DNA of 64,000 nt. Origin: Halobacteriovoraceae bacterium. GTDB lineage: Bacteria > Bdellovibrionota > Bacteriovoracia > Bacteriovoracales > Bacteriovoracaceae. The notes beneath the pieces are model-generated. The model saw nothing but the letters and a program-made list of their open reading frames with translations. It made no database searches and was not told the origin of the DNA. The stretch spans positions 1-64,000 of the forward strand of contig PASP01000012.1 in assembly GCA_002712005.1 (NCBI GenBank). Reading direction: 5' to 3'. The position numbers and the translations under genes are program-made. Position 1 is the first letter of the stretch; every line of letters begins with the position of its first letter. Shown here piece after piece: positions 1-64,000 of the stretch.

Positions 1-756
1 ACTTGTCACATCAGAAGAGTTACTAATTTGATCCCAAGTCGCTGTGACATCGTTATAAACAATCCAGTCTCCTTGAGACCACGAACGAGAGTTACCATCA
101 CCTGGATCAGACACTCCATCATTGGATACAATATAATACTCTCCTCCCACAGCGGAAGGATTAGGATTTCCTCCAACAGAAGCATCCCATGTTCCGGCAT
201 AAGTGAGAGCATCGAGATCAGCGGCCACCCACGAAGATCCATTCCACCTTAAAAGCTGACCCGTAAGTGCTCCCATGGAAGAGAGCTTAACCGAAGTAAT
301 CGCCCCATCAGCAATCTTCGCGGTTGTCACTTGATCATCCCCAATCTTTGCCGTACTCACGGAAGAGTCTGGAAGATTAAAGGTCACCTCAATGACGGCC
401 GCTCCATAAGCGTCCTCTAGAGTGAGAGTCATGAGTGTATTGAGTGCGAGGGCAACTTTCGAAGAAGAGCTTAAAATCAGCTTAGTTGCACTTTTTGAAA
501 CTATGGATAAAAGAGAATCACTTCCCGATTGAGTCACCTTTACTTTTGTTACACCATCGAGGTCAGTTCCCGTGATCACGATTTCGTCATTCACAAGTTT
601 AAACTGATCCACATTCGCACGTACTGAGCGATTGCGATCCCTTGCCTCTTGATCTTTAGAAGAAAGATTCAAAGAGACCTTACCTTTATCACTGGGAAGA
701 AGGCAGGAGCTGAGCCCACAGAGGATAAATAGAGTTGTTAAGATACTTCCTTTCAT
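1..756 (-). CDS. Lipoprotein with tail-fibre-like repeats (partial, 3' end outside window)
   Basis: An open frame runs leftward from an ATG at 754-756 to the window edge without a stop (252 codons visible). The N-terminus is a lipoprotein signal: MKGSILTTLFILCGLSSC, with a lipobox Leu-Ser-Ser-Cys at about residues 15-18. A polar region follows, then an IPT/Ig-like stretch (about residues 45-110), then sequence typical of phage tail fibres and large bacterial surface proteins: VTTAKIADGAITSVKLSS and GALTGQLLRWNGSSWVAA, followed by a Gly/Asn/Ser-rich segment. It is probably an outer-membrane-anchored surface protein; an adhesive role is inference. A strong hairpin lies between it and the upstream desaturase gene. 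The reading frame and lipobox are seen directly; the family is not identified. Confidence 0.7.
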   Translation of the reverse strand, partial: MKGSILTTLFILCGLSSCLLPSDKGKVSLNLSSKDQEARDRNRSVRANVDQFKLVNDEIVITGTDLDGVTKVKVTQSGSDSLLSIVSKSATKLILSSSSKVALALNTLMTLTLEDAYGAAVIEVTFNLPDSSVSTAKIGDDQVTTAKIADGAITSVKLSSMGALTGQLLRWNGSSWVAADLDALTYAGTWDASVGGNPNPSAVGGEYYIVSNDGVSDPGDGNSRSWSQGDWIVYNDVTATWDQISNSSDVTS

Positions 757-845
757 AAATCCTTAAACTAAACGATATCACTAGTTTATCGGACGATAAG
801 TAAGTCGTTGAAAAAGGGAGGGACTAGAAAATAAAAAGAGGAAAT

Positions 846-888
846 AATTGTCCTATGTGCCTCTAAAAGGACACATCTTAGGACAATT
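846..888. other. Long hairpin between desaturase and lipoprotein genes
   Basis: Arms AATTGTCCTA-TGTG and CACA-TCT-TAGGACAATT pair as a 10-bp stem, a 3-base bulge and a 4-bp stem, closed by a 12-base loop that can itself pair CCT with AGG. There is no strong T-run on either side, so a simple terminator is not certain. It could be a processing or attenuation element in the leader of the lipoprotein gene. Confidence 0.5.
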
Positions 889-939
889 TATCAATAACTT
901 AGAAAGAAATTAAAAGATCAAGTAAAAGAAGAAAAGTGA

Positions 940-966
940 ATTCCTCACCTATTTAAAGTGAGGAAT
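940..966 (-). terminator. Hairpin at the 3' end of the desaturase gene
   Basis: A perfect 9-bp inverted repeat (ATTCCTCAC / GTGAGGAAT, 9-base loop) overlaps the desaturase stop codon and is followed on the minus strand by a T-rich stretch. It is a plausible but imperfect intrinsic terminator. Confidence 0.45.
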
Positions 967-2107
967 ACTGACGGGCCTTTGGTTTAAGTTCAGAAACATG
1001 TTCCGAAACATGGGCGACATTTTCACTCAGTGTTTCTTGGAAGGCCTTAGTTGCCAATTCCTGAATTTCAGCTAGTCTTACACGGGCCTGTTTCCAAGTG
1101 AGAAGTCTTCCCTTTTCTTCGTCATAAACTTTCATACGAATACAAGGAATAATATCCTTCAGCGTCAGTACCGTACAGTCTTGAAAAACTTCATTATCTT
1201 CATAACAAGCTTCAAGATTATAATTAGGCACACGGTGATTTAAATGGTGCAAGTGATGAAAGCCAATATTACCAGAGAACCACTGGAGAACTTTAGGTAA
1301 TTTTAAATAAGAACAACCTTCAAGGGCGGCAACATTATAATTCCAGTCCTTTCCTTCTCGCCAGTAAACATCTTCATACTGGTGCTGAACATAGAAAAGT
1401 AAACAACCAAAGAGTTCACCAAAGAAGAGCATCGGAGCATAAATCATAAAGAAATTCTTATAACCAATCCATGATCCAAACCCTACAATGATCGCCAAGA
1501 GAGCAAGATTTGTGAAGTGAACATTTCTCTTTTCCTCAGGTCGATCGGTCTTGAGGGTAATTCGATGTCTAAATTGAAAAATAAAAATGGGTCCAATAAC
1601 AAAAGTGATAAAAGGATGACGATAGAGATAATAACCAAGCTTCTCTTTCCAAGATGCCTTTCGATATTCTTCCAAAGTCATGGTCCAAACGTCACCGCGT
1701 CCTCTCTTATCGAGATTACCTGAATCCTGGTGGTGAGCGGCGTGCTCTCTTGTCCATTGCTTGTAGGGAGTAGAACAAATAATTCCCGTTAGAGTTCCCA
1801 CAAAATCTCTCTTCTTCTTCGATTTAAAGAAGGAACCATGACCACAATCGTGCATGATAATGAAAGTTCTCACAATAAAGAGAGAAGCAAGAAAGGAGAA
1901 AGCAAAGCTTGCAAGGTAGGAAACACTCAACATCTTATAGGCCATGACCAAAGTGAGGCCTAAGGGAATAAGAGTATTGGCCACTTGCCACCAGCTCTTC
2001 CACTCAACCGGCTTTGAATAAGGCTTAACAATCTTTTGAAGATTCACTTTGGGTGGGTGAGCTTCCTTAAGATTTTCAGTTCTTTGATTTTGTTTTACTG
2101 CTTGCAT
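953..2107 (-). CDS. Membrane fatty-acid desaturase
   Basis: 384-residue integral membrane di-iron desaturase that introduces a double bond into acyl chains of membrane lipids. The three histidine boxes of the family are visible: HDCGH (86-90), HAAHH (122-126) and HHLHH (284-288). Hydrophobic segments lie at about 45-82, 165-178 and 200-242, the usual arrangement for the omega-6/delta-12 type superfamily; regioselectivity cannot be read from sequence. The start at 2107 has an AGGGG-like ribosome site. A 13-bp palindrome sits 20 bases upstream of the start and may be an operator. It appears monocistronic. Confidence 0.9.
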   Translation of the reverse strand: MQAVKQNQRTENLKEAHPPKVNLQKIVKPYSKPVEWKSWWQVANTLIPLGLTLVMAYKMLSVSYLASFAFSFLASLFIVRTFIIMHDCGHGSFFKSKKKRDFVGTLTGIICSTPYKQWTREHAAHHQDSGNLDKRGRGDVWTMTLEEYRKASWKEKLGYYLYRHPFITFVIGPIFIFQFRHRITLKTDRPEEKRNVHFTNLALLAIIVGFGSWIGYKNFFMIYAPMLFFGELFGCLLFYVQHQYEDVYWREGKDWNYNVAALEGCSYLKLPKVLQWFSGNIGFHHLHHLNHRVPNYNLEACYEDNEVFQDCTVLTLKDIIPCIRMKVYDEEKGRLLTWKQARVRLAEIQELATKAFQETLSENVAHVSEHVSELKPKARQYSSL

Positions 2108-2127
2108 GCGTGCCCCTAAAGTTTGGG

Positions 2128-2140
2128 ATTAACGGTTAAT
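2128..2140. promoter_or_regulatory. Palindrome upstream of the desaturase
   Basis: ATTAAC-G-GTTAAT, 6-bp arms with a one-base centre, about 20 bases upstream of the desaturase ATG. Upstream of it the motif TGTAAAACAA occurs twice about 27 bases apart. Position and symmetry suggest a repressor site controlling membrane-lipid desaturation; the regulator is unknown. Confidence 0.35.
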
Positions 2141-2237
2141 TAAAGTGTAAAACAAAAAGAGTAAGAGAATTGTAAAACAAGTGTAATAGTTAGATCGCGA
2201 AAAAATCTTTTATTTTCAAGTAGTTACACAAATAAAA

Positions 2238-2259
2238 AGAGGGCCAAAACTGACCCTCT
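2238..2259 (-). terminator. Intrinsic terminator of the coiled-coil protein gene
   Basis: On the minus strand AGAGGGTC / GGCCCTCT form an 8-bp stem with one G-U pair and a 6-base loop, followed by TTTTTATTT. It lies 27 bases after the stop codon at 2287. Confidence 0.75.
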
Positions 2260-2286
2260 GACAATTAAATAATTTTTATGATCAAC

Positions 2287-4113
2287 TTAGTCAGCTATCT
2301 CGATTCCTCCACAACGTTTCGCAAGAGATTGGGAAGATGCCTTTAAAGTATTGGTCGATCCAAGAAGAGAAAAGATGAGACTCTCCTGTGAGGATTCTAC
2401 AACGGCCTTCAAAGAGTATTCCGCTAGAATCACTTTTATAAGCTCTTCTCTTCCCCCAAGCTCTGCCATGAAAATAAGCTCTCCATCAGAAGAAGATAAG
2501 CTAGGTACGAGATTGAAGCTATAACTCTTACTTGAATTAGGCACAGAGACTTGGATTACTTTAAGGTCTGTCGTCTGAGAAGAACCTAGATCGGCTTTCA
2601 ATTGAATCGCAACTGCAGGTTCAGAGCGTCCATGTGAAAGGAGCACTTTTCCTACAAGAAGATCACCTTGAAGACCAGAGGATGAGCTCGCTGAAGTCTT
2701 TGCCATACAAGTTGTACTGGCCACATCAAAAACAGACCCTTCGGCCATATCAAAAGACCAATCCCTAGATGAATATATTCTTTGGGCAGGAAAATTCTCA
2801 GCACGGTAAGGAAGCTCCACTGATTCGACACTCGCCAAGGCCACTTTAAGTTGATTTTCAGAAATGAGAAGAGTCTCTTTCTTCTTTCTCAGCTGGGTCT
2901 CAAAGGACAATAGTGCTACTTGATTTGCAGAAACTTCTGATGATTGAATTCGTATATCGGATTGAGTAGCCGCAATACGAGAGGGAAATAAAGGGATTTG
3001 AGATTGTAGGGTTGAGATCTCCCCTTTTACAGCGTTAAGATCACTTCTTTTCTGAGTTAAGGTATTTTGATGATCAAAGATACGATTCGCATTGGTCAGA
3101 GAAGATTCAAACTGATTTAAATCAACTCTTCTTTGAATAAGCTCACTTCTTAAAGATGAAGTAACTCGCGTAATTCTTGCTTCAAGTCCTAAGATTTCAT
3201 TCTGATTTGTCTTTACTTGGCCTTCAATAGATCTTTGACGAGCGATAGTGCGATCTAGACGAGTACGATTATCGGTAACTTTTAGATTGGCCTGTTTAAG
3301 ATCGTTTTGAACTTCTCTTAGACGTTTTCCTGATTGAATTTCTTTAATATCCGCTAGGTTTTCTTTGGCCTTGAGATAATCGCGACACTTCGAAGAAAAG
3401 AGTCCTCCAAGAATACACTTTCTATCTCCCTTCTTCTTCTTTGCTTCTTCATATTTCTTTTGGGCCTGTGCTACCTCAGCATTGAGGGCGGCACGATTGG
3501 CCATTCTTCTTTTTAGAGCAGCTTCTTTCTTAGTTAAAGACTCTTTTTCCCTTAGGGCTGAAGAAAGGTTACGATTATAGTTCGACTTATCTTGATTAAG
3601 TTGAGCGAGAAGTTTTTGATTATGAGAATTTTCATTAGAAAGAAGATCAATTCTATCTTGAAAAGGCTTCGCTCTCTTATCGATTTCATCTTGAACAATT
3701 CTAATATTTTCTCTATGAAATTGACGCTGACTCTGAATACCTTGTCTCAAAGAGGCTACGCTCCCATGTTGCGGATAGAATTCAGAGAGAAGAAAATGAA
3801 TACGTTGTTGTAATTCAGAGGCCTCTGAGTTGAGGCGATTACGCTTTTGCTTAAGAGATTCTAAATTGCGCTGAGACTGAGATTGCTCTCTTTCAAGCTG
3901 GGCAAGAGATGACCTAAGAGCACTGAGTTCCTGAGTAGACTTAGAAAGTTCGGCTTGAAGATCATCACGATCTGAAAGATCAGAAAAACGGTAATTCATA
4001 TGAGACACATAGGAATCCGAATAAGTTTGTGAAAGGTCCAATAGATCATTGGCCTGAACAGATAATGTCATACTCATAGAAAATAATATAGACTTAAGCC
4101 CAGAAAACTTCAT
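2287..4113 (-). CDS. Exported long coiled-coil protein of unknown function
   Basis: 608 residues. A Sec signal peptide is visible (about 1-21, ending SVQA before NDLLDL). Residues of about 45-430 are rich in Glu, Gln, Lys, Arg, Leu and Ser with heptad-like spacing, indicating long coiled coils (for example ELSKSTQELSALRSSLAQLE). A short Cys-containing insert (KGDRKCILGGLFSSKC) interrupts the helix near residue 235. The C-terminal ~170 residues look globular and beta-rich, with Cys near both ends. The start has AAGGAG upstream. It has its own terminator. I do not recognise the family; a periplasmic scaffold role is possible but only inferred. Confidence 0.8.
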   Translation of the reverse strand: MKFSGLKSILFSMSMTLSVQANDLLDLSQTYSDSYVSHMNYRFSDLSDRDDLQAELSKSTQELSALRSSLAQLEREQSQSQRNLESLKQKRNRLNSEASELQQRIHFLLSEFYPQHGSVASLRQGIQSQRQFHRENIRIVQDEIDKRAKPFQDRIDLLSNENSHNQKLLAQLNQDKSNYNRNLSSALREKESLTKKEAALKRRMANRAALNAEVAQAQKKYEEAKKKKGDRKCILGGLFSSKCRDYLKAKENLADIKEIQSGKRLREVQNDLKQANLKVTDNRTRLDRTIARQRSIEGQVKTNQNEILGLEARITRVTSSLRSELIQRRVDLNQFESSLTNANRIFDHQNTLTQKRSDLNAVKGEISTLQSQIPLFPSRIAATQSDIRIQSSEVSANQVALLSFETQLRKKKETLLISENQLKVALASVESVELPYRAENFPAQRIYSSRDWSFDMAEGSVFDVASTTCMAKTSASSSSGLQGDLLVGKVLLSHGRSEPAVAIQLKADLGSSQTTDLKVIQVSVPNSSKSYSFNLVPSLSSSDGELIFMAELGGREELIKVILAEYSLKAVVESSQESLIFSLLGSTNTLKASSQSLAKRCGGIEIAD

Positions 4114-4172
4114 TTTCTCTCCTTTTTCTTTCCCCGAAAAATCACTCTTTGATTTGTTGGTCTTGGTAGGTA

Positions 4173-4187
4173 TTTGCAGTATGCAAA
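4173..4187. promoter_or_regulatory. Small palindrome upstream of the coiled-coil gene
   Basis: TTTGCA-GTA-TGCAAA, 6-bp arms, 60 bases upstream of the start at 4113. Possible operator; chance occurrence in AT-rich DNA cannot be excluded. Confidence 0.2.
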
Positions 4188-4262
4188 ATTATGAGAGGAA
4201 ATAAAATAGCAATTGAAGAAATAACCTTCTATGTTAGAAGTTGTATTTTTTATGGACAATTT

Positions 4263-4301
4263 TGGTATCAAGATGGACCCAAAAGGTTCAAAATGATACC
4301 A
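4263..4301 (-). terminator. Hairpin downstream of hemB
   Basis: TGGTATCA / TGATACCA (8 bp) encloses a second stem GGACC / GGTTC. It begins 10 bases after the hemB stop. The T-tract is weak (AAAATTG follows on the minus strand), so termination is only probable. Confidence 0.4.
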
Positions 4302-4310
4302 GAATGGAGA

Positions 4311-5294
4311 CTAAGAACGGGAAAGAACTTGCGCTGCCTCTTTGGCAAAGTAAGTAAGAATCATATCAGCCCCTGCTCTTCGAAAAGACAGAAGAACTTC
4401 CATCATCGCAGCTTCCCCATCGAGCCAACCCTTTTCAGAAGCAGCTTTAATCATGGCGTATTCACCACTTATATTATAAACAGCGATGGGCAATTCACTA
4501 CTTTGCTTAAGGGCGCGAACCACATCGAGATAGGGAAGGCCAGGCTTAACCATCAGAATATCAGCCCCTTCCTCTGTATCAAGACGGGCCTCTCTCATGG
4601 CCTCTTCCACATTGGCCGGATCCATTTGATAAGTCTTCTTATCCCCTGACTTAGGGGCTGAATCGAGTGCATCTCGGAAGGGACCATAGAAACAAGAAGC
4701 GTACTTTGCTGTGTAACTCATGATCGAAGTTTGAGTCAGGCCATGTTTATCTAAGGCCTCTATAATATAGCTCACTCGAGAGTCCATCATATCACTGGGA
4801 CCAATGATATCAGAACCTGCTTGAGCTTGAGTAACGGCCATTTTGGCCAATATAGGTAGAGTCTCATCATTTAAAATTTCACCAGAATCAGAAACTAAAC
4901 CATCGTGTCCATCACTTGAATAGGGATCCATGGCCACATCACTCATAACGAGAAGTTCAGGGAATCTCTCCTTAACTGCGCGAATGGCCCTAGGAAATAA
5001 ACCCTCAGGATTGGCCGACTCAGTAGCATACTTATCTTTCAAGTCATCACTTAAAGCGGGAAATAGGGAAACACAGGGCACGCCAAGTTTCACAAGCTCT
5101 TCGCATTCTTTTAAGAGCAGATCAATACTCAGGCGGTATTGGCCAGGCATACTTGAAATCTCTTCTCTTTTATTCTCACCTTCAATAACAAAGAGGGGGG
5201 CAATTAAATGACGAGCTTCAAGATGGTTTTCTCTCACCATGGAGCGCATGGCTTCACTCTTTCTATTTCTACGAGGACGTTGATTGATATTCAT
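4311..5294 (-). CDS. hemB: Delta-aminolevulinic acid dehydratase (porphobilinogen synthase)
   Basis: 327 residues, normal length. Condenses two 5-aminolevulinate molecules to porphobilinogen in cytoplasmic tetrapyrrole synthesis. The two active-site lysines are in SYTAKYAS (Lys197) and MVKPGLPYLD (Lys250). The metal-site segment reads DVAMDPYSSDGHDG, with Asp where zinc enzymes carry Cys; this matches the cysteine-free, magnesium-dependent class. The start overlaps the sufE stop as TAATG, so the two are probably translationally coupled. A later haem enzyme, ferrochelatase, is encoded at 50.2-52.7 kb as a fusion. Confidence 0.96.
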   Translation of the reverse strand: MNINQRPRRNRKSEAMRSMVRENHLEARHLIAPLFVIEGENKREEISSMPGQYRLSIDLLLKECEELVKLGVPCVSLFPALSDDLKDKYATESANPEGLFPRAIRAVKERFPELLVMSDVAMDPYSSDGHDGLVSDSGEILNDETLPILAKMAVTQAQAGSDIIGPSDMMDSRVSYIIEALDKHGLTQTSIMSYTAKYASCFYGPFRDALDSAPKSGDKKTYQMDPANVEEAMREARLDTEEGADILMVKPGLPYLDVVRALKQSSELPIAVYNISGEYAMIKAASEKGWLDGEAAMMEVLLSFRRAGADMILTYFAKEAAQVLSRS

Positions 5295-5743
5295 TACTTC
5301 ATTCCTAGATCAATTTTTGTTTTATAAGCAAGGGCATAGAACTGAATTTGTTTCATCATAGCACTCAGACCATTGGCACGGCTCATCGATAAGTGCTGCT
5401 TTAAACCAATGGCATCTACAAAGTCTTGCTGGAGGGACATAATTTCAGCGGGCTCTCTATTGCTATAAATTTTTAAAAGAAGGGCGACAATTCCCTTCAC
5501 GATAGAAGCATCGGAGTCGCCAAAGAAAATCACTTTCCCCTCTTTAAGTTCACTATAAAGCCAAACTTGAGACTGACATCCCTTCACTTTATTTTCTTCT
5601 GTACGGTGCTCTTCAGGAAAAGAATCTAATTCCTTCCCCATACCAATGAGATGTTTATATCGGCTTTCCCAGTCAGAAAATTGGGAAAAACTAGCGATAA
5701 CTTCCGCAACACGGGGATCCTGATGATTATTTTGATTTACCAT
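5294..5743 (-). CDS. sufE: SufE-family sulfur acceptor for cysteine desulfurase
   Basis: 149 residues. SufE proteins take persulfide sulfur from a SufS-type cysteine desulfurase and pass it to the iron-sulfur scaffold. The conserved active Cys lies in KVKGCQSQVWL (Cys56), and the helix pattern with RANGLSAMMKQI near the C-terminus is typical. It is upstream of and coupled to hemB. No suf scaffold gene is adjacent; a cysteine desulfurase is encoded separately at 31-32 kb. The start at 5743 was kept, as the first ATG of the frame. Confidence 0.9.
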   Translation of the reverse strand: MVNQNNHQDPRVAEVIASFSQFSDWESRYKHLIGMGKELDSFPEEHRTEENKVKGCQSQVWLYSELKEGKVIFFGDSDASIVKGIVALLLKIYSNREPAEIMSLQQDFVDAIGLKQHLSMSRANGLSAMMKQIQFYALAYKTKIDLGMK

Positions 5744-5840
5744 AATCTCTTCCTATTCTAAAAAAATATACGGGGAGTATACTGATCTTTACCCAATTAG
5801 ACCACCACTAGAACAGGGTTATAGAGCAGACAAAGGGCTT

Positions 5841-6713
5841 CTACTTCGAAAAAAGCTCCCAAAGCTCTTGTCCAAGTGGTCCCATGGGATGTTCACTACT
5901 TCTGAGAAGAAAAATCTCAAAAGACTCACGAGCGATTTGCTGATTCTTTAATTCGATCAACATTCCCTGAGTCAATTCATTCGATATCATATGCTCTGGA
6001 ATTCCTCCCCAGCCTAGACCCGCTATAATAATATCTTTCTTAACCCCCATCTCGCGCACTCTCCATTGTCGAGCGCCTCCAAGAACACCGAAGGTACGCC
6101 CTGAACTGCGAGGACTAGAATCGGTCACAATAATTTGGGGAAATTTCTTTAACTCTTCAGATGTGATTTCATCTCCTGCGCGTTCACCTATCATAAGAGC
6201 TGAAGCGACAGGGACCATCGCCACTTCGGAATAACGGAGGCAATCAAATTTGCCCATATCCAGTCCCACCTCAGGACTAATGGCCAATTGGACTTCGCCC
6301 TTTTCTACCCGATCAGCAGCGCCCCCTAAGACTTCAAAATTAATATTTAAGCGAGTATCGGGATGGCGGGACGAAAAGACCCGAAGGATATTTAATACAG
6401 GAGCGATTGGACAGAGAACATCAATGGCAATGGAGATTTCAGGTTCTTCTCCCAGCCCTAATTGACGACCAAATTTTTCAAGACCCCTTGCGGATTCATA
6501 GAGATCCTTGGCCTTTAAAAAGAAAGCTTCACCTGCCGCAGTAAGAACGGGTCTATATTGATCGCGATCGAAGAGCTTAACTCCCAGTCCTTCTTCCAAT
6601 TTTTTTACAGCTATACTCAGCGCCGGCTGAGAACGGTGAAGGGCCTCAGAAGCTGACTTAAAGGAGCCGCATTCCACGACTTTAAGAAATGTCTCGATTT
6701 GGTCTAATGTCAT
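5841..6713 (-). CDS. LysR-family transcriptional regulator
   Basis: 290 residues. N-terminal winged helix (1-60: MTLDQIETFLKVVECGSF, then SQPALSIAVKKLEEGLG) and C-terminal substrate-binding domain (about 90-290). It is divergent from sixA, with about 104 bases between the starts, so it may control that gene or itself. The effector is unknown. Confidence 0.92.
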   Translation of the reverse strand: MTLDQIETFLKVVECGSFKSASEALHRSQPALSIAVKKLEEGLGVKLFDRDQYRPVLTAAGEAFFLKAKDLYESARGLEKFGRQLGLGEEPEISIAIDVLCPIAPVLNILRVFSSRHPDTRLNINFEVLGGAADRVEKGEVQLAISPEVGLDMGKFDCLRYSEVAMVPVASALMIGERAGDEITSEELKKFPQIIVTDSSPRSSGRTFGVLGGARQWRVREMGVKKDIIIAGLGWGGIPEHMISNELTQGMLIELKNQQIARESFEIFLLRSSEHPMGPLGQELWELFSK

Positions 6714-6817
6714 AGCAGAAGGTTACTTCTTTCTCTTCCAACTGACCAATAAAATATAAGTCATTTTGATCATTTGCCTTTAAAATAATGAAGAAGTTTA
6801 AGATATTGGAGGAAGTA

Positions 6818-7264
6818 ATGTCGATACAATTGGCGCTCATTCGTCACGGAGACGCCCCGTACCATATTGATGATCACCAACGCCAGCTCTCCCAACTTGG
6901 GAAGAAGGAAGCCGAAACTACCGGACAATATCTCCAGGAAATTTCCTTTATTCCACAAGAGATCTTCCACTCCGGGCTCGATCGCGCAAGAGACACCACT
7001 CAAATTATTAGGGACACCCTAGGCATCAATACTTCGATTCAAATATCACCTGATCTAAGACCTGAGTCCAATCCTGTGATCTGGGAAAATAATCTCATGG
7101 TGCTCGAAAAGAATACGATGATTGTTTCCCATATGCCCTATCTCCCCATGCTCCTTGAACTCCTCTGCAATAGACGTGTGAGTTTTCCAACCGCAGGTTG
7201 CGTTATCTTGGAGAAAGCTCATTTTGGTGATCCTCACTGGAAGATAGTGAAGGCCAATTTCTAG
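6818..7264 (+). CDS. sixA: SixA-type phosphohistidine phosphatase
   Basis: 148 residues from the ATG at 6818, which has GGAGG five bases upstream; an in-frame ATG at 6788 lacks such a site. Histidine phosphatase fold: LALIRHGDA at the N-terminus carries the catalytic His, FHSGLDRARDTTQII gives the second phosphate-binding Arg, and VSHMPYLPML the second His. SixA enzymes dephosphorylate phosphohistidine, for example on the phosphotransferase protein NPr in E. coli. No PTS gene is visible here, so the substrate is open. Confidence 0.85.
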   Translation: MSIQLALIRHGDAPYHIDDHQRQLSQLGKKEAETTGQYLQEISFIPQEIFHSGLDRARDTTQIIRDTLGINTSIQISPDLRPESNPVIWENNLMVLEKNTMIVSHMPYLPMLLELLCNRRVSFPTAGCVILEKAHFGDPHWKIVKANF

Positions 7265-7279
7265 GAAAGAGCTCAACCG

Positions 7280-7900
7280 CTAGTGCAGAGACTTCTGCTG
7301 CCCAACAATCATCTGACCTAGAACGGCCAATTTGTCATTGATATCATCCAACTGAAAAAGTTTATACTTATTTTCCCAGCCTTGAAGAATGTGATCAATA
7401 TAGAAAGCGAGAAGTTTTTCGGGATCAGATAATTGGGCCATAACAACTTCAAGTTCCGCATCGGTCTTAAGGAATTTCTGCATCCTTTCTCGAGTTAGAG
7501 ATCGAATTCTACGATAGAGAAATTCACTTTGGGGTTGAAGTTGATAATTTTGATTAATTGGCTCAAGTTCTAATTTGATATAGGGGTTTGCCTCATCTTC
7601 CACTCGAGTAACATGAGCTTTTCCCTGTGAATTGACCGCAATGAGAACCCCTTTAGGTGATTCACCAATCACTTCAACTTCACCATAACCCACATCCTGA
7701 CATATAAAGGGATACCCTTCATCGGGAATACCTACACTGGTTGAAAATTGGGTTTTTGATGCGTGAGCAATGGCCATAGGTATATCCGAAGCTACAGCAT
7801 CATTCACCATTTTTAGATAACTGGGTTCAAAAATATTTAAAGTTATTTTGCCCCCTGGACTTAAAATTAATCCAGGTAAGGGAAATAAAACAGCATCCAT
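7280..7900 (-). CDS. LON N-terminal (substrate-binding) domain protein
   Basis: 206 residues from the ATG at 7898-7900, directly preceded by AAGGAGGT with six-base spacing; the longer frame to 7921 would begin inside this ribosome site. Sequence MDAVLFPLPGLILSPGG and FEPSYLKMVND matches the stand-alone LON substrate-binding domain family (PF02190), found without the AAA ATPase and protease parts. The role is unclear; a peptide-binding or adaptor function is inferred from the domain. It converges with sixA, with 15 bases between the stops. Confidence 0.85.
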   Translation of the reverse strand: MDAVLFPLPGLILSPGGKITLNIFEPSYLKMVNDAVASDIPMAIAHASKTQFSTSVGIPDEGYPFICQDVGYGEVEVIGESPKGVLIAVNSQGKAHVTRVEDEANPYIKLELEPINQNYQLQPQSEFLYRRIRSLTRERMQKFLKTDAELEVVMAQLSDPEKLLAFYIDHILQGWENKYKLFQLDDINDKLAVLGQMIVGQQKSLH

Positions 7901-8107
7901 GGAGCGACCTCCTTGACTCATAAACTATGATTACTCGATGCTTCAATCTCGTCAAGCACAGCAACCTAAACGAAGCCCTTTGAGTGTTAGACAAAGAAGA
8001 GTAATTCCCTAGTTTATTCATAATCAAATCTTAACGAAAAGGGCTTTTCCTATTTCCTAGGACAGGTAGAATAGAAAAATATAATTTAGTACGATAAGGC
8101 CAATTTC

Positions 8108-10471
8108 ATGACAAAAACTTCTCCACGTTCGACTCGATCCTCAAAGAAATCGACCAAAAAAACCGCAAAGAAAACAACAAAGAAAGCGGCTAAAAAAAGT
8201 ACAAAGAAAACCGCAAAGAAAACGACAAAGAAAACCACCCCCTCACGCTCTAAAAAACAAATGTCCCGCAAAAGAGGCCAGACCAAAAAGATTTCCCGCA
8301 AAACTACCCAGAAATCCACCCCTACCCCTTTGCAAAAGAGAACCAAAAAACCCACTCAAAGAAAGAAAATATCCACCACTCCGTTGAGTGTAGAATTTGG
8401 TTCAGAAAAATATAATCCTCAACACTTCTTTAATCGCGACATCAGCTGGCTTGACTTTAATTTTCGCGTTCTCAATGAGGCCCTCGACGAAAGGACCCCT
8501 TTATTAGAAAGACTTAGGTTCATGTCGATATGGCGCTCTAATAACGATGAATTCTATATGAAACGAGTGGGCTCTCTTCATAAGAAGAGAAAAGAAGGCA
8601 ATTCCGGTGTCTACCTTTCCGGTCACTCTCCAGAAGAGCTTCATAATGAGATGAGAAAGAAAGTGGATCATCAACAGAAGCTCCTTGAAATATGTTTTGA
8701 TAAAACCATCATTCCCTCCTTACAAGCTGAAGGAATCAAACTTCTTAGCTGGCAGGATTTGAATGACAGTGAGGCCAGAGAGCTTAAAGAATATTTTAAA
8801 CGAAATATCTTTCCCATCCTCACTCCCCTGGCCGTGGATTCTGGCCACCCCTTTCCCTTTCTTTCCAATCTCTCCAAGTCTATTGGAGTGGCCCTAAGAA
8901 AGCCCCGCAATCGAACTCGTCAATTTGCTCGGATTAAAATTCCTTCTGAAATTCCTCAGTGGATTAAGCTGGCAAAGAATCGCCACTATGAATACCGCTT
9001 CATCAATCTTGAAGAAGTCATTATGGCCAATCTGGACACCCTCTTTTCGGGAATGATTATCGATGCTTCTTGTATTTTTAGAATCACGCGTAACGCAGCC
9101 ATTAGTGAAGATGGTGATGATGCTGAAGATAAAATGGAATGGGTTGAAGAGGGCCTAAGAGAGAGAAAGTTTGCTCCAGTCGTTCGTCTTGAAATGGTTG
9201 GTAATCCCGATCCATGGCTCATTCAATTTCTAATGACGGAGCTTGAAATCGAAGAGGATGGGCTCTTTATCATCAAAGAGCTTCCTCTCTATTCGAGCTT
9301 TTCAGAAATCTTAGATATCAATCGTAAGAAATTAAAATATAAGAAATTCACACCGGTCATCCCTGCTCAATTTGACCACAAAGGAAATACAGACTTTAGT
9401 CTCTTTCAAATGATAAGAAAGAAAGACACCTTGGTTCACTATCCCTATGAGAGTTTTTCTCAGTCAGTGGAAACCTTTGTAAAAATGGCCGCAGAAGACC
9501 CTAAAGTCTTGGCCATAAAAATCATTCTCTATCGTACAGATACTGATGGCAGACTTATCGATGCCCTCATTCGCGCGGCCGAGAATAAAAAACAAGTCGC
9601 TTGTATTATTGAACTTAAGGCCCGCTTTGATGAAGAAAGAAATATTCAGTGGGCCCAGAAGCTTGAAGAAGCTGGTATTCATGTCAGCTACGGTCTCATG
9701 GAGTTAAAAACCCATGCCAAAATGATTTTAGTCGTTAGACAAGACGCCGATAGAATACGCTCCTATGTCAATATAGGAACGGGGAATTACAATTCCCAAA
9801 CATCTCGCCTCTATACCGACTACGGCCTCTTTACATGTGCAGATGAAATAGGCTCCGAAGTTCTCGAGGTATTTAATTACCTAACCGGTCGTTCACGCAA
9901 ACAAGATTATAAAGAACTTCTTGTTGCCCCCTACACTATGTTCAAACGCTTTATCGAGTTAATTGAAAATGAAACGAAGAATGCACAGGCCGGAAAACCA
10001 GCGCGGATAGTGGCGAAAATGAATCAATTAGAAGAGCCGCAAATCATTGAGGCCCTTTATAAGGCATCCCAGGCCGGAGTAAAAATAACCCTCTTCATCC
10101 GAGGTTTTTGTAGCCTACGTCCCCAAATGACGGGAATATCAGAAAATATTCAAGTCTTCTCTCTTGTAGGACGCCTTTTAGAACATAGTCGAATCTATTT
10201 CTTTCAAAATGCGAAGAAAGTCCCTCGCCAAGGGCTATTCTATCTAGGAAGTGCAGATTGGATGCATAGAAATCTCTTTGACCGAGTGGAAGTCATCACT
10301 CCTATTAAGAAGAATGATCTCAAACAAGAGCTATGGGAATACCTAAGTTTATTGGAAAGAGATGATCGTCATCTTTGGGAGCTTAAGTCCGATGGAACCT
10401 ATGTCCAAAGGAGACCTTCCAATGAGAAGAAGGCCATTAATTCTCAATTACTCATTCTCAAACAAAATTAA
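8108..10471 (+). CDS. ppk1: Polyphosphate kinase 1 with lysine-rich histone-H1-like N-terminal tail
   Basis: 787 residues against a usual ~690. Polymerises the gamma-phosphate of ATP into polyphosphate. The PPK core starts near residue 100 (QHFFNRDISWLDFNFRVLN). The autophosphorylated His is His536 in LKTHAKMILV, followed by NIGTGNYNSQTSRLYTD. Residues 1-95 are an extension almost entirely Lys, Thr, Ala, Ser and Arg (STKKTAKKTTKKAAKKSTKK and so on), resembling histone H1/AlgP tails; it is absent from typical PPK1. QueF at 52.9 kb has the same kind of tail. The gene converges with a Ppx/GppA phosphatase and shares a TTAA at the stops. The tail's role (DNA, RNA or polyphosphate binding) is inference. 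Confidence 0.95.
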   Translation: MTKTSPRSTRSSKKSTKKTAKKTTKKAAKKSTKKTAKKTTKKTTPSRSKKQMSRKRGQTKKISRKTTQKSTPTPLQKRTKKPTQRKKISTTPLSVEFGSEKYNPQHFFNRDISWLDFNFRVLNEALDERTPLLERLRFMSIWRSNNDEFYMKRVGSLHKKRKEGNSGVYLSGHSPEELHNEMRKKVDHQQKLLEICFDKTIIPSLQAEGIKLLSWQDLNDSEARELKEYFKRNIFPILTPLAVDSGHPFPFLSNLSKSIGVALRKPRNRTRQFARIKIPSEIPQWIKLAKNRHYEYRFINLEEVIMANLDTLFSGMIIDASCIFRITRNAAISEDGDDAEDKMEWVEEGLRERKFAPVVRLEMVGNPDPWLIQFLMTELEIEEDGLFIIKELPLYSSFSEILDINRKKLKYKKFTPVIPAQFDHKGNTDFSLFQMIRKKDTLVHYPYESFSQSVETFVKMAAEDPKVLAIKIILYRTDTDGRLIDALIRAAENKKQVACIIELKARFDEERNIQWAQKLEEAGIHVSYGLMELKTHAKMILVVRQDADRIRSYVNIGTGNYNSQTSRLYTDYGLFTCADEIGSEVLEVFNYLTGRSRKQDYKELLVAPYTMFKRFIELIENETKNAQAGKPARIVAKMNQLEEPQIIEALYKASQAGVKITLFIRGFCSLRPQMTGISENIQVFSLVGRLLEHSRIYFFQNAKKVPRQGLFYLGSADWMHRNLFDRVEVITPIKKNDLKQELWEYLSLLERDDRHLWELKSDGTYVQRRPSNEKKAINSQLLILKQN

Positions 10472-11433
10472 AAAGTGCGATAAGTGAGCTCACCTCGAAA
10501 CTTAGAGTCGAGCTCATCGCAAATTTTAAAGAGTCCTCCATGAATCAAGCCGATGTCGGGCGTATAGAGTTTCTTCATAGGGACGAAGGACATGATATTT
10601 TCAATGATATAAATGGCAGGGACAATGACGTCGGCCCTGTCGTGACGTAGTCCAAACTTCTTTGTACGATTAAGAAGAGCTGTCTCCTCTATCACCTCTC
10701 TAATGGCAGCGACTTCATCAGGAAGAACATATTCGATATTTTTTATTTTCAGGATCTTCTTTCTCAAACGGCTTAAGCGCTTAAAGTTTCCCCCTGTACC
10801 AATAACCCTTATAGGCTTCACACTTAATTGGCACTGACTGAAGAATTCCTGAATTTCAGGATTGAGGCTAGAGAGATAATCACGATAGCCCCGCTCAGGA
10901 CTTACTCCTTCCCTTGCGGCCTTCTTTCCGACTTCAAGTAATCGAACAGCACCCATAGGTAAGCTGATCGAATTTTGAACTTCCCCTTTCTTTAAGAGAG
11001 AGAGTTCAGCAGAGCCCCCTCCAATATCAAAGAGCAGAAAATCTTTTTTAGTCAGATCAATTTTGGATTGAACAGCTTTGCGAATCAACAGAGCTTCCGT
11101 TTGCCCATCAATTAAATCGATAAGAATCCCTGAAGCTTTATGAACTTCTTCTATCAACTGATGACCATTTTTACTATTGCGAAGAGCTGATGTGGCCACG
11201 GCCTTATAAGCGATAACAGAATCCTGATCCATTAGCTTTCTAAACTCTACAAAGTTCTTAACCACGGAATCCCTAGTGGCCTGAGACAGCTCTTGCCCTG
11301 AAAAGACCTCTGCCCCTAAGCGAATAGGAGTTCTCACCCGATTGATGAGGGTAAATTTTCCCGTTAAATCAATTTCACCAATGGCCATACGAATGGCATT
11401 GGAGCCAATATCAAAAGCTGCAATTTTTTTCAT
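10468..11433 (-). CDS. ppx: Exopolyphosphatase / guanosine pentaphosphate phosphatase (Ppx/GppA family)
   Basis: About 321 residues. ASKHA-fold phosphatase: IAAFDIGSNAIRMAIGEI at the N-terminus and FLLFDIGGGSAELSLLKKG near residue 140 are the two phosphate-binding loops. Family members cut terminal phosphates from polyphosphate or pppGpp. Only the two N-terminal domains are present, so this is the short form. The start is uncertain: a TTG nine bases upstream is in frame; I chose the ATG giving MKKIAAFDIG. Its place opposite ppk1 with overlapping stops suggests control of polyphosphate level, by inference. Confidence 0.9.
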   Translation of the reverse strand: MKKIAAFDIGSNAIRMAIGEIDLTGKFTLINRVRTPIRLGAEVFSGQELSQATRDSVVKNFVEFRKLMDQDSVIAYKAVATSALRNSKNGHQLIEEVHKASGILIDLIDGQTEALLIRKAVQSKIDLTKKDFLLFDIGGGSAELSLLKKGEVQNSISLPMGAVRLLEVGKKAAREGVSPERGYRDYLSSLNPEIQEFFSQCQLSVKPIRVIGTGGNFKRLSRLRKKILKIKNIEYVLPDEVAAIREVIEETALLNRTKKFGLRHDRADVIVPAIYIIENIMSFVPMKKLYTPDIGLIHGGLFKICDELDSKFRGELTYRTF

Positions 11434-11494
11434 TACCTTCAACTCTAGCAGAAGGCCTTAAATTTGACGAGAATTTTGAAGCTGACAAAGCGAA

Positions 11495-12142
11495 CTAATA
11501 GAAAGTTTCAAGAATAGGAAAGAGTCCTCTAAGACCAGAAGATACCATTTCGATGGCCACGGATAGGAGGATTATCCCCATAATACGGGTCATTACATTC
11601 AGTCCAATTCTTCCCATTTTCTTACCAATTGCTCTTGAGTAGGTAAAAATAATCTTGATCATAATCCCCAGCAAGATGAAAGAAATAATGGCCCCTATCC
11701 AGTGATAGGTCGAACTCATGCGTGATGAATAAATAATGGCCGTTGAAATACTTCCCGGCCCAGAAATAAGAGGAATCGCCAAGGGAACAATACCAATCTC
11801 ATTGGGCTCAAGATGTTCCACTTCATCTTTATTCATTTTTGTAGAAGGGCGCTTGGCCTTGATCATTTCCATGGCCATGGTGAAAATGAGAAATCCCCCA
11901 CCAATCGTAAAGGAGTCTACACTTATACTGAAAATACTTAAGAACTTCTTCCCCCCCACGATGGCAAGGATTAAGGTAATCGTCACAGTCAGGGCACAGG
12001 AAGTTGCAATCGCTCTCACTTTCTTTTCTGGGAAACTCTCCGTCATAGAAAGGAAGATAGGTATCACTCCAATAGGATTGAGAATCGACATCATCGAAAC
12101 AATCAATTTTACACTATCATCTAAGGCCAATTGCATAAGCAT
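11495..12142 (-). CDS. MarC-family integral membrane protein
   Basis: 215 residues with six hydrophobic segments. NPIGVIPIFLSMTESF near residue 22 and PLAIPLISGPGSISTAII near 120 are the two conserved half-repeats of the MarC/NAAT family. Family members were named for a multiple-antibiotic-resistance locus, but that role has not held up; a small-molecule transport function is assumed. Two in-frame ATGs (12142, 12136) are possible. The start lies just after the preceding gene's terminator T-tract and has no good ribosome site. Confidence 0.88.
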   Translation of the reverse strand: MLMQLALDDSVKLIVSMMSILNPIGVIPIFLSMTESFPEKKVRAIATSCALTVTITLILAIVGGKKFLSIFSISVDSFTIGGGFLIFTMAMEMIKAKRPSTKMNKDEVEHLEPNEIGIVPLAIPLISGPGSISTAIIYSSRMSSTYHWIGAIISFILLGIMIKIIFTYSRAIGKKMGRIGLNVMTRIMGIILLSVAIEMVSSGLRGLFPILETFY

Positions 12143-12147
12143 TCCAT

Positions 12148-12178
12148 AAAAAAAGGGGCCCTTTATAAGGCCCCTTCA
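12148..12178 (-). terminator. Intrinsic terminator
   Basis: On the minus strand AAGGGGCC / GGCCCCTT form a stem with an 8-base loop, followed by seven T. It terminates the gene ending at 12202 and sits immediately in front of the marC-type start. Confidence 0.85.
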
Positions 12179-12201
12179 TCTTAAACTATTTCTTGCCTGT
12201 A

Positions 12202-13467
12202 TTACAGGGTTTCAAAAGGATTTAAAACCTGTTTCTTTAAGACAGTAATAAATTCATCATCACCCATTGATTCGAAGTAACCATAAAGAGCTCCTTCCGA
12301 CAATGTTTGTTGACGATAAAAAGAATCGAGATAATCATCAATGATTCCTTTCATGAAAGATCCCATAGGAATAAAGGAAAGACCAAGCCGGGCCAATTGC
12401 GCAACCATTCTTCTTCTCTGTACTTTCTTTGGTGAATCATAGAAGTAAGCCACAGATAATTTAGAACTGAACATATTGGATGTATTCGCAAGATCTAAAA
12501 TAACATCTCCTTGCTCAGTTGTTGCCACTTGGTAACCATAGTTCACTCTATCTCCAATTGACTGATATACATCTCTAATTCTTCTCAAGCGATTGTTATA
12601 GAAACGGATCGTTGAATAGAAGTTATTTGTCCCGTACTGATCCCAATTGGCCTTGGCGGAATTTGACTCCCAAAAAGCATACCAAGCAATTCTCGACTCA
12701 TAGATAGAAGACATAATGTGATTAACTTCCATCGCCGTAATTCCAAGTTCTTCCTCTGAGAAACTCTCTAGATAATGAAGAAGCATATTTTGATGATAGA
12801 TTCTTCTTTGTCTTACCATTTCTTCTACTTTAGTAAGTACATAGCTGATCGTATTAAGAACAGGGATAGAAGAAAGCTTTCTCTTAGCAAAATTGAGTCC
12901 CCAAGTAAGAACTTGATAAGTCACTCTCTTCTTATAGAAGAAATCCTTATTCGTAAGGTGGGCCATAATAGTTGGATCTAATTTAAGAAGAGCATCTCCC
13001 ATCTTTGTTTCAAACTCAGTAATAACTTCTTGAAATTTTGGATTTGAGAAAACTTCGTCAAAATCAATTTTCTCTAGTTCTCTCATTGAATCAATAATGA
13101 TTCTTGCATCATTAGAAGATTTATTGTCTCCAGAAACAAGATTCTTTGTTTGAGCAGCAGAACCAAATAGCTCTTCAAGCTGATAATCGTAATCGGCTTT
13201 ACTTCGCATTTTCGCCTGTTCTTCTTGAAGACTTTCTTTAATGAATTTCACATAGGGGCGAATCGAGAAGTTCATCGTTATTGAACTATCTCTAACAAAT
13301 TCAACTTCACCGGCATCATTTCTTACAAATTGGAATCTCTTCTTAAAAGGGGCCAAATCATAAGCATGACAGGGAGATTGAGCAAGAGTTGTTGCAACTA
13401 ATACGGTTAGTGCAGCAACCACATGGGGAAGATTAAGCATATGGCTTAATTTACGGATTGCATTCAT
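12202..13467 (-). CDS. Exported protein of unknown function
   Basis: 421 residues. The N-terminus has a signal peptide (about 1-35: a basic region, the hydrophobic VVAALTVLVATTLA, then QSPCHA before YDLAPF). The mature part is mostly helical and charged, with many Phe, Tyr and Arg residues (for example MEEMVRQRRIYHQNMLLHY-like segments) and no recognised motif. No lipobox is evident. An AGGAGG site precedes the ATG at 13467. It has its own strong terminator. I do not recognise a family; it may be lineage-restricted. Confidence 0.75.
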   Translation of the reverse strand: MNAIRKLSHMLNLPHVVAALTVLVATTLAQSPCHAYDLAPFKKRFQFVRNDAGEVEFVRDSSITMNFSIRPYVKFIKESLQEEQAKMRSKADYDYQLEELFGSAAQTKNLVSGDNKSSNDARIIIDSMRELEKIDFDEVFSNPKFQEVITEFETKMGDALLKLDPTIMAHLTNKDFFYKKRVTYQVLTWGLNFAKRKLSSIPVLNTISYVLTKVEEMVRQRRIYHQNMLLHYLESFSEEELGITAMEVNHIMSSIYESRIAWYAFWESNSAKANWDQYGTNNFYSTIRFYNNRLRRIRDVYQSIGDRVNYGYQVATTEQGDVILDLANTSNMFSSKLSVAYFYDSPKKVQRRRMVAQLARLGLSFIPMGSFMKGIIDDYLDSFYRQQTLSEGALYGYFESMGDDEFITVLKKQVLNPFETL

Positions 13468-13597
13468 ATAGACCCTCCTTATTGGTACTTAAAAATCATC
13501 CTTGAAATTTATGAAAATAATTATTTATAAAGAATAGACTTTTACACAAGGAAGGTCACTGCGTGTAAGAAAAGAAAAGATCAACGGACTAAAACGA

Positions 13598-14410
13598 TCA
13601 ATTTAATCGAAATTTAAATCCAACCAAAAGACTCAACATAATTCCCAATATTAAAGAAAGAAAGAGGCTATCCTTTACGCTTGCTTCCTTTCTCAATGGA
13701 GATAATTCACCAGAACTCCCACCAAAACTATCGTGATCAGAATCAATTAGTGCAATACTCCCACAGCCCACTGGAGAATCATGGGGATAGAGATAAGAGC
13801 AAGCATCATAATCATCTATGGAGAGATTCTTTTGAACCTTCCCTCCCACTGCATAGTACATCAAAGCTGCAGGATCACCTGAGTGTCCTAGCCCAAAAGC
13901 ATGTCCTAATTCATGAGCAATAGTGGCCAACTTCTCTTGATCATCCAAATTAGCAAAACTGGTATCTGCATCGTTAATAAGAAAAGCACCTCGATCTCCA
14001 CTTGCCGTATTAATACTTCCCACCCCTAAGACACCCGCTTCATCAAAGGTATCCGTATTAGAGCTACACCCTACTAAGATCTTTCCTACCGGTGTATTTT
14101 GCAAGGTTTCCAAAAGAGTCATATTGGAGGTATCCGTTGAGACCACGGCTTCAACTTCAAGCTCAAGGGCACAGGTTGGAATCTTATTCCAATAGGCCGA
14201 AATACTTTTTCTTACCATATCTTGTAATTCATATGGGCTATTAAATCCCGCTGTAGAACATGTATTGCTGGCAATGAGAATCCCGACATCGGAACTGGGA
14301 AAAGATACTCTACCTTCATTAGATAAGGTGAAACCATAAGTTTTCATATTTAATGAAAGTAAAAAGAAAAGAAAAAAGAAAACACCAGACTTCATTGAAA
14401 TATTCTTCAT
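13598..14410 (-). CDS. Matrixin-like zinc metalloprotease with C-terminal hydrophobic anchor
   Basis: About 270 residues from the ATG at 14410, which has AGGATGG at a suitable distance (a further ATG at 14419 is poorly placed). A signal peptide (hydrophobic GVFFFLFFLLSLNM) precedes the mature domain. The zinc site HELGHAFGLGH (about residues 166-176) and a Met-turn (AALMYYAV) place it in the metzincin/M10 group, acting outside the cytoplasm. The C-terminus ends in a membrane segment and a short basic tail (LFLSLILGIMLSLLVGFKFR), similar in layout to CTERM-type sorting tails or a simple anchor. It directly follows a putative outer-membrane protein gene. A role in prey or surface proteolysis is inference. 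Confidence 0.85.
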   Translation of the reverse strand: MKNISMKSGVFFFLFFLLSLNMKTYGFTLSNEGRVSFPSSDVGILIASNTCSTAGFNSPYELQDMVRKSISAYWNKIPTCALELEVEAVVSTDTSNMTLLETLQNTPVGKILVGCSSNTDTFDEAGVLGVGSINTASGDRGAFLINDADTSFANLDDQEKLATIAHELGHAFGLGHSGDPAALMYYAVGGKVQKNLSIDDYDACSYLYPHDSPVGCGSIALIDSDHDSFGGSSGELSPLRKEASVKDSLFLSLILGIMLSLLVGFKFRLN

Positions 14411-14420
14411 TTCATCCATC

Positions 14421-14984
14421 CTAGAAAAGGTAGTAAAGAAAACTAAGTGAGTAACTCACTTTACGGGCATCGCTATTAAAGAGACTAAAAATATAAGTCT
14501 CAAAGCGTAAGCTAAACTCTTTAGAAATCACTCCATCGATTCCTAAATTAACGGTTTGATTCCAAGATAAACTTGAATCATTCGGCTGATAGAAAGGGGT
14601 CGACTCAGAGCCATTATTTAAATAAACCACTTCTCCATCACCAGAGATATGAGTGATGACTGTTGAGGTTCCATAACGAACCATCAAATGCGGATTTAAA
14701 AATAATCCAAAATCAGCGGAGATAAGATAAGTTCTCTTACTATAACCATCTCTCTCACCCGTGTGAAAAACGATATCAAACTCAGGTAAGAAGTATTGGT
14801 GATAAAAAGGAGTGAGTATTCGCGAATTTACTCCTATCATGGGATCAAAGGAAAGAGCATTTGAGGAACCCGAGATATCACTTTGAGTAGAAGGACCAAA
14901 TGGCACATAACCACCTGCCGTAACGAGGGCATGGAGATTCGAATTCAAAATAAATAAGAGAATTAGGCCATAGATCTTTTTCAC
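14421..14984 (-). CDS. Putative outer-membrane beta-barrel protein
   Basis: About 187 residues if translation starts at the GTG at 14982-14984, giving the signal peptide KKIYGLILLFILNSNLHA; a longer frame to 15044 would put 20 extra residues ahead of the signal. The mature part has alternating hydrophobic and polar strands with aromatic ends (for example RYGTSTVITHISG, SLRFETYIFSLF) and finishes in FLYYLF, consistent with a C-terminal aromatic outer-membrane signal. The stop lies 10 bases before the protease start, so the two are probably co-transcribed. Confidence 0.65.
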   Translation of the reverse strand: MKKIYGLILLFILNSNLHALVTAGGYVPFGPSTQSDISGSSNALSFDPMIGVNSRILTPFYHQYFLPEFDIVFHTGERDGYSKRTYLISADFGLFLNPHLMVRYGTSTVITHISGDGEVVYLNNGSESTPFYQPNDSSLSWNQTVNLGIDGVISKEFSLRFETYIFSLFNSDARKVSYSLSFLYYLF

Positions 14985-15067
14985 AATACACTCTCTAATA
15001 AAGAATATGCCTATCATAGGTGAAAATGAAAAAATAGCTTGCACCAGCGCATTAAGAAAGCTTTTGC

Positions 15068-17110
15068 CTACGACTTATTTGACTCATCATTTTCTGGCTC
15101 AGATTTAGGAGAATGGTTATCCTCTTCTTTCGTCTCTGTTGTTGGCGTTTCCGACTCAGCTTCAGATCCTGATGAATTTACTGAAGAAGGAACGATGGGT
15201 TCTACCGTTAATTCCACAGACTCTTTATTTTCTCGCTCTTCCCTCTTTTCCTTAGCAGCTTGGGCAAGCTCTCTTTCTTGGGCCACTTTCTGATTGAGCT
15301 CAGCGAACTCTTCTTGTTCTTTGGCCCTTTTCTCATTGAGAGGACTAAAGAGAATATCATTCACAACTTGTCTTAATGTTTTCTTATCATTTTCAGAGAT
15401 AGAGTGAATGATACCGCGATAAGTTTTTGAGCCCTTATCGTCAATAAAGTCCTTACCTTCTTCAATGGGGACAAGATTAATGGACATAGGTAAGGGATAG
15501 TCGAGACGATAAGTCTTCATGGGAAGTTCAATCTCTGTTTGAAAACGTACTTCAGACTCCGTTAAAAGAGTGAGAAGAATGGTATTTTTCATACTCCCAA
15601 AGCTTAATGTATTACTCTTTTTAATAAAGTACTTCTTCTCTTTGAAGTCAGATTCATTAAGTCTGCCATATTTTCTAGGGTCTCTTTTCTTTAAGGACTG
15701 AATCTTATTTTTGATTAACTCACTTAATTTTTCTTCTTGGCGTTTTTCATAGATTTGCGCCAAGTTCATAACCACATCCATATTTAGAGAGTGCCCATAA
15801 GTTACGATCATCGGATACATAAAACTCTCTTGGAGAGACTTTGAGGTCTGCCAAAAACAATTAAAGAGAACGATAATAGGAGAATAATTATCAATACTCT
15901 TAATCTCTGTGATTAAGCGTTGAATCTTAGAGATTTCACTTTTTTGCCAACTCGGAATTCCTTCAACCAACTCTGTATAACGTTTCTTCTGATCCTTATC
16001 TTCAAAATTATGAGTCACTTCTGGGGACTTTATCTTTTCTAAGGCCTTCTCAAAGATGGCCTCCTCATCTGGAGAAATATCGGAGAGCAGCTGATAGACG
16101 ATAATGGAAGGCCTAATTTTTAACGAATTCTTGAAGTTGTCATCAAATTGAGTAAAACAGCGAAAGGAGTACTTCTTTCGAAAGTCACTTTCATGCTGCA
16201 TTGAAAAAATTCTCATATTCTTATCAACAACCATCAATTTAGTTTTCTTCTCTAAATTGAGATCCATATGATTGATCACCCACTCTTTATGCTTTTTCTG
16301 GGCATGAATATAATCATTCTTATAATTTTGAATCATCAACTCTTGGTTCTTCTTGGCCTTTTTAATGACCTTAAGTCTCTCTGCCTCGTCTTTTTCTCCG
16401 AGAGCATCATCTTGCTGATCTTCAGTTAAATCAGGTTCATCAACAAAGACAAAATCTAAATCATAGGAGTAATTGAAATCATAATAGAGATTATTTTCAG
16501 AACGATTTTTGACAATAAAGTTTTTACTAGGAATATTCTTAGTTGGAATCTCGGAATTAAAACGTACTTTGGTTCCTTCTTCTAAAAAGAGATTCCCTTC
16601 CACGTGCATATAAGTGGGCGCAATATAACCCACTCTAAAATCATCAATAAGATCAACTTCTCGTGAAAGTTTGGCCTTCGCAAACTTTACGGGCTTTACT
16701 TGTTTAGGGAAGGCCATAACCATAGGAGCATGAACGAGATCAAAGAACTCTCCTCCCTTTACATACATAAAGTCGATCCCCCCCCCAAGACATTCCTTGA
16801 TGGCCTCTTTCTTATCCGTTAGACCAACAAGAGGGACATGTTCAAAAAGAGGATCTCTTGAAAGCAATTCAGAGAGGATAAACATCTCTTCTTTTTGAGA
16901 ACAGAAATCAATATAGAGAATTTTAGGGGGATTCTTTATAAGGGCCAAAAAGATAGATTCACCAGTGAGACCTTTCGTGACTTCAATATTTTGAAATTCC
17001 CAATTGATGGTTCCATAGGTATTCTTGTATCGATAAACTATATTATTGAAGTAATTCTTTTCAGAACCAATGTATAGAACACGATGCGCAGCTCCTGCCG
17101 GCTTGTTCAT
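15068..17110 (-). CDS. Large regulatory protein with receiver-like and PilZ-like segments
   Basis: About 680 residues from the ATG at 17110, which has GGAGG seven bases upstream. Residues of about 8-130 resemble a CheY-like receiver (HRVLYIGSEKNYF, then PPKILYIDFCSQKEE, then HVPLVGLTDK), but without the usual acidic pocket. A segment near 150-200 (DLIDDFRVGYIAPTYM, then EGTKVRFNSEI) looks PilZ-like. A charged coiled stretch follows, then a second receiver-like start (TKLMVVDKNMRIFSMQ) near 300. The C-terminal ~90 residues are acidic, rich in Glu, Ser, Pro and Thr. No output enzyme was recognised. It is likely cytoplasmic. A small winged-helix gene lies just upstream in the same direction. Confidence 0.65.
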   Translation of the reverse strand: MNKPAGAAHRVLYIGSEKNYFNNIVYRYKNTYGTINWEFQNIEVTKGLTGESIFLALIKNPPKILYIDFCSQKEEMFILSELLSRDPLFEHVPLVGLTDKKEAIKECLGGGIDFMYVKGGEFFDLVHAPMVMAFPKQVKPVKFAKAKLSREVDLIDDFRVGYIAPTYMHVEGNLFLEEGTKVRFNSEIPTKNIPSKNFIVKNRSENNLYYDFNYSYDLDFVFVDEPDLTEDQQDDALGEKDEAERLKVIKKAKKNQELMIQNYKNDYIHAQKKHKEWVINHMDLNLEKKTKLMVVDKNMRIFSMQHESDFRKKYSFRCFTQFDDNFKNSLKIRPSIIVYQLLSDISPDEEAIFEKALEKIKSPEVTHNFEDKDQKKRYTELVEGIPSWQKSEISKIQRLITEIKSIDNYSPIIVLFNCFWQTSKSLQESFMYPMIVTYGHSLNMDVVMNLAQIYEKRQEEKLSELIKNKIQSLKKRDPRKYGRLNESDFKEKKYFIKKSNTLSFGSMKNTILLTLLTESEVRFQTEIELPMKTYRLDYPLPMSINLVPIEEGKDFIDDKGSKTYRGIIHSISENDKKTLRQVVNDILFSPLNEKRAKEQEEFAELNQKVAQERELAQAAKEKREERENKESVELTVEPIVPSSVNSSGSEAESETPTTETKEEDNHSPKSEPENDESNKS

Positions 17111-17219
17111 AAGAATGACCTCCAACCATTTTGTTTACTCTTTAATTATAACCATCACTATTGGAGATTCCTAGAAGAAATCAAGAAAAATAGATATTTA
17201 GAGTACCTGGCCTGAACAC

Positions 17220-17645
17220 TCAGATATCAAAGTCATCATAACTTTGCCCAAATTTCTCGTCATTTTCTTTAGTGAAGTACCTTCTTACAAAATATTGACC
17301 AGAGCGAATGGTGGAAATAAATCCCAATTCTTCTAATTTTCTTAATGAATGATAAATCTCATCAATCGATATTTTGAGATGTCCCGACATCTCAGAATGG
17401 GCCATGAGCTGACTAATTCCAAACTCTTTATAGAGATTAGGTCGACACCATACCCTTCTATAAAGGTACATAAGAACAAGAATCTCAATTCGATTAAGTT
17501 TAAAGTCGACTAAAATTTCATCAAAGAAAATATCGGGAATTTTGGAAGTCGTAGGATTTGTCTGTTGCTTACCTTCAATCAATTCTGATTTTGTAGGTTC
17601 TTTGCGTGACCGGTGAATGGCCAGTACATCGTGAATGTCAACCAT
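17220..17645 (-). CDS. Small winged-helix DNA-binding protein
   Basis: 141 residues from the ATG at 17643-17645 with AGGAGG six bases upstream. Residues of about 40-130 form a helix-turn-helix and wing: LNRIEILVLMYLYRRV, ISIDEIYHSLRKLEELG, then FISTIRSGQYFVRRYF. This resembles the winged helix of MarR-like regulators or of phage/plasmid replication proteins; the exact family is not clear. About 110 bases separate it from the large receiver-like gene downstream, so a functional link is possible. Confidence 0.7.
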   Translation of the reverse strand: MVDIHDVLAIHRSRKEPTKSELIEGKQQTNPTTSKIPDIFFDEILVDFKLNRIEILVLMYLYRRVWCRPNLYKEFGISQLMAHSEMSGHLKISIDEIYHSLRKLEELGFISTIRSGQYFVRRYFTKENDEKFGQSYDDFDI

Positions 17646-17719
17646 GATCAACCTCCTGGACCAAAGCCATACTTCCCTAAGTATGACATAGGAATGGAAC
17701 CATGACCACTAGGTTTTAT

Positions 17720-19108
17720 TTAGGAATTTTTTGCCTCCACGAAGTGACAAAAATAGAGAGCATCACTTCTTTGTGCTAGTGCCAGTGAATCATCACTCAG
17801 CATTTTTTGAAAGAGAGCTCTCCCCTTTAAGTCACATGGTAGGATTTCTGCAAATTTTCTATAGATATCGCCGAGGTCGGAATTGAAGCGCTTTAAAAGT
17901 TGATCAAAATCATCTCCACAATTTTTAGAGTGAATCATATGAAAACGTTTAAGTGCACTTTTTAGCGGGTGAACTTCAAACTCTGAAAATTGAAGACTTC
18001 CCATTTCTTCCCCTATTTTTTGAGCATTGAAACCTCTTAATTCTTCCAAAGTCGCTTTCAGATTAAGATGGCCATCGAGGGTTCCACTTTTCAATTTTGC
18101 CATTTTACAAAAATGATCCAATTGAGAAAGCTCAACCTTCCATAAAGGGTCGTAGATAAGAGCACATAGAACTTCAAGTTCATTTTCTACTTTTTCTTTA
18201 TAGCAGAGAACAGAATTGTCCTCGAGGGTTCCCATCAAAAAATCTAATTTTCGAATAGACTCACTTAACGGAATTGCATACCGATTAACGGTTTGGAAAA
18301 AGTGGTGACGGAAAATAAAGAAAGGTCCTTTAAAGGCCTCTCTAAAGAAATAGAAATTTGTTAATTTTGTCAGATTGAAATTCTTTATCTGCTCATTTAA
18401 AAGTTCTTGAGAGAGAGAGAAATTATACTTACAAGAAAAGCGCAGAGCGCGACAAAAGCGAACAGGATCTTTTGAAAAATCATCACTACAATGGTGGAGT
18501 TTCATATTCTTTAGATCTTGATATCCCTGAAAAGGATCTATGAAACGAAGTGAGATTTCATCATTTGTTTTTGAAAATTCTAATCCTAGTGCATTAATAG
18601 TAAAGTCTCTTCGGGCAAAGCTCTGCTCATAGGGACACTGACTTACGAGCTTTACCGACATATCACTATGCCCTAGGGCCTGGGCTCTTTGAGCTTTTTC
18701 ACCTTCATCTCTTTCGTCATTTTTATAGGATTCTATTCTTGCAGGAGCAAGCTCAACTTCGACACTTGAATTCTTCCAAGAGATTCTCATGATAGAGAAA
18801 GAGAGATATTCTACATTTTGTTGATAGTCATTTTCTAAACGGCTACCTAAACGAACCAACCTTTGCGACCATGTTTTTTCATCATATTCATAGGGATGAC
18901 GTAATTCAAAATCGAGATCGTTGGGAAACTTTCCGTTAAGAAAGAAGTCTCTTACCGCTCCCCCGACAAGAGTAAGAACAAATCCCTCTTGAAGGATAGA
19001 CTCTATAAGCTCCTGAACCTCGGAAGTGAATTGCCCTAAGATAGGAGGGCAATGGATTTGATCTTCGTTATGAAGATCTTTGGGAAAGAGATCTATTATT
19101 GATTTCAC
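17720..19108 (-). CDS. cca: CCA-adding tRNA nucleotidyltransferase / poly(A) polymerase family
   Basis: 462 residues. Class II nucleotidyltransferase: FVLTLVGGAVRDFFL (residues of about 41-55) and the metal-binding NDLDFEL are the catalytic head; RRDFTINALGLEF and DPVRFCRALRFSCKYN are the conserved neck motifs. It adds or repairs CCA at tRNA 3' ends, or adds A tails; the two cannot be told apart reliably here. The start overlaps the stop of the LysR gene by one base, so they are coupled. Confidence 0.9.
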   Translation of the reverse strand: MKSIIDLFPKDLHNEDQIHCPPILGQFTSEVQELIESILQEGFVLTLVGGAVRDFFLNGKFPNDLDFELRHPYEYDEKTWSQRLVRLGSRLENDYQQNVEYLSFSIMRISWKNSSVEVELAPARIESYKNDERDEGEKAQRAQALGHSDMSVKLVSQCPYEQSFARRDFTINALGLEFSKTNDEISLRFIDPFQGYQDLKNMKLHHCSDDFSKDPVRFCRALRFSCKYNFSLSQELLNEQIKNFNLTKLTNFYFFREAFKGPFFIFRHHFFQTVNRYAIPLSESIRKLDFLMGTLEDNSVLCYKEKVENELEVLCALIYDPLWKVELSQLDHFCKMAKLKSGTLDGHLNLKATLEELRGFNAQKIGEEMGSLQFSEFEVHPLKSALKRFHMIHSKNCGDDFDQLLKRFNSDLGDIYRKFAEILPCDLKGRALFQKMLSDDSLALAQRSDALYFCHFVEAKNS

Positions 19109-20010
19109 TAAGTGCTCAGCGGATTATCCACTTGAGTAAGTCTCTCAAGGGTCATCTTTATTCTCGTTAATTCGACGGCATCTTTATGATAAACCACATA
19201 GAATTTTCCATTAGAAACTTTGAAGTCCATCAAGCTTCCCACTTTATCTTTGTAGTAAGATCGACTGAGTACATGCAGAGGAACAACAGCAACTCCCAAA
19301 CCTTTTTGAACAGCTTGGAGCATATTTCCATGGGAGTTTATAACGTACTTCTTATTAATTTTCTTAGGAATGGAACCATAACGTTCACGACACCATTTTA
19401 AATAGAGGCCATCCCCTTCTTCTTGGAAGAGTATCGTGGGATAGCTTGAAAGTTCATCAAGAGTGGTTTCATCCGTTATTTTAAATTCATCTGAATCAGG
19501 GAAAACCAAAACGGATCTCTCTTCTCCTATAAACTTCTTTTCCCCCACGGTGGGAAGTGTTTCTTCAGGAAGAATGAGAAAGTCGAGACGATAATTTTCA
19601 AATTCACGCACAAGATTTTCTTGGAACCCTAAATTGATCGAGACCGTTAGATCTTTGTTCTCAGCTGAGTATTGAAGCATTTGAGGAGCGAGCCAAGACT
19701 TCCCAATCCCCGTTAGTGTTCCGATGCGAACAACTCCATTCATCGAAGTCTTATCATGAGTTATTTCATCGAGCGTTTCTTCCATTTGAGAAAGAAAGTT
19801 CTGAGCAAGCAAATAGAGTTTCTCACCTTCTTGGGTGAGAACGACCTTCTTTCCTGAACGTTTGAAAAGTCGAACATCAATCTTTCGTTCGAGATTCTTA
19901 ATCGATTGGCTTATGGCCGATTGGGTAACATGAAGATCTTCCGCAGCTTTAGAAAAGCTCTTGGCACGGGCTACGGCCACTAAAGTTTGGAGTTGACTGG
20001 TTTCAAGCAT
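19108..20010 (-). CDS. LysR-family transcriptional regulator
   Basis: 300 residues with winged helix 1-60 (LQTLVAVARAKSFSKAAEDL, then VTQSAISQSIKNLERKI) and a substrate-binding domain. It is divergent from the L,D-transpeptidase gene. A perfect 9-bp inverted repeat lies in the shared 239-base region and is the likely binding site. The resemblance is to CysB/CysL/OxyR-like members in general; the inducer is unknown. The gene is translationally coupled to cca downstream. Confidence 0.92.
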   Translation of the reverse strand: MLETSQLQTLVAVARAKSFSKAAEDLHVTQSAISQSIKNLERKIDVRLFKRSGKKVVLTQEGEKLYLLAQNFLSQMEETLDEITHDKTSMNGVVRIGTLTGIGKSWLAPQMLQYSAENKDLTVSINLGFQENLVREFENYRLDFLILPEETLPTVGEKKFIGEERSVLVFPDSDEFKITDETTLDELSSYPTILFQEEGDGLYLKWCRERYGSIPKKINKKYVINSHGNMLQAVQKGLGVAVVPLHVLSRSYYKDKVGSLMDFKVSNGKFYVVYHKDAVELTRIKMTLERLTQVDNPLST

Positions 20011-20100
20011 ATTGGACTCTTTCTTGGTGTTGGGATTAAGAGGAATTATTTCATTAAGCCTAACTACTGTTTAATATCAGATTTACTTATAGATTAGCCT

Positions 20101-20124
20101 AAACTTATAGGCAAGTATAAGTTT
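20101..20124. promoter_or_regulatory. Palindromic operator between LysR gene and L,D-transpeptidase
   Basis: AAACTTATA-GGCAAG-TATAAGTTT: perfect 9-bp arms and a 6-base spacer, containing a T-N11-A core as preferred by LysR proteins. A third ACTTATAG copy lies just upstream at about 20084-20091, as in the activation half-sites of LysR promoters. It is 91 bases from the LysR start and 126 from the transpeptidase start. Confidence 0.6.
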
Positions 20125-20249
20125 TAAGTTAGACCTTGATAAAGATTCACCAGAATAACTAAGAAAGTTTTATAAGGTCCCTTGGAATCTATCACGATGC
20201 ATCATAGAAACTGACTCAACACACAATAACTTTAACAAGGTACACACAC

Positions 20250-21473
20250 ATGAAAAAGACCCTACTTAAGGCGTTGGCCTTATCTGTTGTTTGTCACTCT
20301 ATGCCTACATTGGCCGCCCTTAACTTTACTTCAGAACAGAAAAACCAGCTCAAAGGCGTGCGCCTAACCGATGCGACCCATTCAATTGGTGCTTTAAAAA
20401 ATCTTTCCCAGATCTCACAATCTTTAGAAAAGAGTTGGGATGACTATGTTGCAGACAATTATGATATGAATGAGGTTCTTAACCTCTTTCTCACGGATAT
20501 CCCTACCGAGAAAGCAGGGCAAACCATTCTTCCTATTGCCAGCTTTGGTTCTCTAGAGAACTCTAACGAGATGGTCTTCATTATGGCCGATATTCTTGTT
20601 TCATCAAATAACCCTTCGGACATCAACGTTCGCGTAAAGAAAGTGATTCCCCTTTCTCGCACGAAATTTGAATTGAATGCTTCACTTGCTGATAGAAAGC
20701 TCATTGTTTCCGATACATTAAATGACCTTAAAATGGTATTTCCTCTTGGTGTAGGCTCTTTTGATGAAGGCGTTTTGAACGATGCTGTCACTCTTCTTAC
20801 TCCGCGCTTTGAAAATTCATATCTCGATAAGAATGCGGCGATCTCTAAAAGGGATAAGCCTAGATACTTTGCAGGTAAACCATTTTTAAGAATTACGACT
20901 GATGAAAATCCGGCCAAAGGTCATACGGCGATTGGATTCCACGTACAACCTAATCTCGATCCCTTTGTAAGGGCCTTTGATAGTCACGGTTGCATGCGAA
21001 TGCAAACTCATGATCTTCAAATGCTTCACGATCTCCTCAAGGAAGGACCTCATAGAAGATTGAGTGTTAATGTAAAATTTAAAATTGATGATCCCGCAGA
21101 ACATCCGATCAATAAAGTGAATAAGCCTTATAAGAAGGTTCTCAATGTGGGGAAAACTTCAGCTCCCAATTACACAATTGATAGAGATGGATTAGTTCAA
21201 ACCACAAAAGACTGGAATAATGAAGCACCAGTTGATCGCCTACAAGATATCGCCGGTGATCACCATCACGCTATTTATGATTACGATATGTCTTGGCGTG
21301 AAGAGGAGCGCTTCAAGGCCCATGTTGCTGAATGCTATGAGCAACATCCCTATGATGAAGTCGATGGTTTCTTCAAAAAGAAGAAAGAAAAAATAAAGTA
21401 CAATAGCTGTGTAAAAGACGGAAGACGAAATAATAGTCTTTCCGATCGACTCTATCAAATGTGGGTTCACTAA
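20250..21473 (+). CDS. Exported L,D-transpeptidase (YkuD family)
   Basis: 407 residues with a Sec signal (about 1-22, ending LAA). The YkuD catalytic signature is present: the His of GHTAIGFHV and SHGCMRM with catalytic Cys248. Such enzymes form 3-3 cross-links in peptidoglycan or attach proteins and D-amino acids to it in the periplasm. The first ~190 residues and last ~130 are not recognised; the C-terminal part is Lys/Asp/His rich. Downstream is a terminator, then a lytic-transglycosylase-like gene. In predatory relatives L,D-transpeptidases act on self and prey walls; that this one does so is inference. Confidence 0.88.
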   Translation: MKKTLLKALALSVVCHSMPTLAALNFTSEQKNQLKGVRLTDATHSIGALKNLSQISQSLEKSWDDYVADNYDMNEVLNLFLTDIPTEKAGQTILPIASFGSLENSNEMVFIMADILVSSNNPSDINVRVKKVIPLSRTKFELNASLADRKLIVSDTLNDLKMVFPLGVGSFDEGVLNDAVTLLTPRFENSYLDKNAAISKRDKPRYFAGKPFLRITTDENPAKGHTAIGFHVQPNLDPFVRAFDSHGCMRMQTHDLQMLHDLLKEGPHRRLSVNVKFKIDDPAEHPINKVNKPYKKVLNVGKTSAPNYTIDRDGLVQTTKDWNNEAPVDRLQDIAGDHHHAIYDYDMSWREEERFKAHVAECYEQHPYDEVDGFFKKKKEKIKYNSCVKDGRRNNSLSDRLYQMWVH

Positions 21474-21488
21474 AATTCTAATGATTCC

Positions 21489-21519
21489 AAGGCCTTCCCT
21501 AGTGAAGGCCTTTTTTTTT
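21489..21519 (+). terminator. Intrinsic terminator after the L,D-transpeptidase
   Basis: AAGGCCTTC / GAAGGCCTT stem with a 6-base loop and a run of nine T, starting 15 bases after the stop. Confidence 0.92.
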
Positions 21520-21604
21520 AACCTTAGTAAATTCTTCATAGCGCATTGCGTAAAATCTCTAATCTTGGTACAAATCCGAAAAACAAAATTTCTAGGAGTA
21601 TTCC

Positions 21605-22735
21605 ATGAAGAAGATTTCTCACGGGCTTATTAAGAGCTCACTTATAGGATTAACCTTAGTTCAGGCCCTAAGCAGCCAGGCCTACTTTGATAAGCAACAA
21701 TATCTTAGTGAAGATACCCTTTTGATGACCGGTCAAACGAAGAAAAGTCTTCAAACAGACGATATCCAAGACAAGAAATCGAGGGCCTCTATCGTAAGAA
21801 TTCTTGATAATGTTATGGCCACGATCAATAAGAGTGCAGAAATCTACGGACCTATCTATCGTCACGATACAAGAAATTCAGAAAACTATGGAGATGAAAT
21901 CGTTAAGATTATTCTCAAGTCAGCCCATGCCAAGGCCAAGCGATACCTGGATGAAGGAAACCCACAGGCCTACTACGCTTTCTTGGCCCTTTCCTTAACT
22001 GTTCCCAATCAAGAGGGACTCTTTGTTCACTTTAGAGAAGTCGATTCAGATAGAGACTACTGTAATGATGAAAGATCTACTGGTGAAAATATTAAAAGTT
22101 CAAAAGCGAAAGACCAATTCCAAGCGGCTCTCAATGGAGAAGGTGGAAAGAAACTCTTTGGAATCTTTAATCGTAATAAAGAGTCTGAAGGTTTCCTCGT
22201 AAAGTGTAAGGACCTACGTGGAGAGAAGAAGTATCGTCAACTTATCGTAGGTGGAAGCGATGGAAGTGATGTGGGAATGTTCCAATTGTCAGCTCTATGG
22301 CACTTTGATGAATTCTTAAATAAAGGAAAGTATGATTCGGTTAAACAGACCGTGGACTATGGACTTAATTACCTAAGACAACAGTTTCACCACGGTTATA
22401 GAAATGCAGCGACGAAGTACACATGTTTTCTTGATGAGAATCAAAATATTGATTACTTCAAACTTATCCGTGGTTCTTGGTCAGCCTATAATGGTGGTCC
22501 TTCTCAGAAATGTCGATTTGCTGACAAAGAAGGTCCCTATGCTGGACACGATAATGGATTCAAAAAGAATTTAGACATCACTCTAAATTTAAATGATGGT
22601 GGATTCTTTGGTTTTGCTTCTGATTCAACCCTTGATCTTTCTCCAGCAGTTAGAGCAGCAGTTGAAGAAGTAGTGACTAATCTTGAAAAGAAGACAAATT
22701 CAGCTTCAGCGTTACAAAGTCTTTTAGACTCATAA
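21605..22735 (+). CDS. Exported lytic-transglycosylase-like protein
   Basis: 376 residues with a signal peptide (about 1-26, ending SSQA before YFDK). A lysozyme-like/SLT pattern can be read: VPNQEGLF with candidate catalytic Glu137, then GSDVGMFQLS matching the GLMQ block, YGLNYLRQQFHHGY matching the YL.L...F block, and WSAYNGGPSQK matching AYNAG. The overall order and spacing fit, but similarity is distant, so catalysis is inferred. The next gene follows after 22 bases in the same direction and is probably co-transcribed. Confidence 0.7.
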   Translation: MKKISHGLIKSSLIGLTLVQALSSQAYFDKQQYLSEDTLLMTGQTKKSLQTDDIQDKKSRASIVRILDNVMATINKSAEIYGPIYRHDTRNSENYGDEIVKIILKSAHAKAKRYLDEGNPQAYYAFLALSLTVPNQEGLFVHFREVDSDRDYCNDERSTGENIKSSKAKDQFQAALNGEGGKKLFGIFNRNKESEGFLVKCKDLRGEKKYRQLIVGGSDGSDVGMFQLSALWHFDEFLNKGKYDSVKQTVDYGLNYLRQQFHHGYRNAATKYTCFLDENQNIDYFKLIRGSWSAYNGGPSQKCRFADKEGPYAGHDNGFKKNLDITLNLNDGGFFGFASDSTLDLSPAVRAAVEEVVTNLEKKTNSASALQSLLDS

Positions 22736-22757
22736 GAATTAGCGAGTAAGTATAAGT

Positions 22758-23672
22758 ATGTTGGGAAAAAAGAAGAACTCATTTTTAGTAGCATCTACCG
22801 TCTTTGTTCTGGTTATGGGGGCGGTAGCACTTTTAGATAATGAAACATCTTCCGAGCAGATTGATTCTGAACACAGTATTGATCATTCTCTAGTAGCCAA
22901 TGCTCATAAAGAGGCCAATACATACAGAAAGAAAATTTTGGAGAAGGCCTTACCTAAAAAAGCGACAGGATCAGCGGCCTATCGTAATTTTGTCGATTCA
23001 GCAGTAACAACAGATCAATACCTGGAAGAGCTGAGAATTGGACAAGCTAAGGAATTCTTAAAGACAAGCTTTAAGTCTCTTAAAGATTGTTATCGAGAGG
23101 GGTGTGGCCAGTTACCTGACGAAGATGATGGTTTCTATGATCCGGCCTTATCCATTGCTCAACAATCTTTAAAGAGGCTCTTAGAAATTACGGCCCGCCA
23201 TCCAAAGAAATTAGATCTAAGAAATTGGATGGAAGAGTCTGAACTTCTAGATCTTTTAGGTGCAGAAAACCAAGGTCTTCGCCAAGCGGCTTTTGAAAAT
23301 CTAGTTAACTTGAAAGGTACCAAAGAAGCCTTTCAAGATATCTTAGAAAAGACTCGCGAGCTCCAAGGTGAAGCGGCTGGAGATGCCCTTAAAAATATGC
23401 TCACCTTTGTAAATGAAGATAATAAACAAGACTTAATCGATTCGATGGCCTTAATCAGTAAAGAAGGCAGTAGTGCAACTGTTCTTGGAATTCTTGAAAA
23501 TTTAAGTGAATTAAAAGTAAGCCAGTCGCAAATCAATCAAATTACAGAAGGACTGTGCCGCTTTAAAGAAAAGAAAAGTGAAAGTCACAATGTAGCGGCC
23601 ATGAGTTACTACTTAAAATCAATGGCCGCAAATTCAGGTATTGAATTAGAAGCTCAGAACTATTGTCTCTGA
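22758..23672 (+). CDS. Membrane-anchored helical protein of unknown function
   Basis: 304 residues. A single hydrophobic segment near the N-terminus (FLVASTVFVLVMGAVALL) suggests a signal anchor with the rest in the periplasm. The remainder is helical; residues of about 150-300 have a HEAT-like rhythm (LLDLLGAENQGLRQAAFENL, then AAGDALKNMLTFVNEDN). Cys pairs occur (DCYREGCGQ). It is downstream of the lytic-transglycosylase-like gene and may be its partner. Its 3' end overlaps the convergent gene by 13 bases. Confidence 0.7.
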   Translation: MLGKKKNSFLVASTVFVLVMGAVALLDNETSSEQIDSEHSIDHSLVANAHKEANTYRKKILEKALPKKATGSAAYRNFVDSAVTTDQYLEELRIGQAKEFLKTSFKSLKDCYREGCGQLPDEDDGFYDPALSIAQQSLKRLLEITARHPKKLDLRNWMEESELLDLLGAENQGLRQAAFENLVNLKGTKEAFQDILEKTRELQGEAAGDALKNMLTFVNEDNKQDLIDSMALISKEGSSATVLGILENLSELKVSQSQINQITEGLCRFKEKKSESHNVAAMSYYLKSMAANSGIELEAQNYCL

Positions 23673-24304
23673 GCTTTAGAAAAATAGAATTCGTTAAAGG
23701 CTTCTTCAACAATTTTTGAATAAGTTCCCATTCCGATAAATTGACGATCCGCTTGGGCCATATCCATCTCTTCTTCGTAGGCAGAAGGCTTAACAAGTTC
23801 ACAAAGATTAGGGTTGAGTTGTTCAATATACTCATTAAAGAATTTAGAAAACTCTCCTTGAGAAGAAACTAATTCCGAACAGCTCACATTCTGATAGTGA
23901 TTAAGCTCTTTTACGTAGTGAAATTCATTATAATGAACTTCTAATAAATGAGAAAAGGTCCCGGCACCAATAAATTCTTTTTCAGACTCTATACTATCTT
24001 CCTCAAAAGCAGCATCCCTTACCTGTGAACAAAAGTTTGGATTCAACAGAGTAAGTTCTCTTTTAAAGAATTGGACAAATTCATCACGATTAGATGAATC
24101 AAAGAAATCTGAACATTGCATATCCATATAAGACTCTAAGGGTGCAATAGATAATCCTGCAGGATAGCGCTTCTTCGAACTCTCTTCTACTAAATGATCC
24201 GTTGTCATAGGGGCTTTTGCAAATGCATTAAAGGACATCAATCCTAAGGCCACAACACAAATCCCTTTATTCATTTTTAACACTAGCTCGCTAAGACGCT
24301 TCAT
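23660..24304 (-). CDS. Exported protein made of two tandem ~70-residue repeats
   Basis: About 214 residues from the ATG at 24302-24304 with GGAG five bases upstream. Signal peptide to about residue 30 (VVALGLMSFNAFA). The mature protein has two copies of one unit: CSDFFDSSNRDEFVQFFKRE ... NPNFCSQVRDAAFEE ... EFIGAGTFSHLLEVHYNEF and CSELVSSQGEFSKFFNEYIE ... NPNLCELVKPSAYEE ... QFIGMGTYSKIVEEAFNEF. Each has two Cys in the same places, probably one disulfide per unit. No family recognised. Confidence 0.75.
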   Translation of the reverse strand: MKRLSELVLKMNKGICVVALGLMSFNAFAKAPMTTDHLVEESSKKRYPAGLSIAPLESYMDMQCSDFFDSSNRDEFVQFFKRELTLLNPNFCSQVRDAAFEEDSIESEKEFIGAGTFSHLLEVHYNEFHYVKELNHYQNVSCSELVSSQGEFSKFFNEYIEQLNPNLCELVKPSAYEEEMDMAQADRQFIGMGTYSKIVEEAFNEFYFSKAQRQ

Positions 24305-24513
24305 AGTCACTCCGCTGATATAATTTCTAATGCCTTATATGATCCAAAATTCGTGCCATAAATCTTCACGCTATAACAGTTACTTAGCAGGACTAGGCCG
24401 TTATATTTCTATACACTTTTGAAAGGTGTTTAAATCCTTTACACCCCCTTTTCTATTTTTCACACCTTCTAGAGAAATTAATCAAAGCCCACTACCCTTT
24501 TTGTATAAATCAT

Positions 24514-24540
24514 AAAAAAAAAAACGCATCCCCAAATGCG
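24514..24540 (-). terminator. Terminator-like hairpin in front of a rightward gene
   Basis: CGCAT / ATGCG (6-base loop) followed on the minus strand by eleven T. It faces the opposite way to the gene it precedes (24563), so it could stop leftward read-through or act as a leader hairpin of the rightward transcript. Confidence 0.45.
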
Positions 24541-24562
24541 GCAACTATCGTGGAGGCATAAT

Positions 24563-24949
24563 ATGAAAAACTTTTTAAGCTTAATTGCATTAACTCTTAT
24601 TGTTTTCAATACACAAGTAGCAGCTCAAGGCTTTAGTCTTGAAGATGAGTTACGTGACTACAATCAAGTAGGAAAGATCAACGCAGTCATGCTCAATCAA
24701 ATCGATGACAATATTAACGCTGTAAAAGTAAACTTCGATCTCGAAAGAGAAAATGCTGATGGTGGTTTTGACCATATGGAAGGAAAAATCTTGGCCGCTC
24801 TTATCCTAACAATTGAAGATCAACTCGATGCTGTTGATGAGCAAAGAAGACTTCTCGATGAGAAATATGAAATTCTAGATGCCGATAAAGAGGCCATTGA
24901 TAATCGTCTTCAAGGAATTCAAATCCTTATTGATGAAATCAACCTCTAA
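24563..24949 (+). CDS. Small exported helical protein of unknown function
   Basis: 128 residues from the ATG at 24563, which has GGAGG at six-base spacing. Signal peptide to about residue 22 (LSLIALTLIVFNTQVAAQ). The mature part is acidic and helical, likely a coiled coil (ILTIEDQLDAVDEQRRLLDE, then ILDADKEAIDNRLQGIQILI). It shares the terminator at 24989-25012 with fusA. No family recognised. Confidence 0.75.
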   Translation: MKNFLSLIALTLIVFNTQVAAQGFSLEDELRDYNQVGKINAVMLNQIDDNINAVKVNFDLERENADGGFDHMEGKILAALILTIEDQLDAVDEQRRLLDEKYEILDADKEAIDNRLQGIQILIDEINL

Positions 24950-24988
24950 GCGAGACTTCATTACCCCTTAACACAACAGAAAATAAAA

Positions 24989-25012
24989 AAGGCCTCTTTT
25001 TCAAGAGGCCTT
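24989..25012 (-). terminator. Bidirectional terminator between small exported protein and fusA
   Basis: AAGGCCTCTT / AAGAGGCCTT, a perfect 10-bp stem with loop TTTC. The minus strand continues TTTTATTTT (fusA); the plus strand continues CCTTATTT. Confidence 0.9.
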
Positions 25013-25039
25013 CCTTATTTAAACTTTTTAGACTAGAGT

Positions 25040-27202
25040 TTAGTCATCATTAGCAAGTTTCTCAGCTCTTTCTTTCATAACTGCTTCTGCAATATTTGAA
25101 GGAGCTTCAGCATATCTTGCGAATTCCATTGTGTATGAAGCTTTACCAGCAGAGAATGAACGAAGATCGTTAGAGTATCCGAACATTTCTGAAAGAGGTA
25201 CTTCAGCGTTAATGATAACTTCACCATTTGGATCAGTCTCAGAACCTTGGATAAGACCACGTCTTGAAGAAAGGTCACCAATTACTGTCCCTTGGTACTC
25301 ATCTGGAGTTGTTACTTCAACTTTCATAAATGGCTCAAGAATCGCAGGATTTGCGTTCTTAATTGCTTTTCTCATCGCCTGACGAGCAGCAATACGGAAG
25401 GCCATATCTGAAGAGTCAACATCGTGGTACTTACCGTCTTGTAGGAAAACTTCACAGTTAATCACTGGGAAAGCTGCAAGAGGACCGTTATCCATAACGT
25501 CTTCGAAACCTTTTTCACAGGCACCGATAAATTCGTTAGGAATAGAACCACCTTTAATTTGGTTATGGAATTTGAAAACTTGGTCTTCAGAGTCTTTCTC
25601 ATCATTTGTAAGAGGACGAAGAGTCCCAACAACTTGACCAAATTGACCAGAACCACCAGTTTGCTTCTTGTGAGTGTAATCAAAAGGAGTTTCCGTTGTA
25701 ATAGTCTCACGGTAGTTAACCTGTGGAGCCCCTACTTCTGGGTTACATCCGTATTCACGCTTAAGACGTTCTACGTAGATTTCAAGGTGAAGCTCACCCA
25801 TACCTGCGATACGAGTTTCCCCTGATTCTTCATCAGTAAATACGTGGAAAGTTGGATCTTCTTTCATGAAACGTTGAAGACCTTTTGATAGTTTAGCTTG
25901 CTCAGCCTTATCTTTAACATTAATAGAAAGTTCGATAACCGGAATAGGTACGTGAATCCCCTCACATGAGATGTCGAGGTCCTCATCATTACCTACAAAA
26001 GTATCCCCTGAAGCACAGTCAATACCAACAAGAGCGATGATATCACCAGCGTGGGCTTCATCGATATTGGCACGGTCATTAGACATCATTCGTACGATAC
26101 GTCCAATACGTGTCTTCTTCTTAGTACGCGTATTATAAACAGTGTCCCCTTTATTAAGAGTTCCTTGATAAATACGTGTATAAGTTAGCTGTCCAAATTG
26201 CTCATCAGTAATTTTGAACGCCATCATAACAAGATTAGCAGCTGGATCTGGTTCAAGGTTGATTTTAACGTCACCCTCTTTAGTATCTCTTACTGCATTT
26301 GGTTTTTCACACTCAAGTGGTGAAGGAAGGTATCTTGTTACCGCTTCTAGAAGAGGTTGAACACCTTTGTTTTTGAAAGCAGAACCCATGAAAACAGGAG
26401 TTAATTCAAGAGAGTTAACACCAGCTTTGATACACTTGTGAAGATCTTCTTCACTTGGCTCATTACCTTCTAGGTAGTTCTCCATCACTTCGTCATCAAA
26501 CTCAGCAACAGCATCGATCATTTCAGAACGACATTCTTCCATTTGGTCAACAAGTTCAGCTGGACAATCTTCGATACGAACGGTTTCACCGTTATCACCA
26601 TCAAAATAGTAAGCTTTCTTAGTAATAAGATCTACAACACCATTGAACTGATCTTCTGCTACAATTGGAATTTGCATAAGAACAGCATTGTGTCCTAGTT
26701 TTTCTCTAAGAGCATCACGCCCTTTAAATGGGTTTGCACCCATACGGTCCATCTTGTTCATGAAAGCAAGACGTGGAACACGGTAACGCTTCATCTGACG
26801 GTCAACAGTAATCGACTGAGACTGTACACCAGACACTGAACAAAGAACGAGAATCGCACCATCAAGAACACGAAGTGAACGCTCAACTTCAACAGTAAAG
26901 TCAACGTGACCGGGAGTATCGATGATATTTACACGAGTGTCTTTTTCAACACCAGAAGCAAAAGTCGTCCCTTTACCTTCGAAACCACGCCACCATACAG
27001 TAGTTGCAGCAGAAGTAATGGTAATACCTTTTTCTTTCTCAAGTTCCATGTGGTCCATCTTGGCACCGTCACCACCACCACGTACGTCTTCAATTTTGTG
27101 GATCTCACCACAGTAATAAAGGATCCTTTCCGTCAGAGTTGTTTTCCCTGAGTCAATGTGGGCAGAAATCCCGATGTTTCTCGTTTTCGCCATTAATTTC
27201 AT
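25040..27202 (-). CDS. fusA: Translation elongation factor G
   Basis: 720 residues. GTPase that moves tRNA and mRNA through the ribosome and helps recycle it. G motifs: AHIDSGKTT (G1), DTPGHVDF (G3), NKMDRMG (G4). Domains II-V follow, with [10 protein letters not shown]-type domain IV sequence and [19 protein letters not shown] in domain V. The start at 27202 has GGAG eight bases upstream; an ATG three codons later is also possible. It stands alone, not in a str operon with rpsL/rpsG/tuf. Promoter and terminator are both visible. Confidence 0.97.
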
Positions 27203-27291
27203 GCGTTTTTCTCCACTGTCTAAATGAACTGAAAGTTACCATCAGCTCAAAAATGTCGATAAATCTACGTTACTTAGTATATATTCGAGGG

Positions 27292-27320
27292 ATATTAGAG
27301 GTTTATCGGAGTATCGTCAA
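27292..27320 (-). promoter_or_regulatory. Sigma-70-type promoter of fusA
   Basis: On the minus strand TTGACG (27315-27320), 17-base spacer, TAATAT (27292-27297). The predicted leader is about 80 bases. The rest of the 341-base gap 27203-27543 holds no gene that I can support. Confidence 0.6.
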
Positions 27321-27543
27321 CGAGACTAGAGATATTTTTTAAATAAAGACCATTCTTTCCAAGCCTCCCACTATAACGCACAGAGCACGTTTGTGAATTC
27401 CCTCCTAAAACCTCTTCGCTACTCGAAATAAAATAATCTTTATGGAAGCTAGTAATCTCTATAAGATTCAAGAATTTACTCTAGACATAAAATCCATCAT
27501 CCCTTACAAAACATGACTGCAAATTAAATTTTTTACCCCATAA

Positions 27544-28212
27544 ATGGAGCATGAATTCAGCATGAGAGGACGAGGCTTTTCAAAAGATTTATCTAAAGAA
27601 GACTTATACGAATCGGTTAAGACACTAGTCGAGACAGAAGAGGAACATATCCATCTTGACCAGCAAAAGCTTTTCACCCTTTTCAGTGTTGCTTTTCAGT
27701 ACCTACTTTTTAAAAGTACAAAAGAACCCGGTGCCTATATTTTAAGAATTGAAGATTCGGCTCTGGCAGAGAAGCTGGCCAAGAAGTCAAAAGACCCTAG
27801 CACTAGACGCTTTGTCCAATCCCTCCTCCTGCCACGAAAATTAAAATATCAAAAATCAACATTCTTCCTCGACTTCTTTCACATTGGCTCATGGTCATTA
27901 ACTTCTGATGTTCCACGGGAAAAAATAAAAGGGGCCATCATTGTTAAAAATACTTCCGGTCGTCCTATGACTGAGATTGAAATGGATGAAGAAGAAAGTG
28001 AAGAAAATCCAATGGCCCACCTTCCCAAGGATTACTTTCTCACTTCCCTAACTGAGTTTGTCCCCAAGACCATAACGATTGCTTATGAATGGGAAGAAGG
28101 TGAACACCTTCCCCTGAAGAGAGTTCAATTTCCTTTTATTAAAAAAGAAAAAGAGAGAGTGGCGGGACTCACCCTCTCTCGCGATATCGACTTAGAAAAA
28201 TTTGAAGACTAA
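27544..28212 (+). CDS. Cytoplasmic protein of unknown function
   Basis: 222 residues (or 216 if the ATG at 27562 is used; neither start has a clear ribosome site). No signal peptide or membrane segment. N-terminal helical part (KEDLYESVKTLVETEEEHI), central mixed part (FFLDFFHIGSWSLTSDVP), an acidic stretch (EIEMDEEESEENP) and a C-terminal part ending in acidic residues. I do not recognise a family. It precedes the XRE regulator by 168 bases in the same direction. Confidence 0.65.
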   Translation: MEHEFSMRGRGFSKDLSKEDLYESVKTLVETEEEHIHLDQQKLFTLFSVAFQYLLFKSTKEPGAYILRIEDSALAEKLAKKSKDPSTRRFVQSLLLPRKLKYQKSTFFLDFFHIGSWSLTSDVPREKIKGAIIVKNTSGRPMTEIEMDEEESEENPMAHLPKDYFLTSLTEFVPKTITIAYEWEEGEHLPLKRVQFPFIKKEKERVAGLTLSRDIDLEKFED

Positions 28213-28380
28213 ATAAAATTTGCAACTCTTTGAATTTGCGTACTAGTCCCATTATTTCAATGACTTAACCTCTGTATTTCTTACAAGCTTTTTGTTCGCC
28301 GATAAAAACATTCTTGAAAGCCATGACAGGGTGCGATATAAACCTTCTAACATCATTGTTAATAGAAGGAATATTACCCG

Positions 28381-29157
28381 ATGCTAACGAGAGAAATTGG
28401 TTCTCACACATTATTCAAAGAGCTCAACCGCTACCTGGATAGTACCGACCTTTCTCTATCTCAAGTGGCGAGAAACCTCGGAGTTTCTAAAGGTCACCTT
28501 TCAGAAATAAAAAATGGAAAAGCTGATCCGGCCTTAAATACCGGACTGCGAATTCTTAAATTATGTGGTCTCGAACCAGAAGAAAGAAAAGCATGGGCCC
28601 ATTTCTATAATCGAACGATTTCTGATGAATACCTTGAAGTCCATGCAGACGTAGATCACGTCTATGCCCTCAAGCTCAATGAAAAGGCTTCTTTTCGCTT
28701 GGCCCATGATATTGATTTTCTCAATGCCTATACTGATATTGTGAATAAAATGGAAGAGGGAGTTCCCTTAGTCGATCTTAGGGTCGAATACGGTAAAGAT
28801 ATAGAAAGAAAGCTCAACACCTTTGTAGACCTTGGAATTTTAGAGCGTACCGAAACGGACCTAGGCAAAGTCTATAAAGCGGGCAATGTAAGTCCTATTG
28901 TTTCCAAGAATGCTTCTTTCTCCCTGATTAGAACCATTCTTGAGCAACAGCATATCAACTTTCAAAATGGTGAGCACAAGGGATTGAATAAATTCTTTTA
29001 TAACGATGTAAGTGATGAAGGAATTAAAGAGCTCGATGCGCTTCTTATGGAAACGACAGAAAAGGCGGCACAAATCATTCGCAAACATAAGCAACACCGA
29101 AAAGAAGGTGGAAATCGCTACATCTTCCAAGTGATGTTAGGACAAACTCAAAACTAG
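28381..29157 (+). CDS. XRE-type regulator with TIGR02147-like architecture
   Basis: 258 residues. Residues of about 18-66 are a lambda-repressor-type helix-turn-helix (LSLSQVARNLGVSKGHLSEI). A second winged-helix-like segment lies at about 130-165 (RKLNTFVDLGILERTETDLG), and the end has a long helix and short strand (ELDALLMETTEKAAQIIRK, then NRYIFQVMLG). This order resembles the TIGR02147/DUF4423 proteins common in Bdellovibrio relatives, but similarity is judged by eye only. Targets unknown. Confidence 0.7.
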   Translation: MLTREIGSHTLFKELNRYLDSTDLSLSQVARNLGVSKGHLSEIKNGKADPALNTGLRILKLCGLEPEERKAWAHFYNRTISDEYLEVHADVDHVYALKLNEKASFRLAHDIDFLNAYTDIVNKMEEGVPLVDLRVEYGKDIERKLNTFVDLGILERTETDLGKVYKAGNVSPIVSKNASFSLIRTILEQQHINFQNGEHKGLNKFFYNDVSDEGIKELDALLMETTEKAAQIIRKHKQHRKEGGNRYIFQVMLGQTQN

Positions 29158-29284
29158 AACCACTCCCCAAATTCTTTGAAAATTTTTCACGAATTCAGTT
29201 CTAAAAACGAAAAATATTGGGCCCTCTTGTATTTCATGGCCCTATTTTCTAAGATCCCTTCAATAAGAAGCATACCCTGCGAAT

Positions 29285-29355
29285 TTAGGAAAAAAATTAG
29301 AGGACATGGGAGATGAATATTTTCCATGAGAGAGGCCCTCTAATTTTTTTCCTAA
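29285..29355. terminator. Perfect 19-bp inverted repeat, probable bidirectional terminator
   Basis: TTAGGAAAAAAATTAGAGG and its exact complement flank a 33-base centre that has its own CATGG/CCATG pairing. The A7/T7 parts around a TTAGAGG stem are the layout of a two-way terminator. It lies 128 bases after the XRE regulator. AATATTTTCCAT occurs twice, inside the loop and just after the right arm. The 342-base gap 29158-29499 holds no gene that I can see. Confidence 0.5.
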
Positions 29356-29499
29356 TATTTTCCATCCATCAAATCCACCCCTTATCAAAAAATAAAAAGT
29401 TAAAAAGATAATACGTCAAATTTTACGCTCATTATAAAGATTATTTACACACAGAGGTTCATCCAATACTCTTAAAATACAAATAAATTAAGAGAAGTT

Positions 29500-30195
29500 A
29501 TGAAGAACCTACTTTATATTGATGATAATCTTGACGCTCTAGAGCTCTACAAAGAAATGCTCTCGGAGAACTTTAAAGTCCACACCTATTCTAGCCCAGA
29601 TGATGGACTAGCTGCCGCTAAGAAAGATGAATACGATGCGATCTTACTTGATATTTATTTTCCGGGCACCACGGGCTTTGATATCATGCTCAAACTGCGT
29701 AGTATCCCTCATATGCGATCGACACCCCTATTTTTCATTAGCTCCGAAAATAATCTTCACAATCGTCTAAAAGCTCTCAATATGGGCTCTGAAGACTTTA
29801 TTTGTCGCTATATGGAACCTGAAGAAGTCATCACTCGTATTACTAAGAAAGTTGAAAAATATGATCATTCTTCCCAACAAGAGCAAAATATACTGAAGGT
29901 TGGAGACATCGAATTAGATCAGTCCCTCCTGTCTGTTAAATGTCGTAATGAATATATCCCTATGACTCAAACGGAATATAAGATTATCTATATTCTTCTG
30001 AAGCAGTACCTTCTTAATGCAGCTTCCGTGCTTCCTAAAGATGAACTCATTCAATTTGTATGGCCGACTGATCCAGAAAGTGTCTTCCCAAGAACTTTAA
30101 GTACTCATCTCACCAATTTACGAAAAAAGCTTGATAGTAAAGAAGTGAAAATTGCCAGCATTCGCCAAAATGGTTTTCGCTTAAAGCTCATCTAA
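29500..30195 (+). CDS. OmpR/PhoB-type response regulator (orphan)
   Basis: 231 residues. Receiver domain 1-120 with acidic pocket (YIDDN), phospho-acceptor Asp51 in AILLDIYFPG, and a Ser/Lys region altered to FISSENN and DFICRYMEP, where the usual conserved Lys is not obvious. C-terminal OmpR winged helix about 135-230 (MTQTEYKIIYILLKQYLL, then TLSTHLTNLRKKL). No histidine kinase is adjacent. Targets unknown. Confidence 0.92.
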   Translation: MKNLLYIDDNLDALELYKEMLSENFKVHTYSSPDDGLAAAKKDEYDAILLDIYFPGTTGFDIMLKLRSIPHMRSTPLFFISSENNLHNRLKALNMGSEDFICRYMEPEEVITRITKKVEKYDHSSQQEQNILKVGDIELDQSLLSVKCRNEYIPMTQTEYKIIYILLKQYLLNAASVLPKDELIQFVWPTDPESVFPRTLSTHLTNLRKKLDSKEVKIASIRQNGFRLKLI

Positions 30196-30216
30196 ATCCC
30201 CTCTCAAAGAGAGAAG

Positions 30217-30370
30217 GGCCTTGGTTCCATTTCTTAGTTTAAAGATAAGTTTTTTATGACTTAGAGAAGTGTCTTTGTGATAGGAGCCTATTCAGGCCAC
30301 TCTAAATGGGGTTGGTAGTGGTGGGACTGTGGGATAAACTAGTGTCTGTTATGAACCAAGGCCATTTTTT
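30217..30370 (+). ncRNA. Candidate structured non-coding RNA
   Basis: GGCCTTGGTTC (30217-30227) pairs perfectly with GAACCAAGGCC (30353-30363), closing a ~125-base interior and followed at once by a six-T run, as at the 3' end of a stable RNA. The interior is richer in G than the flanks and has smaller pairings (for example CCACT/AGTGG around 30297-30322). The closed-rod layout recalls 6S RNA, but I could not match conserved blocks of 6S, SRP, RNase P or tmRNA. The 447-base gap 30196-30642 holds no convincing protein gene. A short hairpin CTCTC-AAA-GAGAG lies just before it. Confidence 0.45.
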
Positions 30371-30429
30371 CTATTACCAACCTGCTGCCTATATATAGAG
30401 CAACCTTCGTGCCAAAAATGTATAAAACT

Positions 30430-30600
30430 TTGACACTTTGCGATCTTCCAGAAAATAAGGAGTTAGATGGGAATTGAAAAGAATACCTAGTCCCATCGAG
30501 TCACCCCGTGGCCATTTTGCCCCAGCAATATGCACCACCGCCTAAAGGATCCCTCTAAAGAGTCGAGTTTTAGGTATTTTCAAATTGAAATAAATTCAGT
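30430..30600 (+). other. Possible promoter and structured leader upstream of the 101-residue gene
   Basis: TTGACA at 30430-30435 is followed after 17 bases by a weak AAATAA. Beyond it AATTGAAAAGAATACCTA (about 30473-30490) can pair with TAGGTATTTTCAAATT (about 30577-30592) with small bulges, enclosing about 90 bases. It could be a long 5' leader or a separate small RNA. Confidence 0.3.
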
Positions 30601-30642
30601 AATTTATATACAAATAATCATTTAAATTAACGGAGATTCAGC

Positions 30643-30948
30643 GTGAAAGTAAAAGAAATGCGCGAGCTAGTGAGTTCATTACAAAAAGAAGGTGCTCTTG
30701 CGAATAAGACTGTGGAATTTGTGGTCGATACCAAGAAACTCTTCGTAGAAGATATTAAAGCTGGTGTAGATACAATGGCCTTTTCTGTTACACGTGATAA
30801 TTTTCGTACCCTGACTATTGATGAGCTCAATAATGCTCTCGATACAGCAAGAGGCGATCTTGATGTTGAAGTTCTCGTCGGTAAGAATAGAAAAGCGGTT
30901 ACAGGAACCTACTGTGGTCCTACTGCTCTTGAATTACTTGTTGAGTAA
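30643..30948 (+). CDS. Small protein of unknown function
   Basis: 101 residues starting at a GTG with GGAG eight bases upstream. No signal peptide. The sequence reads as one small alpha/beta domain (MRELVSSLQKEGALANKTV, then LDVEVLVGKNRKAVTG) with Cys in TYCGPTALELL. I do not recognise a family. It converges with the cysteine desulfurase gene and shares a hairpin with its 3' end. Confidence 0.75.
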   Translation: MKVKEMRELVSSLQKEGALANKTVEFVVDTKKLFVEDIKAGVDTMAFSVTRDNFRTLTIDELNNALDTARGDLDVEVLVGKNRKAVTGTYCGPTALELLVE

Positions 30949-30963
30949 TAAAAAACGAATAGA

Positions 30964-30984
30964 GCTTTGTTTAAGAAACAAAGC
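30964..30984 (+). terminator. Hairpin between the small protein and cysteine desulfurase
   Basis: GCTTTGTTT / AAACAAAGC, 9-bp stem with a three-base loop, then GTTTTAAAA. It overlaps the last codons of the convergent desulfurase gene. Confidence 0.6.
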
Positions 30985-32143
30985 GTTTTAAAACACTTTC
31001 TAAACGAGGCCATAATTCAATGGCCTCTTCTTTTTTAAAGAAGGCACTAAAAGATAGGCGAATTGCTGATATGGCCTGATCTTCACTATATCCCATGGCC
31101 ATAAGAACACGGCTGGGAATAACGGCGCCAGATGAGCAAGCACTTCCATTACTCACATCCATGCCTCCCATATCTAAGGCCATAGAGACAGTCTGTGCCT
31201 TAATATCGTTGAGTATAAAATAAAGAGTATTCCCATTTCTTTGGGGAGCCCCTTCACCTGCAATATGTCCCTTATCTCCGATCAGCTGGCGCAACCTCTC
31301 TTCAATATAAAGTTTAGCTTCGTTTTGTTCATCGAATTGATAACGCTCTTTCATAACTTCTAGGGCCGTCTGAATGGAAAAGATCCCCCACGTATTCTCG
31401 GTACCCGAGCGTAATTTATCTTGCTGACCACCCCCATTCATCAGGGCCTTCATAAAATGTGGCTTAACAAAGCTAAAGCCAATCCCCTTAAGGGCTCCAA
31501 ATTTGTGAGCACTAAATGTATAGGCATCTGCAATTGAATTTAATTGGTTAAATTCCCTAATTTTACCAATCGACTGAACAGCATCCACATGAATCATTAC
31601 GGGAAATTTTTCTTTGATAAGAGAGAGTTGATCTAGAGAATTGACGACACCTGTTTCATTGTTGACCCAAGTCCAGTTCAGAAGAATATCTGTTTGATCA
31701 AGATTCATCCCCTCTAAAACATCTGCAATTTGCTCCCACTGGATTTGGCCGTGGTGGTCCACAGCTAAGGCATGAGATTTTAGACCTAAGGATTGGATAT
31801 AATCGATTTGATTAACGACACAGCTGTGATCACTTAGGGCATAGAGAAAAACAAAGTGTCGATTCTTTTCGAAAGACTCAAAGGCCTTTGATTTAATAAG
31901 AGAGTTTATCCCCTCGGTAGCACCTGAGTGAAAAAAGAGTTCATACTCCCTTTCCCCTAGTTGAAAGAGATCATAGAGATAAGATTTAACCTCTCCCATT
32001 TTCCTCTTGGCCTTCTTGCCACAGGTGTGAACACTTGAAGGATTTCCCATAGGCCAAGCACCTGTGCGTATTTCTTCTAAGACTTCATCAAGAATAGGCG
32101 CGGTTGCATTATAATCTAAATATGTTCGATTTTGATAAACCAT
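30971..32143 (-). CDS. Cysteine desulfurase (NifS/IscS class)
   Basis: 390 residues. PLP enzyme that removes sulfur from L-cysteine for iron-sulfur clusters and thio-modified tRNA. TYLDYNATAP at the N-terminus, the PLP Lys214 in SAHKFGALKG, LRSGTENTWG, and the persulfide Cys336 in NGSACSSGAV are typical of group I (NifS/IscS-like). No IscU or thiI partner is adjacent; the SufE-like protein at 5.3-5.7 kb may be an acceptor, by inference. Confidence 0.93.
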   Translation of the reverse strand: MVYQNRTYLDYNATAPILDEVLEEIRTGAWPMGNPSSVHTCGKKAKRKMGEVKSYLYDLFQLGEREYELFFHSGATEGINSLIKSKAFESFEKNRHFVFLYALSDHSCVVNQIDYIQSLGLKSHALAVDHHGQIQWEQIADVLEGMNLDQTDILLNWTWVNNETGVVNSLDQLSLIKEKFPVMIHVDAVQSIGKIREFNQLNSIADAYTFSAHKFGALKGIGFSFVKPHFMKALMNGGGQQDKLRSGTENTWGIFSIQTALEVMKERYQFDEQNEAKLYIEERLRQLIGDKGHIAGEGAPQRNGNTLYFILNDIKAQTVSMALDMGGMDVSNGSACSSGAVIPSRVLMAMGYSEDQAISAIRLSFSAFFKKEEAIELWPRLESVLKRFVS

Positions 32144-32346
32144 AGAAACTACGCCAATCCTTACTTATTATTCTTTATCTCTCATTATATCGCTTAATAT
32201 ACTAGTTAATCTTACACGACTTGTTTAAAAAAAAGGCCTTAACAGTAGGCACAAAATGCTAAACGGCCGTACCAGAGCTTTTGACAAGAGAATGCTTTAA
32301 GCCACAATAGATAGCAGAAGATATTCAAAAAAATAAGGATATTTAT

Positions 32347-34035
32347 ATGTCATCTCAAAATCTTTCATTACCTCATTATTCAGAATTTTATCAAAACTTT
32401 AATCGACAGGATTTCGATAAACACTTTGTTGGAGACTTTTCTGGCCAAATAAATCCGGCCATTGAATGTTGTGATCGCTACGCTCACACCGATAAGATTG
32501 CCCTCTATTGGGAAGGTTTAGACGGCCAAAGTGAAGAAGTCTCATTTAAGAAGTTAAAAGAGGAAACCGCTAAGGTGGCCAACTTTCTTGTGGCCCAAGG
32601 GGTAAAACCCGGTGACTTTGTAGCGGGTCTTCTCCCTCGAACCCCTCAACTCCTCTATACTATAATAGGAGCATGGAAAGCAGGTGCCATCTACCAGCCC
32701 CTATTCACCGCTTTTGGACCCAAGGCCATTGAACAGAGATTACAAACTTCAAAGGCGAAGGTCATCATCACTGATCATATCAATAGACCCAAATTAGAAG
32801 AGGTTAAATTCCCACGAACGGATGGAGTTAAGGTTGTATTGAGTCGTGATGAAAACGCCCAGAAATATCAAGGGGACTTCGACTACGCTAAAGATATTTC
32901 TCAGCAATCTTCTGAGTTTGAACCAGTGGCCCGATCGGGAGAAGATCTTATGATGATACTCTCAACCTCAGGGACGACTGGCCTTCCTAAAGGAGTTCCC
33001 GTTCCCATCCATGCCCTCACATCATTTAAAATTTATATGGACTATGCAGTCGACTTAAGAGAAGAAGATCGATTCTGGAATCTGGCCGATCCAGGATGGG
33101 CCTATGGACTCTACTACAGTGTGACTGGCCCTCTTATTAATGGAAACTCCCTACTTTTCAATGAAGCAGGCTTCACCGCTGAAGACACTTACCGAGTGAT
33201 AAAGAAATATAAGATAACAAATCTAGCGGGATCTCCAACGGCCTTTCGCCTATTAATTGGTGCCGGAGAGGAACTCGCCCAAGAAATTAAAGGTCAATTA
33301 CGTAGAGTAAGTAGTGCCGGAGAGGCCCTAAACCCAGAAGTCATCCGCTGGTTTCGTGAAGAATTGGGAACAGTAATTTGTGATCACTACGGCCAAACAG
33401 AATTGGGCATGGTTGTGAATAATCATCACTCATTGGATCACACCAAGAAAGCAGGAAGTATGGGCTTTCCTATGCCGGGCTATAAGATGGCCGTAGTCGA
33501 TGAAAATGGACAAGAGGTTGCTCCCAATACTCCTGGTGAACTTGCCGTAGATATAGCAAACTCCTCAGTTCTTTGGTTTAAGGGCTACTATCAAAAAGAG
33601 ACGGACTCAATTCGCAAAGGATATTATCACACCCATGATACTGCGGAAATGAACGAAGAGGGTCTCTTCACCTACGTAGGGAGAAGTGATGATGTGATCA
33701 CCTCCTCTGGTTATAGAATCGGACCCTTTGATGTGGAAAGTGCACTCGTAGAACATCCTGCAGTGGTAGAGTCTGCAGTGGTGGGAATTCCCGATGAAAA
33801 AAGAACTGAAATTGTAAAGGCCTATATAGTTCTCAATCCTAAGACCTTGAAAGAGATAGGCACCATGGAAGAAGAGCAACAAAAGAAATTCAAAGAGGAT
33901 TTAAAAGAAGAAATTTCTCTCTTTGTAAAAAAATCCTTAGCAGCCCATGCCTATCCGAGAATCATAGAATTCTTAGATCAACTTCCTAAGACACCGAGTG
34001 GGAAAATTCAACGTTATTTGCTTAGGAGTAAATAA
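32347..34035 (+). CDS. AMP-forming acyl-CoA synthetase (acetyl/medium-chain type)
   Basis: 562 residues. ANL-superfamily ligase that activates a carboxylic acid to acyl-AMP, then acyl-CoA. The P-loop-like LSTSGTTGLPKGVPV (about 203-217), DHYGQTELGM, the hinge region YVGRSDDVITSSGYRIGP and the catalytic Lys near the end in PKTPSGKIQR are all present. The layout is closest to acetyl-CoA/medium-chain acyl-CoA (AcsM-like) synthetases; the acid is not decidable from sequence. Monocistronic, with a terminator downstream. Confidence 0.93.
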   Translation: MSSQNLSLPHYSEFYQNFNRQDFDKHFVGDFSGQINPAIECCDRYAHTDKIALYWEGLDGQSEEVSFKKLKEETAKVANFLVAQGVKPGDFVAGLLPRTPQLLYTIIGAWKAGAIYQPLFTAFGPKAIEQRLQTSKAKVIITDHINRPKLEEVKFPRTDGVKVVLSRDENAQKYQGDFDYAKDISQQSSEFEPVARSGEDLMMILSTSGTTGLPKGVPVPIHALTSFKIYMDYAVDLREEDRFWNLADPGWAYGLYYSVTGPLINGNSLLFNEAGFTAEDTYRVIKKYKITNLAGSPTAFRLLIGAGEELAQEIKGQLRRVSSAGEALNPEVIRWFREELGTVICDHYGQTELGMVVNNHHSLDHTKKAGSMGFPMPGYKMAVVDENGQEVAPNTPGELAVDIANSSVLWFKGYYQKETDSIRKGYYHTHDTAEMNEEGLFTYVGRSDDVITSSGYRIGPFDVESALVEHPAVVESAVVGIPDEKRTEIVKAYIVLNPKTLKEIGTMEEEQQKKFKEDLKEEISLFVKKSLAAHAYPRIIEFLDQLPKTPSGKIQRYLLRSK

Positions 34036-34052
34036 AGAAGACTTCAAAAAAA

Positions 34053-34079
34053 GGGCAGACTTATCGATTGAGTCTGCCC
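34053..34079. terminator. Bidirectional terminator
   Basis: GGGCAGACT / AGTCTGCCC with a 9-base loop. The minus strand continues with seven T (end of the VWA gene transcript); the plus strand with a C/T-rich tract after the acyl-CoA synthetase. Confidence 0.85.
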
Positions 34080-34135
34080 CCTCTACTTCCTTTCTTTGTA
34101 ACAAAAGTTATAAGAAAAGATATGATATGAAAGCC

Positions 34136-36211
34136 CTAGTCATTGCGATCAATTGTTTTCGCAAGCTCAATCATTTCTATAAGCTCAGCTTCGAATTCAT
34201 AAGGATCACTTCCCTTCGCCTCTTTAGCGAGTTTGAGAATCTCATCATAGGAGTAATTCTTTGTCAGTTCGTCATCTCTTAATTTTAGACCTAAACTTGC
34301 CGCAGCAGTTGCCAATTTAAAGTTGCGATCGGCCTTCTCAATTTTTTGAGTTTTGTTCTTAAGAGGAACTTCAAACTTGGTACTCTTTGATCCAGTTGGA
34401 GACTTATATCTAACTTTTACCGTAAGGAGTTCATCATCAAAATCATGGCGACTTCCTTTCCCTTTAGTTTGCTTTGAATACTTTAAGTCATCAATGACCG
34501 GGGCTATATCCTCAATTTTTCCACCGACAGGAACGATTTCATAAAGGGCCGTTACGGTGTGACCAGAACCCATTTCACCAGCATCTTTCTTATCATCGTT
34601 AAAGTCTTTAGCTGCTAGCATACGATTTTCATAACCGATTAAACGATAGGCCTTAACCAGATTGGGATTAAATTCAACTTGAACTTTTACGTCTTTCGCC
34701 ACAGTTGTGAGATTCTTCTCAAGATCAATATTAAAGAGTTTATTAGCCTCTCTCAGAGAATCAATATAGGCATAATTACCATTACCACGGTTTGAAATTT
34801 CCTCTAACATAGCATCTTGATAATTTCCCATACCAAGTCCAACTACAGTTAAGAAAATATCATCTTTGGCCTTTTCTTCAATAAGATCCAGCAAGGCACC
34901 ACGAGAAGAAGTTCCAACATTGAAGTCACCATCTGTGGCCAAAATGACACGATTAACTCCATTTTTGATAAATCCCATTTTCGCCATTTTGTAAGCGGCA
35001 ATGATTCCGGCGCCCCCATTTGTTGAGCCCCCTGCTCGTAACTGATCTAGGGCCTTGAGAATTTTGACTTTCTCTCTTACTTCAGTAGGCTCTAAGATAA
35101 CTCCCGCAGCACCGGCATAGACAACTAATGAAATCGTATCAGTCTTTTTCAATTTTCTTAAAAGAAGCTGCATGGATTCTTTTAACAAGGGTAATTTCTT
35201 AGGAGAATGCATAGACCCGGATACATCCATCAGGAAAACAAGATTCTTTGAAGCTTGGGCCAATTCTGAAGAAGTCTCTGACTTCATGGCCACCCTTACA
35301 ATTTTTCTATCTTGGTTCCAAATACTTTGAACTTGATCGACCTGGATGGCCACTGGATGTTTAGAAAAGTCACCTTCATATGAATAAGGAAAGTAATTAA
35401 TCATCTCTTCTATACGAAGTGCGTTCTTAGGAGGCTTTTGTCCTTTTAGGAGAAAACGGCGCATATTTGCGTAACTGGCCGTATCGACATCTACTGAAAA
35501 AGTCGACAAAGGTTCATTTGAAACCAATGTATAGGGATTGGAATCAATCTTATCATAGCCTTCTCTATTGAATTCTTCTTCTTGAATACGACTTGTTACT
35601 TGGGGCGAAGGGATCATCTTTCCCTTTATCGCACCCGCGGCTGGAGCAAAATCTGAAATTTGAGCACTTTTCATCTTGGCCATTCGAGTCGCGACAACTG
35701 ATTCTGTAGTATTCATCACCTGGCCAGATAATTGAGCCGAGTTCTCTACTAATTCTTGTTTTCGCTCAGGTCTTATTATTTTTTTCTTCTCAAGAAGGAT
35801 ATTCTTTTCTCCTCTATGAACATCATTGATGGAAGAAATTGATGGACTATTATCAATAATATTATCATTAACGAAGACCACCAAAGCAATAACGGCGACC
35901 GAAGTACTCACGGAAAAACCTAAGAGCCATTTTTTCCATTGTTCTCCTTTCGTTGATTTAGGTGAAAGAATTTTTTCACGCATCTCAGGAGATACTCTTA
36001 ACAAATGATCTTTAGAAAACTCAGCTTGTAAAGTGGCCTTAAGTAACTGAAGGGATGCCACTTCATCACGTATTTCTTCTTCACTAATACCTTTATCTCT
36101 CAACTCTTTTAAAAACTCCTGGGCCCTGGATTCGTCAAGCTCATTTAGAGCATAGGCCGTAAATTCGGGAGATTGATTCCATTTATCATGATTCAAATTT
36201 TCACCATTCAT
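34136..36211 (-). CDS. Membrane protein with anti-sigma-like N-terminus and von Willebrand A domain (YfbK-like)
   Basis: 691 residues. The N-terminus (AYALNELDESRAQEFLKEL) is like the zinc-less anti-sigma domains of ECF systems; a membrane segment follows (LLGFSVSTSVAVIALVVF, about 95-113). The outer part has the YfbK-type domain (FSVDVDTASYANMRRFL), then a VWA domain with MIDAS motif DVSGSM and a C-terminal DUF3520-like region. The start overlaps the sigma-factor stop (ATGA), so both are made together. It probably holds the sigma factor at the membrane and responds to an envelope signal; that is inference from layout. Confidence 0.88.
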   Translation of the reverse strand: MNGENLNHDKWNQSPEFTAYALNELDESRAQEFLKELRDKGISEEEIRDEVASLQLLKATLQAEFSKDHLLRVSPEMREKILSPKSTKGEQWKKWLLGFSVSTSVAVIALVVFVNDNIIDNSPSISSINDVHRGEKNILLEKKKIIRPERKQELVENSAQLSGQVMNTTESVVATRMAKMKSAQISDFAPAAGAIKGKMIPSPQVTSRIQEEEFNREGYDKIDSNPYTLVSNEPLSTFSVDVDTASYANMRRFLLKGQKPPKNALRIEEMINYFPYSYEGDFSKHPVAIQVDQVQSIWNQDRKIVRVAMKSETSSELAQASKNLVFLMDVSGSMHSPKKLPLLKESMQLLLRKLKKTDTISLVVYAGAAGVILEPTEVREKVKILKALDQLRAGGSTNGGAGIIAAYKMAKMGFIKNGVNRVILATDGDFNVGTSSRGALLDLIEEKAKDDIFLTVVGLGMGNYQDAMLEEISNRGNGNYAYIDSLREANKLFNIDLEKNLTTVAKDVKVQVEFNPNLVKAYRLIGYENRMLAAKDFNDDKKDAGEMGSGHTVTALYEIVPVGGKIEDIAPVIDDLKYSKQTKGKGSRHDFDDELLTVKVRYKSPTGSKSTKFEVPLKNKTQKIEKADRNFKLATAAASLGLKLRDDELTKNYSYDEILKLAKEAKGSDPYEFEAELIEMIELAKTIDRND

Positions 36212-36747
36212 ACGTTTGTCTCCTTTTTCTTAGGATTAAGTTCAAGGTTATTTAATTCGTCCTCTACAATTTTACGAATTTTCTCTAACCCTTTATGAAT
36301 TCTGACCCCAACAAGAGAAACGCTAAGACCGGTAACTTCAGCAATTTCTTTATAGCTAAGATCATCATTAAACTTTAAAACAAGAACTTCTTTTTCCGCT
36401 TTAGAGAGTTTATTAATTTCGGCCATGATCTGACTGGCCTGAAGTAAACTCTCACTCACACAAGGACAACTTAGGACTTCTTCTAAATTATCTTCAAAGC
36501 GAATCCTCTTATCCTTTCTCAAGATATCAATAGCGAGATTACGACAGACACGATATAGCCATGCCTTGGGATAGTGCTCAAAATGACCAGGAAATTCTTG
36601 TTTCCATAGTTTTAAGAAGCTCTCTTGTACGACTTCTTCACTGGTGGCCATTTGGCTTAAAATCTTAAACGTGTAGTTTAAAAGAGAGGACTCATTATCC
36701 ACTACCGTTGTGTGAAACCAGCTCTGTTTCTCCATTTGATCACTCAT
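36208..36747 (-). CDS. ECF-type RNA polymerase sigma factor
   Basis: About 179 residues from the ATG at 36747, six bases after GGAG (an adjacent ATG at 36750 is also possible). Region 2: VVQESFLKLWKQEF and YRVCRNLAIDILRK. Region 4: LVLKFNDDLSYKEIAEVTGL and GVRIHKGLEKIRK. It is coupled to the downstream VWA/anti-sigma gene and divergent from the porin gene, with about 165 bases between the starts, so the porin may be a target. Confidence 0.92.
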   Translation of the reverse strand: MSDQMEKQSWFHTTVVDNESSLLNYTFKILSQMATSEEVVQESFLKLWKQEFPGHFEHYPKAWLYRVCRNLAIDILRKDKRIRFEDNLEEVLSCPCVSESLLQASQIMAEINKLSKAEKEVLVLKFNDDLSYKEIAEVTGLSVSLVGVRIHKGLEKIRKIVEDELNNLELNPKKKETNV

Positions 36748-36912
36748 CATTTTCTCCAAAAAGATGTTCTTATTTATTAAACGTATGAGGGGCTATTTTA
36801 TTAAAAAAAAAAGGTAAAAATAAGGAAAAAATAGGACAAAAACTAATGAATCCAGACACTTAACTGGATCATTTTACTCCAGTGAATTTATTTTCCCCAC
36901 AGGATAAAAAAC

Positions 36913-38136
36913 ATGTCATTCTTAATAGGAGCTATGAAATTAATTTTTTTCCTTTTTATTCTAAACTGCACTTCTCTCATGGCAGCAAAAGAGCTGACCT
37001 TAGGTGGTCAGATGACGATCATTTATCAAACGAGCAGTATAAGTGAACATACTTCGGGAGCTGCTACATTTTCAGGAGATCTCTTTATAAGTAGAGAATT
37101 AGAGCAAGGCTCTATTTTTCTGGATCTCCAATACGCGCGTGGCGCAGGAGTCGATGCCGCCCAGTTTGGGGGCGCTATGGTTAATAACGATGTCATGCAA
37201 GATCCAGAACATCCAGAGCAACCCTATCTTGCGAAGCTTTTCTATGAAAGAAAATTCTCATTAAAAAAAGAACATGATTTAACCCTTCATATTGGTAAAT
37301 TTGGTGTTAATGATTACTTTGACCTCTCCCCCTATGCTGATGACCAAACAATACTCTTTCTCAATCAGGCCATTAATAATAGTGGGGCTTTCGATTATGC
37401 TCAGGATCTAAAAGGTCATGGCTATACTTATGGCTGGCATGCCGAGGACCAATATAAAGAATGGTCTATCGATCTTGGCCACTTCAGTGCCAACGGTGAT
37501 CTCGATCAAATCAATAATCAATTCTCGCTTCTCTATGGACTAAAATGGAGACCTAAGGGAAAGGGTGAACTCCACGATCTCTTCCAAGTCTTCGCCTTTA
37601 TAAATAAAGGAGAATATGGAAGCTTTGATCATCAGGGAGACTTCCTCACCTCGGATAAAGAAAGGATAAACACGAAAGAAAATAAAGATCGCAATGATAA
37701 GAAAGGAGTCATTGTTAATTTAAATTATTCCCTTTCTCGTCAAGTCCATCTCTTTGCCAAATTTGGCCAACAAGATGACAACCGTGATGTAAGACACTAT
37801 CAGGATATGGATCGCTCCACAGTTATTGGGCTACTTATCGATGCTCCCTTCAAAAGAAGACCACTCGATGCTCTAGGTTTCGCACTAGAAAGAGGAGAAC
37901 TCACCGGAAATCATAGGAAGGCCCATGAACGTGGTTATCAGTCTTTCTTTAATCGTTCGAGTGGGATTGGTAGTGGAAATTATAAACCAGAAACCGTAGC
38001 GGAATGTTTTTATCGCTATCAATGGGATCCCCATTTTCAAATCAGCCTAGACTATCAATGGATCCATCATTTTAACTACGATAGAAATAGAGCAGATGCT
38101 CATTTTGTAGGGAGTCGACTTCATCTGGATTTTTAG
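36913..38136 (+). CDS. OprB-like carbohydrate-selective porin
   Basis: 407 residues with a signal peptide (to about residue 25, LMAA). Outer-membrane beta-barrel: repeated aromatic strands and the OprB-type opening (LTLGGQMTIIYQTSS, GDLFISRELEQGSIFLDLQY), the HIGKFGVNDYFD block typical of the family, and a C-terminal strand ending HLDF. AGGA lies at a good distance from the ATG at 36913; a second ATG at 36934 is less well placed. Substrate unknown. It is divergent from the ECF sigma gene. Confidence 0.85.
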   Translation: MSFLIGAMKLIFFLFILNCTSLMAAKELTLGGQMTIIYQTSSISEHTSGAATFSGDLFISRELEQGSIFLDLQYARGAGVDAAQFGGAMVNNDVMQDPEHPEQPYLAKLFYERKFSLKKEHDLTLHIGKFGVNDYFDLSPYADDQTILFLNQAINNSGAFDYAQDLKGHGYTYGWHAEDQYKEWSIDLGHFSANGDLDQINNQFSLLYGLKWRPKGKGELHDLFQVFAFINKGEYGSFDHQGDFLTSDKERINTKENKDRNDKKGVIVNLNYSLSRQVHLFAKFGQQDDNRDVRHYQDMDRSTVIGLLIDAPFKRRPLDALGFALERGELTGNHRKAHERGYQSFFNRSSGIGSGNYKPETVAECFYRYQWDPHFQISLDYQWIHHFNYDRNRADAHFVGSRLHLDF

Positions 38137-38203
38137 TTTGAAAAGCTGGGCTGTTATTCTTCTTCTCACCTTTTCATCTTCAAACTAAACTCTCTAAATT
38201 TTG

Positions 38204-38236
38204 CAAAAAAAAAGCCCGCCAATTGACGAGCTTTTT
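38204..38236 (-). terminator. Terminator shared by porin and Rrf2 genes
   Basis: AAAGCTCGTCAA / TTGGCGGGCTTT on the minus strand pair with two G-U pairs and are followed by T-runs; the plus strand also ends in six T. Confidence 0.8.
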
Positions 38237-38259
38237 TATCATTGAAAATAAATGATTTC

Positions 38260-38841
38260 TTACTGGTTGATCTCTCCAAGAGGACCACGAATCGCAGATG
38301 TTACATTCATCCCGTTATTCTCAGAAGAAGTTGTATTTTCTGTAGTAGGTGTACTTTGAGTGTGTCCACCAAAACCATTGTCATTTGAAGAAACAACTTC
38401 TTCGTTAGACTTAATATTGGCCTCAACTTCTTTAGCTTGACGAGCAAGGTCTCCAAGTGAAGTTGTTGTTAGGTATTCACTCATGATTGTTCCCAAGTTT
38501 TGGAAATAATCTTTTGAGAGGTGGAATTCAACAGTGTTTGAACTCTCCGCCTCAGTACCTACGATATCCTTAGCTGGGTTTGTGTTTTCACCTACACAGT
38601 CAAGAACGTCTTTAATTGAAATTTGATCCATTGGACGCGCTAAAACGTATCCACCACCTGGACCACGAACAGACTTAACAGATTGTCCGTTTCTAAGCTT
38701 TCTAAAAAGCTGCTCTAGGTAATGTAGTGAAATGTTTTGACGAGTAGAGATCTCTTGTAAACGAACGGGATTCCCGTTTGAATGCATAGTTAGATCTAGC
38801 ATAGCACGAACTGCGTAACGTCCTTTTGATGTAAGTCTCAT
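38260..38841 (-). CDS. Rrf2/IscR-like transcriptional regulator lacking the cluster cysteines
   Basis: 193 residues. The Rrf2 winged helix is clear (MRLTSKGRYAVRAMLDL, ISLHYLEQLFRKLR, VRGPGGGYVLARP). After ISIKDVLDCVGE the loop that in IscR carries three Cys reads ENTNPAKDIVGTEAESSN; only Cys82 is present. A Fe-S cluster of the IscR kind is therefore unlikely. The C-terminal ~50 residues are low-complexity (Asn, Ser, Thr, Gly) and extend beyond the usual length. The target is unknown; it is not next to isc/suf genes. Confidence 0.88.
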   Translation of the reverse strand: MRLTSKGRYAVRAMLDLTMHSNGNPVRLQEISTRQNISLHYLEQLFRKLRNGQSVKSVRGPGGGYVLARPMDQISIKDVLDCVGENTNPAKDIVGTEAESSNTVEFHLSKDYFQNLGTIMSEYLTTTSLGDLARQAKEVEANIKSNEEVVSSNDNGFGGHTQSTPTTENTTSSENNGMNVTSAIRGPLGEINQ

Positions 38842-38993
38842 TGGTCTTCCTCCATAAATCCAATCATTAAAATAGCTTAAAGCCGATAGGGTAAAAATTT
38901 TTGTAATGCCGTATTGAGTTTCACTTTCCTAGCTTCACTCAGAGACTCTTTAAAAAACTCGATTAAAAGAGTTCCTTAATTTTGTCTGTAGAT

Positions 38994-39023
38994 ATTATGA
39001 CGGCCTAGAGATTTAACAGTCAA
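38994..39023 (-). promoter_or_regulatory. Sigma-70-type promoter of the Rrf2 gene
   Basis: On the minus strand TTGACT (39018-39023), 18-base spacer, CATAAT (38994-38999). The ~145-base leader contains ACTCTTT / AAAGAGT pairing at about 38945-38971. The gap 38842-39214 otherwise holds only the tsaE terminator. Confidence 0.55.
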
Positions 39024-39188
39024 CTCTCAAATAAAACAAAATCATTTTAATTTTCTAAAATAAAGTTACACATTCCTGTCAGTTTTTTGATACCCATTAA
39101 ATTCAGTAGGTTATCCATAAGAAAGTCAAAAAATCCAACTTCTTACAGGCTCAAAAACTCAATAAAATTAGAGAAAAAAAAGGATGAA

Positions 39189-39205
39189 ACGGAAGATAAT
39201 TCCGT
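39189..39205 (-). terminator. Terminator of the cdaA-tsaE operon
   Basis: ACGGAA-loop-TTCCGT, a 6-bp stem, ten bases after the tsaE stop, followed on the minus strand by a tract ending in seven T. Confidence 0.6.
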
Positions 39206-39214
39206 CTTGATTGG

Positions 39215-39676
39215 TCAAGAACTTAAATGGATTAACTTTAAATCACGAGTGGCCACTAACTGTCCTTCAGCAACTTCATTCATTTCAAATTCTATTTCAT
39301 AGACTTCAAAATCATCAGAAGTCTCGGCCAAAATTTCATTTAAATAGGGTTTGCCCCACTCTACGAGGAAGTATTCCTTATCTTCTAAATACATAGAAAG
39401 CTCTAAGTGAATCACTTCCTCTGCACTATTTAAGCGATAGAAATCTGCGTGCACAAGATTACCTAATTCATTAACTAAAGAATAAGTAGGACTAAAGGCC
39501 TCTTTATGGGTGGCCATTTGTTGAACAAAAACTTTGGTAAAAGTGGTCTTTCCTACACCAACATCACCACTGAGGATAATGATGGCAGGGGTTTCAATAA
39601 AGTCTTTTAGCTCATATATGATCGACTCTAAATCTGTTTCTAAACTCTTCTTCCACTCTCTAAGTATAGTGCTCAA
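39215..39676 (-). CDS. tsaE: tRNA threonylcarbamoyladenosine synthesis ATPase
   Basis: 153 residues. P-loop SGDVGVGKTTFTK (about 38-50), FSPTYSLVNEL, the His/Asp of VHADFYRLNS and VEWGKPYL are TsaE (YjeE) signatures. It energises the TsaB-TsaD complex making t6A37 in ANN-decoding tRNA. The start is 10 bases after nnrD; nnrD-tsaE adjacency is common in bacteria. Confidence 0.93.
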   Translation of the reverse strand: MSTILREWKKSLETDLESIIYELKDFIETPAIIILSGDVGVGKTTFTKVFVQQMATHKEAFSPTYSLVNELGNLVHADFYRLNSAEEVIHLELSMYLEDKEYFLVEWGKPYLNEILAETSDDFEVYEIEFEMNEVAEGQLVATRDLKLIHLSS

Positions 39677-39686
39677 ATAGACTCCC

Positions 39687-41270
39687 CTAAAGTTGTTCTT
39701 CTAATTCAGCGAAGGCATCAGAGAGATATTCTACCAAACTAATGGCGGTCATTGATCTCGATCCCTCTTTTAGAGAAGCGTGCTTACCTGATAAAGTATG
39801 AATGATAATTCCCAGCTTAATGGCATCATAAACAACTTGTTTATTGGCAAACATAGAACTTGTTTTAACTTCCATAGGACTTTGGGCCAATAGACCCCCT
39901 AGAATACCAGAAAGAACATCACCACTTCCTCCAGAGGCCATACCATCATTAGGAAAGTAATTGATAAAGATATCACCATTAGGAAGTCCTAAATAGCTAC
40001 AGGCTCCTTTTAAAAGAATGCAACTATTTGTGCGATCAACTAATTTTCTTAAATAGGCCATAGGATTTTCTAAAACAGCTGCTTTATCAACTTTGGCAAA
40101 ATCAGCAAACTCACCCATGTGAGGAGTTAAGATCGTAGGCCACTTTCTTTGAGCGAGAACTTGATCATCCTCTTCAAGGTTAAGGACGCGAATGGCATCA
40201 GCGTCAACAACAACTGGACCTGCAAAATGATTGAGAACTTGAAGAACCACTTGGCGAGACTTTAAATCACGTCCAAGCCCTGGACCTAGAACAATAGAGT
40301 CCCAACGATTTAAATCTTTAATAATATCATCTACCGCCTCTTTAACCGTGGGAATGAGTCCTGTCATAACTTCGGGAACAATCCTAGAGCAAAGTTCTAC
40401 GTACGACTCTTTCCAAGTGGATGCGGTAACGAGACCGGTTCCCACTTTAAGGGCCGCTAAAGAAGACATAATAACGGCTCCAGTTAAACCTGGACTCCCG
40501 CCAACGACGAGACAGTGGCCGAAACTATTCTTATGACCAAACTTATCTCTTCTTTTTAAATTTTCAATACAATCATTAGCACTCAAAAGCTGCTTATCGC
40601 CACCCACTAAAGTTTTATAGGGAAAGCCTGCTTCTATGACCACGAGTTTTCCCGTGTGCTCAGCTCCATCACCAACGTAATGGCACAATTTTGGGAGACC
40701 AATGGCCATAGTGTAATCAGCGTGGATCGCATTTCCATTGACTCGACCATTATCCCCGGCGACACCTGTGGGCGCATCCACAGAGACAACAATGGTGGCA
40801 TAATCATTGATAAGATTAACCACATCAAAGAGATAATTAGATAGAGGGGGATTGAAGCCCATTCCGAGGATGGCATCGATAACAAGAAACTCATCTTGAG
40901 TTTGAGTAAAATAAGATTCAATTTGTTCAGTATCATCAATGGAGTTTACTTTCACACCGAAGTGTCGAGCAAAATTGAGTTGCTCAGTGATAACTGGCCC
41001 AAACTCACTCTCAGAAAAAAGAAGAAAGGCACGAACACTGTAGCCCTTATTCGTTAAATGACGGGCAATACATAGGCCATTAGCGCCATTATAACCTTTA
41101 CCAACAAAGACAATAATCTCAGAAAAATCATTCTCGAGTAAGAAGCGATTTTCTATAAATTCAGCAGCATTTCCACCAACATTTTCAATAATACGGGCTT
41201 CACCAAATCCCATATCTTGGGTAGTAAGGGATTCAATGGCCTTCATTTCTTCAGAGCTAACAACTCTCAT
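39687..41270 (-). CDS. nnrD: Bifunctional NAD(P)H-hydrate epimerase / ADP-dependent dehydratase
   Basis: 527 residues. N-terminal YjeF_N epimerase (about 1-220: IENVGGNAAEFI, VFVGKGYNGANGL, DAILGMGF) and C-terminal ribokinase-like dehydratase (about 230-525: VVGGSPGLTGAVIMSS, LGPGLGRD, ASGGSGDVLSGILGG). It repairs hydrated NADH and NADPH. Fourth protein gene after cdaA in a leftward operon; 24 bases after pdxJ. Confidence 0.94.
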   Translation of the reverse strand: MRVVSSEEMKAIESLTTQDMGFGEARIIENVGGNAAEFIENRFLLENDFSEIIVFVGKGYNGANGLCIARHLTNKGYSVRAFLLFSESEFGPVITEQLNFARHFGVKVNSIDDTEQIESYFTQTQDEFLVIDAILGMGFNPPLSNYLFDVVNLINDYATIVVSVDAPTGVAGDNGRVNGNAIHADYTMAIGLPKLCHYVGDGAEHTGKLVVIEAGFPYKTLVGGDKQLLSANDCIENLKRRDKFGHKNSFGHCLVVGGSPGLTGAVIMSSLAALKVGTGLVTASTWKESYVELCSRIVPEVMTGLIPTVKEAVDDIIKDLNRWDSIVLGPGLGRDLKSRQVVLQVLNHFAGPVVVDADAIRVLNLEEDDQVLAQRKWPTILTPHMGEFADFAKVDKAAVLENPMAYLRKLVDRTNSCILLKGACSYLGLPNGDIFINYFPNDGMASGGSGDVLSGILGGLLAQSPMEVKTSSMFANKQVVYDAIKLGIIIHTLSGKHASLKEGSRSMTAISLVEYLSDAFAELEEQL

Positions 41271-41294
41271 AGTCTATTCCTAAGGGGGTTAAGT

Positions 41295-42038
41295 TTATTT
41301 ACTTTGTAATTCTTCTTTTAGATTTTCTACCACTTTAGATAATCCATCAAAGACAGACTGACAGATAATCCAATTACCAATATTGTATTCGACAAAGAGA
41401 TTCTTCTCAACGAGCTCTTTGACACTTTGGCCAGTTAATCCGTGACCAGCGTGATGGCCAAGACCAAGTTCGGCACATAGACTCTTTGATCTTTCATATT
41501 GTTCTATGTAGGAAGCAATATCTTCACCGTTGAGATGGGCCCTTGCATAGTCGCCGGTATGAATCTCAACAGCATCACAATTTATTTCAGCACATTTTCT
41601 AAGAACTTCTTCATTGGCCTCAACAAAGAGAGAAATTTTCAATTGCTCATCGTTGGCCTTTAGTTTTTCACAGGCAGCTTTCACCTTTTCAAAGGTCTTA
41701 GGATTGAGAAGATCGAGACCACCTTCAGTGGTTTTCTCCTCTCTATTTTCAGGTACGACACAGATCCAATCCGGTCTTGTGGCCATGGCAATATCAACAA
41801 TCTCTGGAGCCACTCCAATTTCAAGATTGAGGGGTTTACCAAACTTCTTAGTCACAAGATGAACCGCTTCCACATCCGTGTCTTGAATGTGACGACGATC
41901 CTCTCTCAGATGGATGGTGATTTGATCAGCCCCATGATCAAGACATGTGTAAGCAGCATCAACGACTGAGGGATAGGGTTCTCCTCGCGCTTGTCTTAAA
42001 GTTGCTACATGATCAATATTTACACCTAAACGAACCAT
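41295..42038 (-). CDS. pdxJ: Pyridoxine 5'-phosphate synthase
   Basis: 247 residues. Joins 1-amino-acetone-3-phosphate and 1-deoxyxylulose-5-phosphate in the DXP-dependent PLP pathway. NIDHVATLRQARGEPYPS, TIHLREDRRHI, EIHTGDYA and GHHAGHGLT are conserved blocks with active His and Glu residues. It follows glmM after 85 bases, the largest gap within the operon. Confidence 0.96.
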   Translation of the reverse strand: MVRLGVNIDHVATLRQARGEPYPSVVDAAYTCLDHGADQITIHLREDRRHIQDTDVEAVHLVTKKFGKPLNLEIGVAPEIVDIAMATRPDWICVVPENREEKTTEGGLDLLNPKTFEKVKAACEKLKANDEQLKISLFVEANEEVLRKCAEINCDAVEIHTGDYARAHLNGEDIASYIEQYERSKSLCAELGLGHHAGHGLTGQSVKELVEKNLFVEYNIGNWIICQSVFDGLSKVVENLKEELQSK

Positions 42039-42123
42039 TTCTTACCTGCTCAATTTCTTTAATTATGGGTTTAATTATTACCTATTTTTTTCTGGATATA
42101 TTCTTTCGCTATATCTATTAAGA

Positions 42124-43494
42124 TTAACTAATCTTCGCGATAGAATCCACAGCGATTTTCAGCAGTCTATCACAAATCGATTCGACTTGATCGAGCTTCT
42201 CCCCTTCCACCATGACACGAAGCTTTGATTCCGTACCAGAGTAGCGCAGCACAATACGACCCTTATCCCCCAACTCCTTTTCACAGGCCGCCAACTCACT
42301 TTGCAATGAGGCGATTTCATCGAGGGTGGGCTTTGAATTGACCATGGCATTTTTGAGAACCTGAGGAAAGAGCTTTACGCTTCCAGTCAACTCCGAGACG
42401 CTCTTATTGTAATAGTGCATGCACTCAATCATCTTAAGAGCGGCCAAAGATCCGTCTCCTGTCGTCGCATTATTATTAAAAATAATATGACCTGAAGGCT
42501 CCCCTCCAAATATGGCACTGGTTTCCTTCATATGTTCGATGATATAGCGATCACCAACTTTCGTTCTATGAAACTTAAGTCCAAGAGATTCGAGATAGAC
42601 CTGAAGCCCAAGATTGGTCATGATCGTCCCTACGACTGTATCTCCTTTCTTTAAGACGCCTTGATCTAAGAGAAGCTTCGCAAAGCAGCCGATAAGAATA
42701 TCACCAGGAACAATCTTTCCTAATTCATCCACGACAACGAGACGATCCGCATCTCCATCTAAGCAAATCCCCAGATCAGCACGATACTCTCTTACCTTTT
42801 CTTGGGTCATCTCTGGATGCATACTTCCACACTTTAAATTGATATTCATTCCATTAGGGTTATCTCCTAAGGTTATGACCTCAGCCCCTAACTCACGAAA
42901 CATCATCGGTGCAATTTTATAAGCGGCTCCATTGGCACTATCCAATACGATTCTCATCCCCTCAAGATCAAGATTATCATCGAGGGCCGATTTACAATGA
43001 ACTAAATAACGTCCAAAAACTTCTTCGAGCCTTTTGGCCCGTCCCAGCTCTTCGTCCACCATGGTAGGGATCAAAGAGGAATCAAGAACCATACTCTCTA
43101 ACTTAAGCTCCACATCGTCAGGAAGCTTAAAACCATCCGCATCAAATATCTTGATACCATTATCTGAATAAGGATTGTGACTGGCCGAAATCATCACCCC
43201 AGCATCGGCACGCATAGACTTAGTGACAAAGGCTACTCCCGGAGTGGGAAGTGGACCCGTAAGAATCACTCTTCCCCCTTGGGCACAAACTCCAGCACCA
43301 AAGGCCTGTTCAATAGTATAACAACTCAATCGAGTATCTTTTCCTACGATAATAAGGGGAGTTTTATTCTTCTTTACGGACTTGAAATGTTCCGTAACCG
43401 CACGACCTAGAGTAAAGGCCACTTCTCCTGTCATAGGAAAGACATTGGCCTTTCCTCTAATTCCATCTGTTCCAAATAATTTACGCGTCCCCAT
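42124..43494 (-). CDS. glmM: Phosphoglucosamine mutase
   Basis: 456 residues. Interconverts glucosamine-6-phosphate and glucosamine-1-phosphate for UDP-GlcNAc and peptidoglycan. KLFGTDGIRG at the N-terminus, the phosphoserine loop MISASHNPYSDNG, the metal loop DGDADRL and the sugar loop GGEPSGHI, and the C-terminal RYSGTESKLRVM are all present. It sits after cdaA and ybbR, the cdaA-cdaR-glmM order known from Firmicutes, where CdaA is inhibited by GlmM. Confidence 0.96.
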   Translation of the reverse strand: MGTRKLFGTDGIRGKANVFPMTGEVAFTLGRAVTEHFKSVKKNKTPLIIVGKDTRLSCYTIEQAFGAGVCAQGGRVILTGPLPTPGVAFVTKSMRADAGVMISASHNPYSDNGIKIFDADGFKLPDDVELKLESMVLDSSLIPTMVDEELGRAKRLEEVFGRYLVHCKSALDDNLDLEGMRIVLDSANGAAYKIAPMMFRELGAEVITLGDNPNGMNINLKCGSMHPEMTQEKVREYRADLGICLDGDADRLVVVDELGKIVPGDILIGCFAKLLLDQGVLKKGDTVVGTIMTNLGLQVYLESLGLKFHRTKVGDRYIIEHMKETSAIFGGEPSGHIIFNNNATTGDGSLAALKMIECMHYYNKSVSELTGSVKLFPQVLKNAMVNSKPTLDEIASLQSELAACEKELGDKGRIVLRYSGTESKLRVMVEGEKLDQVESICDRLLKIAVDSIAKIS

Positions 43495-43506
43495 ATTTGA
43501 CTCCCA

Positions 43507-44469
43507 CTATTTTATCGTCACTTCTAAAGCACTGGGATTAATCTTGAGAAGATTAACTCCCTCTGGCAGCTCTGCTTTGAGTTCCACCTTGTGCACACCT
43601 TTTTTAAGCGAAACGAGATTACCAATAACTAAAATATCCGAAGGAATAATTTGATCCCTCTTATCTGTGGACACAAGAATATCCACGCTCACTTTCTTGC
43701 GATTAGCTTGATAGTTAGAGCCTTTAGATAAGAAACTCACTTCGACATCATTTAGGGTAAGATTCGCTTTATTTGGTCTAATTGTATAATAGAAACTTAT
43801 ATCTTTTAAGTCTTCAATTTCAATTCTTGAATCAATAGGCTCAAGTTTAAGCTTTAACTCACCATTTCCATCAAGTCCTTCCAAATCGAGAGGTAATGTA
43901 TTGAGGAGCGTCACTTTCTTGATGGCATGATAGGGCCCACGAATCATAAACTCACGGGGAGTAAATTCTTTATTAATGAGCTTCAGATCCTTACCGACTT
44001 CACCCACAGTTCGTAGACGAACGGGCACTTTCTTCTTAATTTCTCGCTCTAGAGAGAGGACAACTTGCTGGGGTGAAATCTCTTGAACTTCGATTCCAAA
44101 AGGAAGTTGCACCATGGAGGGATCGAAAGTCACAGCAAAGGTCTCCTGATCATAGGGGTAATCCCGTAAATCGATGACCATCTTTTCCTGTGTCAGATCA
44201 AGATTTTGCACAAAGGCCCTGGAGCCTTTCACTTTTACTTTTACGTATTTTGGAATTTCCACATTGATCGCTAAATCTGTCGGAGTGATAAAGACTAACT
44301 CTACCCTTCTTTCTACTTCGAGAGGCTCTGAGTTGAGTACATAGAACCATAGTGAAATAGCGATAAAAAGTGAGAGTAATTTTAAGACATGTCGAGAGCT
44401 TGCCGAATTATGATTATTCTCATCTTTCTTTAATTTCTTTGTGGTTTTGGCCGTTGCCTTTTGCTTCAT
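43507..44469 (-). CDS. YbbR-domain protein (CdaR-like regulator of diadenylate cyclase)
   Basis: 320 residues. A basic N-terminus (KATAKTTKKLKK), one membrane segment (LLSLFIAISLWFYVLN, about 30-45), then YbbR beta-domains outside the membrane (VKVKGSRAFVQNLD, then VPVRLRTVGEVGKDLKL). In Firmicutes the equivalent CdaR modulates CdaA. Located between cdaA (23 bases) and glmM (12 bases). Confidence 0.85.
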   Translation of the reverse strand: MKQKATAKTTKKLKKDENNHNSASSRHVLKLLSLFIAISLWFYVLNSEPLEVERRVELVFITPTDLAINVEIPKYVKVKVKGSRAFVQNLDLTQEKMVIDLRDYPYDQETFAVTFDPSMVQLPFGIEVQEISPQQVVLSLEREIKKKVPVRLRTVGEVGKDLKLINKEFTPREFMIRGPYHAIKKVTLLNTLPLDLEGLDGNGELKLKLEPIDSRIEIEDLKDISFYYTIRPNKANLTLNDVEVSFLSKGSNYQANRKKVSVDILVSTDKRDQIIPSDILVIGNLVSLKKGVHKVELKAELPEGVNLLKINPSALEVTIK

Positions 44470-44492
44470 GATTAATAACCTTTAGCCGCGAC

Positions 44493-45296
44493 TTATCGCA
44501 TATCACTTAATTTGATAGGAGTTAGGGATTCATCTAATTTCTCGCGATTGAGAAGATGCTTGAGATACTTACGCAACGTTTTAGAATGATCACAAGAATA
44601 GAACTGCCCTCCTACGGCCAATGAAATATTTCCCTTTTCCTCACTTACCACTATGGCCACCGCATCTGTATCTTCCGTTATACCTAAAGCCGCTCTATGC
44701 CGAGTCCCTAGATGTCGATCAATTTCCACATTGCGAGTGAGAGGTAAGAAGCATCCTGCCGCTGAAATTAAGCCTTGATCGATGATCACGGCTCCATCGT
44801 GAAGAGAAGAACTCGATTGAAAGATGGCGTAGAGAAGATCCGCATGGAGTTCAGAGCGCAAGGAAGTTCCCGTGGCCATATAATTGGCCAATCCATGGTT
44901 TCTTTCGACGACAATAAGAGCTCCAATTTTTTCACGACTCAGACTTTGGCAGGCCTCTATGATTTCATTAATTTCTCTTCCTGGGATTTCTTGCTTAAAG
45001 AGTCCAAAGAAGCGCTGTCTCGTTCCGAAGGATGCTAGTGCATTACGGAATTGATCTTGGAAAAGTATGATCGCAATAATGAAGAATGAATCAAAGAAAT
45101 GATCGAGAAGCCAATTAAGTGAGTAAAGCTTATAAGAGTGACCGATCCAAAAAAGGGCAACAATGATTCCCATCCCGGTTAGCATTTGCACGGCCCTTGT
45201 ACCGTAAACAATCAAAAGACCTTGGTAAATAAGGAAGGTCACAATAAAAATATCGACAACATCTTTGATGCCCATATGACCAATAAGACCTGTCAT
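44493..45296 (-). CDS. cdaA: Membrane-bound diadenylate cyclase
   Basis: 267 residues from the ATG at 45296 (GGAG at six bases; a TTG at 45308 is in frame but overlaps that site). Three N-terminal membrane segments (about 10-85), then the DAC domain with LHDGAVIID and GTRHRAALGI, the DGA and RHR catalytic motifs. It makes c-di-AMP from two ATP. First gene of a leftward operon with ybbR, glmM, pdxJ, nnrD and tsaE; divergent from yjbQ. Confidence 0.95.
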   Translation of the reverse strand: MTGLIGHMGIKDVVDIFIVTFLIYQGLLIVYGTRAVQMLTGMGIIVALFWIGHSYKLYSLNWLLDHFFDSFFIIAIILFQDQFRNALASFGTRQRFFGLFKQEIPGREINEIIEACQSLSREKIGALIVVERNHGLANYMATGTSLRSELHADLLYAIFQSSSSLHDGAVIIDQGLISAAGCFLPLTRNVEIDRHLGTRHRAALGITEDTDAVAIVVSEEKGNISLAVGGQFYSCDHSKTLRKYLKHLLNREKLDESLTPIKLSDMR

Positions 45297-45441
45297 ATGA
45301 TTCTCCAATCCATGAAAATTAACTTATATTTTCTTATCGGGTAAAATGCGAGAAATCTAAGAAATATGCCCTAAATTCCACTATTTAGTGCTATTTTAGT
45401 GAAAAAGGAAACTATTCGTAAATGGAAAAAAGGAAAGACTC

Positions 45442-45867
45442 ATGAGGACCCAAGAAATTACGATTCCCACTTCTGGAGAGGGCTTCTACGATATTACCGA
45501 CACCATTCAAAAGGAAATCGCCAGCTATAACGCAGAGGAATCATGTCGTGAGGGTATCCTCGTTCTCTATATCCCCCATACTTCGTGTGCCCTGACCATC
45601 AATGAGTCCTATGACCCCACGGCCAAGGAAGATATGGAAAACTTTTTGAGATACCTGGCTCCAGAAAATCTTAAATTCATTCGCCATACCAGTGAAGGCC
45701 CCGATGACTCTCCTTCTCATATGAAAAGTATCCTTCTTCAAACTAGTCTGACGATCCCCATAGACCAGGGAAAGCTTTGTCTGGGAACTTGGCAGGGAAT
45801 TTACTTATGTGAATTTAGAAAGGACAATAAGAAGAGAAAAGTTTTGCTGAAATTGATGAGGGGATAA
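45442..45867 (+). CDS. yjbQ: YjbQ/UPF0047 family protein
   Basis: 141 residues. Small single-domain protein with LYIPHTSCALTINES, the conserved His/Asn block, and HMKSILLQTSLTIPI plus GTWQGIYLCEFR. Members have been reported to have weak thiamine-phosphate synthase activity; the true role is unsettled. Monocistronic, with a terminator directly after the stop. Confidence 0.9.
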   Translation: MRTQEITIPTSGEGFYDITDTIQKEIASYNAEESCREGILVLYIPHTSCALTINESYDPTAKEDMENFLRYLAPENLKFIRHTSEGPDDSPSHMKSILLQTSLTIPIDQGKLCLGTWQGIYLCEFRKDNKKRKVLLKLMRG

Positions 45868-45870
45868 AAA

Positions 45871-45893
45871 AAGGCCTTCTTTTCGAAGGCCTT
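45871..45893 (-). terminator. Terminator between yjbQ and the PilZ-GAF-AAA gene
   Basis: AAGGCCTTC / GAAGGCCTT stem with a 5-base loop; the minus strand continues with seven T. It also follows the yjbQ stop by a few bases. Confidence 0.85.
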
Positions 45894-45898
45894 GTGGA

Positions 45899-47842
45899 TT
45901 AAGCTGCTTTTTTCTTTTGATCTGGAAATTGTTCTTCAAGTCCATCAAGAACTTCACGAGACATAAGGAGCTTCTTTCGAAGAGCTTCTCGGGAGATTCC
46001 CATTTCCTTTGCCGCTTTAGACTTATTTCCATTACATCGTTTAATCTCTGCAATGATCATTTCTCTCTCCACTACCGCGACACGGTCTTTGAGAGGAACA
46101 TGGTAATCACTTACAAAAGGTAAATCACCAAACATACGCTGCTTCACCGACTTGTCGACTAAGGGAGAAGCGGCCGACTCAAGTTCAACTTCACTAATGA
46201 CGTGGGCCTTAGGGTTATAGAGAACCGCTCTTTCGACCATTGTTTTAAGTTCTTTAATATTTCCCGGCCAATCATAGTCTTTCATTTTATCCATCATTTT
46301 TGGAGCAAAAGACTTTAAGAGAAGCCCTTGTTTCTTACACTCAATCTTTAGAAAGTACTCGGCAAGAAGTTCAATATCATCCATTCTTCTTCTTAAAGGC
46401 TCCATATAAACAAAGGCCTTAGAAAGGTACTCATAGAGATCACGATCAAAGAGTCCGTCATCTACCATCTTTCCTAAGTCCTTAGTCGATGTTGCAATAA
46501 TTCTAACATCAAGACTGATATGAGGGGCCGTAGGGATTTGACGTTTAGAGAGTACCTCATAGAGATGCTCTTGATAGGCCATAGATAGAGAACAAATTTC
46601 ATGAAGAATTAAAGTTCCCCCTTGGCATTTAACGAGTTTAGATTCAGAAGGCTCACCCCATAATTGACGAGCGATCGAATCAAAATTCTTAGTATTACAA
46701 TCTACTGTTTCAAGTTCTTTAAGTCCTCTTTGTCCTTCAGCATGAAGGATATGAGAGTAGAGTGACTTCCCTACTCCACGCTCACCATGAATGAGCACTG
46801 GCTCATCGAGGTCCTTTAATTTAATAATTGAATTTCTTAGTGAACCCATGTGGGGAGTTTTTCCAATAAGGGCAAACTTACGATCATGAGGACTAGAGAA
46901 ACGACGAATCTGAGAAGAGTCACTCATTGGATTATACTTATGAAATACAGAACTAAAAACCAAGGCCAAGACCTTCATTGTTTTTTCATCTTCCACAGTA
47001 AAACGATCTTCGTTTCTTTTGTTGATCACTTCAATAACACCAATGATCTTATCTTCGCGATTATGAATCGGATGACAGATAATTGATTTGGTTTCGTACT
47101 TATACTTCTTATCGAAGAAATCATTGAAGCGACTCTTATCACTAATCGTATCAATATTTAGAGCAACTCCCGTCGTAAAAACGGAACCGGCAATCCCTAA
47201 ACGATAATCGAATTTTAAATTTTCTTTCTTCACCCCTAAAGCAGCTACCGCTTCAAGCTCATTGGAATCAGGATTAATGAGAAATACCGAGGCACGATTC
47301 GCATTAATTACGCGAACAACCTCTTCTAACATATTTTCTAGAAATCCCTCTCGGTCACCAAAGTGAGTAATATCTTTAAAGAGAGAAAGAAGCAGAGAAA
47401 ACATTTCAAAACCATCAGAGGCCTTGGTATATCTTTCTTTTAGAGCGGAGTCGATTAAACAATCTTTAAGTCTCTCTGAAGAAAAGCTTAGAATAAATTG
47501 CTGAAGAAATTTATTAATCTTAGGCTCTTCATCAATCTCAATACCGTAGACGATTTCATCATCTTCAATATCATTACAAAAGGCCCTAACCACTCGACCA
47601 GTAAGATCAAGATGATATTTTTTAAACTGAAGGGAAATAACAAGTTCCGTTCCCACAGAAATTCTCTCATTCGTTCTAAAGCCTAAACCGGTTAGAGAAA
47701 TATCTAAGAGAACTGCATCTTCAATATATTCATTCTTTCCAACAACCGTTTCTTTCTCCACTAGAAAACGCAGATTATCGGCCTTTTCAACTGGAATTCT
47801 AAACGACTGGTAAAATTTAAACTCAGAAAAACTAGCGAGCAT
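45899..47842 (-). CDS. PilZ-GAF-AAA-Fis regulator with a degenerate AAA domain
   Basis: 647 residues. N-terminal PilZ-like domain (about 10-120: LLDISLTGLGFRT, then VVRAF), GAF domain (about 165-310: RASVFLINPDSNELEAVAAL, then GVIEVINKRNEDRF), AAA domain (about 325-550) and Fis-type helix-turn-helix (about 600-640: GNKSKAAKEMGISREALRKK). The Walker A is GERGVGKS, but Walker B reads GGTLILHEI instead of GGTLFLDEI, and the GAFTGA loop that touches sigma-54 is missing: QLWGEPSESKLVKCQ replaces it. So it is probably not a sigma-54 activator and may not hydrolyse ATP normally. c-di-GMP binding by the PilZ part is possible; the RxxxR motif is not clear. Confidence 0.88.
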   Translation of the reverse strand: MLASFSEFKFYQSFRIPVEKADNLRFLVEKETVVGKNEYIEDAVLLDISLTGLGFRTNERISVGTELVISLQFKKYHLDLTGRVVRAFCNDIEDDEIVYGIEIDEEPKINKFLQQFILSFSSERLKDCLIDSALKERYTKASDGFEMFSLLLSLFKDITHFGDREGFLENMLEEVVRVINANRASVFLINPDSNELEAVAALGVKKENLKFDYRLGIAGSVFTTGVALNIDTISDKSRFNDFFDKKYKYETKSIICHPIHNREDKIIGVIEVINKRNEDRFTVEDEKTMKVLALVFSSVFHKYNPMSDSSQIRRFSSPHDRKFALIGKTPHMGSLRNSIIKLKDLDEPVLIHGERGVGKSLYSHILHAEGQRGLKELETVDCNTKNFDSIARQLWGEPSESKLVKCQGGTLILHEICSLSMAYQEHLYEVLSKRQIPTAPHISLDVRIIATSTKDLGKMVDDGLFDRDLYEYLSKAFVYMEPLRRRMDDIELLAEYFLKIECKKQGLLLKSFAPKMMDKMKDYDWPGNIKELKTMVERAVLYNPKAHVISEVELESAASPLVDKSVKQRMFGDLPFVSDYHVPLKDRVAVVEREMIIAEIKRCNGNKSKAAKEMGISREALRKKLLMSREVLDGLEEQFPDQKKKAA

Positions 47843-47974
47843 AGATATCTCCTCAACTTTGAATCTATTCGATAGTCTCTATCGGGTAATCTCTATGAGG
47901 AGTTTAGATAAAGTGCCAAACAAAAATGGCAATCTGAACAATTTTAAGGACTTACAGAAGTAAACAAGTGAATT

Positions 47975-49108
47975 TTAGTTTGATTTCGTATCCTGCTCTT
48001 CCTCTTCACTCTCCAGAGCAAAGAGACTTGAGCCTCGAACTTCTTGCATAACCGCTGAATGGACAGAACTTTTGAATAGATTCCAATAAGTTTCCACTTT
48101 GCTTGGGTCTGATGTTGGAAGCTCTAATGTATAGGTAGGAATATTGCGCTCATTGCCCGCATAATTTCCTAAGCTTCCAGGAAAAAAAGGATAATTCTTA
48201 ATGCGATAGCCTTTGGCCTGTTCACTCATTTTAATCAAGAGCTCATTGGCCTTTGAGCCCACAAGTCCACCAGTGTGAATACTTGCTGGGCCATCATAAT
48301 CGAGCATCGTGAGAGGGGCATGAACACTAAGAATTTTATCAGGAGTATACTGGTCGATGAGATCCACTTGAAAACCTGTTTCAGGCTCACTGCCCGCCTT
48401 CACACCTGGAAAACGCCTCTTATCTTTTCGATAGCGATCTTCCCATCTCTTAAGGGCCAAACGATCAAAGTCTTCCGTTGGAAAATTACGATTAACATCA
48501 ACCCCATTTGCATTGGTTCGCGTAGGATGACCTTTAAAGTATGAGTCTGGATTAACTAAGGGGGCAACAACCACGAACTTACCTTCTAAATCAGCCGTGA
48601 CACCTGTCTTCTTATCGACGATCTTCCCTTTAGAAACATCTTTGAGATAATTGATGACGTCATAGCAGAATTTGATGGGAGTAATTTCATCCCCATGTAC
48701 TCCACACATTATGAGAGTCGTTTCTACCTTTGTGCGATCAGGTTCAAATTCTCCGAAAGTCATCCATAGAAGAGGGTCTCCTTTTACCGAGGTCCTCTTA
48801 TAGCTCCAATTCATTTTTTCACAGTTACTTTGTCCCCAGCGATATTTACCAAAGCTATTTTCAAGCTTTTGGCAAAACTTGGAGACAACTTTATCTTGGG
48901 CCGCATTGGTTTCATTAAAGTAGGGATCGACGGGCTTTACAGGGGCTTGGTTACTTTCTTTATTACTTTCTTTATTTTTGGCACTCTTATTTTCTGAGGA
49001 AGATAAGAACTCAGGCATAATCCCCTCAGAAGAACAGGAATGCATCAGCGAAGTACATAGACCTAAGAGGAGAAGAGATAGAGTCAAATTCTTAAACGAG
49101 TGATTCAT
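47975..49108 (-). CDS. Lipoprotein M14-type zinc carboxypeptidase (MpaA-like)
   Basis: 377 residues. Lipobox LMHSC with Cys25 indicates a lipoprotein. Zinc and catalytic residues: His138 and Glu141 in CGVHGDEITP, His263 in LSVHAPL, and Glu329 in YTLELPT; NPDSYFKGHPTRTNANGVDV gives the Arg/Asn substrate block. The nearest well-known relatives are murein-peptide amidases (MpaA) and M14 carboxypeptidases, so a role in trimming peptidoglycan peptides is likely. The C-terminal tail is acidic. Divergent from the ATP-grasp gene. Confidence 0.85.
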   Translation of the reverse strand: MNHSFKNLTLSLLLLGLCTSLMHSCSSEGIMPEFLSSSENKSAKNKESNKESNQAPVKPVDPYFNETNAAQDKVVSKFCQKLENSFGKYRWGQSNCEKMNWSYKRTSVKGDPLLWMTFGEFEPDRTKVETTLIMCGVHGDEITPIKFCYDVINYLKDVSKGKIVDKKTGVTADLEGKFVVVAPLVNPDSYFKGHPTRTNANGVDVNRNFPTEDFDRLALKRWEDRYRKDKRRFPGVKAGSEPETGFQVDLIDQYTPDKILSVHAPLTMLDYDGPASIHTGGLVGSKANELLIKMSEQAKGYRIKNYPFFPGSLGNYAGNERNIPTYTLELPTSDPSKVETYWNLFKSSVHSAVMQEVRGSSLFALESEEEEQDTKSN

Positions 49109-49288
49109 AAATAAAAAAAGGGTTGAGGTTAGTGAGGGTGTCCCCTCTTCAGTATCATTTCTTTAAAGTATTCCTGACTCTATTGTACCTTTATTGAAGC
49201 CAATAAAAAACCACTTATTGATAAGAGTTTTGTCTAAATTTAGTTATTTAGATGGCCCTTTTCTAACCCGGTGCATACAATAGGGCCT

Positions 49289-50209
49289 ATGGGACTTCGA
49301 AATCTTATCCTTTTCACTAGAGATTCATCACTAGCAAGTATCGTGAATATTTCCCAACTTGCTCAATCTCATCAACTCAATCTTTTTCTAAGAAATCCCT
49401 TTGAAATCTCCATTGAAGATTCGTCATTTCAGGCCCTCTTGGAAGAACAAAACTTTGAAGAAACGATAGTTCTCAATCGCTGCAGTGGCATCACCTTTGA
49501 TGATCACGATCTCAACCTCTGTGATTTTCTCGTGGATAAGGGATGTTTCTGTCCTCACAGAATTTCTTCTTTGAGAATCCTGCGTGACAAAGATCAACAA
49601 TACCTCTTTCTAAAAAAGAAAGACTATCCCATGGTCAAGACCTTCATTCATCGAGGACTTCTTACTGAGGAAAAATTAAGGAACTTTGATCTCACCACTG
49701 AAAAAAAACTGGAATCTAAATTATGGATTGTAAAATCAATAAGAGGCAATAAAGGAATTGGCATCCTAAGACTCACGACTAAAGAGCTTCTCTCATTTTG
49801 GGAAAAGGCCGTAGCTCAACGTGATCAACGTTTTTTGATTCAGCCCTTTTTAGGAAGGGAGCCTCACTCTCATGAAGGCGCCAGAGAAATAAGAATTCTC
49901 AATTTAGGAGAGAGAAATTTTGCGGTTGAAAAAGAACAAGGATCCAACTGGAAAAAGAATGCTCAATTCTCTTCCTTTAAAGAAGCCTCAATTAAGGAGA
50001 GCGAAAGAAATCACCTCTTTCACCTTAGTGATAAAATAAAAGAAGATTTATCCCTTCCCCACATGGCCGTAGACTTCATTTGGAATTCTCTCAATCAAAG
50101 ATGGGAAATCCTTGAGGTCAACACTCATCCCGGATTAGAGGCCAGTAGCGAGGCGCTGGGAACTTCCCTTTATCCTCTCTACTGGAATTCTATCTTGCCC
50201 CCAACCTAG
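49289..50209 (+). CDS. RimK-like ATP-grasp ligase
   Basis: 306 residues from the ATG at 49289 (a GTG at 49271 is also in frame; neither has a strong ribosome site). ATP-grasp features: WIVKSIRGNKGIGI (ATP-binding Lys and glycine loop), QPFLGREP, and MAVDFIWN ... EILEVNTHPG, which supplies the metal-binding Glu and Asn. Family members join an amino acid or peptide by an acyl-phosphate. The substrate cannot be deduced. It lies between an M14 peptidase lipoprotein and ferrochelatase, with 4 bases of stop overlap with the latter. Confidence 0.75.
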   Translation: MGLRNLILFTRDSSLASIVNISQLAQSHQLNLFLRNPFEISIEDSSFQALLEEQNFEETIVLNRCSGITFDDHDLNLCDFLVDKGCFCPHRISSLRILRDKDQQYLFLKKKDYPMVKTFIHRGLLTEEKLRNFDLTTEKKLESKLWIVKSIRGNKGIGILRLTTKELLSFWEKAVAQRDQRFLIQPFLGREPHSHEGAREIRILNLGERNFAVEKEQGSNWKKNAQFSSFKEASIKESERNHLFHLSDKIKEDLSLPHMAVDFIWNSLNQRWEILEVNTHPGLEASSEALGTSLYPLYWNSILPPT

Positions 50210-52680
50210 GCTTCAGAAGGCTTAGGTAATTTGGCCACCAAGAGCATGGGGATAATCAAGAAAGCCGCTCCGATAAAATAAGGAGAGCTTGATCCACTCT
50301 TCCAATAAAGAAGGGAGGCCAATATAGGTCCAATCACTCTGGCCAAGGCACCGAGAGAACGAAAAATCCCCACACTTCGTCCTTGATCTTGAGAAGGTGT
50401 ATAGAGACTTACTAAAGTAGTTAAACAAGGTGTGGCCATTGAACTTCCCACGGCCAAGAAGAAAAGTCCTAAATAGAGCAACCAAGTTGAATGAGCAAAA
50501 CCAATGGCGACCAAACCAGGAACGAGAAAAATTAATCCTTGGAGTGCCATTTTCTTTTCCCCTACTTGGTTGGCCTTTCTTCTCACATATCCCCCTTGTA
50601 CAAAGGCGATCAGAAGACCGATAAAGATAAACATATAGGCATTATCCATAGAAGAATAACTCAAACGCTCGGCCGCGAGAAAGGTCAAAGTAAATTCCAT
50701 CCCCGAGAACGCCATCAAAAAGAGGAAGTATCCAAAGTTGGTTAAATTCACCCCTTCATAAGGGAGGGGCTTAAAGAGAATGAAAGGATTGATACTACGA
50801 TCCGATTCATTACGCCCTCTTTTTTCAGGAGGAAGAGTCTCTTTAAATTTCTTGGAGAGCCAAATAAAGTTAATTGCCGAAAGCACGAAGGCCAAAGCAG
50901 CTGGCATACTAAAAGGGTTCACTCCATAGGCCACTAAAGAGGGATAGATTTGAGTCAGATCAATTAAACTTAGAATCCCACCCATTGCAGGTCCAATGAT
51001 GAATCCAAAAGCAAAGGCAATACCAATGATGGCCATTCCTCGTGAACGATTTTGTCGTGTCGTAATATCTCCCACAACTGCAGTTGCCGTAGAAATATTT
51101 CCTCCCATAATTCCCCCAATAAAGCGGGCCAAAATGAGAAGAGTAAAGGAGCCACTGAAGAACCAAAGAAGATAACTTAAGGCCAAGAAGAAAACAGAAA
51201 TCATAAGAACCGGTTTTCTTCCAATGCGATCAGAAAGAGTTCCCCAAATAGGAGCGGCAATAAATTGAAGTAAACTATAAATAGCTCCGAGGGCCCCTCC
51301 AAAGAGAACGATCGCATTCATATCCGCTCCCCCAAGTTGGGTCAAAGACGTAATCGATCCAAATATGGCCTGAAGAAAGTAATTGTCCCCATCAACCGTT
51401 AGGTAGTGCTTAGCGAGAGCAGGAAAGAGCGGGAAGATGATGGAAAAACCAATGAGATCGAGAAATAATGTCAAAAAGACAATCTTTAATGTCCCCTTTG
51501 CCTCACTAGATAATCCGGGCTTCTCCATTTTAACTTCTTCCATATTCTTATAATCCTCTTTTTCCATTTGATAATATTGCTCGTAAATTTCACTTTGGCT
51601 TGATTCACAATGATGGGTAATGAGCTCAGCAAATCCTTCACACCAATGATCATCATCATTAAGGCAAGGGATGAATTGAACCTTCCCTCCTAACTCTTCA
51701 ACCTCTTCTCCCAATTCATTTCCGATCTCATCAACAGTCTCTAAACAGTCCGCAACGAAAGCAGGACAATAGACTGCAATCCTCTTACTTCCCTTCTCAA
51801 CCAGATCACAGCAATAAGCATCCGTATAAGGAGTGAGCCATTCTTCGGAACCAAATCGAGATTGAAAGGTCATATGGATGCGCTCTTTATCAATTCCCTC
51901 GATTGAACGAACGAGCAGAACAAAGGTTTCATAACAGTGACGATAATAGGGATCTTCCTTATCTATCACTCTTCGCTTTGGAATTCCGTGAAAACTGATC
52001 ACCAGCTCATCTGTTCCACCATCGCGATCCTTGAATTCACTTAAGAGAGAATTAATTTGTTTAACCGAGATATCGATAAAACACTTGGCCCTATGAAAGT
52101 CCGTAAAGAACTCAAAAGGTGGGATCTTCACGCGCTTTTCAAGCTCTTTGGCAAAGCCATCCATTCCACTAGCAATGGTGGCCTCCGAATATTGAGGAAA
52201 CATAGGAATGGCCAAAAGCTTAGTTGCCGGTTGAATCGACTCTCCCTTTTCTGCTCTTTTTAGATCCTCTTCCCAAGAGTCCCAGACATCTGAAACTCGC
52301 GGACTCGACAATAAGAAAGCGTGATTAATTTCAATCGTATGCTTTGCCTGCTCAGACAGGTATGATTCAACCTTCTTAGCAAAGCTCTCTGTAATGGTGA
52401 TTAATGGAAAACTCTGAGTTTTTTCATTCCAAATTCTTGAATAGGCCTCTGCACTTCTCTTAGGTCTAAAGGGAAGAACAAAGAGATTAAGAATCAATTT
52501 CCACAAAATGGGATTAATATCCACCACTCGGGGATCCCCTAAGAATTCTCTTAAATACTCTCTAACATGGGAAACTTTTGGAGACTTAGGCGATCCTAAT
52601 TGGACCAAAACGACTTTCGTCTTCCGCTTTTGTTGATTGGATTCACGCAGTGACTTTTCCTTATCAATCGTGTGGTTCAT
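50206..52680 (-). CDS. hemH: Ferrochelatase fused to an MFS transporter
   Basis: 824 residues in one frame. Residues of about 20-360 are ferrochelatase, which inserts Fe2+ into protoporphyrin: VLVQLGSPKSP, active-site His231 in ISFHGIPKRR, TFQSRFGSEEWL, and Glu314 in FVADCLETVDEI. A linker (about 361-395) leads to a major-facilitator domain with about 12 membrane segments (DLIGFSIIFPLFPALA, the loop GTLSDRIGRKPVLM, then GIAFAFGFIIGP), like DHA1/TetA-type exporters. Separate proteins are the norm. Internal ATGs in the linker (MEKEDYKNMEEVK) could also start the transporter alone. Haem or porphyrin export coupled to synthesis is an inference. Confidence 0.92.
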   Translation of the reverse strand: MNHTIDKEKSLRESNQQKRKTKVVLVQLGSPKSPKVSHVREYLREFLGDPRVVDINPILWKLILNLFVLPFRPKRSAEAYSRIWNEKTQSFPLITITESFAKKVESYLSEQAKHTIEINHAFLLSSPRVSDVWDSWEEDLKRAEKGESIQPATKLLAIPMFPQYSEATIASGMDGFAKELEKRVKIPPFEFFTDFHRAKCFIDISVKQINSLLSEFKDRDGGTDELVISFHGIPKRRVIDKEDPYYRHCYETFVLLVRSIEGIDKERIHMTFQSRFGSEEWLTPYTDAYCCDLVEKGSKRIAVYCPAFVADCLETVDEIGNELGEEVEELGGKVQFIPCLNDDDHWCEGFAELITHHCESSQSEIYEQYYQMEKEDYKNMEEVKMEKPGLSSEAKGTLKIVFLTLFLDLIGFSIIFPLFPALAKHYLTVDGDNYFLQAIFGSITSLTQLGGADMNAIVLFGGALGAIYSLLQFIAAPIWGTLSDRIGRKPVLMISVFFLALSYLLWFFSGSFTLLILARFIGGIMGGNISTATAVVGDITTRQNRSRGMAIIGIAFAFGFIIGPAMGGILSLIDLTQIYPSLVAYGVNPFSMPAALAFVLSAINFIWLSKKFKETLPPEKRGRNESDRSINPFILFKPLPYEGVNLTNFGYFLFLMAFSGMEFTLTFLAAERLSYSSMDNAYMFIFIGLLIAFVQGGYVRRKANQVGEKKMALQGLIFLVPGLVAIGFAHSTWLLYLGLFFLAVGSSMATPCLTTLVSLYTPSQDQGRSVGIFRSLGALARVIGPILASLLYWKSGSSSPYFIGAAFLIIPMLLVAKLPKPSEA

Positions 52681-52768
52681 TGCTGAGCGCTCCTGAGCTT
52701 AATCTCTATCTCTCTTACGATAAATAAAGCTAGAAAAGTCTTAAGCAAGAAGAGTTCATGACCCATTC

Positions 52769-52790
52769 ACTTTACTTTGACTTTACTTTG
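52769..52790. repeat. Tandem 11-base duplication
   Basis: ACTTTACTTTG occurs twice back to back in the region between the ferrochelatase-MFS gene and queF. No other feature was recognised in this 240-base gap. Confidence 0.7.
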
Positions 52791-52920
52791 CCTCAAATTA
52801 AGCCGATAAGAGGTTAAATCATAGAATAAATTTTTTGGAACCATAGCATAGGGACCACCACTTGAATATTTTTTAGGCTAGGGAAATTTTAGACTACCTG
52901 GCCAGCATTGGAGAATAAGC

Positions 52921-53532
52921 GTGAGCAAGAAGAAGACAGCCCCAAAAACAGCAAAGAAAGCAGCAAAGAAAGCGACAAAGAAAAGTGTAAAGAAATCATC
53001 CAACAAAGCGAATCAAAAAAGCCCAAAATCAAAGGCCCGCAACCCCCAAGAACTCAAAGACTTCTCACTCGGAGAATCCCACACCGACTACCCCTCGGAA
53101 TATGCCCCCCAAGTGCTCGAGGCCTTTGACAATAAGAATCCCAACGATATCGCCTGGACCACCTTTGTCTGTACAGAATTTACCAGCTTATGCCCTAAAA
53201 CGGCCCAACCTGACTTTGCTCGAATTTTTATTAACTATATCGCCGATGAGAAAATGGTGGAATCTAAGTCTCTGAAGCTCTATCTCTTTAGCTTCAGAAA
53301 TCATGGAGACTTCCACGAAGATTGTGTACAGAAGATCTGTAACGACCTCTTCAAACTTATGAAGCCCAAGTATATTGAAGTTGTTGGGGAATTTACTCCT
53401 AGAGGAGGCATAGCCATTTACCCCTATAGCTCTCAGTCCAATTCCGAGAAGAAATTCAAAGAACTTCTTGAAAAACGAAGACTTAACTACGCACCAGGGG
53501 CTTATACCATGCCTCTATCTCGAGTTTATTAG
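52921..53532 (+). CDS. queF: NADPH-dependent 7-cyano-7-deazaguanine reductase with lysine-rich tail
   Basis: 203 residues from a GTG with GGAG about eight bases upstream. Reduces preQ0 to preQ1 in queuosine synthesis. Catalytic Cys91 and Asp98 in TSLCPKTAQPDF; the E(S)K-type motif VESKSLKLYL and FTPRGGIAIYPY are QueF signatures; unimodular (YkvM) size. Residues 1-42 are an extra tail of Lys, Ala, Thr and Ser (KKKTAPKTAKKAAKKATKK and so on) that resembles the one on PPK1 at 8.1 kb. No other queuosine gene is adjacent. tatA follows. Confidence 0.95.
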   Translation: MSKKKTAPKTAKKAAKKATKKSVKKSSNKANQKSPKSKARNPQELKDFSLGESHTDYPSEYAPQVLEAFDNKNPNDIAWTTFVCTEFTSLCPKTAQPDFARIFINYIADEKMVESKSLKLYLFSFRNHGDFHEDCVQKICNDLFKLMKPKYIEVVGEFTPRGGIAIYPYSSQSNSEKKFKELLEKRRLNYAPGAYTMPLSRVY

Positions 53533-53610
53533 GATCATATTTATAAGAACTTGGTATCTGGGCCTAGAGAAAGTAAAATAGGCTAAGATACCATTTAATA
53601 AGGATTGCAT

Positions 53611-53808
53611 ATGTTTGGTTTAGGAATGGGTGAAGCCCTTATACTTTTGGCCGTAGTTGTTCTTCTCTTTGGAGGAAAGAAACTTCCTGAATTGGGAAGC
53701 TCCATGGGTAAGGCCCTGACAAATTTTAAAAAGGGTATGAAAGAAGATGATTCTGATGCTGTTGCTAAGAAATCAGTAGAAGATCAGAATGATAAAGGTA
53801 ATGCCTAA
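53611..53808 (+). CDS. tatA: Sec-independent translocase subunit TatA
   Basis: 65 residues from the ATG at 53611 with AAGGA six bases upstream. Short N-terminal membrane helix (GEALILLAVVVLLFGGKKLPELG) with the FGGKKLPELG hinge, then an amphipathic helix and a polar tail. Forms the pore of the twin-arginine pathway in the inner membrane. tatC and tatB are not in the window. Converges with the receiver gene, 19 bases apart. Confidence 0.93.
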   Translation: MFGLGMGEALILLAVVVLLFGGKKLPELGSSMGKALTNFKKGMKEDDSDAVAKKSVEDQNDKGNA

Positions 53809-53827
53809 TTAAGAGATCGTCTTTTGA

Positions 53828-54202
53828 TCAGAGAGTTTTAAGATCCTCTCCAATTCGATCTATCAATTCAAATAAGTCGTAGGGCTTGGAGATTAAATCG
53901 GCTCCCCCCTCGGCTTTAAAATCATCACGATTTAAATCCAAATCTCCACTACATAAATAGAATAGAAAAGGTGACTTCGACTCTTTCTTAAGAGCTTGGA
54001 AAAGCTCGGCACCACATAGACCTGGCATATGATTATCGGAGAGAATGACATGAAAATGTTCGGATCGACATTTCTGAAGCGCTTCATCGCCACTTAAGGC
54101 CATCTTTACATCAAAGCCTTCTAATTCAAAGGATTCGGTTACAAGTTCTGCTAGATCAATTTCATCATCAACAACAAGAACTTTGCTTTCTGAAATGTTC
54201 AT
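53828..54202 (-). CDS. Single-domain response regulator
   Basis: 124 residues, a stand-alone CheY-like receiver: VLVVDDEIDLAELV (acidic pair), phospho-acceptor Asp56 in VILSDNHMPG, LYLCSGD with the Ser, and the conserved Lys in LISKPYDLFEL. There is no output domain and no adjacent kinase. Confidence 0.9.
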   Translation of the reverse strand: MNISESKVLVVDDEIDLAELVTESFELEGFDVKMALSGDEALQKCRSEHFHVILSDNHMPGLCGAELFQALKKESKSPFLFYLCSGDLDLNRDDFKAEGGADLISKPYDLFELIDRIGEDLKTL

Positions 54203-54267
54203 GAATTTCCCCCTAAAAGATAAATTATATTATAAACTCAGGGGAGAAAATACTAAAGAAAAATTGA

Positions 54268-54310
54268 GGACCTCAAATAAAGAGTGATTAATACTCTACT
54301 TTAGAGGTCC
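54268..54310 (-). terminator. Terminator of the rpsP-khpA transcript
   Basis: GGACCTC / GAGGTCC outer stem with an inner AGAGT / ACTCT stem; on the minus strand it is followed by CAATTTTTC. It starts 14 bases after the khpA stop. Confidence 0.6.
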
Positions 54311-54323
54311 GTGATATTGAAAT

Positions 54324-54563
54324 TTATTCGATGATTTCAAGAACTGAACGCTTCTTAAGCTTCGTTGAAGCTGCATTAAGAATTGTTCTAAGGGCTTGAG
54401 CGGTACGGCCTTTTTTACCGATCACTTTACCTAAGTCTGTTTTATCAACTTTTAATTCAATAACTGTGGTCTGCTCACCTACAATCTCGTTAACTTCAAC
54501 TTCTTCAGGCATATCAACAAGGTGCTTGCTTACATATTCCATTAAGTCTTTTAATTCACTCAT
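54324..54563 (-). CDS. khpA: KH-domain RNA-binding protein
   Basis: 79 residues, one KH domain with the signature VDKTDLGKVIGKKGRTAQAL (GxxG loop GKKG). KhpA proteins pair with KhpB and bind many small RNAs and mRNAs. Downstream of rpsP by 79 bases, as is usual, but rimM, trmD and rplS do not follow. Confidence 0.92.
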   Translation of the reverse strand: MSELKDLMEYVSKHLVDMPEEVEVNEIVGEQTTVIELKVDKTDLGKVIGKKGRTAQALRTILNAASTKLKKRSVLEIIE

Positions 54564-54642
54564 AACACTCTCACAAAGAAATAATTAACGTTCAGCTGGA
54601 TATAATCCAGCTGCCCTCATCACAAATTAGAAAATCTAAAGA

Positions 54643-54891
54643 TTATAATTCTACTTTAGCTTTCTTAAGTAATGTTCTTACAGTGTCACTAAGTACAGCG
54701 CCTTTATCAAGCCATGCTTTGATGTTCTCGGCTTTTACACCATTAAGAACAGCATCACCTTCAGCTTGAGGGTTGTATTGCCCTAGTCTTTCAAGAAAAC
54801 GACCGTTACGAGCATTTCTTTTGTCCGCAGCAACGATTGTATAAACAGGACTGTGCGTTCTACCACCGCGTTGGAGTCTGATAACTACCAT
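54643..54891 (-). CDS. rpsP: 30S ribosomal protein S16
   Basis: 82 residues. MVVIRLQRGGRTHSPVYTIV and GRFLERLGQYNPQ are S16 signatures; normal length. GGAG lies six bases before the ATG. Upstream, instead of directly following ffh, there is a rightward small gene. Confidence 0.97.
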   Translation of the reverse strand: MVVIRLQRGGRTHSPVYTIVAADKRNARNGRFLERLGQYNPQAEGDAVLNGVKAENIKAWLDKGAVLSDTVRTLLKKAKVEL

Positions 54892-55026
54892 GAACTTCTC
54901 CTACAAATTGGTCCAATATATTGTTAGGGGAAGAAAGTAAGAGAATTTAAGGCATAAGTCAACAAAAACGCGTAGAAAATACAGGATAATCTACAAATCA
55001 ATTCAAGTTTACGTTACAATAAGAGT

Positions 55027-55314
55027 ATGAAATTACGTCTCTGGATATTTACTCTCACCTTAATGAGCTCAGGGGCTTTTGGAGCACAGAAAGTTGTGCT
55101 TTCTCAAAGGGCTGCCCCAGGCTTAAAAATGTCTTATCCCAATACGGCCCTAATAGAGAGTATTGTTCGCCAAAAAATTAGCACTAGAGCAGATACAGAT
55201 AAAATTATTATTAAGATGAAATGTTATAAGAGATGGAATGTGAGAGGCCGTGATAATACCAAGGCCTATCAATGTGAACCTATCGAGATAGAGGCCGATG
55301 TCCCCGACCTCTAA
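55027..55314 (+). CDS. Small exported protein of unknown function
   Basis: 95 residues with a signal peptide (about 1-19, ending SSGAFGA before QKVVLS). The mature part has two Cys (KMKCYKRWNVRG, AYQCEPIEIE), which may form a disulfide. It points rightward between ffh and rpsP, which point leftward. No family recognised. The frame, signal and Cys pair are the only support. Confidence 0.65.
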   Translation: MKLRLWIFTLTLMSSGAFGAQKVVLSQRAAPGLKMSYPNTALIESIVRQKISTRADTDKIIIKMKCYKRWNVRGRDNTKAYQCEPIEIEADVPDL

Positions 55315-55365
55315 GAACCTATTGTAATCGACAAAGAAACAAACTAGGTTGAAGTTGAAAAAGAC

Positions 55366-55860
55366 CTAGAAGAAGCCTCCCCCCCATGGTCCCTTTTTCT
55401 TTCCTTTCTTATTTTTCTTTGGCTTTCCAAGTCCAGGCATTCCCCCTTGCTGTCTAAAGCCAGGTTGTCCACCCATTCCAGGCATACCAGGCATTCCCGG
55501 CATTCCCCCTTTCATCATTTGCATCATTCCACCCATCATTTTTTCCATCTGGCGAAACTTTGCGAGAAAGTCTTGTACGGCCTTCACATCACTTCCCGAA
55601 CCTTTTGCAATCCGTTCGATGCGAGACTCTTTGATGACTTTATAATTTTGGCGCTCTTGCTTAGTCATGGAGTCGATGATCACTCTCATCTTCTTCATTT
55701 CATCCTCAGCCGGGCTTAGATCACCCATCTGACGTAAAGCTCCTCCCATTCCTGGAATCATTTTCAGGATAGAGCCCATAGAACCTAAATTCTTAATCAT
55801 ATCCATTTGTTTCATGAAGTCTTCAACCGTAAACTGGCCTTTCTCCATTCGTTTCATCAT
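55366..55860 (-). CDS. ffh: Signal recognition particle protein, C-terminal M domain (frameshifted part)
   Basis: 164 residues in the -1 frame relative to the upstream part. GQFTVEDFMKQMDMIKNLG, LKMIPGMGGALRQMG and the SRP-RNA-binding region SRIERIAKGSGSDVKAV are the Ffh M domain. The tail is rich in Met, Gly and Pro and ends in a basic and Gly-rich segment. In intact Ffh this continues directly from the G domain; here a single missing base near 55922-55923 separates them. The stop of the first part and the ATG of this one overlap as ATGA, so restart translation is also possible. Confidence 0.85.
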   Translation of the reverse strand: MMKRMEKGQFTVEDFMKQMDMIKNLGSMGSILKMIPGMGGALRQMGDLSPAEDEMKKMRVIIDSMTKQERQNYKVIKESRIERIAKGSGSDVKAVQDFLAKFRQMEKMMGGMMQMMKGGMPGMPGMPGMGGQPGFRQQGGMPGLGKPKKNKKGKKKGPWGGGFF

Positions 55861-56819
55861 GGATTCCGCTTCATTTTGGTCGATAGCATCTTCTGCTTTT
55901 TCAACAAGAGAGACGACATCTCCATATCAAGAATTCTTCCGGCCAAGCGATCGGGATGAAAGAGTTCAAGATCCTTCATCTTCTCACCAGTAGAAATATA
56001 TTTAATAGGTACACCCGTCACGTGGCGAATTGAAAGGGCAGCACCCCCACGGGCATCAGAGTCCATCTTGGAGAGAACAATCCCCGTTAGCCCCATGGCC
56101 TCATGGAAACTCTTGGCCACATTGACTGCTTCTTGACCGGTCATTGCATCGGCTACCATCAGAACTTCTGGATTATGAGGGGGAACCGCTTCTTTAACTT
56201 CCTTTAACTCACCCATCAGCTCTTCATCAACATGGAGACGTCCGGCAGTATCGATAATCACCACATCTTTATGTTGTTCTTTAGCTGCTTGAATCCCCGC
56301 TAAGGCAATATCCTTAGGGTGCATAGACAAGTCACTATCGAAATAGTCCATATCCATACTCTTGGCCAACGTGATCAACTGATCCTTAGCGGCAGGACGA
56401 AAGGTATCACAGGGAACGAGAAGGATATTTTTCTTTTTCTTATTCTTTAAATGAAGAGAGAGCTTTCCGGAGAAAGTCGTCTTTCCCTGACCATTCAGTC
56501 CAACCACTAATACGGGCACAGGACCTGGTCTTTCCAGATCGACTTCTTCATTTTCTTTGCCCATCACTGCGGCCAATTCATCGTGAACAATTTTAATAAA
56601 TTGCTGTTCAGGATCTACACCGCGAAGAACCTTTTCTCCTAAGGCCTCTTCTTTCACTTTGGCGATAAAGGATTTAACAACTTTAAAATTAACATCCGCT
56701 TCCAAAAGCGCTGTTCTCACTTCTTTAAGGGCAGATTCAATATTAGATTCTGAAATCTTTCCCTTTCCTTGTAAGTGTTTAAAAGCATCTGAGAATTTTT
56801 CACTCAAATTATCGAACAT
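55857..56819 (-). CDS. ffh: Signal recognition particle protein, N and G domains (frameshifted part)
   Basis: 320 residues. NG GTPase of SRP54: VVGLNGQGKTTFSG (P-loop), PCDTFRPAAKDQL, DTAGRLHVDEELM and SKMDSDARGGAAL. Binds the receptor FtsY and drives co-translational targeting. After GRILDM the frame shifts to SSLLLKKQKMLSTKMKRN and stops; re-reading one base earlier gives the expected GDVVSLVEKAEDAIDQNEAES leading into the M domain. ffh is essential in most bacteria, so a sequencing or assembly error is the simplest explanation. Confidence 0.9.
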   Translation of the reverse strand: MFDNLSEKFSDAFKHLQGKGKISESNIESALKEVRTALLEADVNFKVVKSFIAKVKEEALGEKVLRGVDPEQQFIKIVHDELAAVMGKENEEVDLERPGPVPVLVVGLNGQGKTTFSGKLSLHLKNKKKKNILLVPCDTFRPAAKDQLITLAKSMDMDYFDSDLSMHPKDIALAGIQAAKEQHKDVVIIDTAGRLHVDEELMGELKEVKEAVPPHNPEVLMVADAMTGQEAVNVAKSFHEAMGLTGIVLSKMDSDARGGAALSIRHVTGVPIKYISTGEKMKDLELFHPDRLAGRILDMEMSSLLLKKQKMLSTKMKRNP

Positions 56820-57000
56820 AGTTTCACCTTAATTTATTGAGTTAAGCATCATTAGTATAGAATTCGCATAACCATAGCAATCTTTTCCTTCTTCGTACAC
56901 CTTGGAAGCTTCTCTCACCTAAGTCCTCCTATGAAGAAATGATCTTCTCCCTATTTTCACTATTGACCAATATAGCTGCTTTTTGGCAAGATGGCGCACT

Positions 57001-58122
57001 ATGACGAATCGAGATAACCAACACCTTATAGAGACCCAAGGGCCGTTTTCCCCTCAGCTTCAGGCAAAAGTGGATGCCTTAAAGGCCAAGCGCCAAGGTA
57101 TGAGTCTGGGCTCCGTTCAATTTGACTCTCCTCTACTCTTAGCCCCTATGTCGGCCATATGTAACTTTCCTTTTCGCCTTTTAATGGAAGATCTGGGAGC
57201 TGGTGGGACAGTTAGTGAACTTATCTCATGCCATGGGATTAATTATAAGAATGAAAAAACTCGTCAAATGCTAAGAATTCACCCCAGAGAAAAGAATGTA
57301 GGAATTCAGCTCTTTGGTGAAGATGAAGTGGCCATGAGTGAGGCCGCTAAAGTAGCAGAAGAATTTGGTCCAAAGTTTATTGATATCAATATGGGCTGCC
57401 CTGTAAGAAAAGTAGTTTCTAAAGGCGGTGGTTCGGCCCTCATGAAAGATCCATCTAAACTTGGAAGCTTCTTTGCTCTTATGAAGAAGTCTATTCAAGT
57501 CCCTTTGACCATCAAAATTAGAACGGGTTGGGATGCTGATTCTATCAATGCCCAAGAAATTGTCCATATCGCTCACAATGAAGGAGTTGAGTTTGTCGCC
57601 ATTCATGGGAGGACTCGGACTCAAGCTTATAAAGGTAAAGCAGATTGGGAACTTTTAGAAAGGGTGGCCGTCGACTCTCCTCTTCCCATTATAGGAAATG
57701 GAGATTTACACTCACCTGTTCTCACAAAAAGAAGAATGGAAGAAACTGAGTGCAGTGCTCTCATGCTCGGTAGAGGGCCTCTACGCGATCCTTTTATCTT
57801 TCTAACAAGCTACTTAGAGGATCCCTCTCAATCGCCTTTTGGTCCACAAGACTTCAAAGAAATTGTTAAAGTCTATTACGACTACGTCAGAGAATATACT
57901 GATATGGAAAGATCCCATCTTATTCAAATGAGAAAAATGATCGTTTGGTTTGTAGCGGGCTTTTCTAAAGTTGCCGAGTTTCGAGGAAATATGTTCAAGG
58001 CCCAAACCATTGAGGAAGTCTTTAGACTTTCTGATGAGTTCTTTGACGAACTTGATGCTCGCGGAAAATTTTCAAAACGAATTGATCTAGAAAAGCCATT
58101 TATGATGGGAGGCCACGGTTAA
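57001..58122 (+). CDS. dus: tRNA-dihydrouridine synthase
   Basis: 373 residues from the ATG at 57001 (the in-frame TTG at 56983 is less likely). FMN-binding TIM barrel: LLLAPMSAICNFPFRLL, GIQLFGEDE, DINMGCPVRKVVSKGG with the catalytic Cys133, IHGRTRTQAYKG and IIGNGDL. Reduces uridine in the tRNA D-loop; DusB-like, but the subfamily is not firm. Stop-to-stop distance to the convergent pilin-like gene is only three bases. Confidence 0.94.
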   Translation: MTNRDNQHLIETQGPFSPQLQAKVDALKAKRQGMSLGSVQFDSPLLLAPMSAICNFPFRLLMEDLGAGGTVSELISCHGINYKNEKTRQMLRIHPREKNVGIQLFGEDEVAMSEAAKVAEEFGPKFIDINMGCPVRKVVSKGGGSALMKDPSKLGSFFALMKKSIQVPLTIKIRTGWDADSINAQEIVHIAHNEGVEFVAIHGRTRTQAYKGKADWELLERVAVDSPLPIIGNGDLHSPVLTKRRMEETECSALMLGRGPLRDPFIFLTSYLEDPSQSPFGPQDFKEIVKVYYDYVREYTDMERSHLIQMRKMIVWFVAGFSKVAEFRGNMFKAQTIEEVFRLSDEFFDELDARGKFSKRIDLEKPFMMGGHG

Positions 58123-58125
58123 TCT

Positions 58126-58851
58126 CTAATCGCCAAAGTCGAGATTCTTCATGGCCTCATTTGATTTCTGTAAATTCTTAATCGACTTTTGCAGCTCGAG
58201 TAATGCCGGGTTGGATTCGATAGTTTTCCTAATCACTTCATGTTTCTGTTTCGTCTTTTCATCCATTTCATCTGTATTACTTACCGAACCAGTTACCACT
58301 TGGTGAACGTCTTCAGTTTTTATATTGTGACTAGGAGTCCCTCCAGCAAAAGAATTAGAGTTACATGCAGAAATTTTTCCAGCATCGTCGAGATAGACCA
58401 TAAGATCAATCTTCTTCTTAATTAAATCCGCTCCAAAACTTTTCTTATTCTTTTTTAGAGTGACCATCAGAGTAAGATTCCCTGTTTTCTTATCTTCAGA
58501 ATCGTAGAAGAATTCAGAGTCTTTAATAGATTCTAAAGAGAAAAATCGATTTCCATAGAGTTCACCTTTTTCAAAAAGGACTCTACCATTGGGAGCTAGA
58601 AATTGATCAATTTCAAAAGGCTCTTCCGATACCACAGATTTTCCGACTAAATTCTTTTCACAATAATCAGCGCGCGATAGAAAACCATTGAGCTTTTGCA
58701 TGAAAGTATTGATTTCACCATCCATAGAAATTTTATTTTGATTCATTTGCTGATTCTCTTGCATCTTCAACATGAAAAGGGAGAGAACGCCCATGAGGCC
58801 CGCGGCAATGACAACTTGAACTAAAGAAAATCCTTCTTCTCTTCTGTACAT
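58126..58851 (-). CDS. Type IV pilin-like / pseudopilin protein
   Basis: 241 residues from the ATG at 58851 with AGGAG seven bases upstream. A short leader (MYRREEG) precedes FSLVQVVIAAGLMGVLSL, a prepilin cleavage site (Gly|Phe) and hydrophobic helix; the usual Glu5 is replaced by Gln. The body is large for a major pilin and has Cys residues (DYCEKNL, KISACNSN), closer to minor pilins or pseudopilins. It is divergent from a large exported protein gene; a shared surface apparatus is inferred. Confidence 0.8.
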   Translation of the reverse strand: MYRREEGFSLVQVVIAAGLMGVLSLFMLKMQENQQMNQNKISMDGEINTFMQKLNGFLSRADYCEKNLVGKSVVSEEPFEIDQFLAPNGRVLFEKGELYGNRFFSLESIKDSEFFYDSEDKKTGNLTLMVTLKKNKKSFGADLIKKKIDLMVYLDDAGKISACNSNSFAGGTPSHNIKTEDVHQVVTGSVSNTDEMDEKTKQKHEVIRKTIESNPALLELQKSIKNLQKSNEAMKNLDFGD

Positions 58852-59079
58852 TCTATAACTCCTAACTCTCAAACCTCGTAAATTGCCTCTTTTTTGAGGC
58901 ACACTAACTAGGGAGTCTGCTCACCTTCTCCCCTTCTTCAATCACCATCAACTCCCTAATTTTATTCAACTCATAAAACAAACTCGTTGATGCCCCCTCT
59001 AAACCAAGTAAAACACTCAAGAAATTCCTTCATAATACCGATAGAGAAGTTAAAGCGAATTTATGTGCCGTGGTGATAC

Positions 59080-61335
59080 ATGTTTAATAGTAATAGAGGA
59101 TCAAAAATTTCTAAAGGTTTAAAAGAAATAGTATTTATTTCTGCCTTTTATTCGCTCCTTTTTTGCTCATGGGCCAGCGCAGATGATTCCCTCAGTGATA
59201 AATCCAGTTGTGAAATCTCCCACGAACAAATCCAAAGTGTTCAATTTAAAATCTTCGAAATGAAAGAACCTGGTGGAGAAGAAACCTATCTAGACCTTCT
59301 TAAAGAAAGAGATGTACTCAACTCTAAAAAAGTAATGATTGAGACCCTTATCTCCCTTTGGGATAAGTATAATAACTATTTAAGGGCTAATCACAATTTC
59401 GCAGGAATGTCTCAAAATGCGAGAAATAGCGTACAAGGTCTTTTGGATTTACGTAGTCTCATAGCCAATAATGAACAATCGGTTCAAAAGTACCAACTTG
59501 TTTCTGACGTCTTTAGCTCTAACGATCCTGAAGAAGTAAAAGGAAATAATGCTGAAGAAAATTTCAATCTTCTCAAAAATAAGCTGATGAATAATTGCCA
59601 AGCTGGTCAGTCTCATCTGATGTATTGTGAGATAGCAAGAAAGGCCAGCGAAGATGGAATTGATATTTGGTCCAATATACAAGCAGGCTCTCCCCCTCCG
59701 GGCAATGCCAGTGGACGTGAGGTCATGCTCCATAAGTTTATTGAAGTTTCAAGTACGGCCCTAGGAAATGAGAATTTTGGATGGTTTCGAAATCTCTCCT
59801 CTATGTTTGTCGATAATGAAGAACTTCGCTATGACCTAGTTGGCAATGGTGATCTTAGTCAAAGTGTTTTGGCCACGATCGATCAAATCACGGCCACCTG
59901 TCGTGAACAGGCCCTTCTCACAGAAAGTCGGGTCAATTGTATGTCCCAAGATTTAACGGAAATCGCTCCACAGGGCTCAAGCTTTGATTATGTATCTCAT
60001 ATTCAAAGTCACCTCGGATCCCAAGTGAGAACTCCCCAAGACCTTATTGATAAGTATCTCGAAAATGTGAATCGCATATCCCATGCTCACGAAGAAATTG
60101 CTGGAGGAACAATAGATAAGTTCGCAAACTTAGCAGAGCAAAGAAACTTAATCGTTTCTAATCTAGCAGTTGCCGATGGACTCCTCTCTCAAAGTGCACA
60201 CGCCTCCAAGGAGAATCTGAGAAATCAAGCCGCTATCGAAGCGGTGAAGATGGGAAGTCACTTTAGTACATTAAAAAAATCAGATCGCCTCTACCGAACT
60301 TATAAGAACTCGGAAACTTCGAGCCGTAGTATTGCTCAGATGGCCAATGACGAGCTTAAAGATATTCTCAATCACTTTTCAGATGGGGATAGTTCATTAA
60401 ATGATATGTTCTTCAATGCAAGTACAGGAAACGATAATGGAGAGACAACTCTAGGAATTCATCCTGAAAAACTAGAGGCCTTTTTTAGAAATAATACTCT
60501 CACTAAGGAAAAATTAAACTCTCTTCTCAAAAATGGTTTCAGTGGTAATCGTAGTCTTGATGATGAAATAGCCGCAATTGATCGTAGGCTTGAGTCTTTC
60601 AATCAAAATCCTGAGTTTGAACTTCTTGAAGGCATAAAGAGTTTTGCTTGGAAACAGGCCATGGAAAATTGTAAAGGTGACTCTCAATTTAATATTAGGG
60701 AAATCGATAATTCACAATGTATTACGGATGAGAACTTCTCCCCTGTAGATAACCTCTTAGAGATGGGCAACCAGCTTGTGGGTTATCAAAATAACCAACA
60801 AGAGGAATTAAACCTCAATACTCTCTATGATAATTGTCAGAGCCTTAGAGAAGATCAACTTGAACTCTATAGCTCTCAATATGCAAAAGTTTGTAATGAA
60901 ATTCGAGTTAAAAGAAGAGAGGTTGCACGAGCTGAAGAGTACTACTCTGATCGCGCAAGAAGAGAGAGATTTAGAAATAACAGACGCTATGATAGCGATG
61001 GTGAAAATGTTGTCTCCCAATATCGAAGTAAGTCTTGGGCAGAGCTCTTACCGGGGGCCATTCAACATGCTATGCCTGCCGGAATGAGACTCGGCCAAAC
61101 TTGGGCCAATACCTATGGAATAAAGTCTCAGATGTTGGGATATACCACTTATGCTAAACAACGTTATCGCTATCTCGAGCAACAATATAATCAAGGGGTA
61201 TCCATTTGTAATACCACCATGAGCTGCTACTTCAATTCCCAATATCAGGCCTTCCTCCCTACCTATGGAGGAGGAGTTAATAGTTTTGGTACTGGAGCTT
61301 TTTCTTCCAATACTACAACCTTCTTCGCCCAATAA
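59080..61335 (+). CDS. Large exported helical protein of unknown function
   Basis: 751 residues with a signal peptide (about 1-34, hydrophobic IVFISAFYSLLFCSWASA). The mature part is mostly helical with several conserved-looking Cys (SSCEISHE, NNCQAGQSHLMYCEIA, CREQALL, SRVNCMSQD, MENCKGDS, SQCITDE, DNCQSLRE, ICNTTMSCYFN), suggesting disulfides in the periplasm or outside. The C-terminus is rich in Tyr, Gln and Gly. No family recognised. It lies between the pilin-like gene and the long lipoprotein gene, so it may belong to the same surface system. Confidence 0.75.
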   Translation: MFNSNRGSKISKGLKEIVFISAFYSLLFCSWASADDSLSDKSSCEISHEQIQSVQFKIFEMKEPGGEETYLDLLKERDVLNSKKVMIETLISLWDKYNNYLRANHNFAGMSQNARNSVQGLLDLRSLIANNEQSVQKYQLVSDVFSSNDPEEVKGNNAEENFNLLKNKLMNNCQAGQSHLMYCEIARKASEDGIDIWSNIQAGSPPPGNASGREVMLHKFIEVSSTALGNENFGWFRNLSSMFVDNEELRYDLVGNGDLSQSVLATIDQITATCREQALLTESRVNCMSQDLTEIAPQGSSFDYVSHIQSHLGSQVRTPQDLIDKYLENVNRISHAHEEIAGGTIDKFANLAEQRNLIVSNLAVADGLLSQSAHASKENLRNQAAIEAVKMGSHFSTLKKSDRLYRTYKNSETSSRSIAQMANDELKDILNHFSDGDSSLNDMFFNASTGNDNGETTLGIHPEKLEAFFRNNTLTKEKLNSLLKNGFSGNRSLDDEIAAIDRRLESFNQNPEFELLEGIKSFAWKQAMENCKGDSQFNIREIDNSQCITDENFSPVDNLLEMGNQLVGYQNNQQEELNLNTLYDNCQSLREDQLELYSSQYAKVCNEIRVKRREVARAEEYYSDRARRERFRNNRRYDSDGENVVSQYRSKSWAELLPGAIQHAMPAGMRLGQTWANTYGIKSQMLGYTTYAKQRYRYLEQQYNQGVSICNTTMSCYFNSQYQAFLPTYGGGVNSFGTGAFSSNTTTFFAQ

Positions 61336-61560
61336 GCGCCCCTTCTTCCTCTGAGCGGCATCTTCTGCCCACCTAAGTTTGCACTCTTTAACGTGAATAA
61401 GTTATTGAAATTCCTCTAACTTACCGTAACTTCTAGCTACGTGAATCCAGGGAGGAAAACTGGCCTAAAATAAGCTTAACTCCCTTTAAATAAAGGAAAT
61501 CTTTAACCGATAAGACTTACTGAAAAGGCCCAGAAGAACAAGGAAGGATTCGCCTCACTC

Positions 61561-64000
61561 ATGACAAGACAGATACTACTTACTCTATTCACCCTAATTA
61601 TAGTTACACTTCAATCTTGTGTGCCTCAAGGAAGTAGTAGTGGAAAAAGAAGTACGGGGGGAACGACTTCTAACGAGGCAGAGGAAACCACCAATACACC
61701 TGACTTTGATGATGACTCTGAGATTTATTGGAGTACAGGAAGTGTTACTTACAATAATAGCATCACCATAAATGAAGATATCAATACCGTGATCTACCTG
61801 AGAGGTCAGTCTATACACGACTTTCTCACAACGACTCTGGATAATAGCACTGTAGAATTTAAAGACTTAAACTACTGCCTGGTTGCTTCCTACAATACAA
61901 CAGGAGCAAAGAAGAATTTAAGAGTGAGGGCCGTTCCTATAAGTTTTAGAAATCTATCGACCAACACCAGAGAATACATTCTTCGAATCGATCTTCCAGA
62001 AGAAGACACTTCGACTTCTCAATGTCAGGGAAGTGCTTATCAAATTACCACAACTGCTGATGCGGCCAATGCTGTTGGAACAGCTGATAGTTCATTTGTT
62101 CCCAGTGAGTTATGCCCTAATTGTAATAAGACCATTAATTCATCCAATGTATCACTCTATATAAGTAATCCTCCCCTAAGTGTTAATGATCGCGTCCCTG
62201 AGTCGCAAATTAATTTTGGTGGACTTATCTTAAGAGTCACATCTTCAGCAACCCTTGATGATGACACTTCAACAGGGTCGTGTTCAGACTCCGCTTGTTT
62301 AGCGAAGGGCTTTGATTGCTGTCTAGATGGTCAATGTGTGAATGATGGTGGACTAAGACCCAATGCCTCTTCTCAAGATGATTTTACTCAGGCCTTGGCC
62401 GATGTTAATTCCAATCCTAATAACTTTATCAATTGGCCAAATATCTATTTTGTGTGTGGGTCAACTCCGCCTAATCCAGATCCAACACCAACGGAACTGC
62501 CCGACGCCAGTGGAACAGCATCTGCTTACTTACAAGAATTAATTGAAGATTGGAAGTGCTTAGAAGAAGGCAGACTCGAAGAGCCTGACTATCCAGGAAA
62601 AGCGGTATGTGCTCCAGGCTATGATCAAACAGCTTATGAATCAGTACGCTCTAAGGTTTGGGCCTATTGTGGTTGTGATGCTGATCCCTTTCCCACCGAT
62701 CCCGATGATAATGCTTGTCCAGACTTTAGCTTTAAGGCCCTCGACAGTGACGAAGAAGAAATTCCCTATAATGAAGGTACCTTCAATCAAGCGGCCATTA
62801 AGTCCATTGTTTGCTATAGCCCCATTGTTGATCCCGTCCCGACTCCTTTTCAAAATTTAAGTCTTCCTGTTAATACAAGGAGTGCTCCTCATCGTTTTTA
62901 TAAGGCCAGTGATGGAAGCTCTGTGGATGATATTGAATCTCTTGTGGACAATACAGTAGAGCCGGAAGGAACGCCCTTTCAGTATATTGATAATAGCGCT
63001 AAGACTGATCCTGACTGTTCAGGCACCAACGGATCTTCTGGCGCATCTGCTTGTGAGTTCAATATGAACTCTATTCTTGGTCAAATGAGTGTGACTCTTA
63101 ACCAGGCCAAGCCTGCTAAAGTTGTTCACTTAGATTTTGATCAAACTTATGTCATCAGTACTTTGAATGGTTACTATACTCCCTGCCCCACTTGTGCAGC
63201 TGATTATTGGTTCCAAAGCTTTAAGCCTTTTCCGGCCTCTCAAAATGGAGTTGGACTGGAATCTATAAGCTACACGACTAATCGATCTCAATTTGGAGAT
63301 AATAATACTCTCGGAAACTATGAAGATACTATTTTTGGAAGGGCCTGTTTTGTTCCTCCAACCATGATTCCTTTTTCCCATAAGCCTCACTCGGATTTAA
63401 ATACGCAGAGAAGAAATCGACTTCTGACCCAAGCTGCTCTTTATGTGAATGGCTATCAAAGAGACTGGTATGGATTTAACCGAGGTGCCCTCATTGGATC
63501 TTTTGATGGGGTGAAATGGTTTGCCATTGGTAAGAATAGAAGAGTTATTGCCTCTACAGGAAAACTATTCTTGGCCATCAATGCTCCCTTTGCCGACCTG
63601 GCCGAAGATAATGATCTCACTGTTCAAATTATACTTGATCAAGGAAACTCCATAGCCCCCACTCACGATTACGATCCCAACTTAAGCGCCAATGATATTG
63701 AGCAAGGATCTGCTGCGAGTTGCCAGCGTTGGCACCAATGTAATACAGACACAGATTGTATCACTCGCTTAGGCTGGGAATATATGTGTGTCGACACCAG
63801 TAATTACAAGAGCCATTGGCCAAAATTTAATGTAGAAGCTGATGAATTAGAAGATCAAGAATATGCCTCAGCAACATTCTCTCGTATCTTACAAGCAGGT
63901 ATGCCAGCAGGTAATAAGAAGAGATGTGTCTATCGTGGTTCAGGGGCCATCTGTAAGGGAGACTTTACTTCTAACCTTTCTGAAACTCGTCAAAAAATGT
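61561..64000 (+). CDS. Large Cys-containing lipoprotein (partial, continues beyond window)
   Basis: 813 codons are open to the window end. MTRQILLTLFTLIIVTLQSC is a lipoprotein signal with Cys near residue 20. The mature part begins with a Ser/Gly/Thr-rich linker (GSSSGKRSTGGTTSNEAEE), then beta-rich sequence. A Cys cluster at about residues 240-262 (SCSDSACLAKGFDCCLDGQC) resembles small disulfide-rich modules, and further Cys occur in pairs (CGCDADPF, PCPTCAADY). Later sequence includes DGVKWFAIGKNRRVIA. No family recognised. The start has no strong ribosome site, AAGGA being 12 bases away. Probably an exposed surface protein. Confidence 0.8.
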   Translation, partial: MTRQILLTLFTLIIVTLQSCVPQGSSSGKRSTGGTTSNEAEETTNTPDFDDDSEIYWSTGSVTYNNSITINEDINTVIYLRGQSIHDFLTTTLDNSTVEFKDLNYCLVASYNTTGAKKNLRVRAVPISFRNLSTNTREYILRIDLPEEDTSTSQCQGSAYQITTTADAANAVGTADSSFVPSELCPNCNKTINSSNVSLYISNPPLSVNDRVPESQINFGGLILRVTSSATLDDDTSTGSCSDSACLAKGFDCCLDGQCVNDGGLRPNASSQDDFTQALADVNSNPNNFINWPNIYFVCGSTPPNPDPTPTELPDASGTASAYLQELIEDWKCLEEGRLEEPDYPGKAVCAPGYDQTAYESVRSKVWAYCGCDADPFPTDPDDNACPDFSFKALDSDEEEIPYNEGTFNQAAIKSIVCYSPIVDPVPTPFQNLSLPVNTRSAPHRFYKASDGSSVDDIESLVDNTVEPEGTPFQYIDNSAKTDPDCSGTNGSSGASACEFNMNSILGQMSVTLNQAKPAKVVHLDFDQTYVISTLNGYYTPCPTCAADYWFQSFKPFPASQNGVGLESISYTTNRSQFGDNNTLGNYEDTIFGRACFVPPTMIPFSHKPHSDLNTQRRNRLLTQAALYVNGYQRDWYGFNRGALIGSFDGVKWFAIGKNRRVIASTGKLFLAINAPFADLAEDNDLTVQIILDQGNSIAPTHDYDPNLSANDIEQGSAASCQRWHQCNTDTDCITRLGWEYMCVDTSNYKSHWPKFNVEADELEDQEYASATFSRILQAGMPAGNKKRCVYRGSGAICKGDFTSNLSETRQKM

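Follow-up and report, generated by a model that had tools for sequence, protein, structure and literature searches.

Histone H1-like, lysine-rich tails recur as a module on unrelated enzymes, including polyphosphate kinase (PPK1), across the family Bacteriovoracaceae, whose members are mostly uncultured relatives of the predatory bacterium Bdellovibrio. The comparisons presented here indicate that the tails are a trait of the whole family and are carried by the same proteins across many genera. Tethering to the nucleoid or to polyphosphate, as suggested in a preliminary description of this DNA, would best explain them. In bacteria, H1-like tails are already known from a small number of proteins that act on DNA or belong to granules; their occurrence on a set of housekeeping enzymes throughout a family seems not to have been described. 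A literature search, with most subscription journals outside its coverage, returned no description of such a set, and a query combining Bacteriovorax with lysine-rich, within the same limited coverage, likewise found no paper.

Tails on PPK1 and QueF

The preliminary description had reported tails on PPK1 (residues 1–95) and QueF (residues 1–42) in the 64,000-nucleotide stretch of DNA analyzed here (the window). Both are real, lying in open frames with ribosome-binding sites at the start codons of the tails. The features of the PPK1 locus are as follows.

8095..8099 (+): Shine-Dalgarno-like TAAGG, read from the sequence, 8 nt upstream of the PPK1 ATG at 8108
8108–10471 (+): PPK1, single open frame with ATG start, 787 aa
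8108..8392 (+): H1-like N-terminal tail of PPK1, residues 1–95 (~95), K/T/S/A-rich, with 12-nt repeat units in 8142–8238
8393..10471 (+): catalytic part of PPK1, with the TIGR03705 match at residues 107–785
10468..11442 (−): exopolyphosphatase (Ppx/GppA family), convergent with PPK1 and without a tail

The enzyme belongs to the PPK1 family, matching TIGR03705 at 766.8 bits (cut-off 465.85), and its catalytic histidines, H536 and H693, are invariant among the 20 PPK1s compared. NCBIfam labels the matched subfamilies "RNA degradosome polyphosphate kinase." Alignment to the family models opens only at residue ~99–107, past the tail. In an AlphaFold2 model built from 20 PPK1s, residues 1–91 have a pLDDT below 50 and the confident core starts at ~95, predicting a disordered tail on an intact, folded enzyme core. 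With 31% Lys, 8 Arg, no Asp or Glu, no aromatics, and a net charge of +37, the tail displays the hallmarks of the H1-like class (long, disordered, Lys-rich, Ala/Thr/Ser/Pro-containing, and acid-free), and the H1/AlgP-like composition claimed at the outset is thereby borne out. A Ppx homologue adjoins PPK1 in at least nine loci of relatives. Separately, a stand-alone LON substrate-binding-domain protein is encoded divergently from PPK1 (window 7280–7921, −), and several congeners have a homologue upstream of PPK1.

The second tail is found on QueF, which matches TIGR03139 (QueF-II) at 151.8 bits (cut-off 86.9).

52910..52913 (+): Shine-Dalgarno GGAG, 7 nt upstream of the QueF GTG
52921–53532 (+): QueF, GTG start, 203 aa
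52921..53046 (+): H1-like N-terminal tail of QueF, residues 1–42 (~42)
53047..53532 (+): catalytic part of QueF, TIGR03139 QueF-II

This tail comprises 38% Lys with a net charge of +17 and no acidic residues. Among window ORFs of at least 150 aa, PPK1 (20) and QueF (17) rank highest in K+R per 40 aa, with the next at 14. An imperfect 12/24-nt tandem array, probably built by slippage as judged from its repeat structure, lies within the PPK1 tail. All four bases appear at the third position of the Ala and Thr codons in the tails, which indicates that the arrays are either old or recoded and that it is the amino-acid pattern, not the DNA repeat, that has been kept. As an aside, the window also encodes an apparent HemH–MFS fusion (50206–52680, −), in which one 824-aa frame contains ferrochelatase PF00762 at residues 21–357 followed by major-facilitator transporter PF07690 from residue 401.

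Distribution in the genome and the family

A search with full-length PPK1 protein recovered QueF and no further tailed protein, a consequence of low-complexity statistics, whereas degenerate DNA patterns worked and were used for a count over the 3.96-Mb genome. In frame, KK(T/A)AKK occurs 81 times versus 3 for a reversed control, and a two-unit motif occurs 116 times versus 0 for the control; the tails are therefore not due to chance. The KK(T/A)AKK occurrences are spread over 12 genes, a listing that is complete for this motif and may miss tails lacking it. In the carriers, the tails are placed at a protein terminus.

GyrB-like subunit: C-terminal tail
TopA: N-terminal tail
Class I fumarase alpha, G000:C2:177.7–179.1 kb (L058): N-terminal tail, 144 aa
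AMP nucleosidase: N-terminal tail
PPK1 and QueF: N-terminal tails
Histone-fold protein, G000:C4:40.4 kb, L059:2217–2483 (−): lysine-rich N-terminal tail of ~27 residues
Protein with helical/coiled-coil N-part, G000:C8:186.9–187.5 kb, L064:1901–2494 (+): K/A/T C-terminal tail, no family match
Tail-only protein, G000:C7:295.5–296 kb (L062): almost wholly K/A/T/V repeats, 58% Lys over 130 aa, H1-like
Three further genes: family unknown

Among solved bacterial histones, 9qt0 (3e-8), 8cmp, and 8fvx match the histone-fold protein; long N-terminal tails are said to be absent from most bacterial singlet histones (PMC10627809). With its AlgP/PhaF-like layout, the helical protein (L064:1901–2494) is a candidate granule or nucleoid tether.

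On sequence evidence, class I fumarase alpha is the strongest case of the phenomenon. Its K-rich tail occurs in 28/28 complete family loci (including L103–L132 of relatives), with a length of 15–144 aa (median 90) and a Shine-Dalgarno site at the tail start in 27 of them. A basic N-terminal tail of about 37–88 aa, weaker in a few cases, is present on TopA in all 19 loci read, and AMP nucleosidase is tailed in most of 23 loci, some tails being only weakly basic. Per genome, the two-unit motif has an approximate median of about 12 in Bacteriovoracaceae versus about 1 in the rest of the phylum, the latter drawn from 171 entries where the source table counts 169. With 12 tailed genes in this genome and the fumarase, TopA, and AMP nucleosidase tails found family-wide, the earlier view of PPK1 and QueF as a peculiarity does not hold, and the genome-wide count rules them out as a special functional pair.

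The distribution of the PPK1 tail is narrower. The named relatives of this PPK1 are Bacteriovoracales/Bacteriovoracaceae MAGs, and PPK1 is found in 22/57 genomes of the order; two further matches to the PPK1 query (24 in all) are tail-only matches to other enzymes and were left out of this number. Four of the five genus PPK1s have tails of 69–95 aa (G000, G020, G044, and G288, the last being the same sequence as L097), while the fifth, G022, has 24 aa. In other genera, PPK1 bears basic leaders of roughly 5–45 aa. Among the N-termini inspected, a subset of the PPK1s found in 187 genomes of a 291-genome phylum sample, none outside the genus has an H1-like tail. The long PPK1 tail thus appears younger than the family-wide tails. 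In the four congeners, the tail retains its length, a charge of +29 to +40, and a near-absence of acidic residues as its sequence drifts; the tails are alike beyond shuffled composition, a similarity that the repeats may inflate.

QueF is present in 56/57 genomes of the order, and its relatives mostly carry a basic leader of 6–30 residues. Among the 30 N-termini read, which range from 6 to 42 aa, the present genome has the longest K-rich repeat. The QueF tail therefore appears to be a lengthened version of a short basic leader common in the family, and it was rejected as a novelty of this genome. The preliminary description had considered such tails abnormal for both families, which stands for PPK1, where the long tail is unusual in the phylum, and not for QueF.

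Possible function of the tails

For the ligand, localization, and benefit of the tails, which we infer, our preferred reading is a general polyanion-binding nucleoid tether that, in the case of PPK1, can also retain the polyphosphate made by the enzyme; we give it about even chances of being correct. Bacteriovoracaceae would attach disordered, strongly cationic H1-like modules to the ends of many cytosolic proteins, and non-specific electrostatic DNA binding would keep each carrier on the nucleoid. The PPK1 tail would swap DNA for the polyphosphate made by the same enzyme, keeping PPK1 at or close to its product and the granule inside the nucleoid. PPK1 would then possess its own AlgP-like tether, taking on in cis the role of the trans-acting AlgP and PhaF, while the tails on QueF, fumarase, and AMP nucleosidase would serve as nucleic-acid tethers only. 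Because the TopA, GyrB-like, and histone-fold carriers act on DNA, the simplest assumption is that DNA is the ligand they all share. Lysine-rich tails also have affinity for RNA and ribosomes, which sequence alone does not distinguish from affinity for DNA. Two observations count against the tether model. The long PPK1 tail is missing in other genera and is short in G022, and it is thus not needed for PPK1 activity. In addition, P. aeruginosa Ppk1 is depleted, not enriched, in polyphosphate granule pellets (PMC9239181).

Several other explanations merit consideration. The tails might be largely neutral, arising by slippage of a 12-nt lysine repeat at gene ends and tolerated because they are soluble and disordered. 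The tandem array in PPK1 and the wide spread of lengths (fumarase, 15–144 aa; PPK1, 24–95 aa; QueF, 6–42 aa) fit this proposal, but tails are retained on the same proteins over many genera, third codon positions have diversified, acidic residues are almost excluded, and congeners retain charge and length without sequence, which together make neutrality unlikely in our estimate. We also regard it as rather improbable that the partner of the tails is RNA, the ribosome, or the RNA degradosome instead of the nucleoid, keeping PPK1 and QueF (an enzyme of a tRNA-modification pathway) with RNA: TopA, the GyrB-like subunit, and the histone-fold protein indicate DNA, and QueF works on the free base preQ0, not tRNA. 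The NCBIfam name of the PPK1 subfamilies does favor RNA, as do EngA, SrmB, YihI, and RNase R, ribosome or RNA proteins whose lysine-rich ends bind polyphosphate (PMC12077175, PMC12345225). Least probable, and in our judgment very unlikely, is a misannotated start with translation beginning past the tail. The PPK1 core begins only at residue ~104 and a TTG codon lies near residue 93, but Shine-Dalgarno-like sites occur at the tail starts of PPK1, QueF, and 27/28 fumarases, and the open K-rich frame is conserved in related genomes. By sequence inspection, no Shine-Dalgarno-like site precedes any in-tail start codon of PPK1. Misannotation, which the preliminary description had named as a way its tails could prove illusory, was rejected on start-site context and related genomes.

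A further possibility is that the PPK1 tail serves chiefly to hold or sense polyphosphate, either in a KPM-like manner or as a target of lysine polyphosphorylation, and keeps the enzyme on its product, with DNA irrelevant. Non-covalent KPM in P. aeruginosa involves about nine lysines per 20 residues plus runs of at least three lysines (PMC12077175). The PPK1 tail exceeds this density with 10 Lys per 20 and has no KKK, a run that is present in QueF and in the congeners' PPK1 tails. The absence of a tail on the neighboring Ppx and the restriction of granule targeting to basic polyphosphate kinases in R. eutropha (PMC9239181) also speak for this possibility. The lysine polyphosphorylation initially proposed, taken in the PASK sense, fails on definition: a PASK is a 20-residue window with at least 75% D/E/S/K (15/20) and a lysine, whereas the PPK1 and QueF tails alike reach a maximum of 13/20 and contain no acidic residues, and a PASK-type target was rejected. 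The same tails are borne by fumarase, AMP nucleosidase, QueF, and the topoisomerases. Polyphosphate plays no part in the work of most tailed enzymes, which makes a polyphosphate-only purpose unlikely, and the family-wide tails of fumarase, TopA, and AMP nucleosidase mean that a polyphosphate-centered purpose cannot be the general one. We consider this explanation improbable, and more so than either neutrality or RNA binding.

Returning to the nucleoid tether, a more specific version is that a shared, swappable H1-like tail acts as an address tag concentrating fumarase, AMP nucleosidase, QueF, and PPK1 on the nucleoid, with the PPK1 fusion coupling polyphosphate synthesis directly to the chromosome. 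We advance this version only tentatively. If the tails do tether, they would give bacteria a simple means of addressing proteins to the nucleoid and would connect polyphosphate synthesis physically and directly with chromatin, a connection hitherto suggested only via separate proteins such as AlgP.

Comparison with known systems

A close parallel to the PPK1 tail is AlgP of P. aeruginosa, whose H1-like KPAA tail binds DNA (PMC9239181). AlgP localizes to granules when polyphosphate is present and to the nucleoid when it is not, and deletion of its tail yields fewer, larger, and badly spaced granules (PMC9239181). In R. eutropha, granules are reached by basic polyphosphate kinases only (cited in PMC9239181). 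Both AlgP and PPK1 possess a long, disordered, lysine/alanine-rich H1-like tail, and AlgP is itself DNA-binding and tied to polyphosphate granules and the nucleoid. AlgP, however, is a helical protein in its own right that carries its KPAA tail at the C-terminus, whereas here a K-T-A-K-K-type tail is situated on the N-terminus of the enzyme that makes polyphosphate. The KPAA unit is absent from the PPK1 and QueF tail sequences, which places them outside the AlgP/PhaF family.

Other systems share part of this arrangement. In PhaF and PhaM, a basic or DNA-binding part is likewise proposed to anchor storage granules on the nucleoid, but these are granule-associated PHA/PHB proteins, whereas the present tails are on catalytic enzymes. 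The lysine repeats of actinobacterial TopA are H1-like, improve DNA retention, and raise processivity (PMC7398561); they are C-terminal, in contrast to the N-terminal TopA tail found here, and the present tails also occur on enzymes whose substrate is not DNA. KPM and PASK proteins (PMC12077175, PMC12345225) have lysine-dense, disordered, polyphosphate-binding ends whose lysine density is matched here, although PASKs require acidic or Ser-rich segments, unlike the PPK1 and QueF tails. Finally, HupB and HupS of actinobacteria carry an H1-like lysine tail on DNA-associated architectural proteins, whereas in Bacteriovoracaceae such tails are also found on metabolic enzymes.
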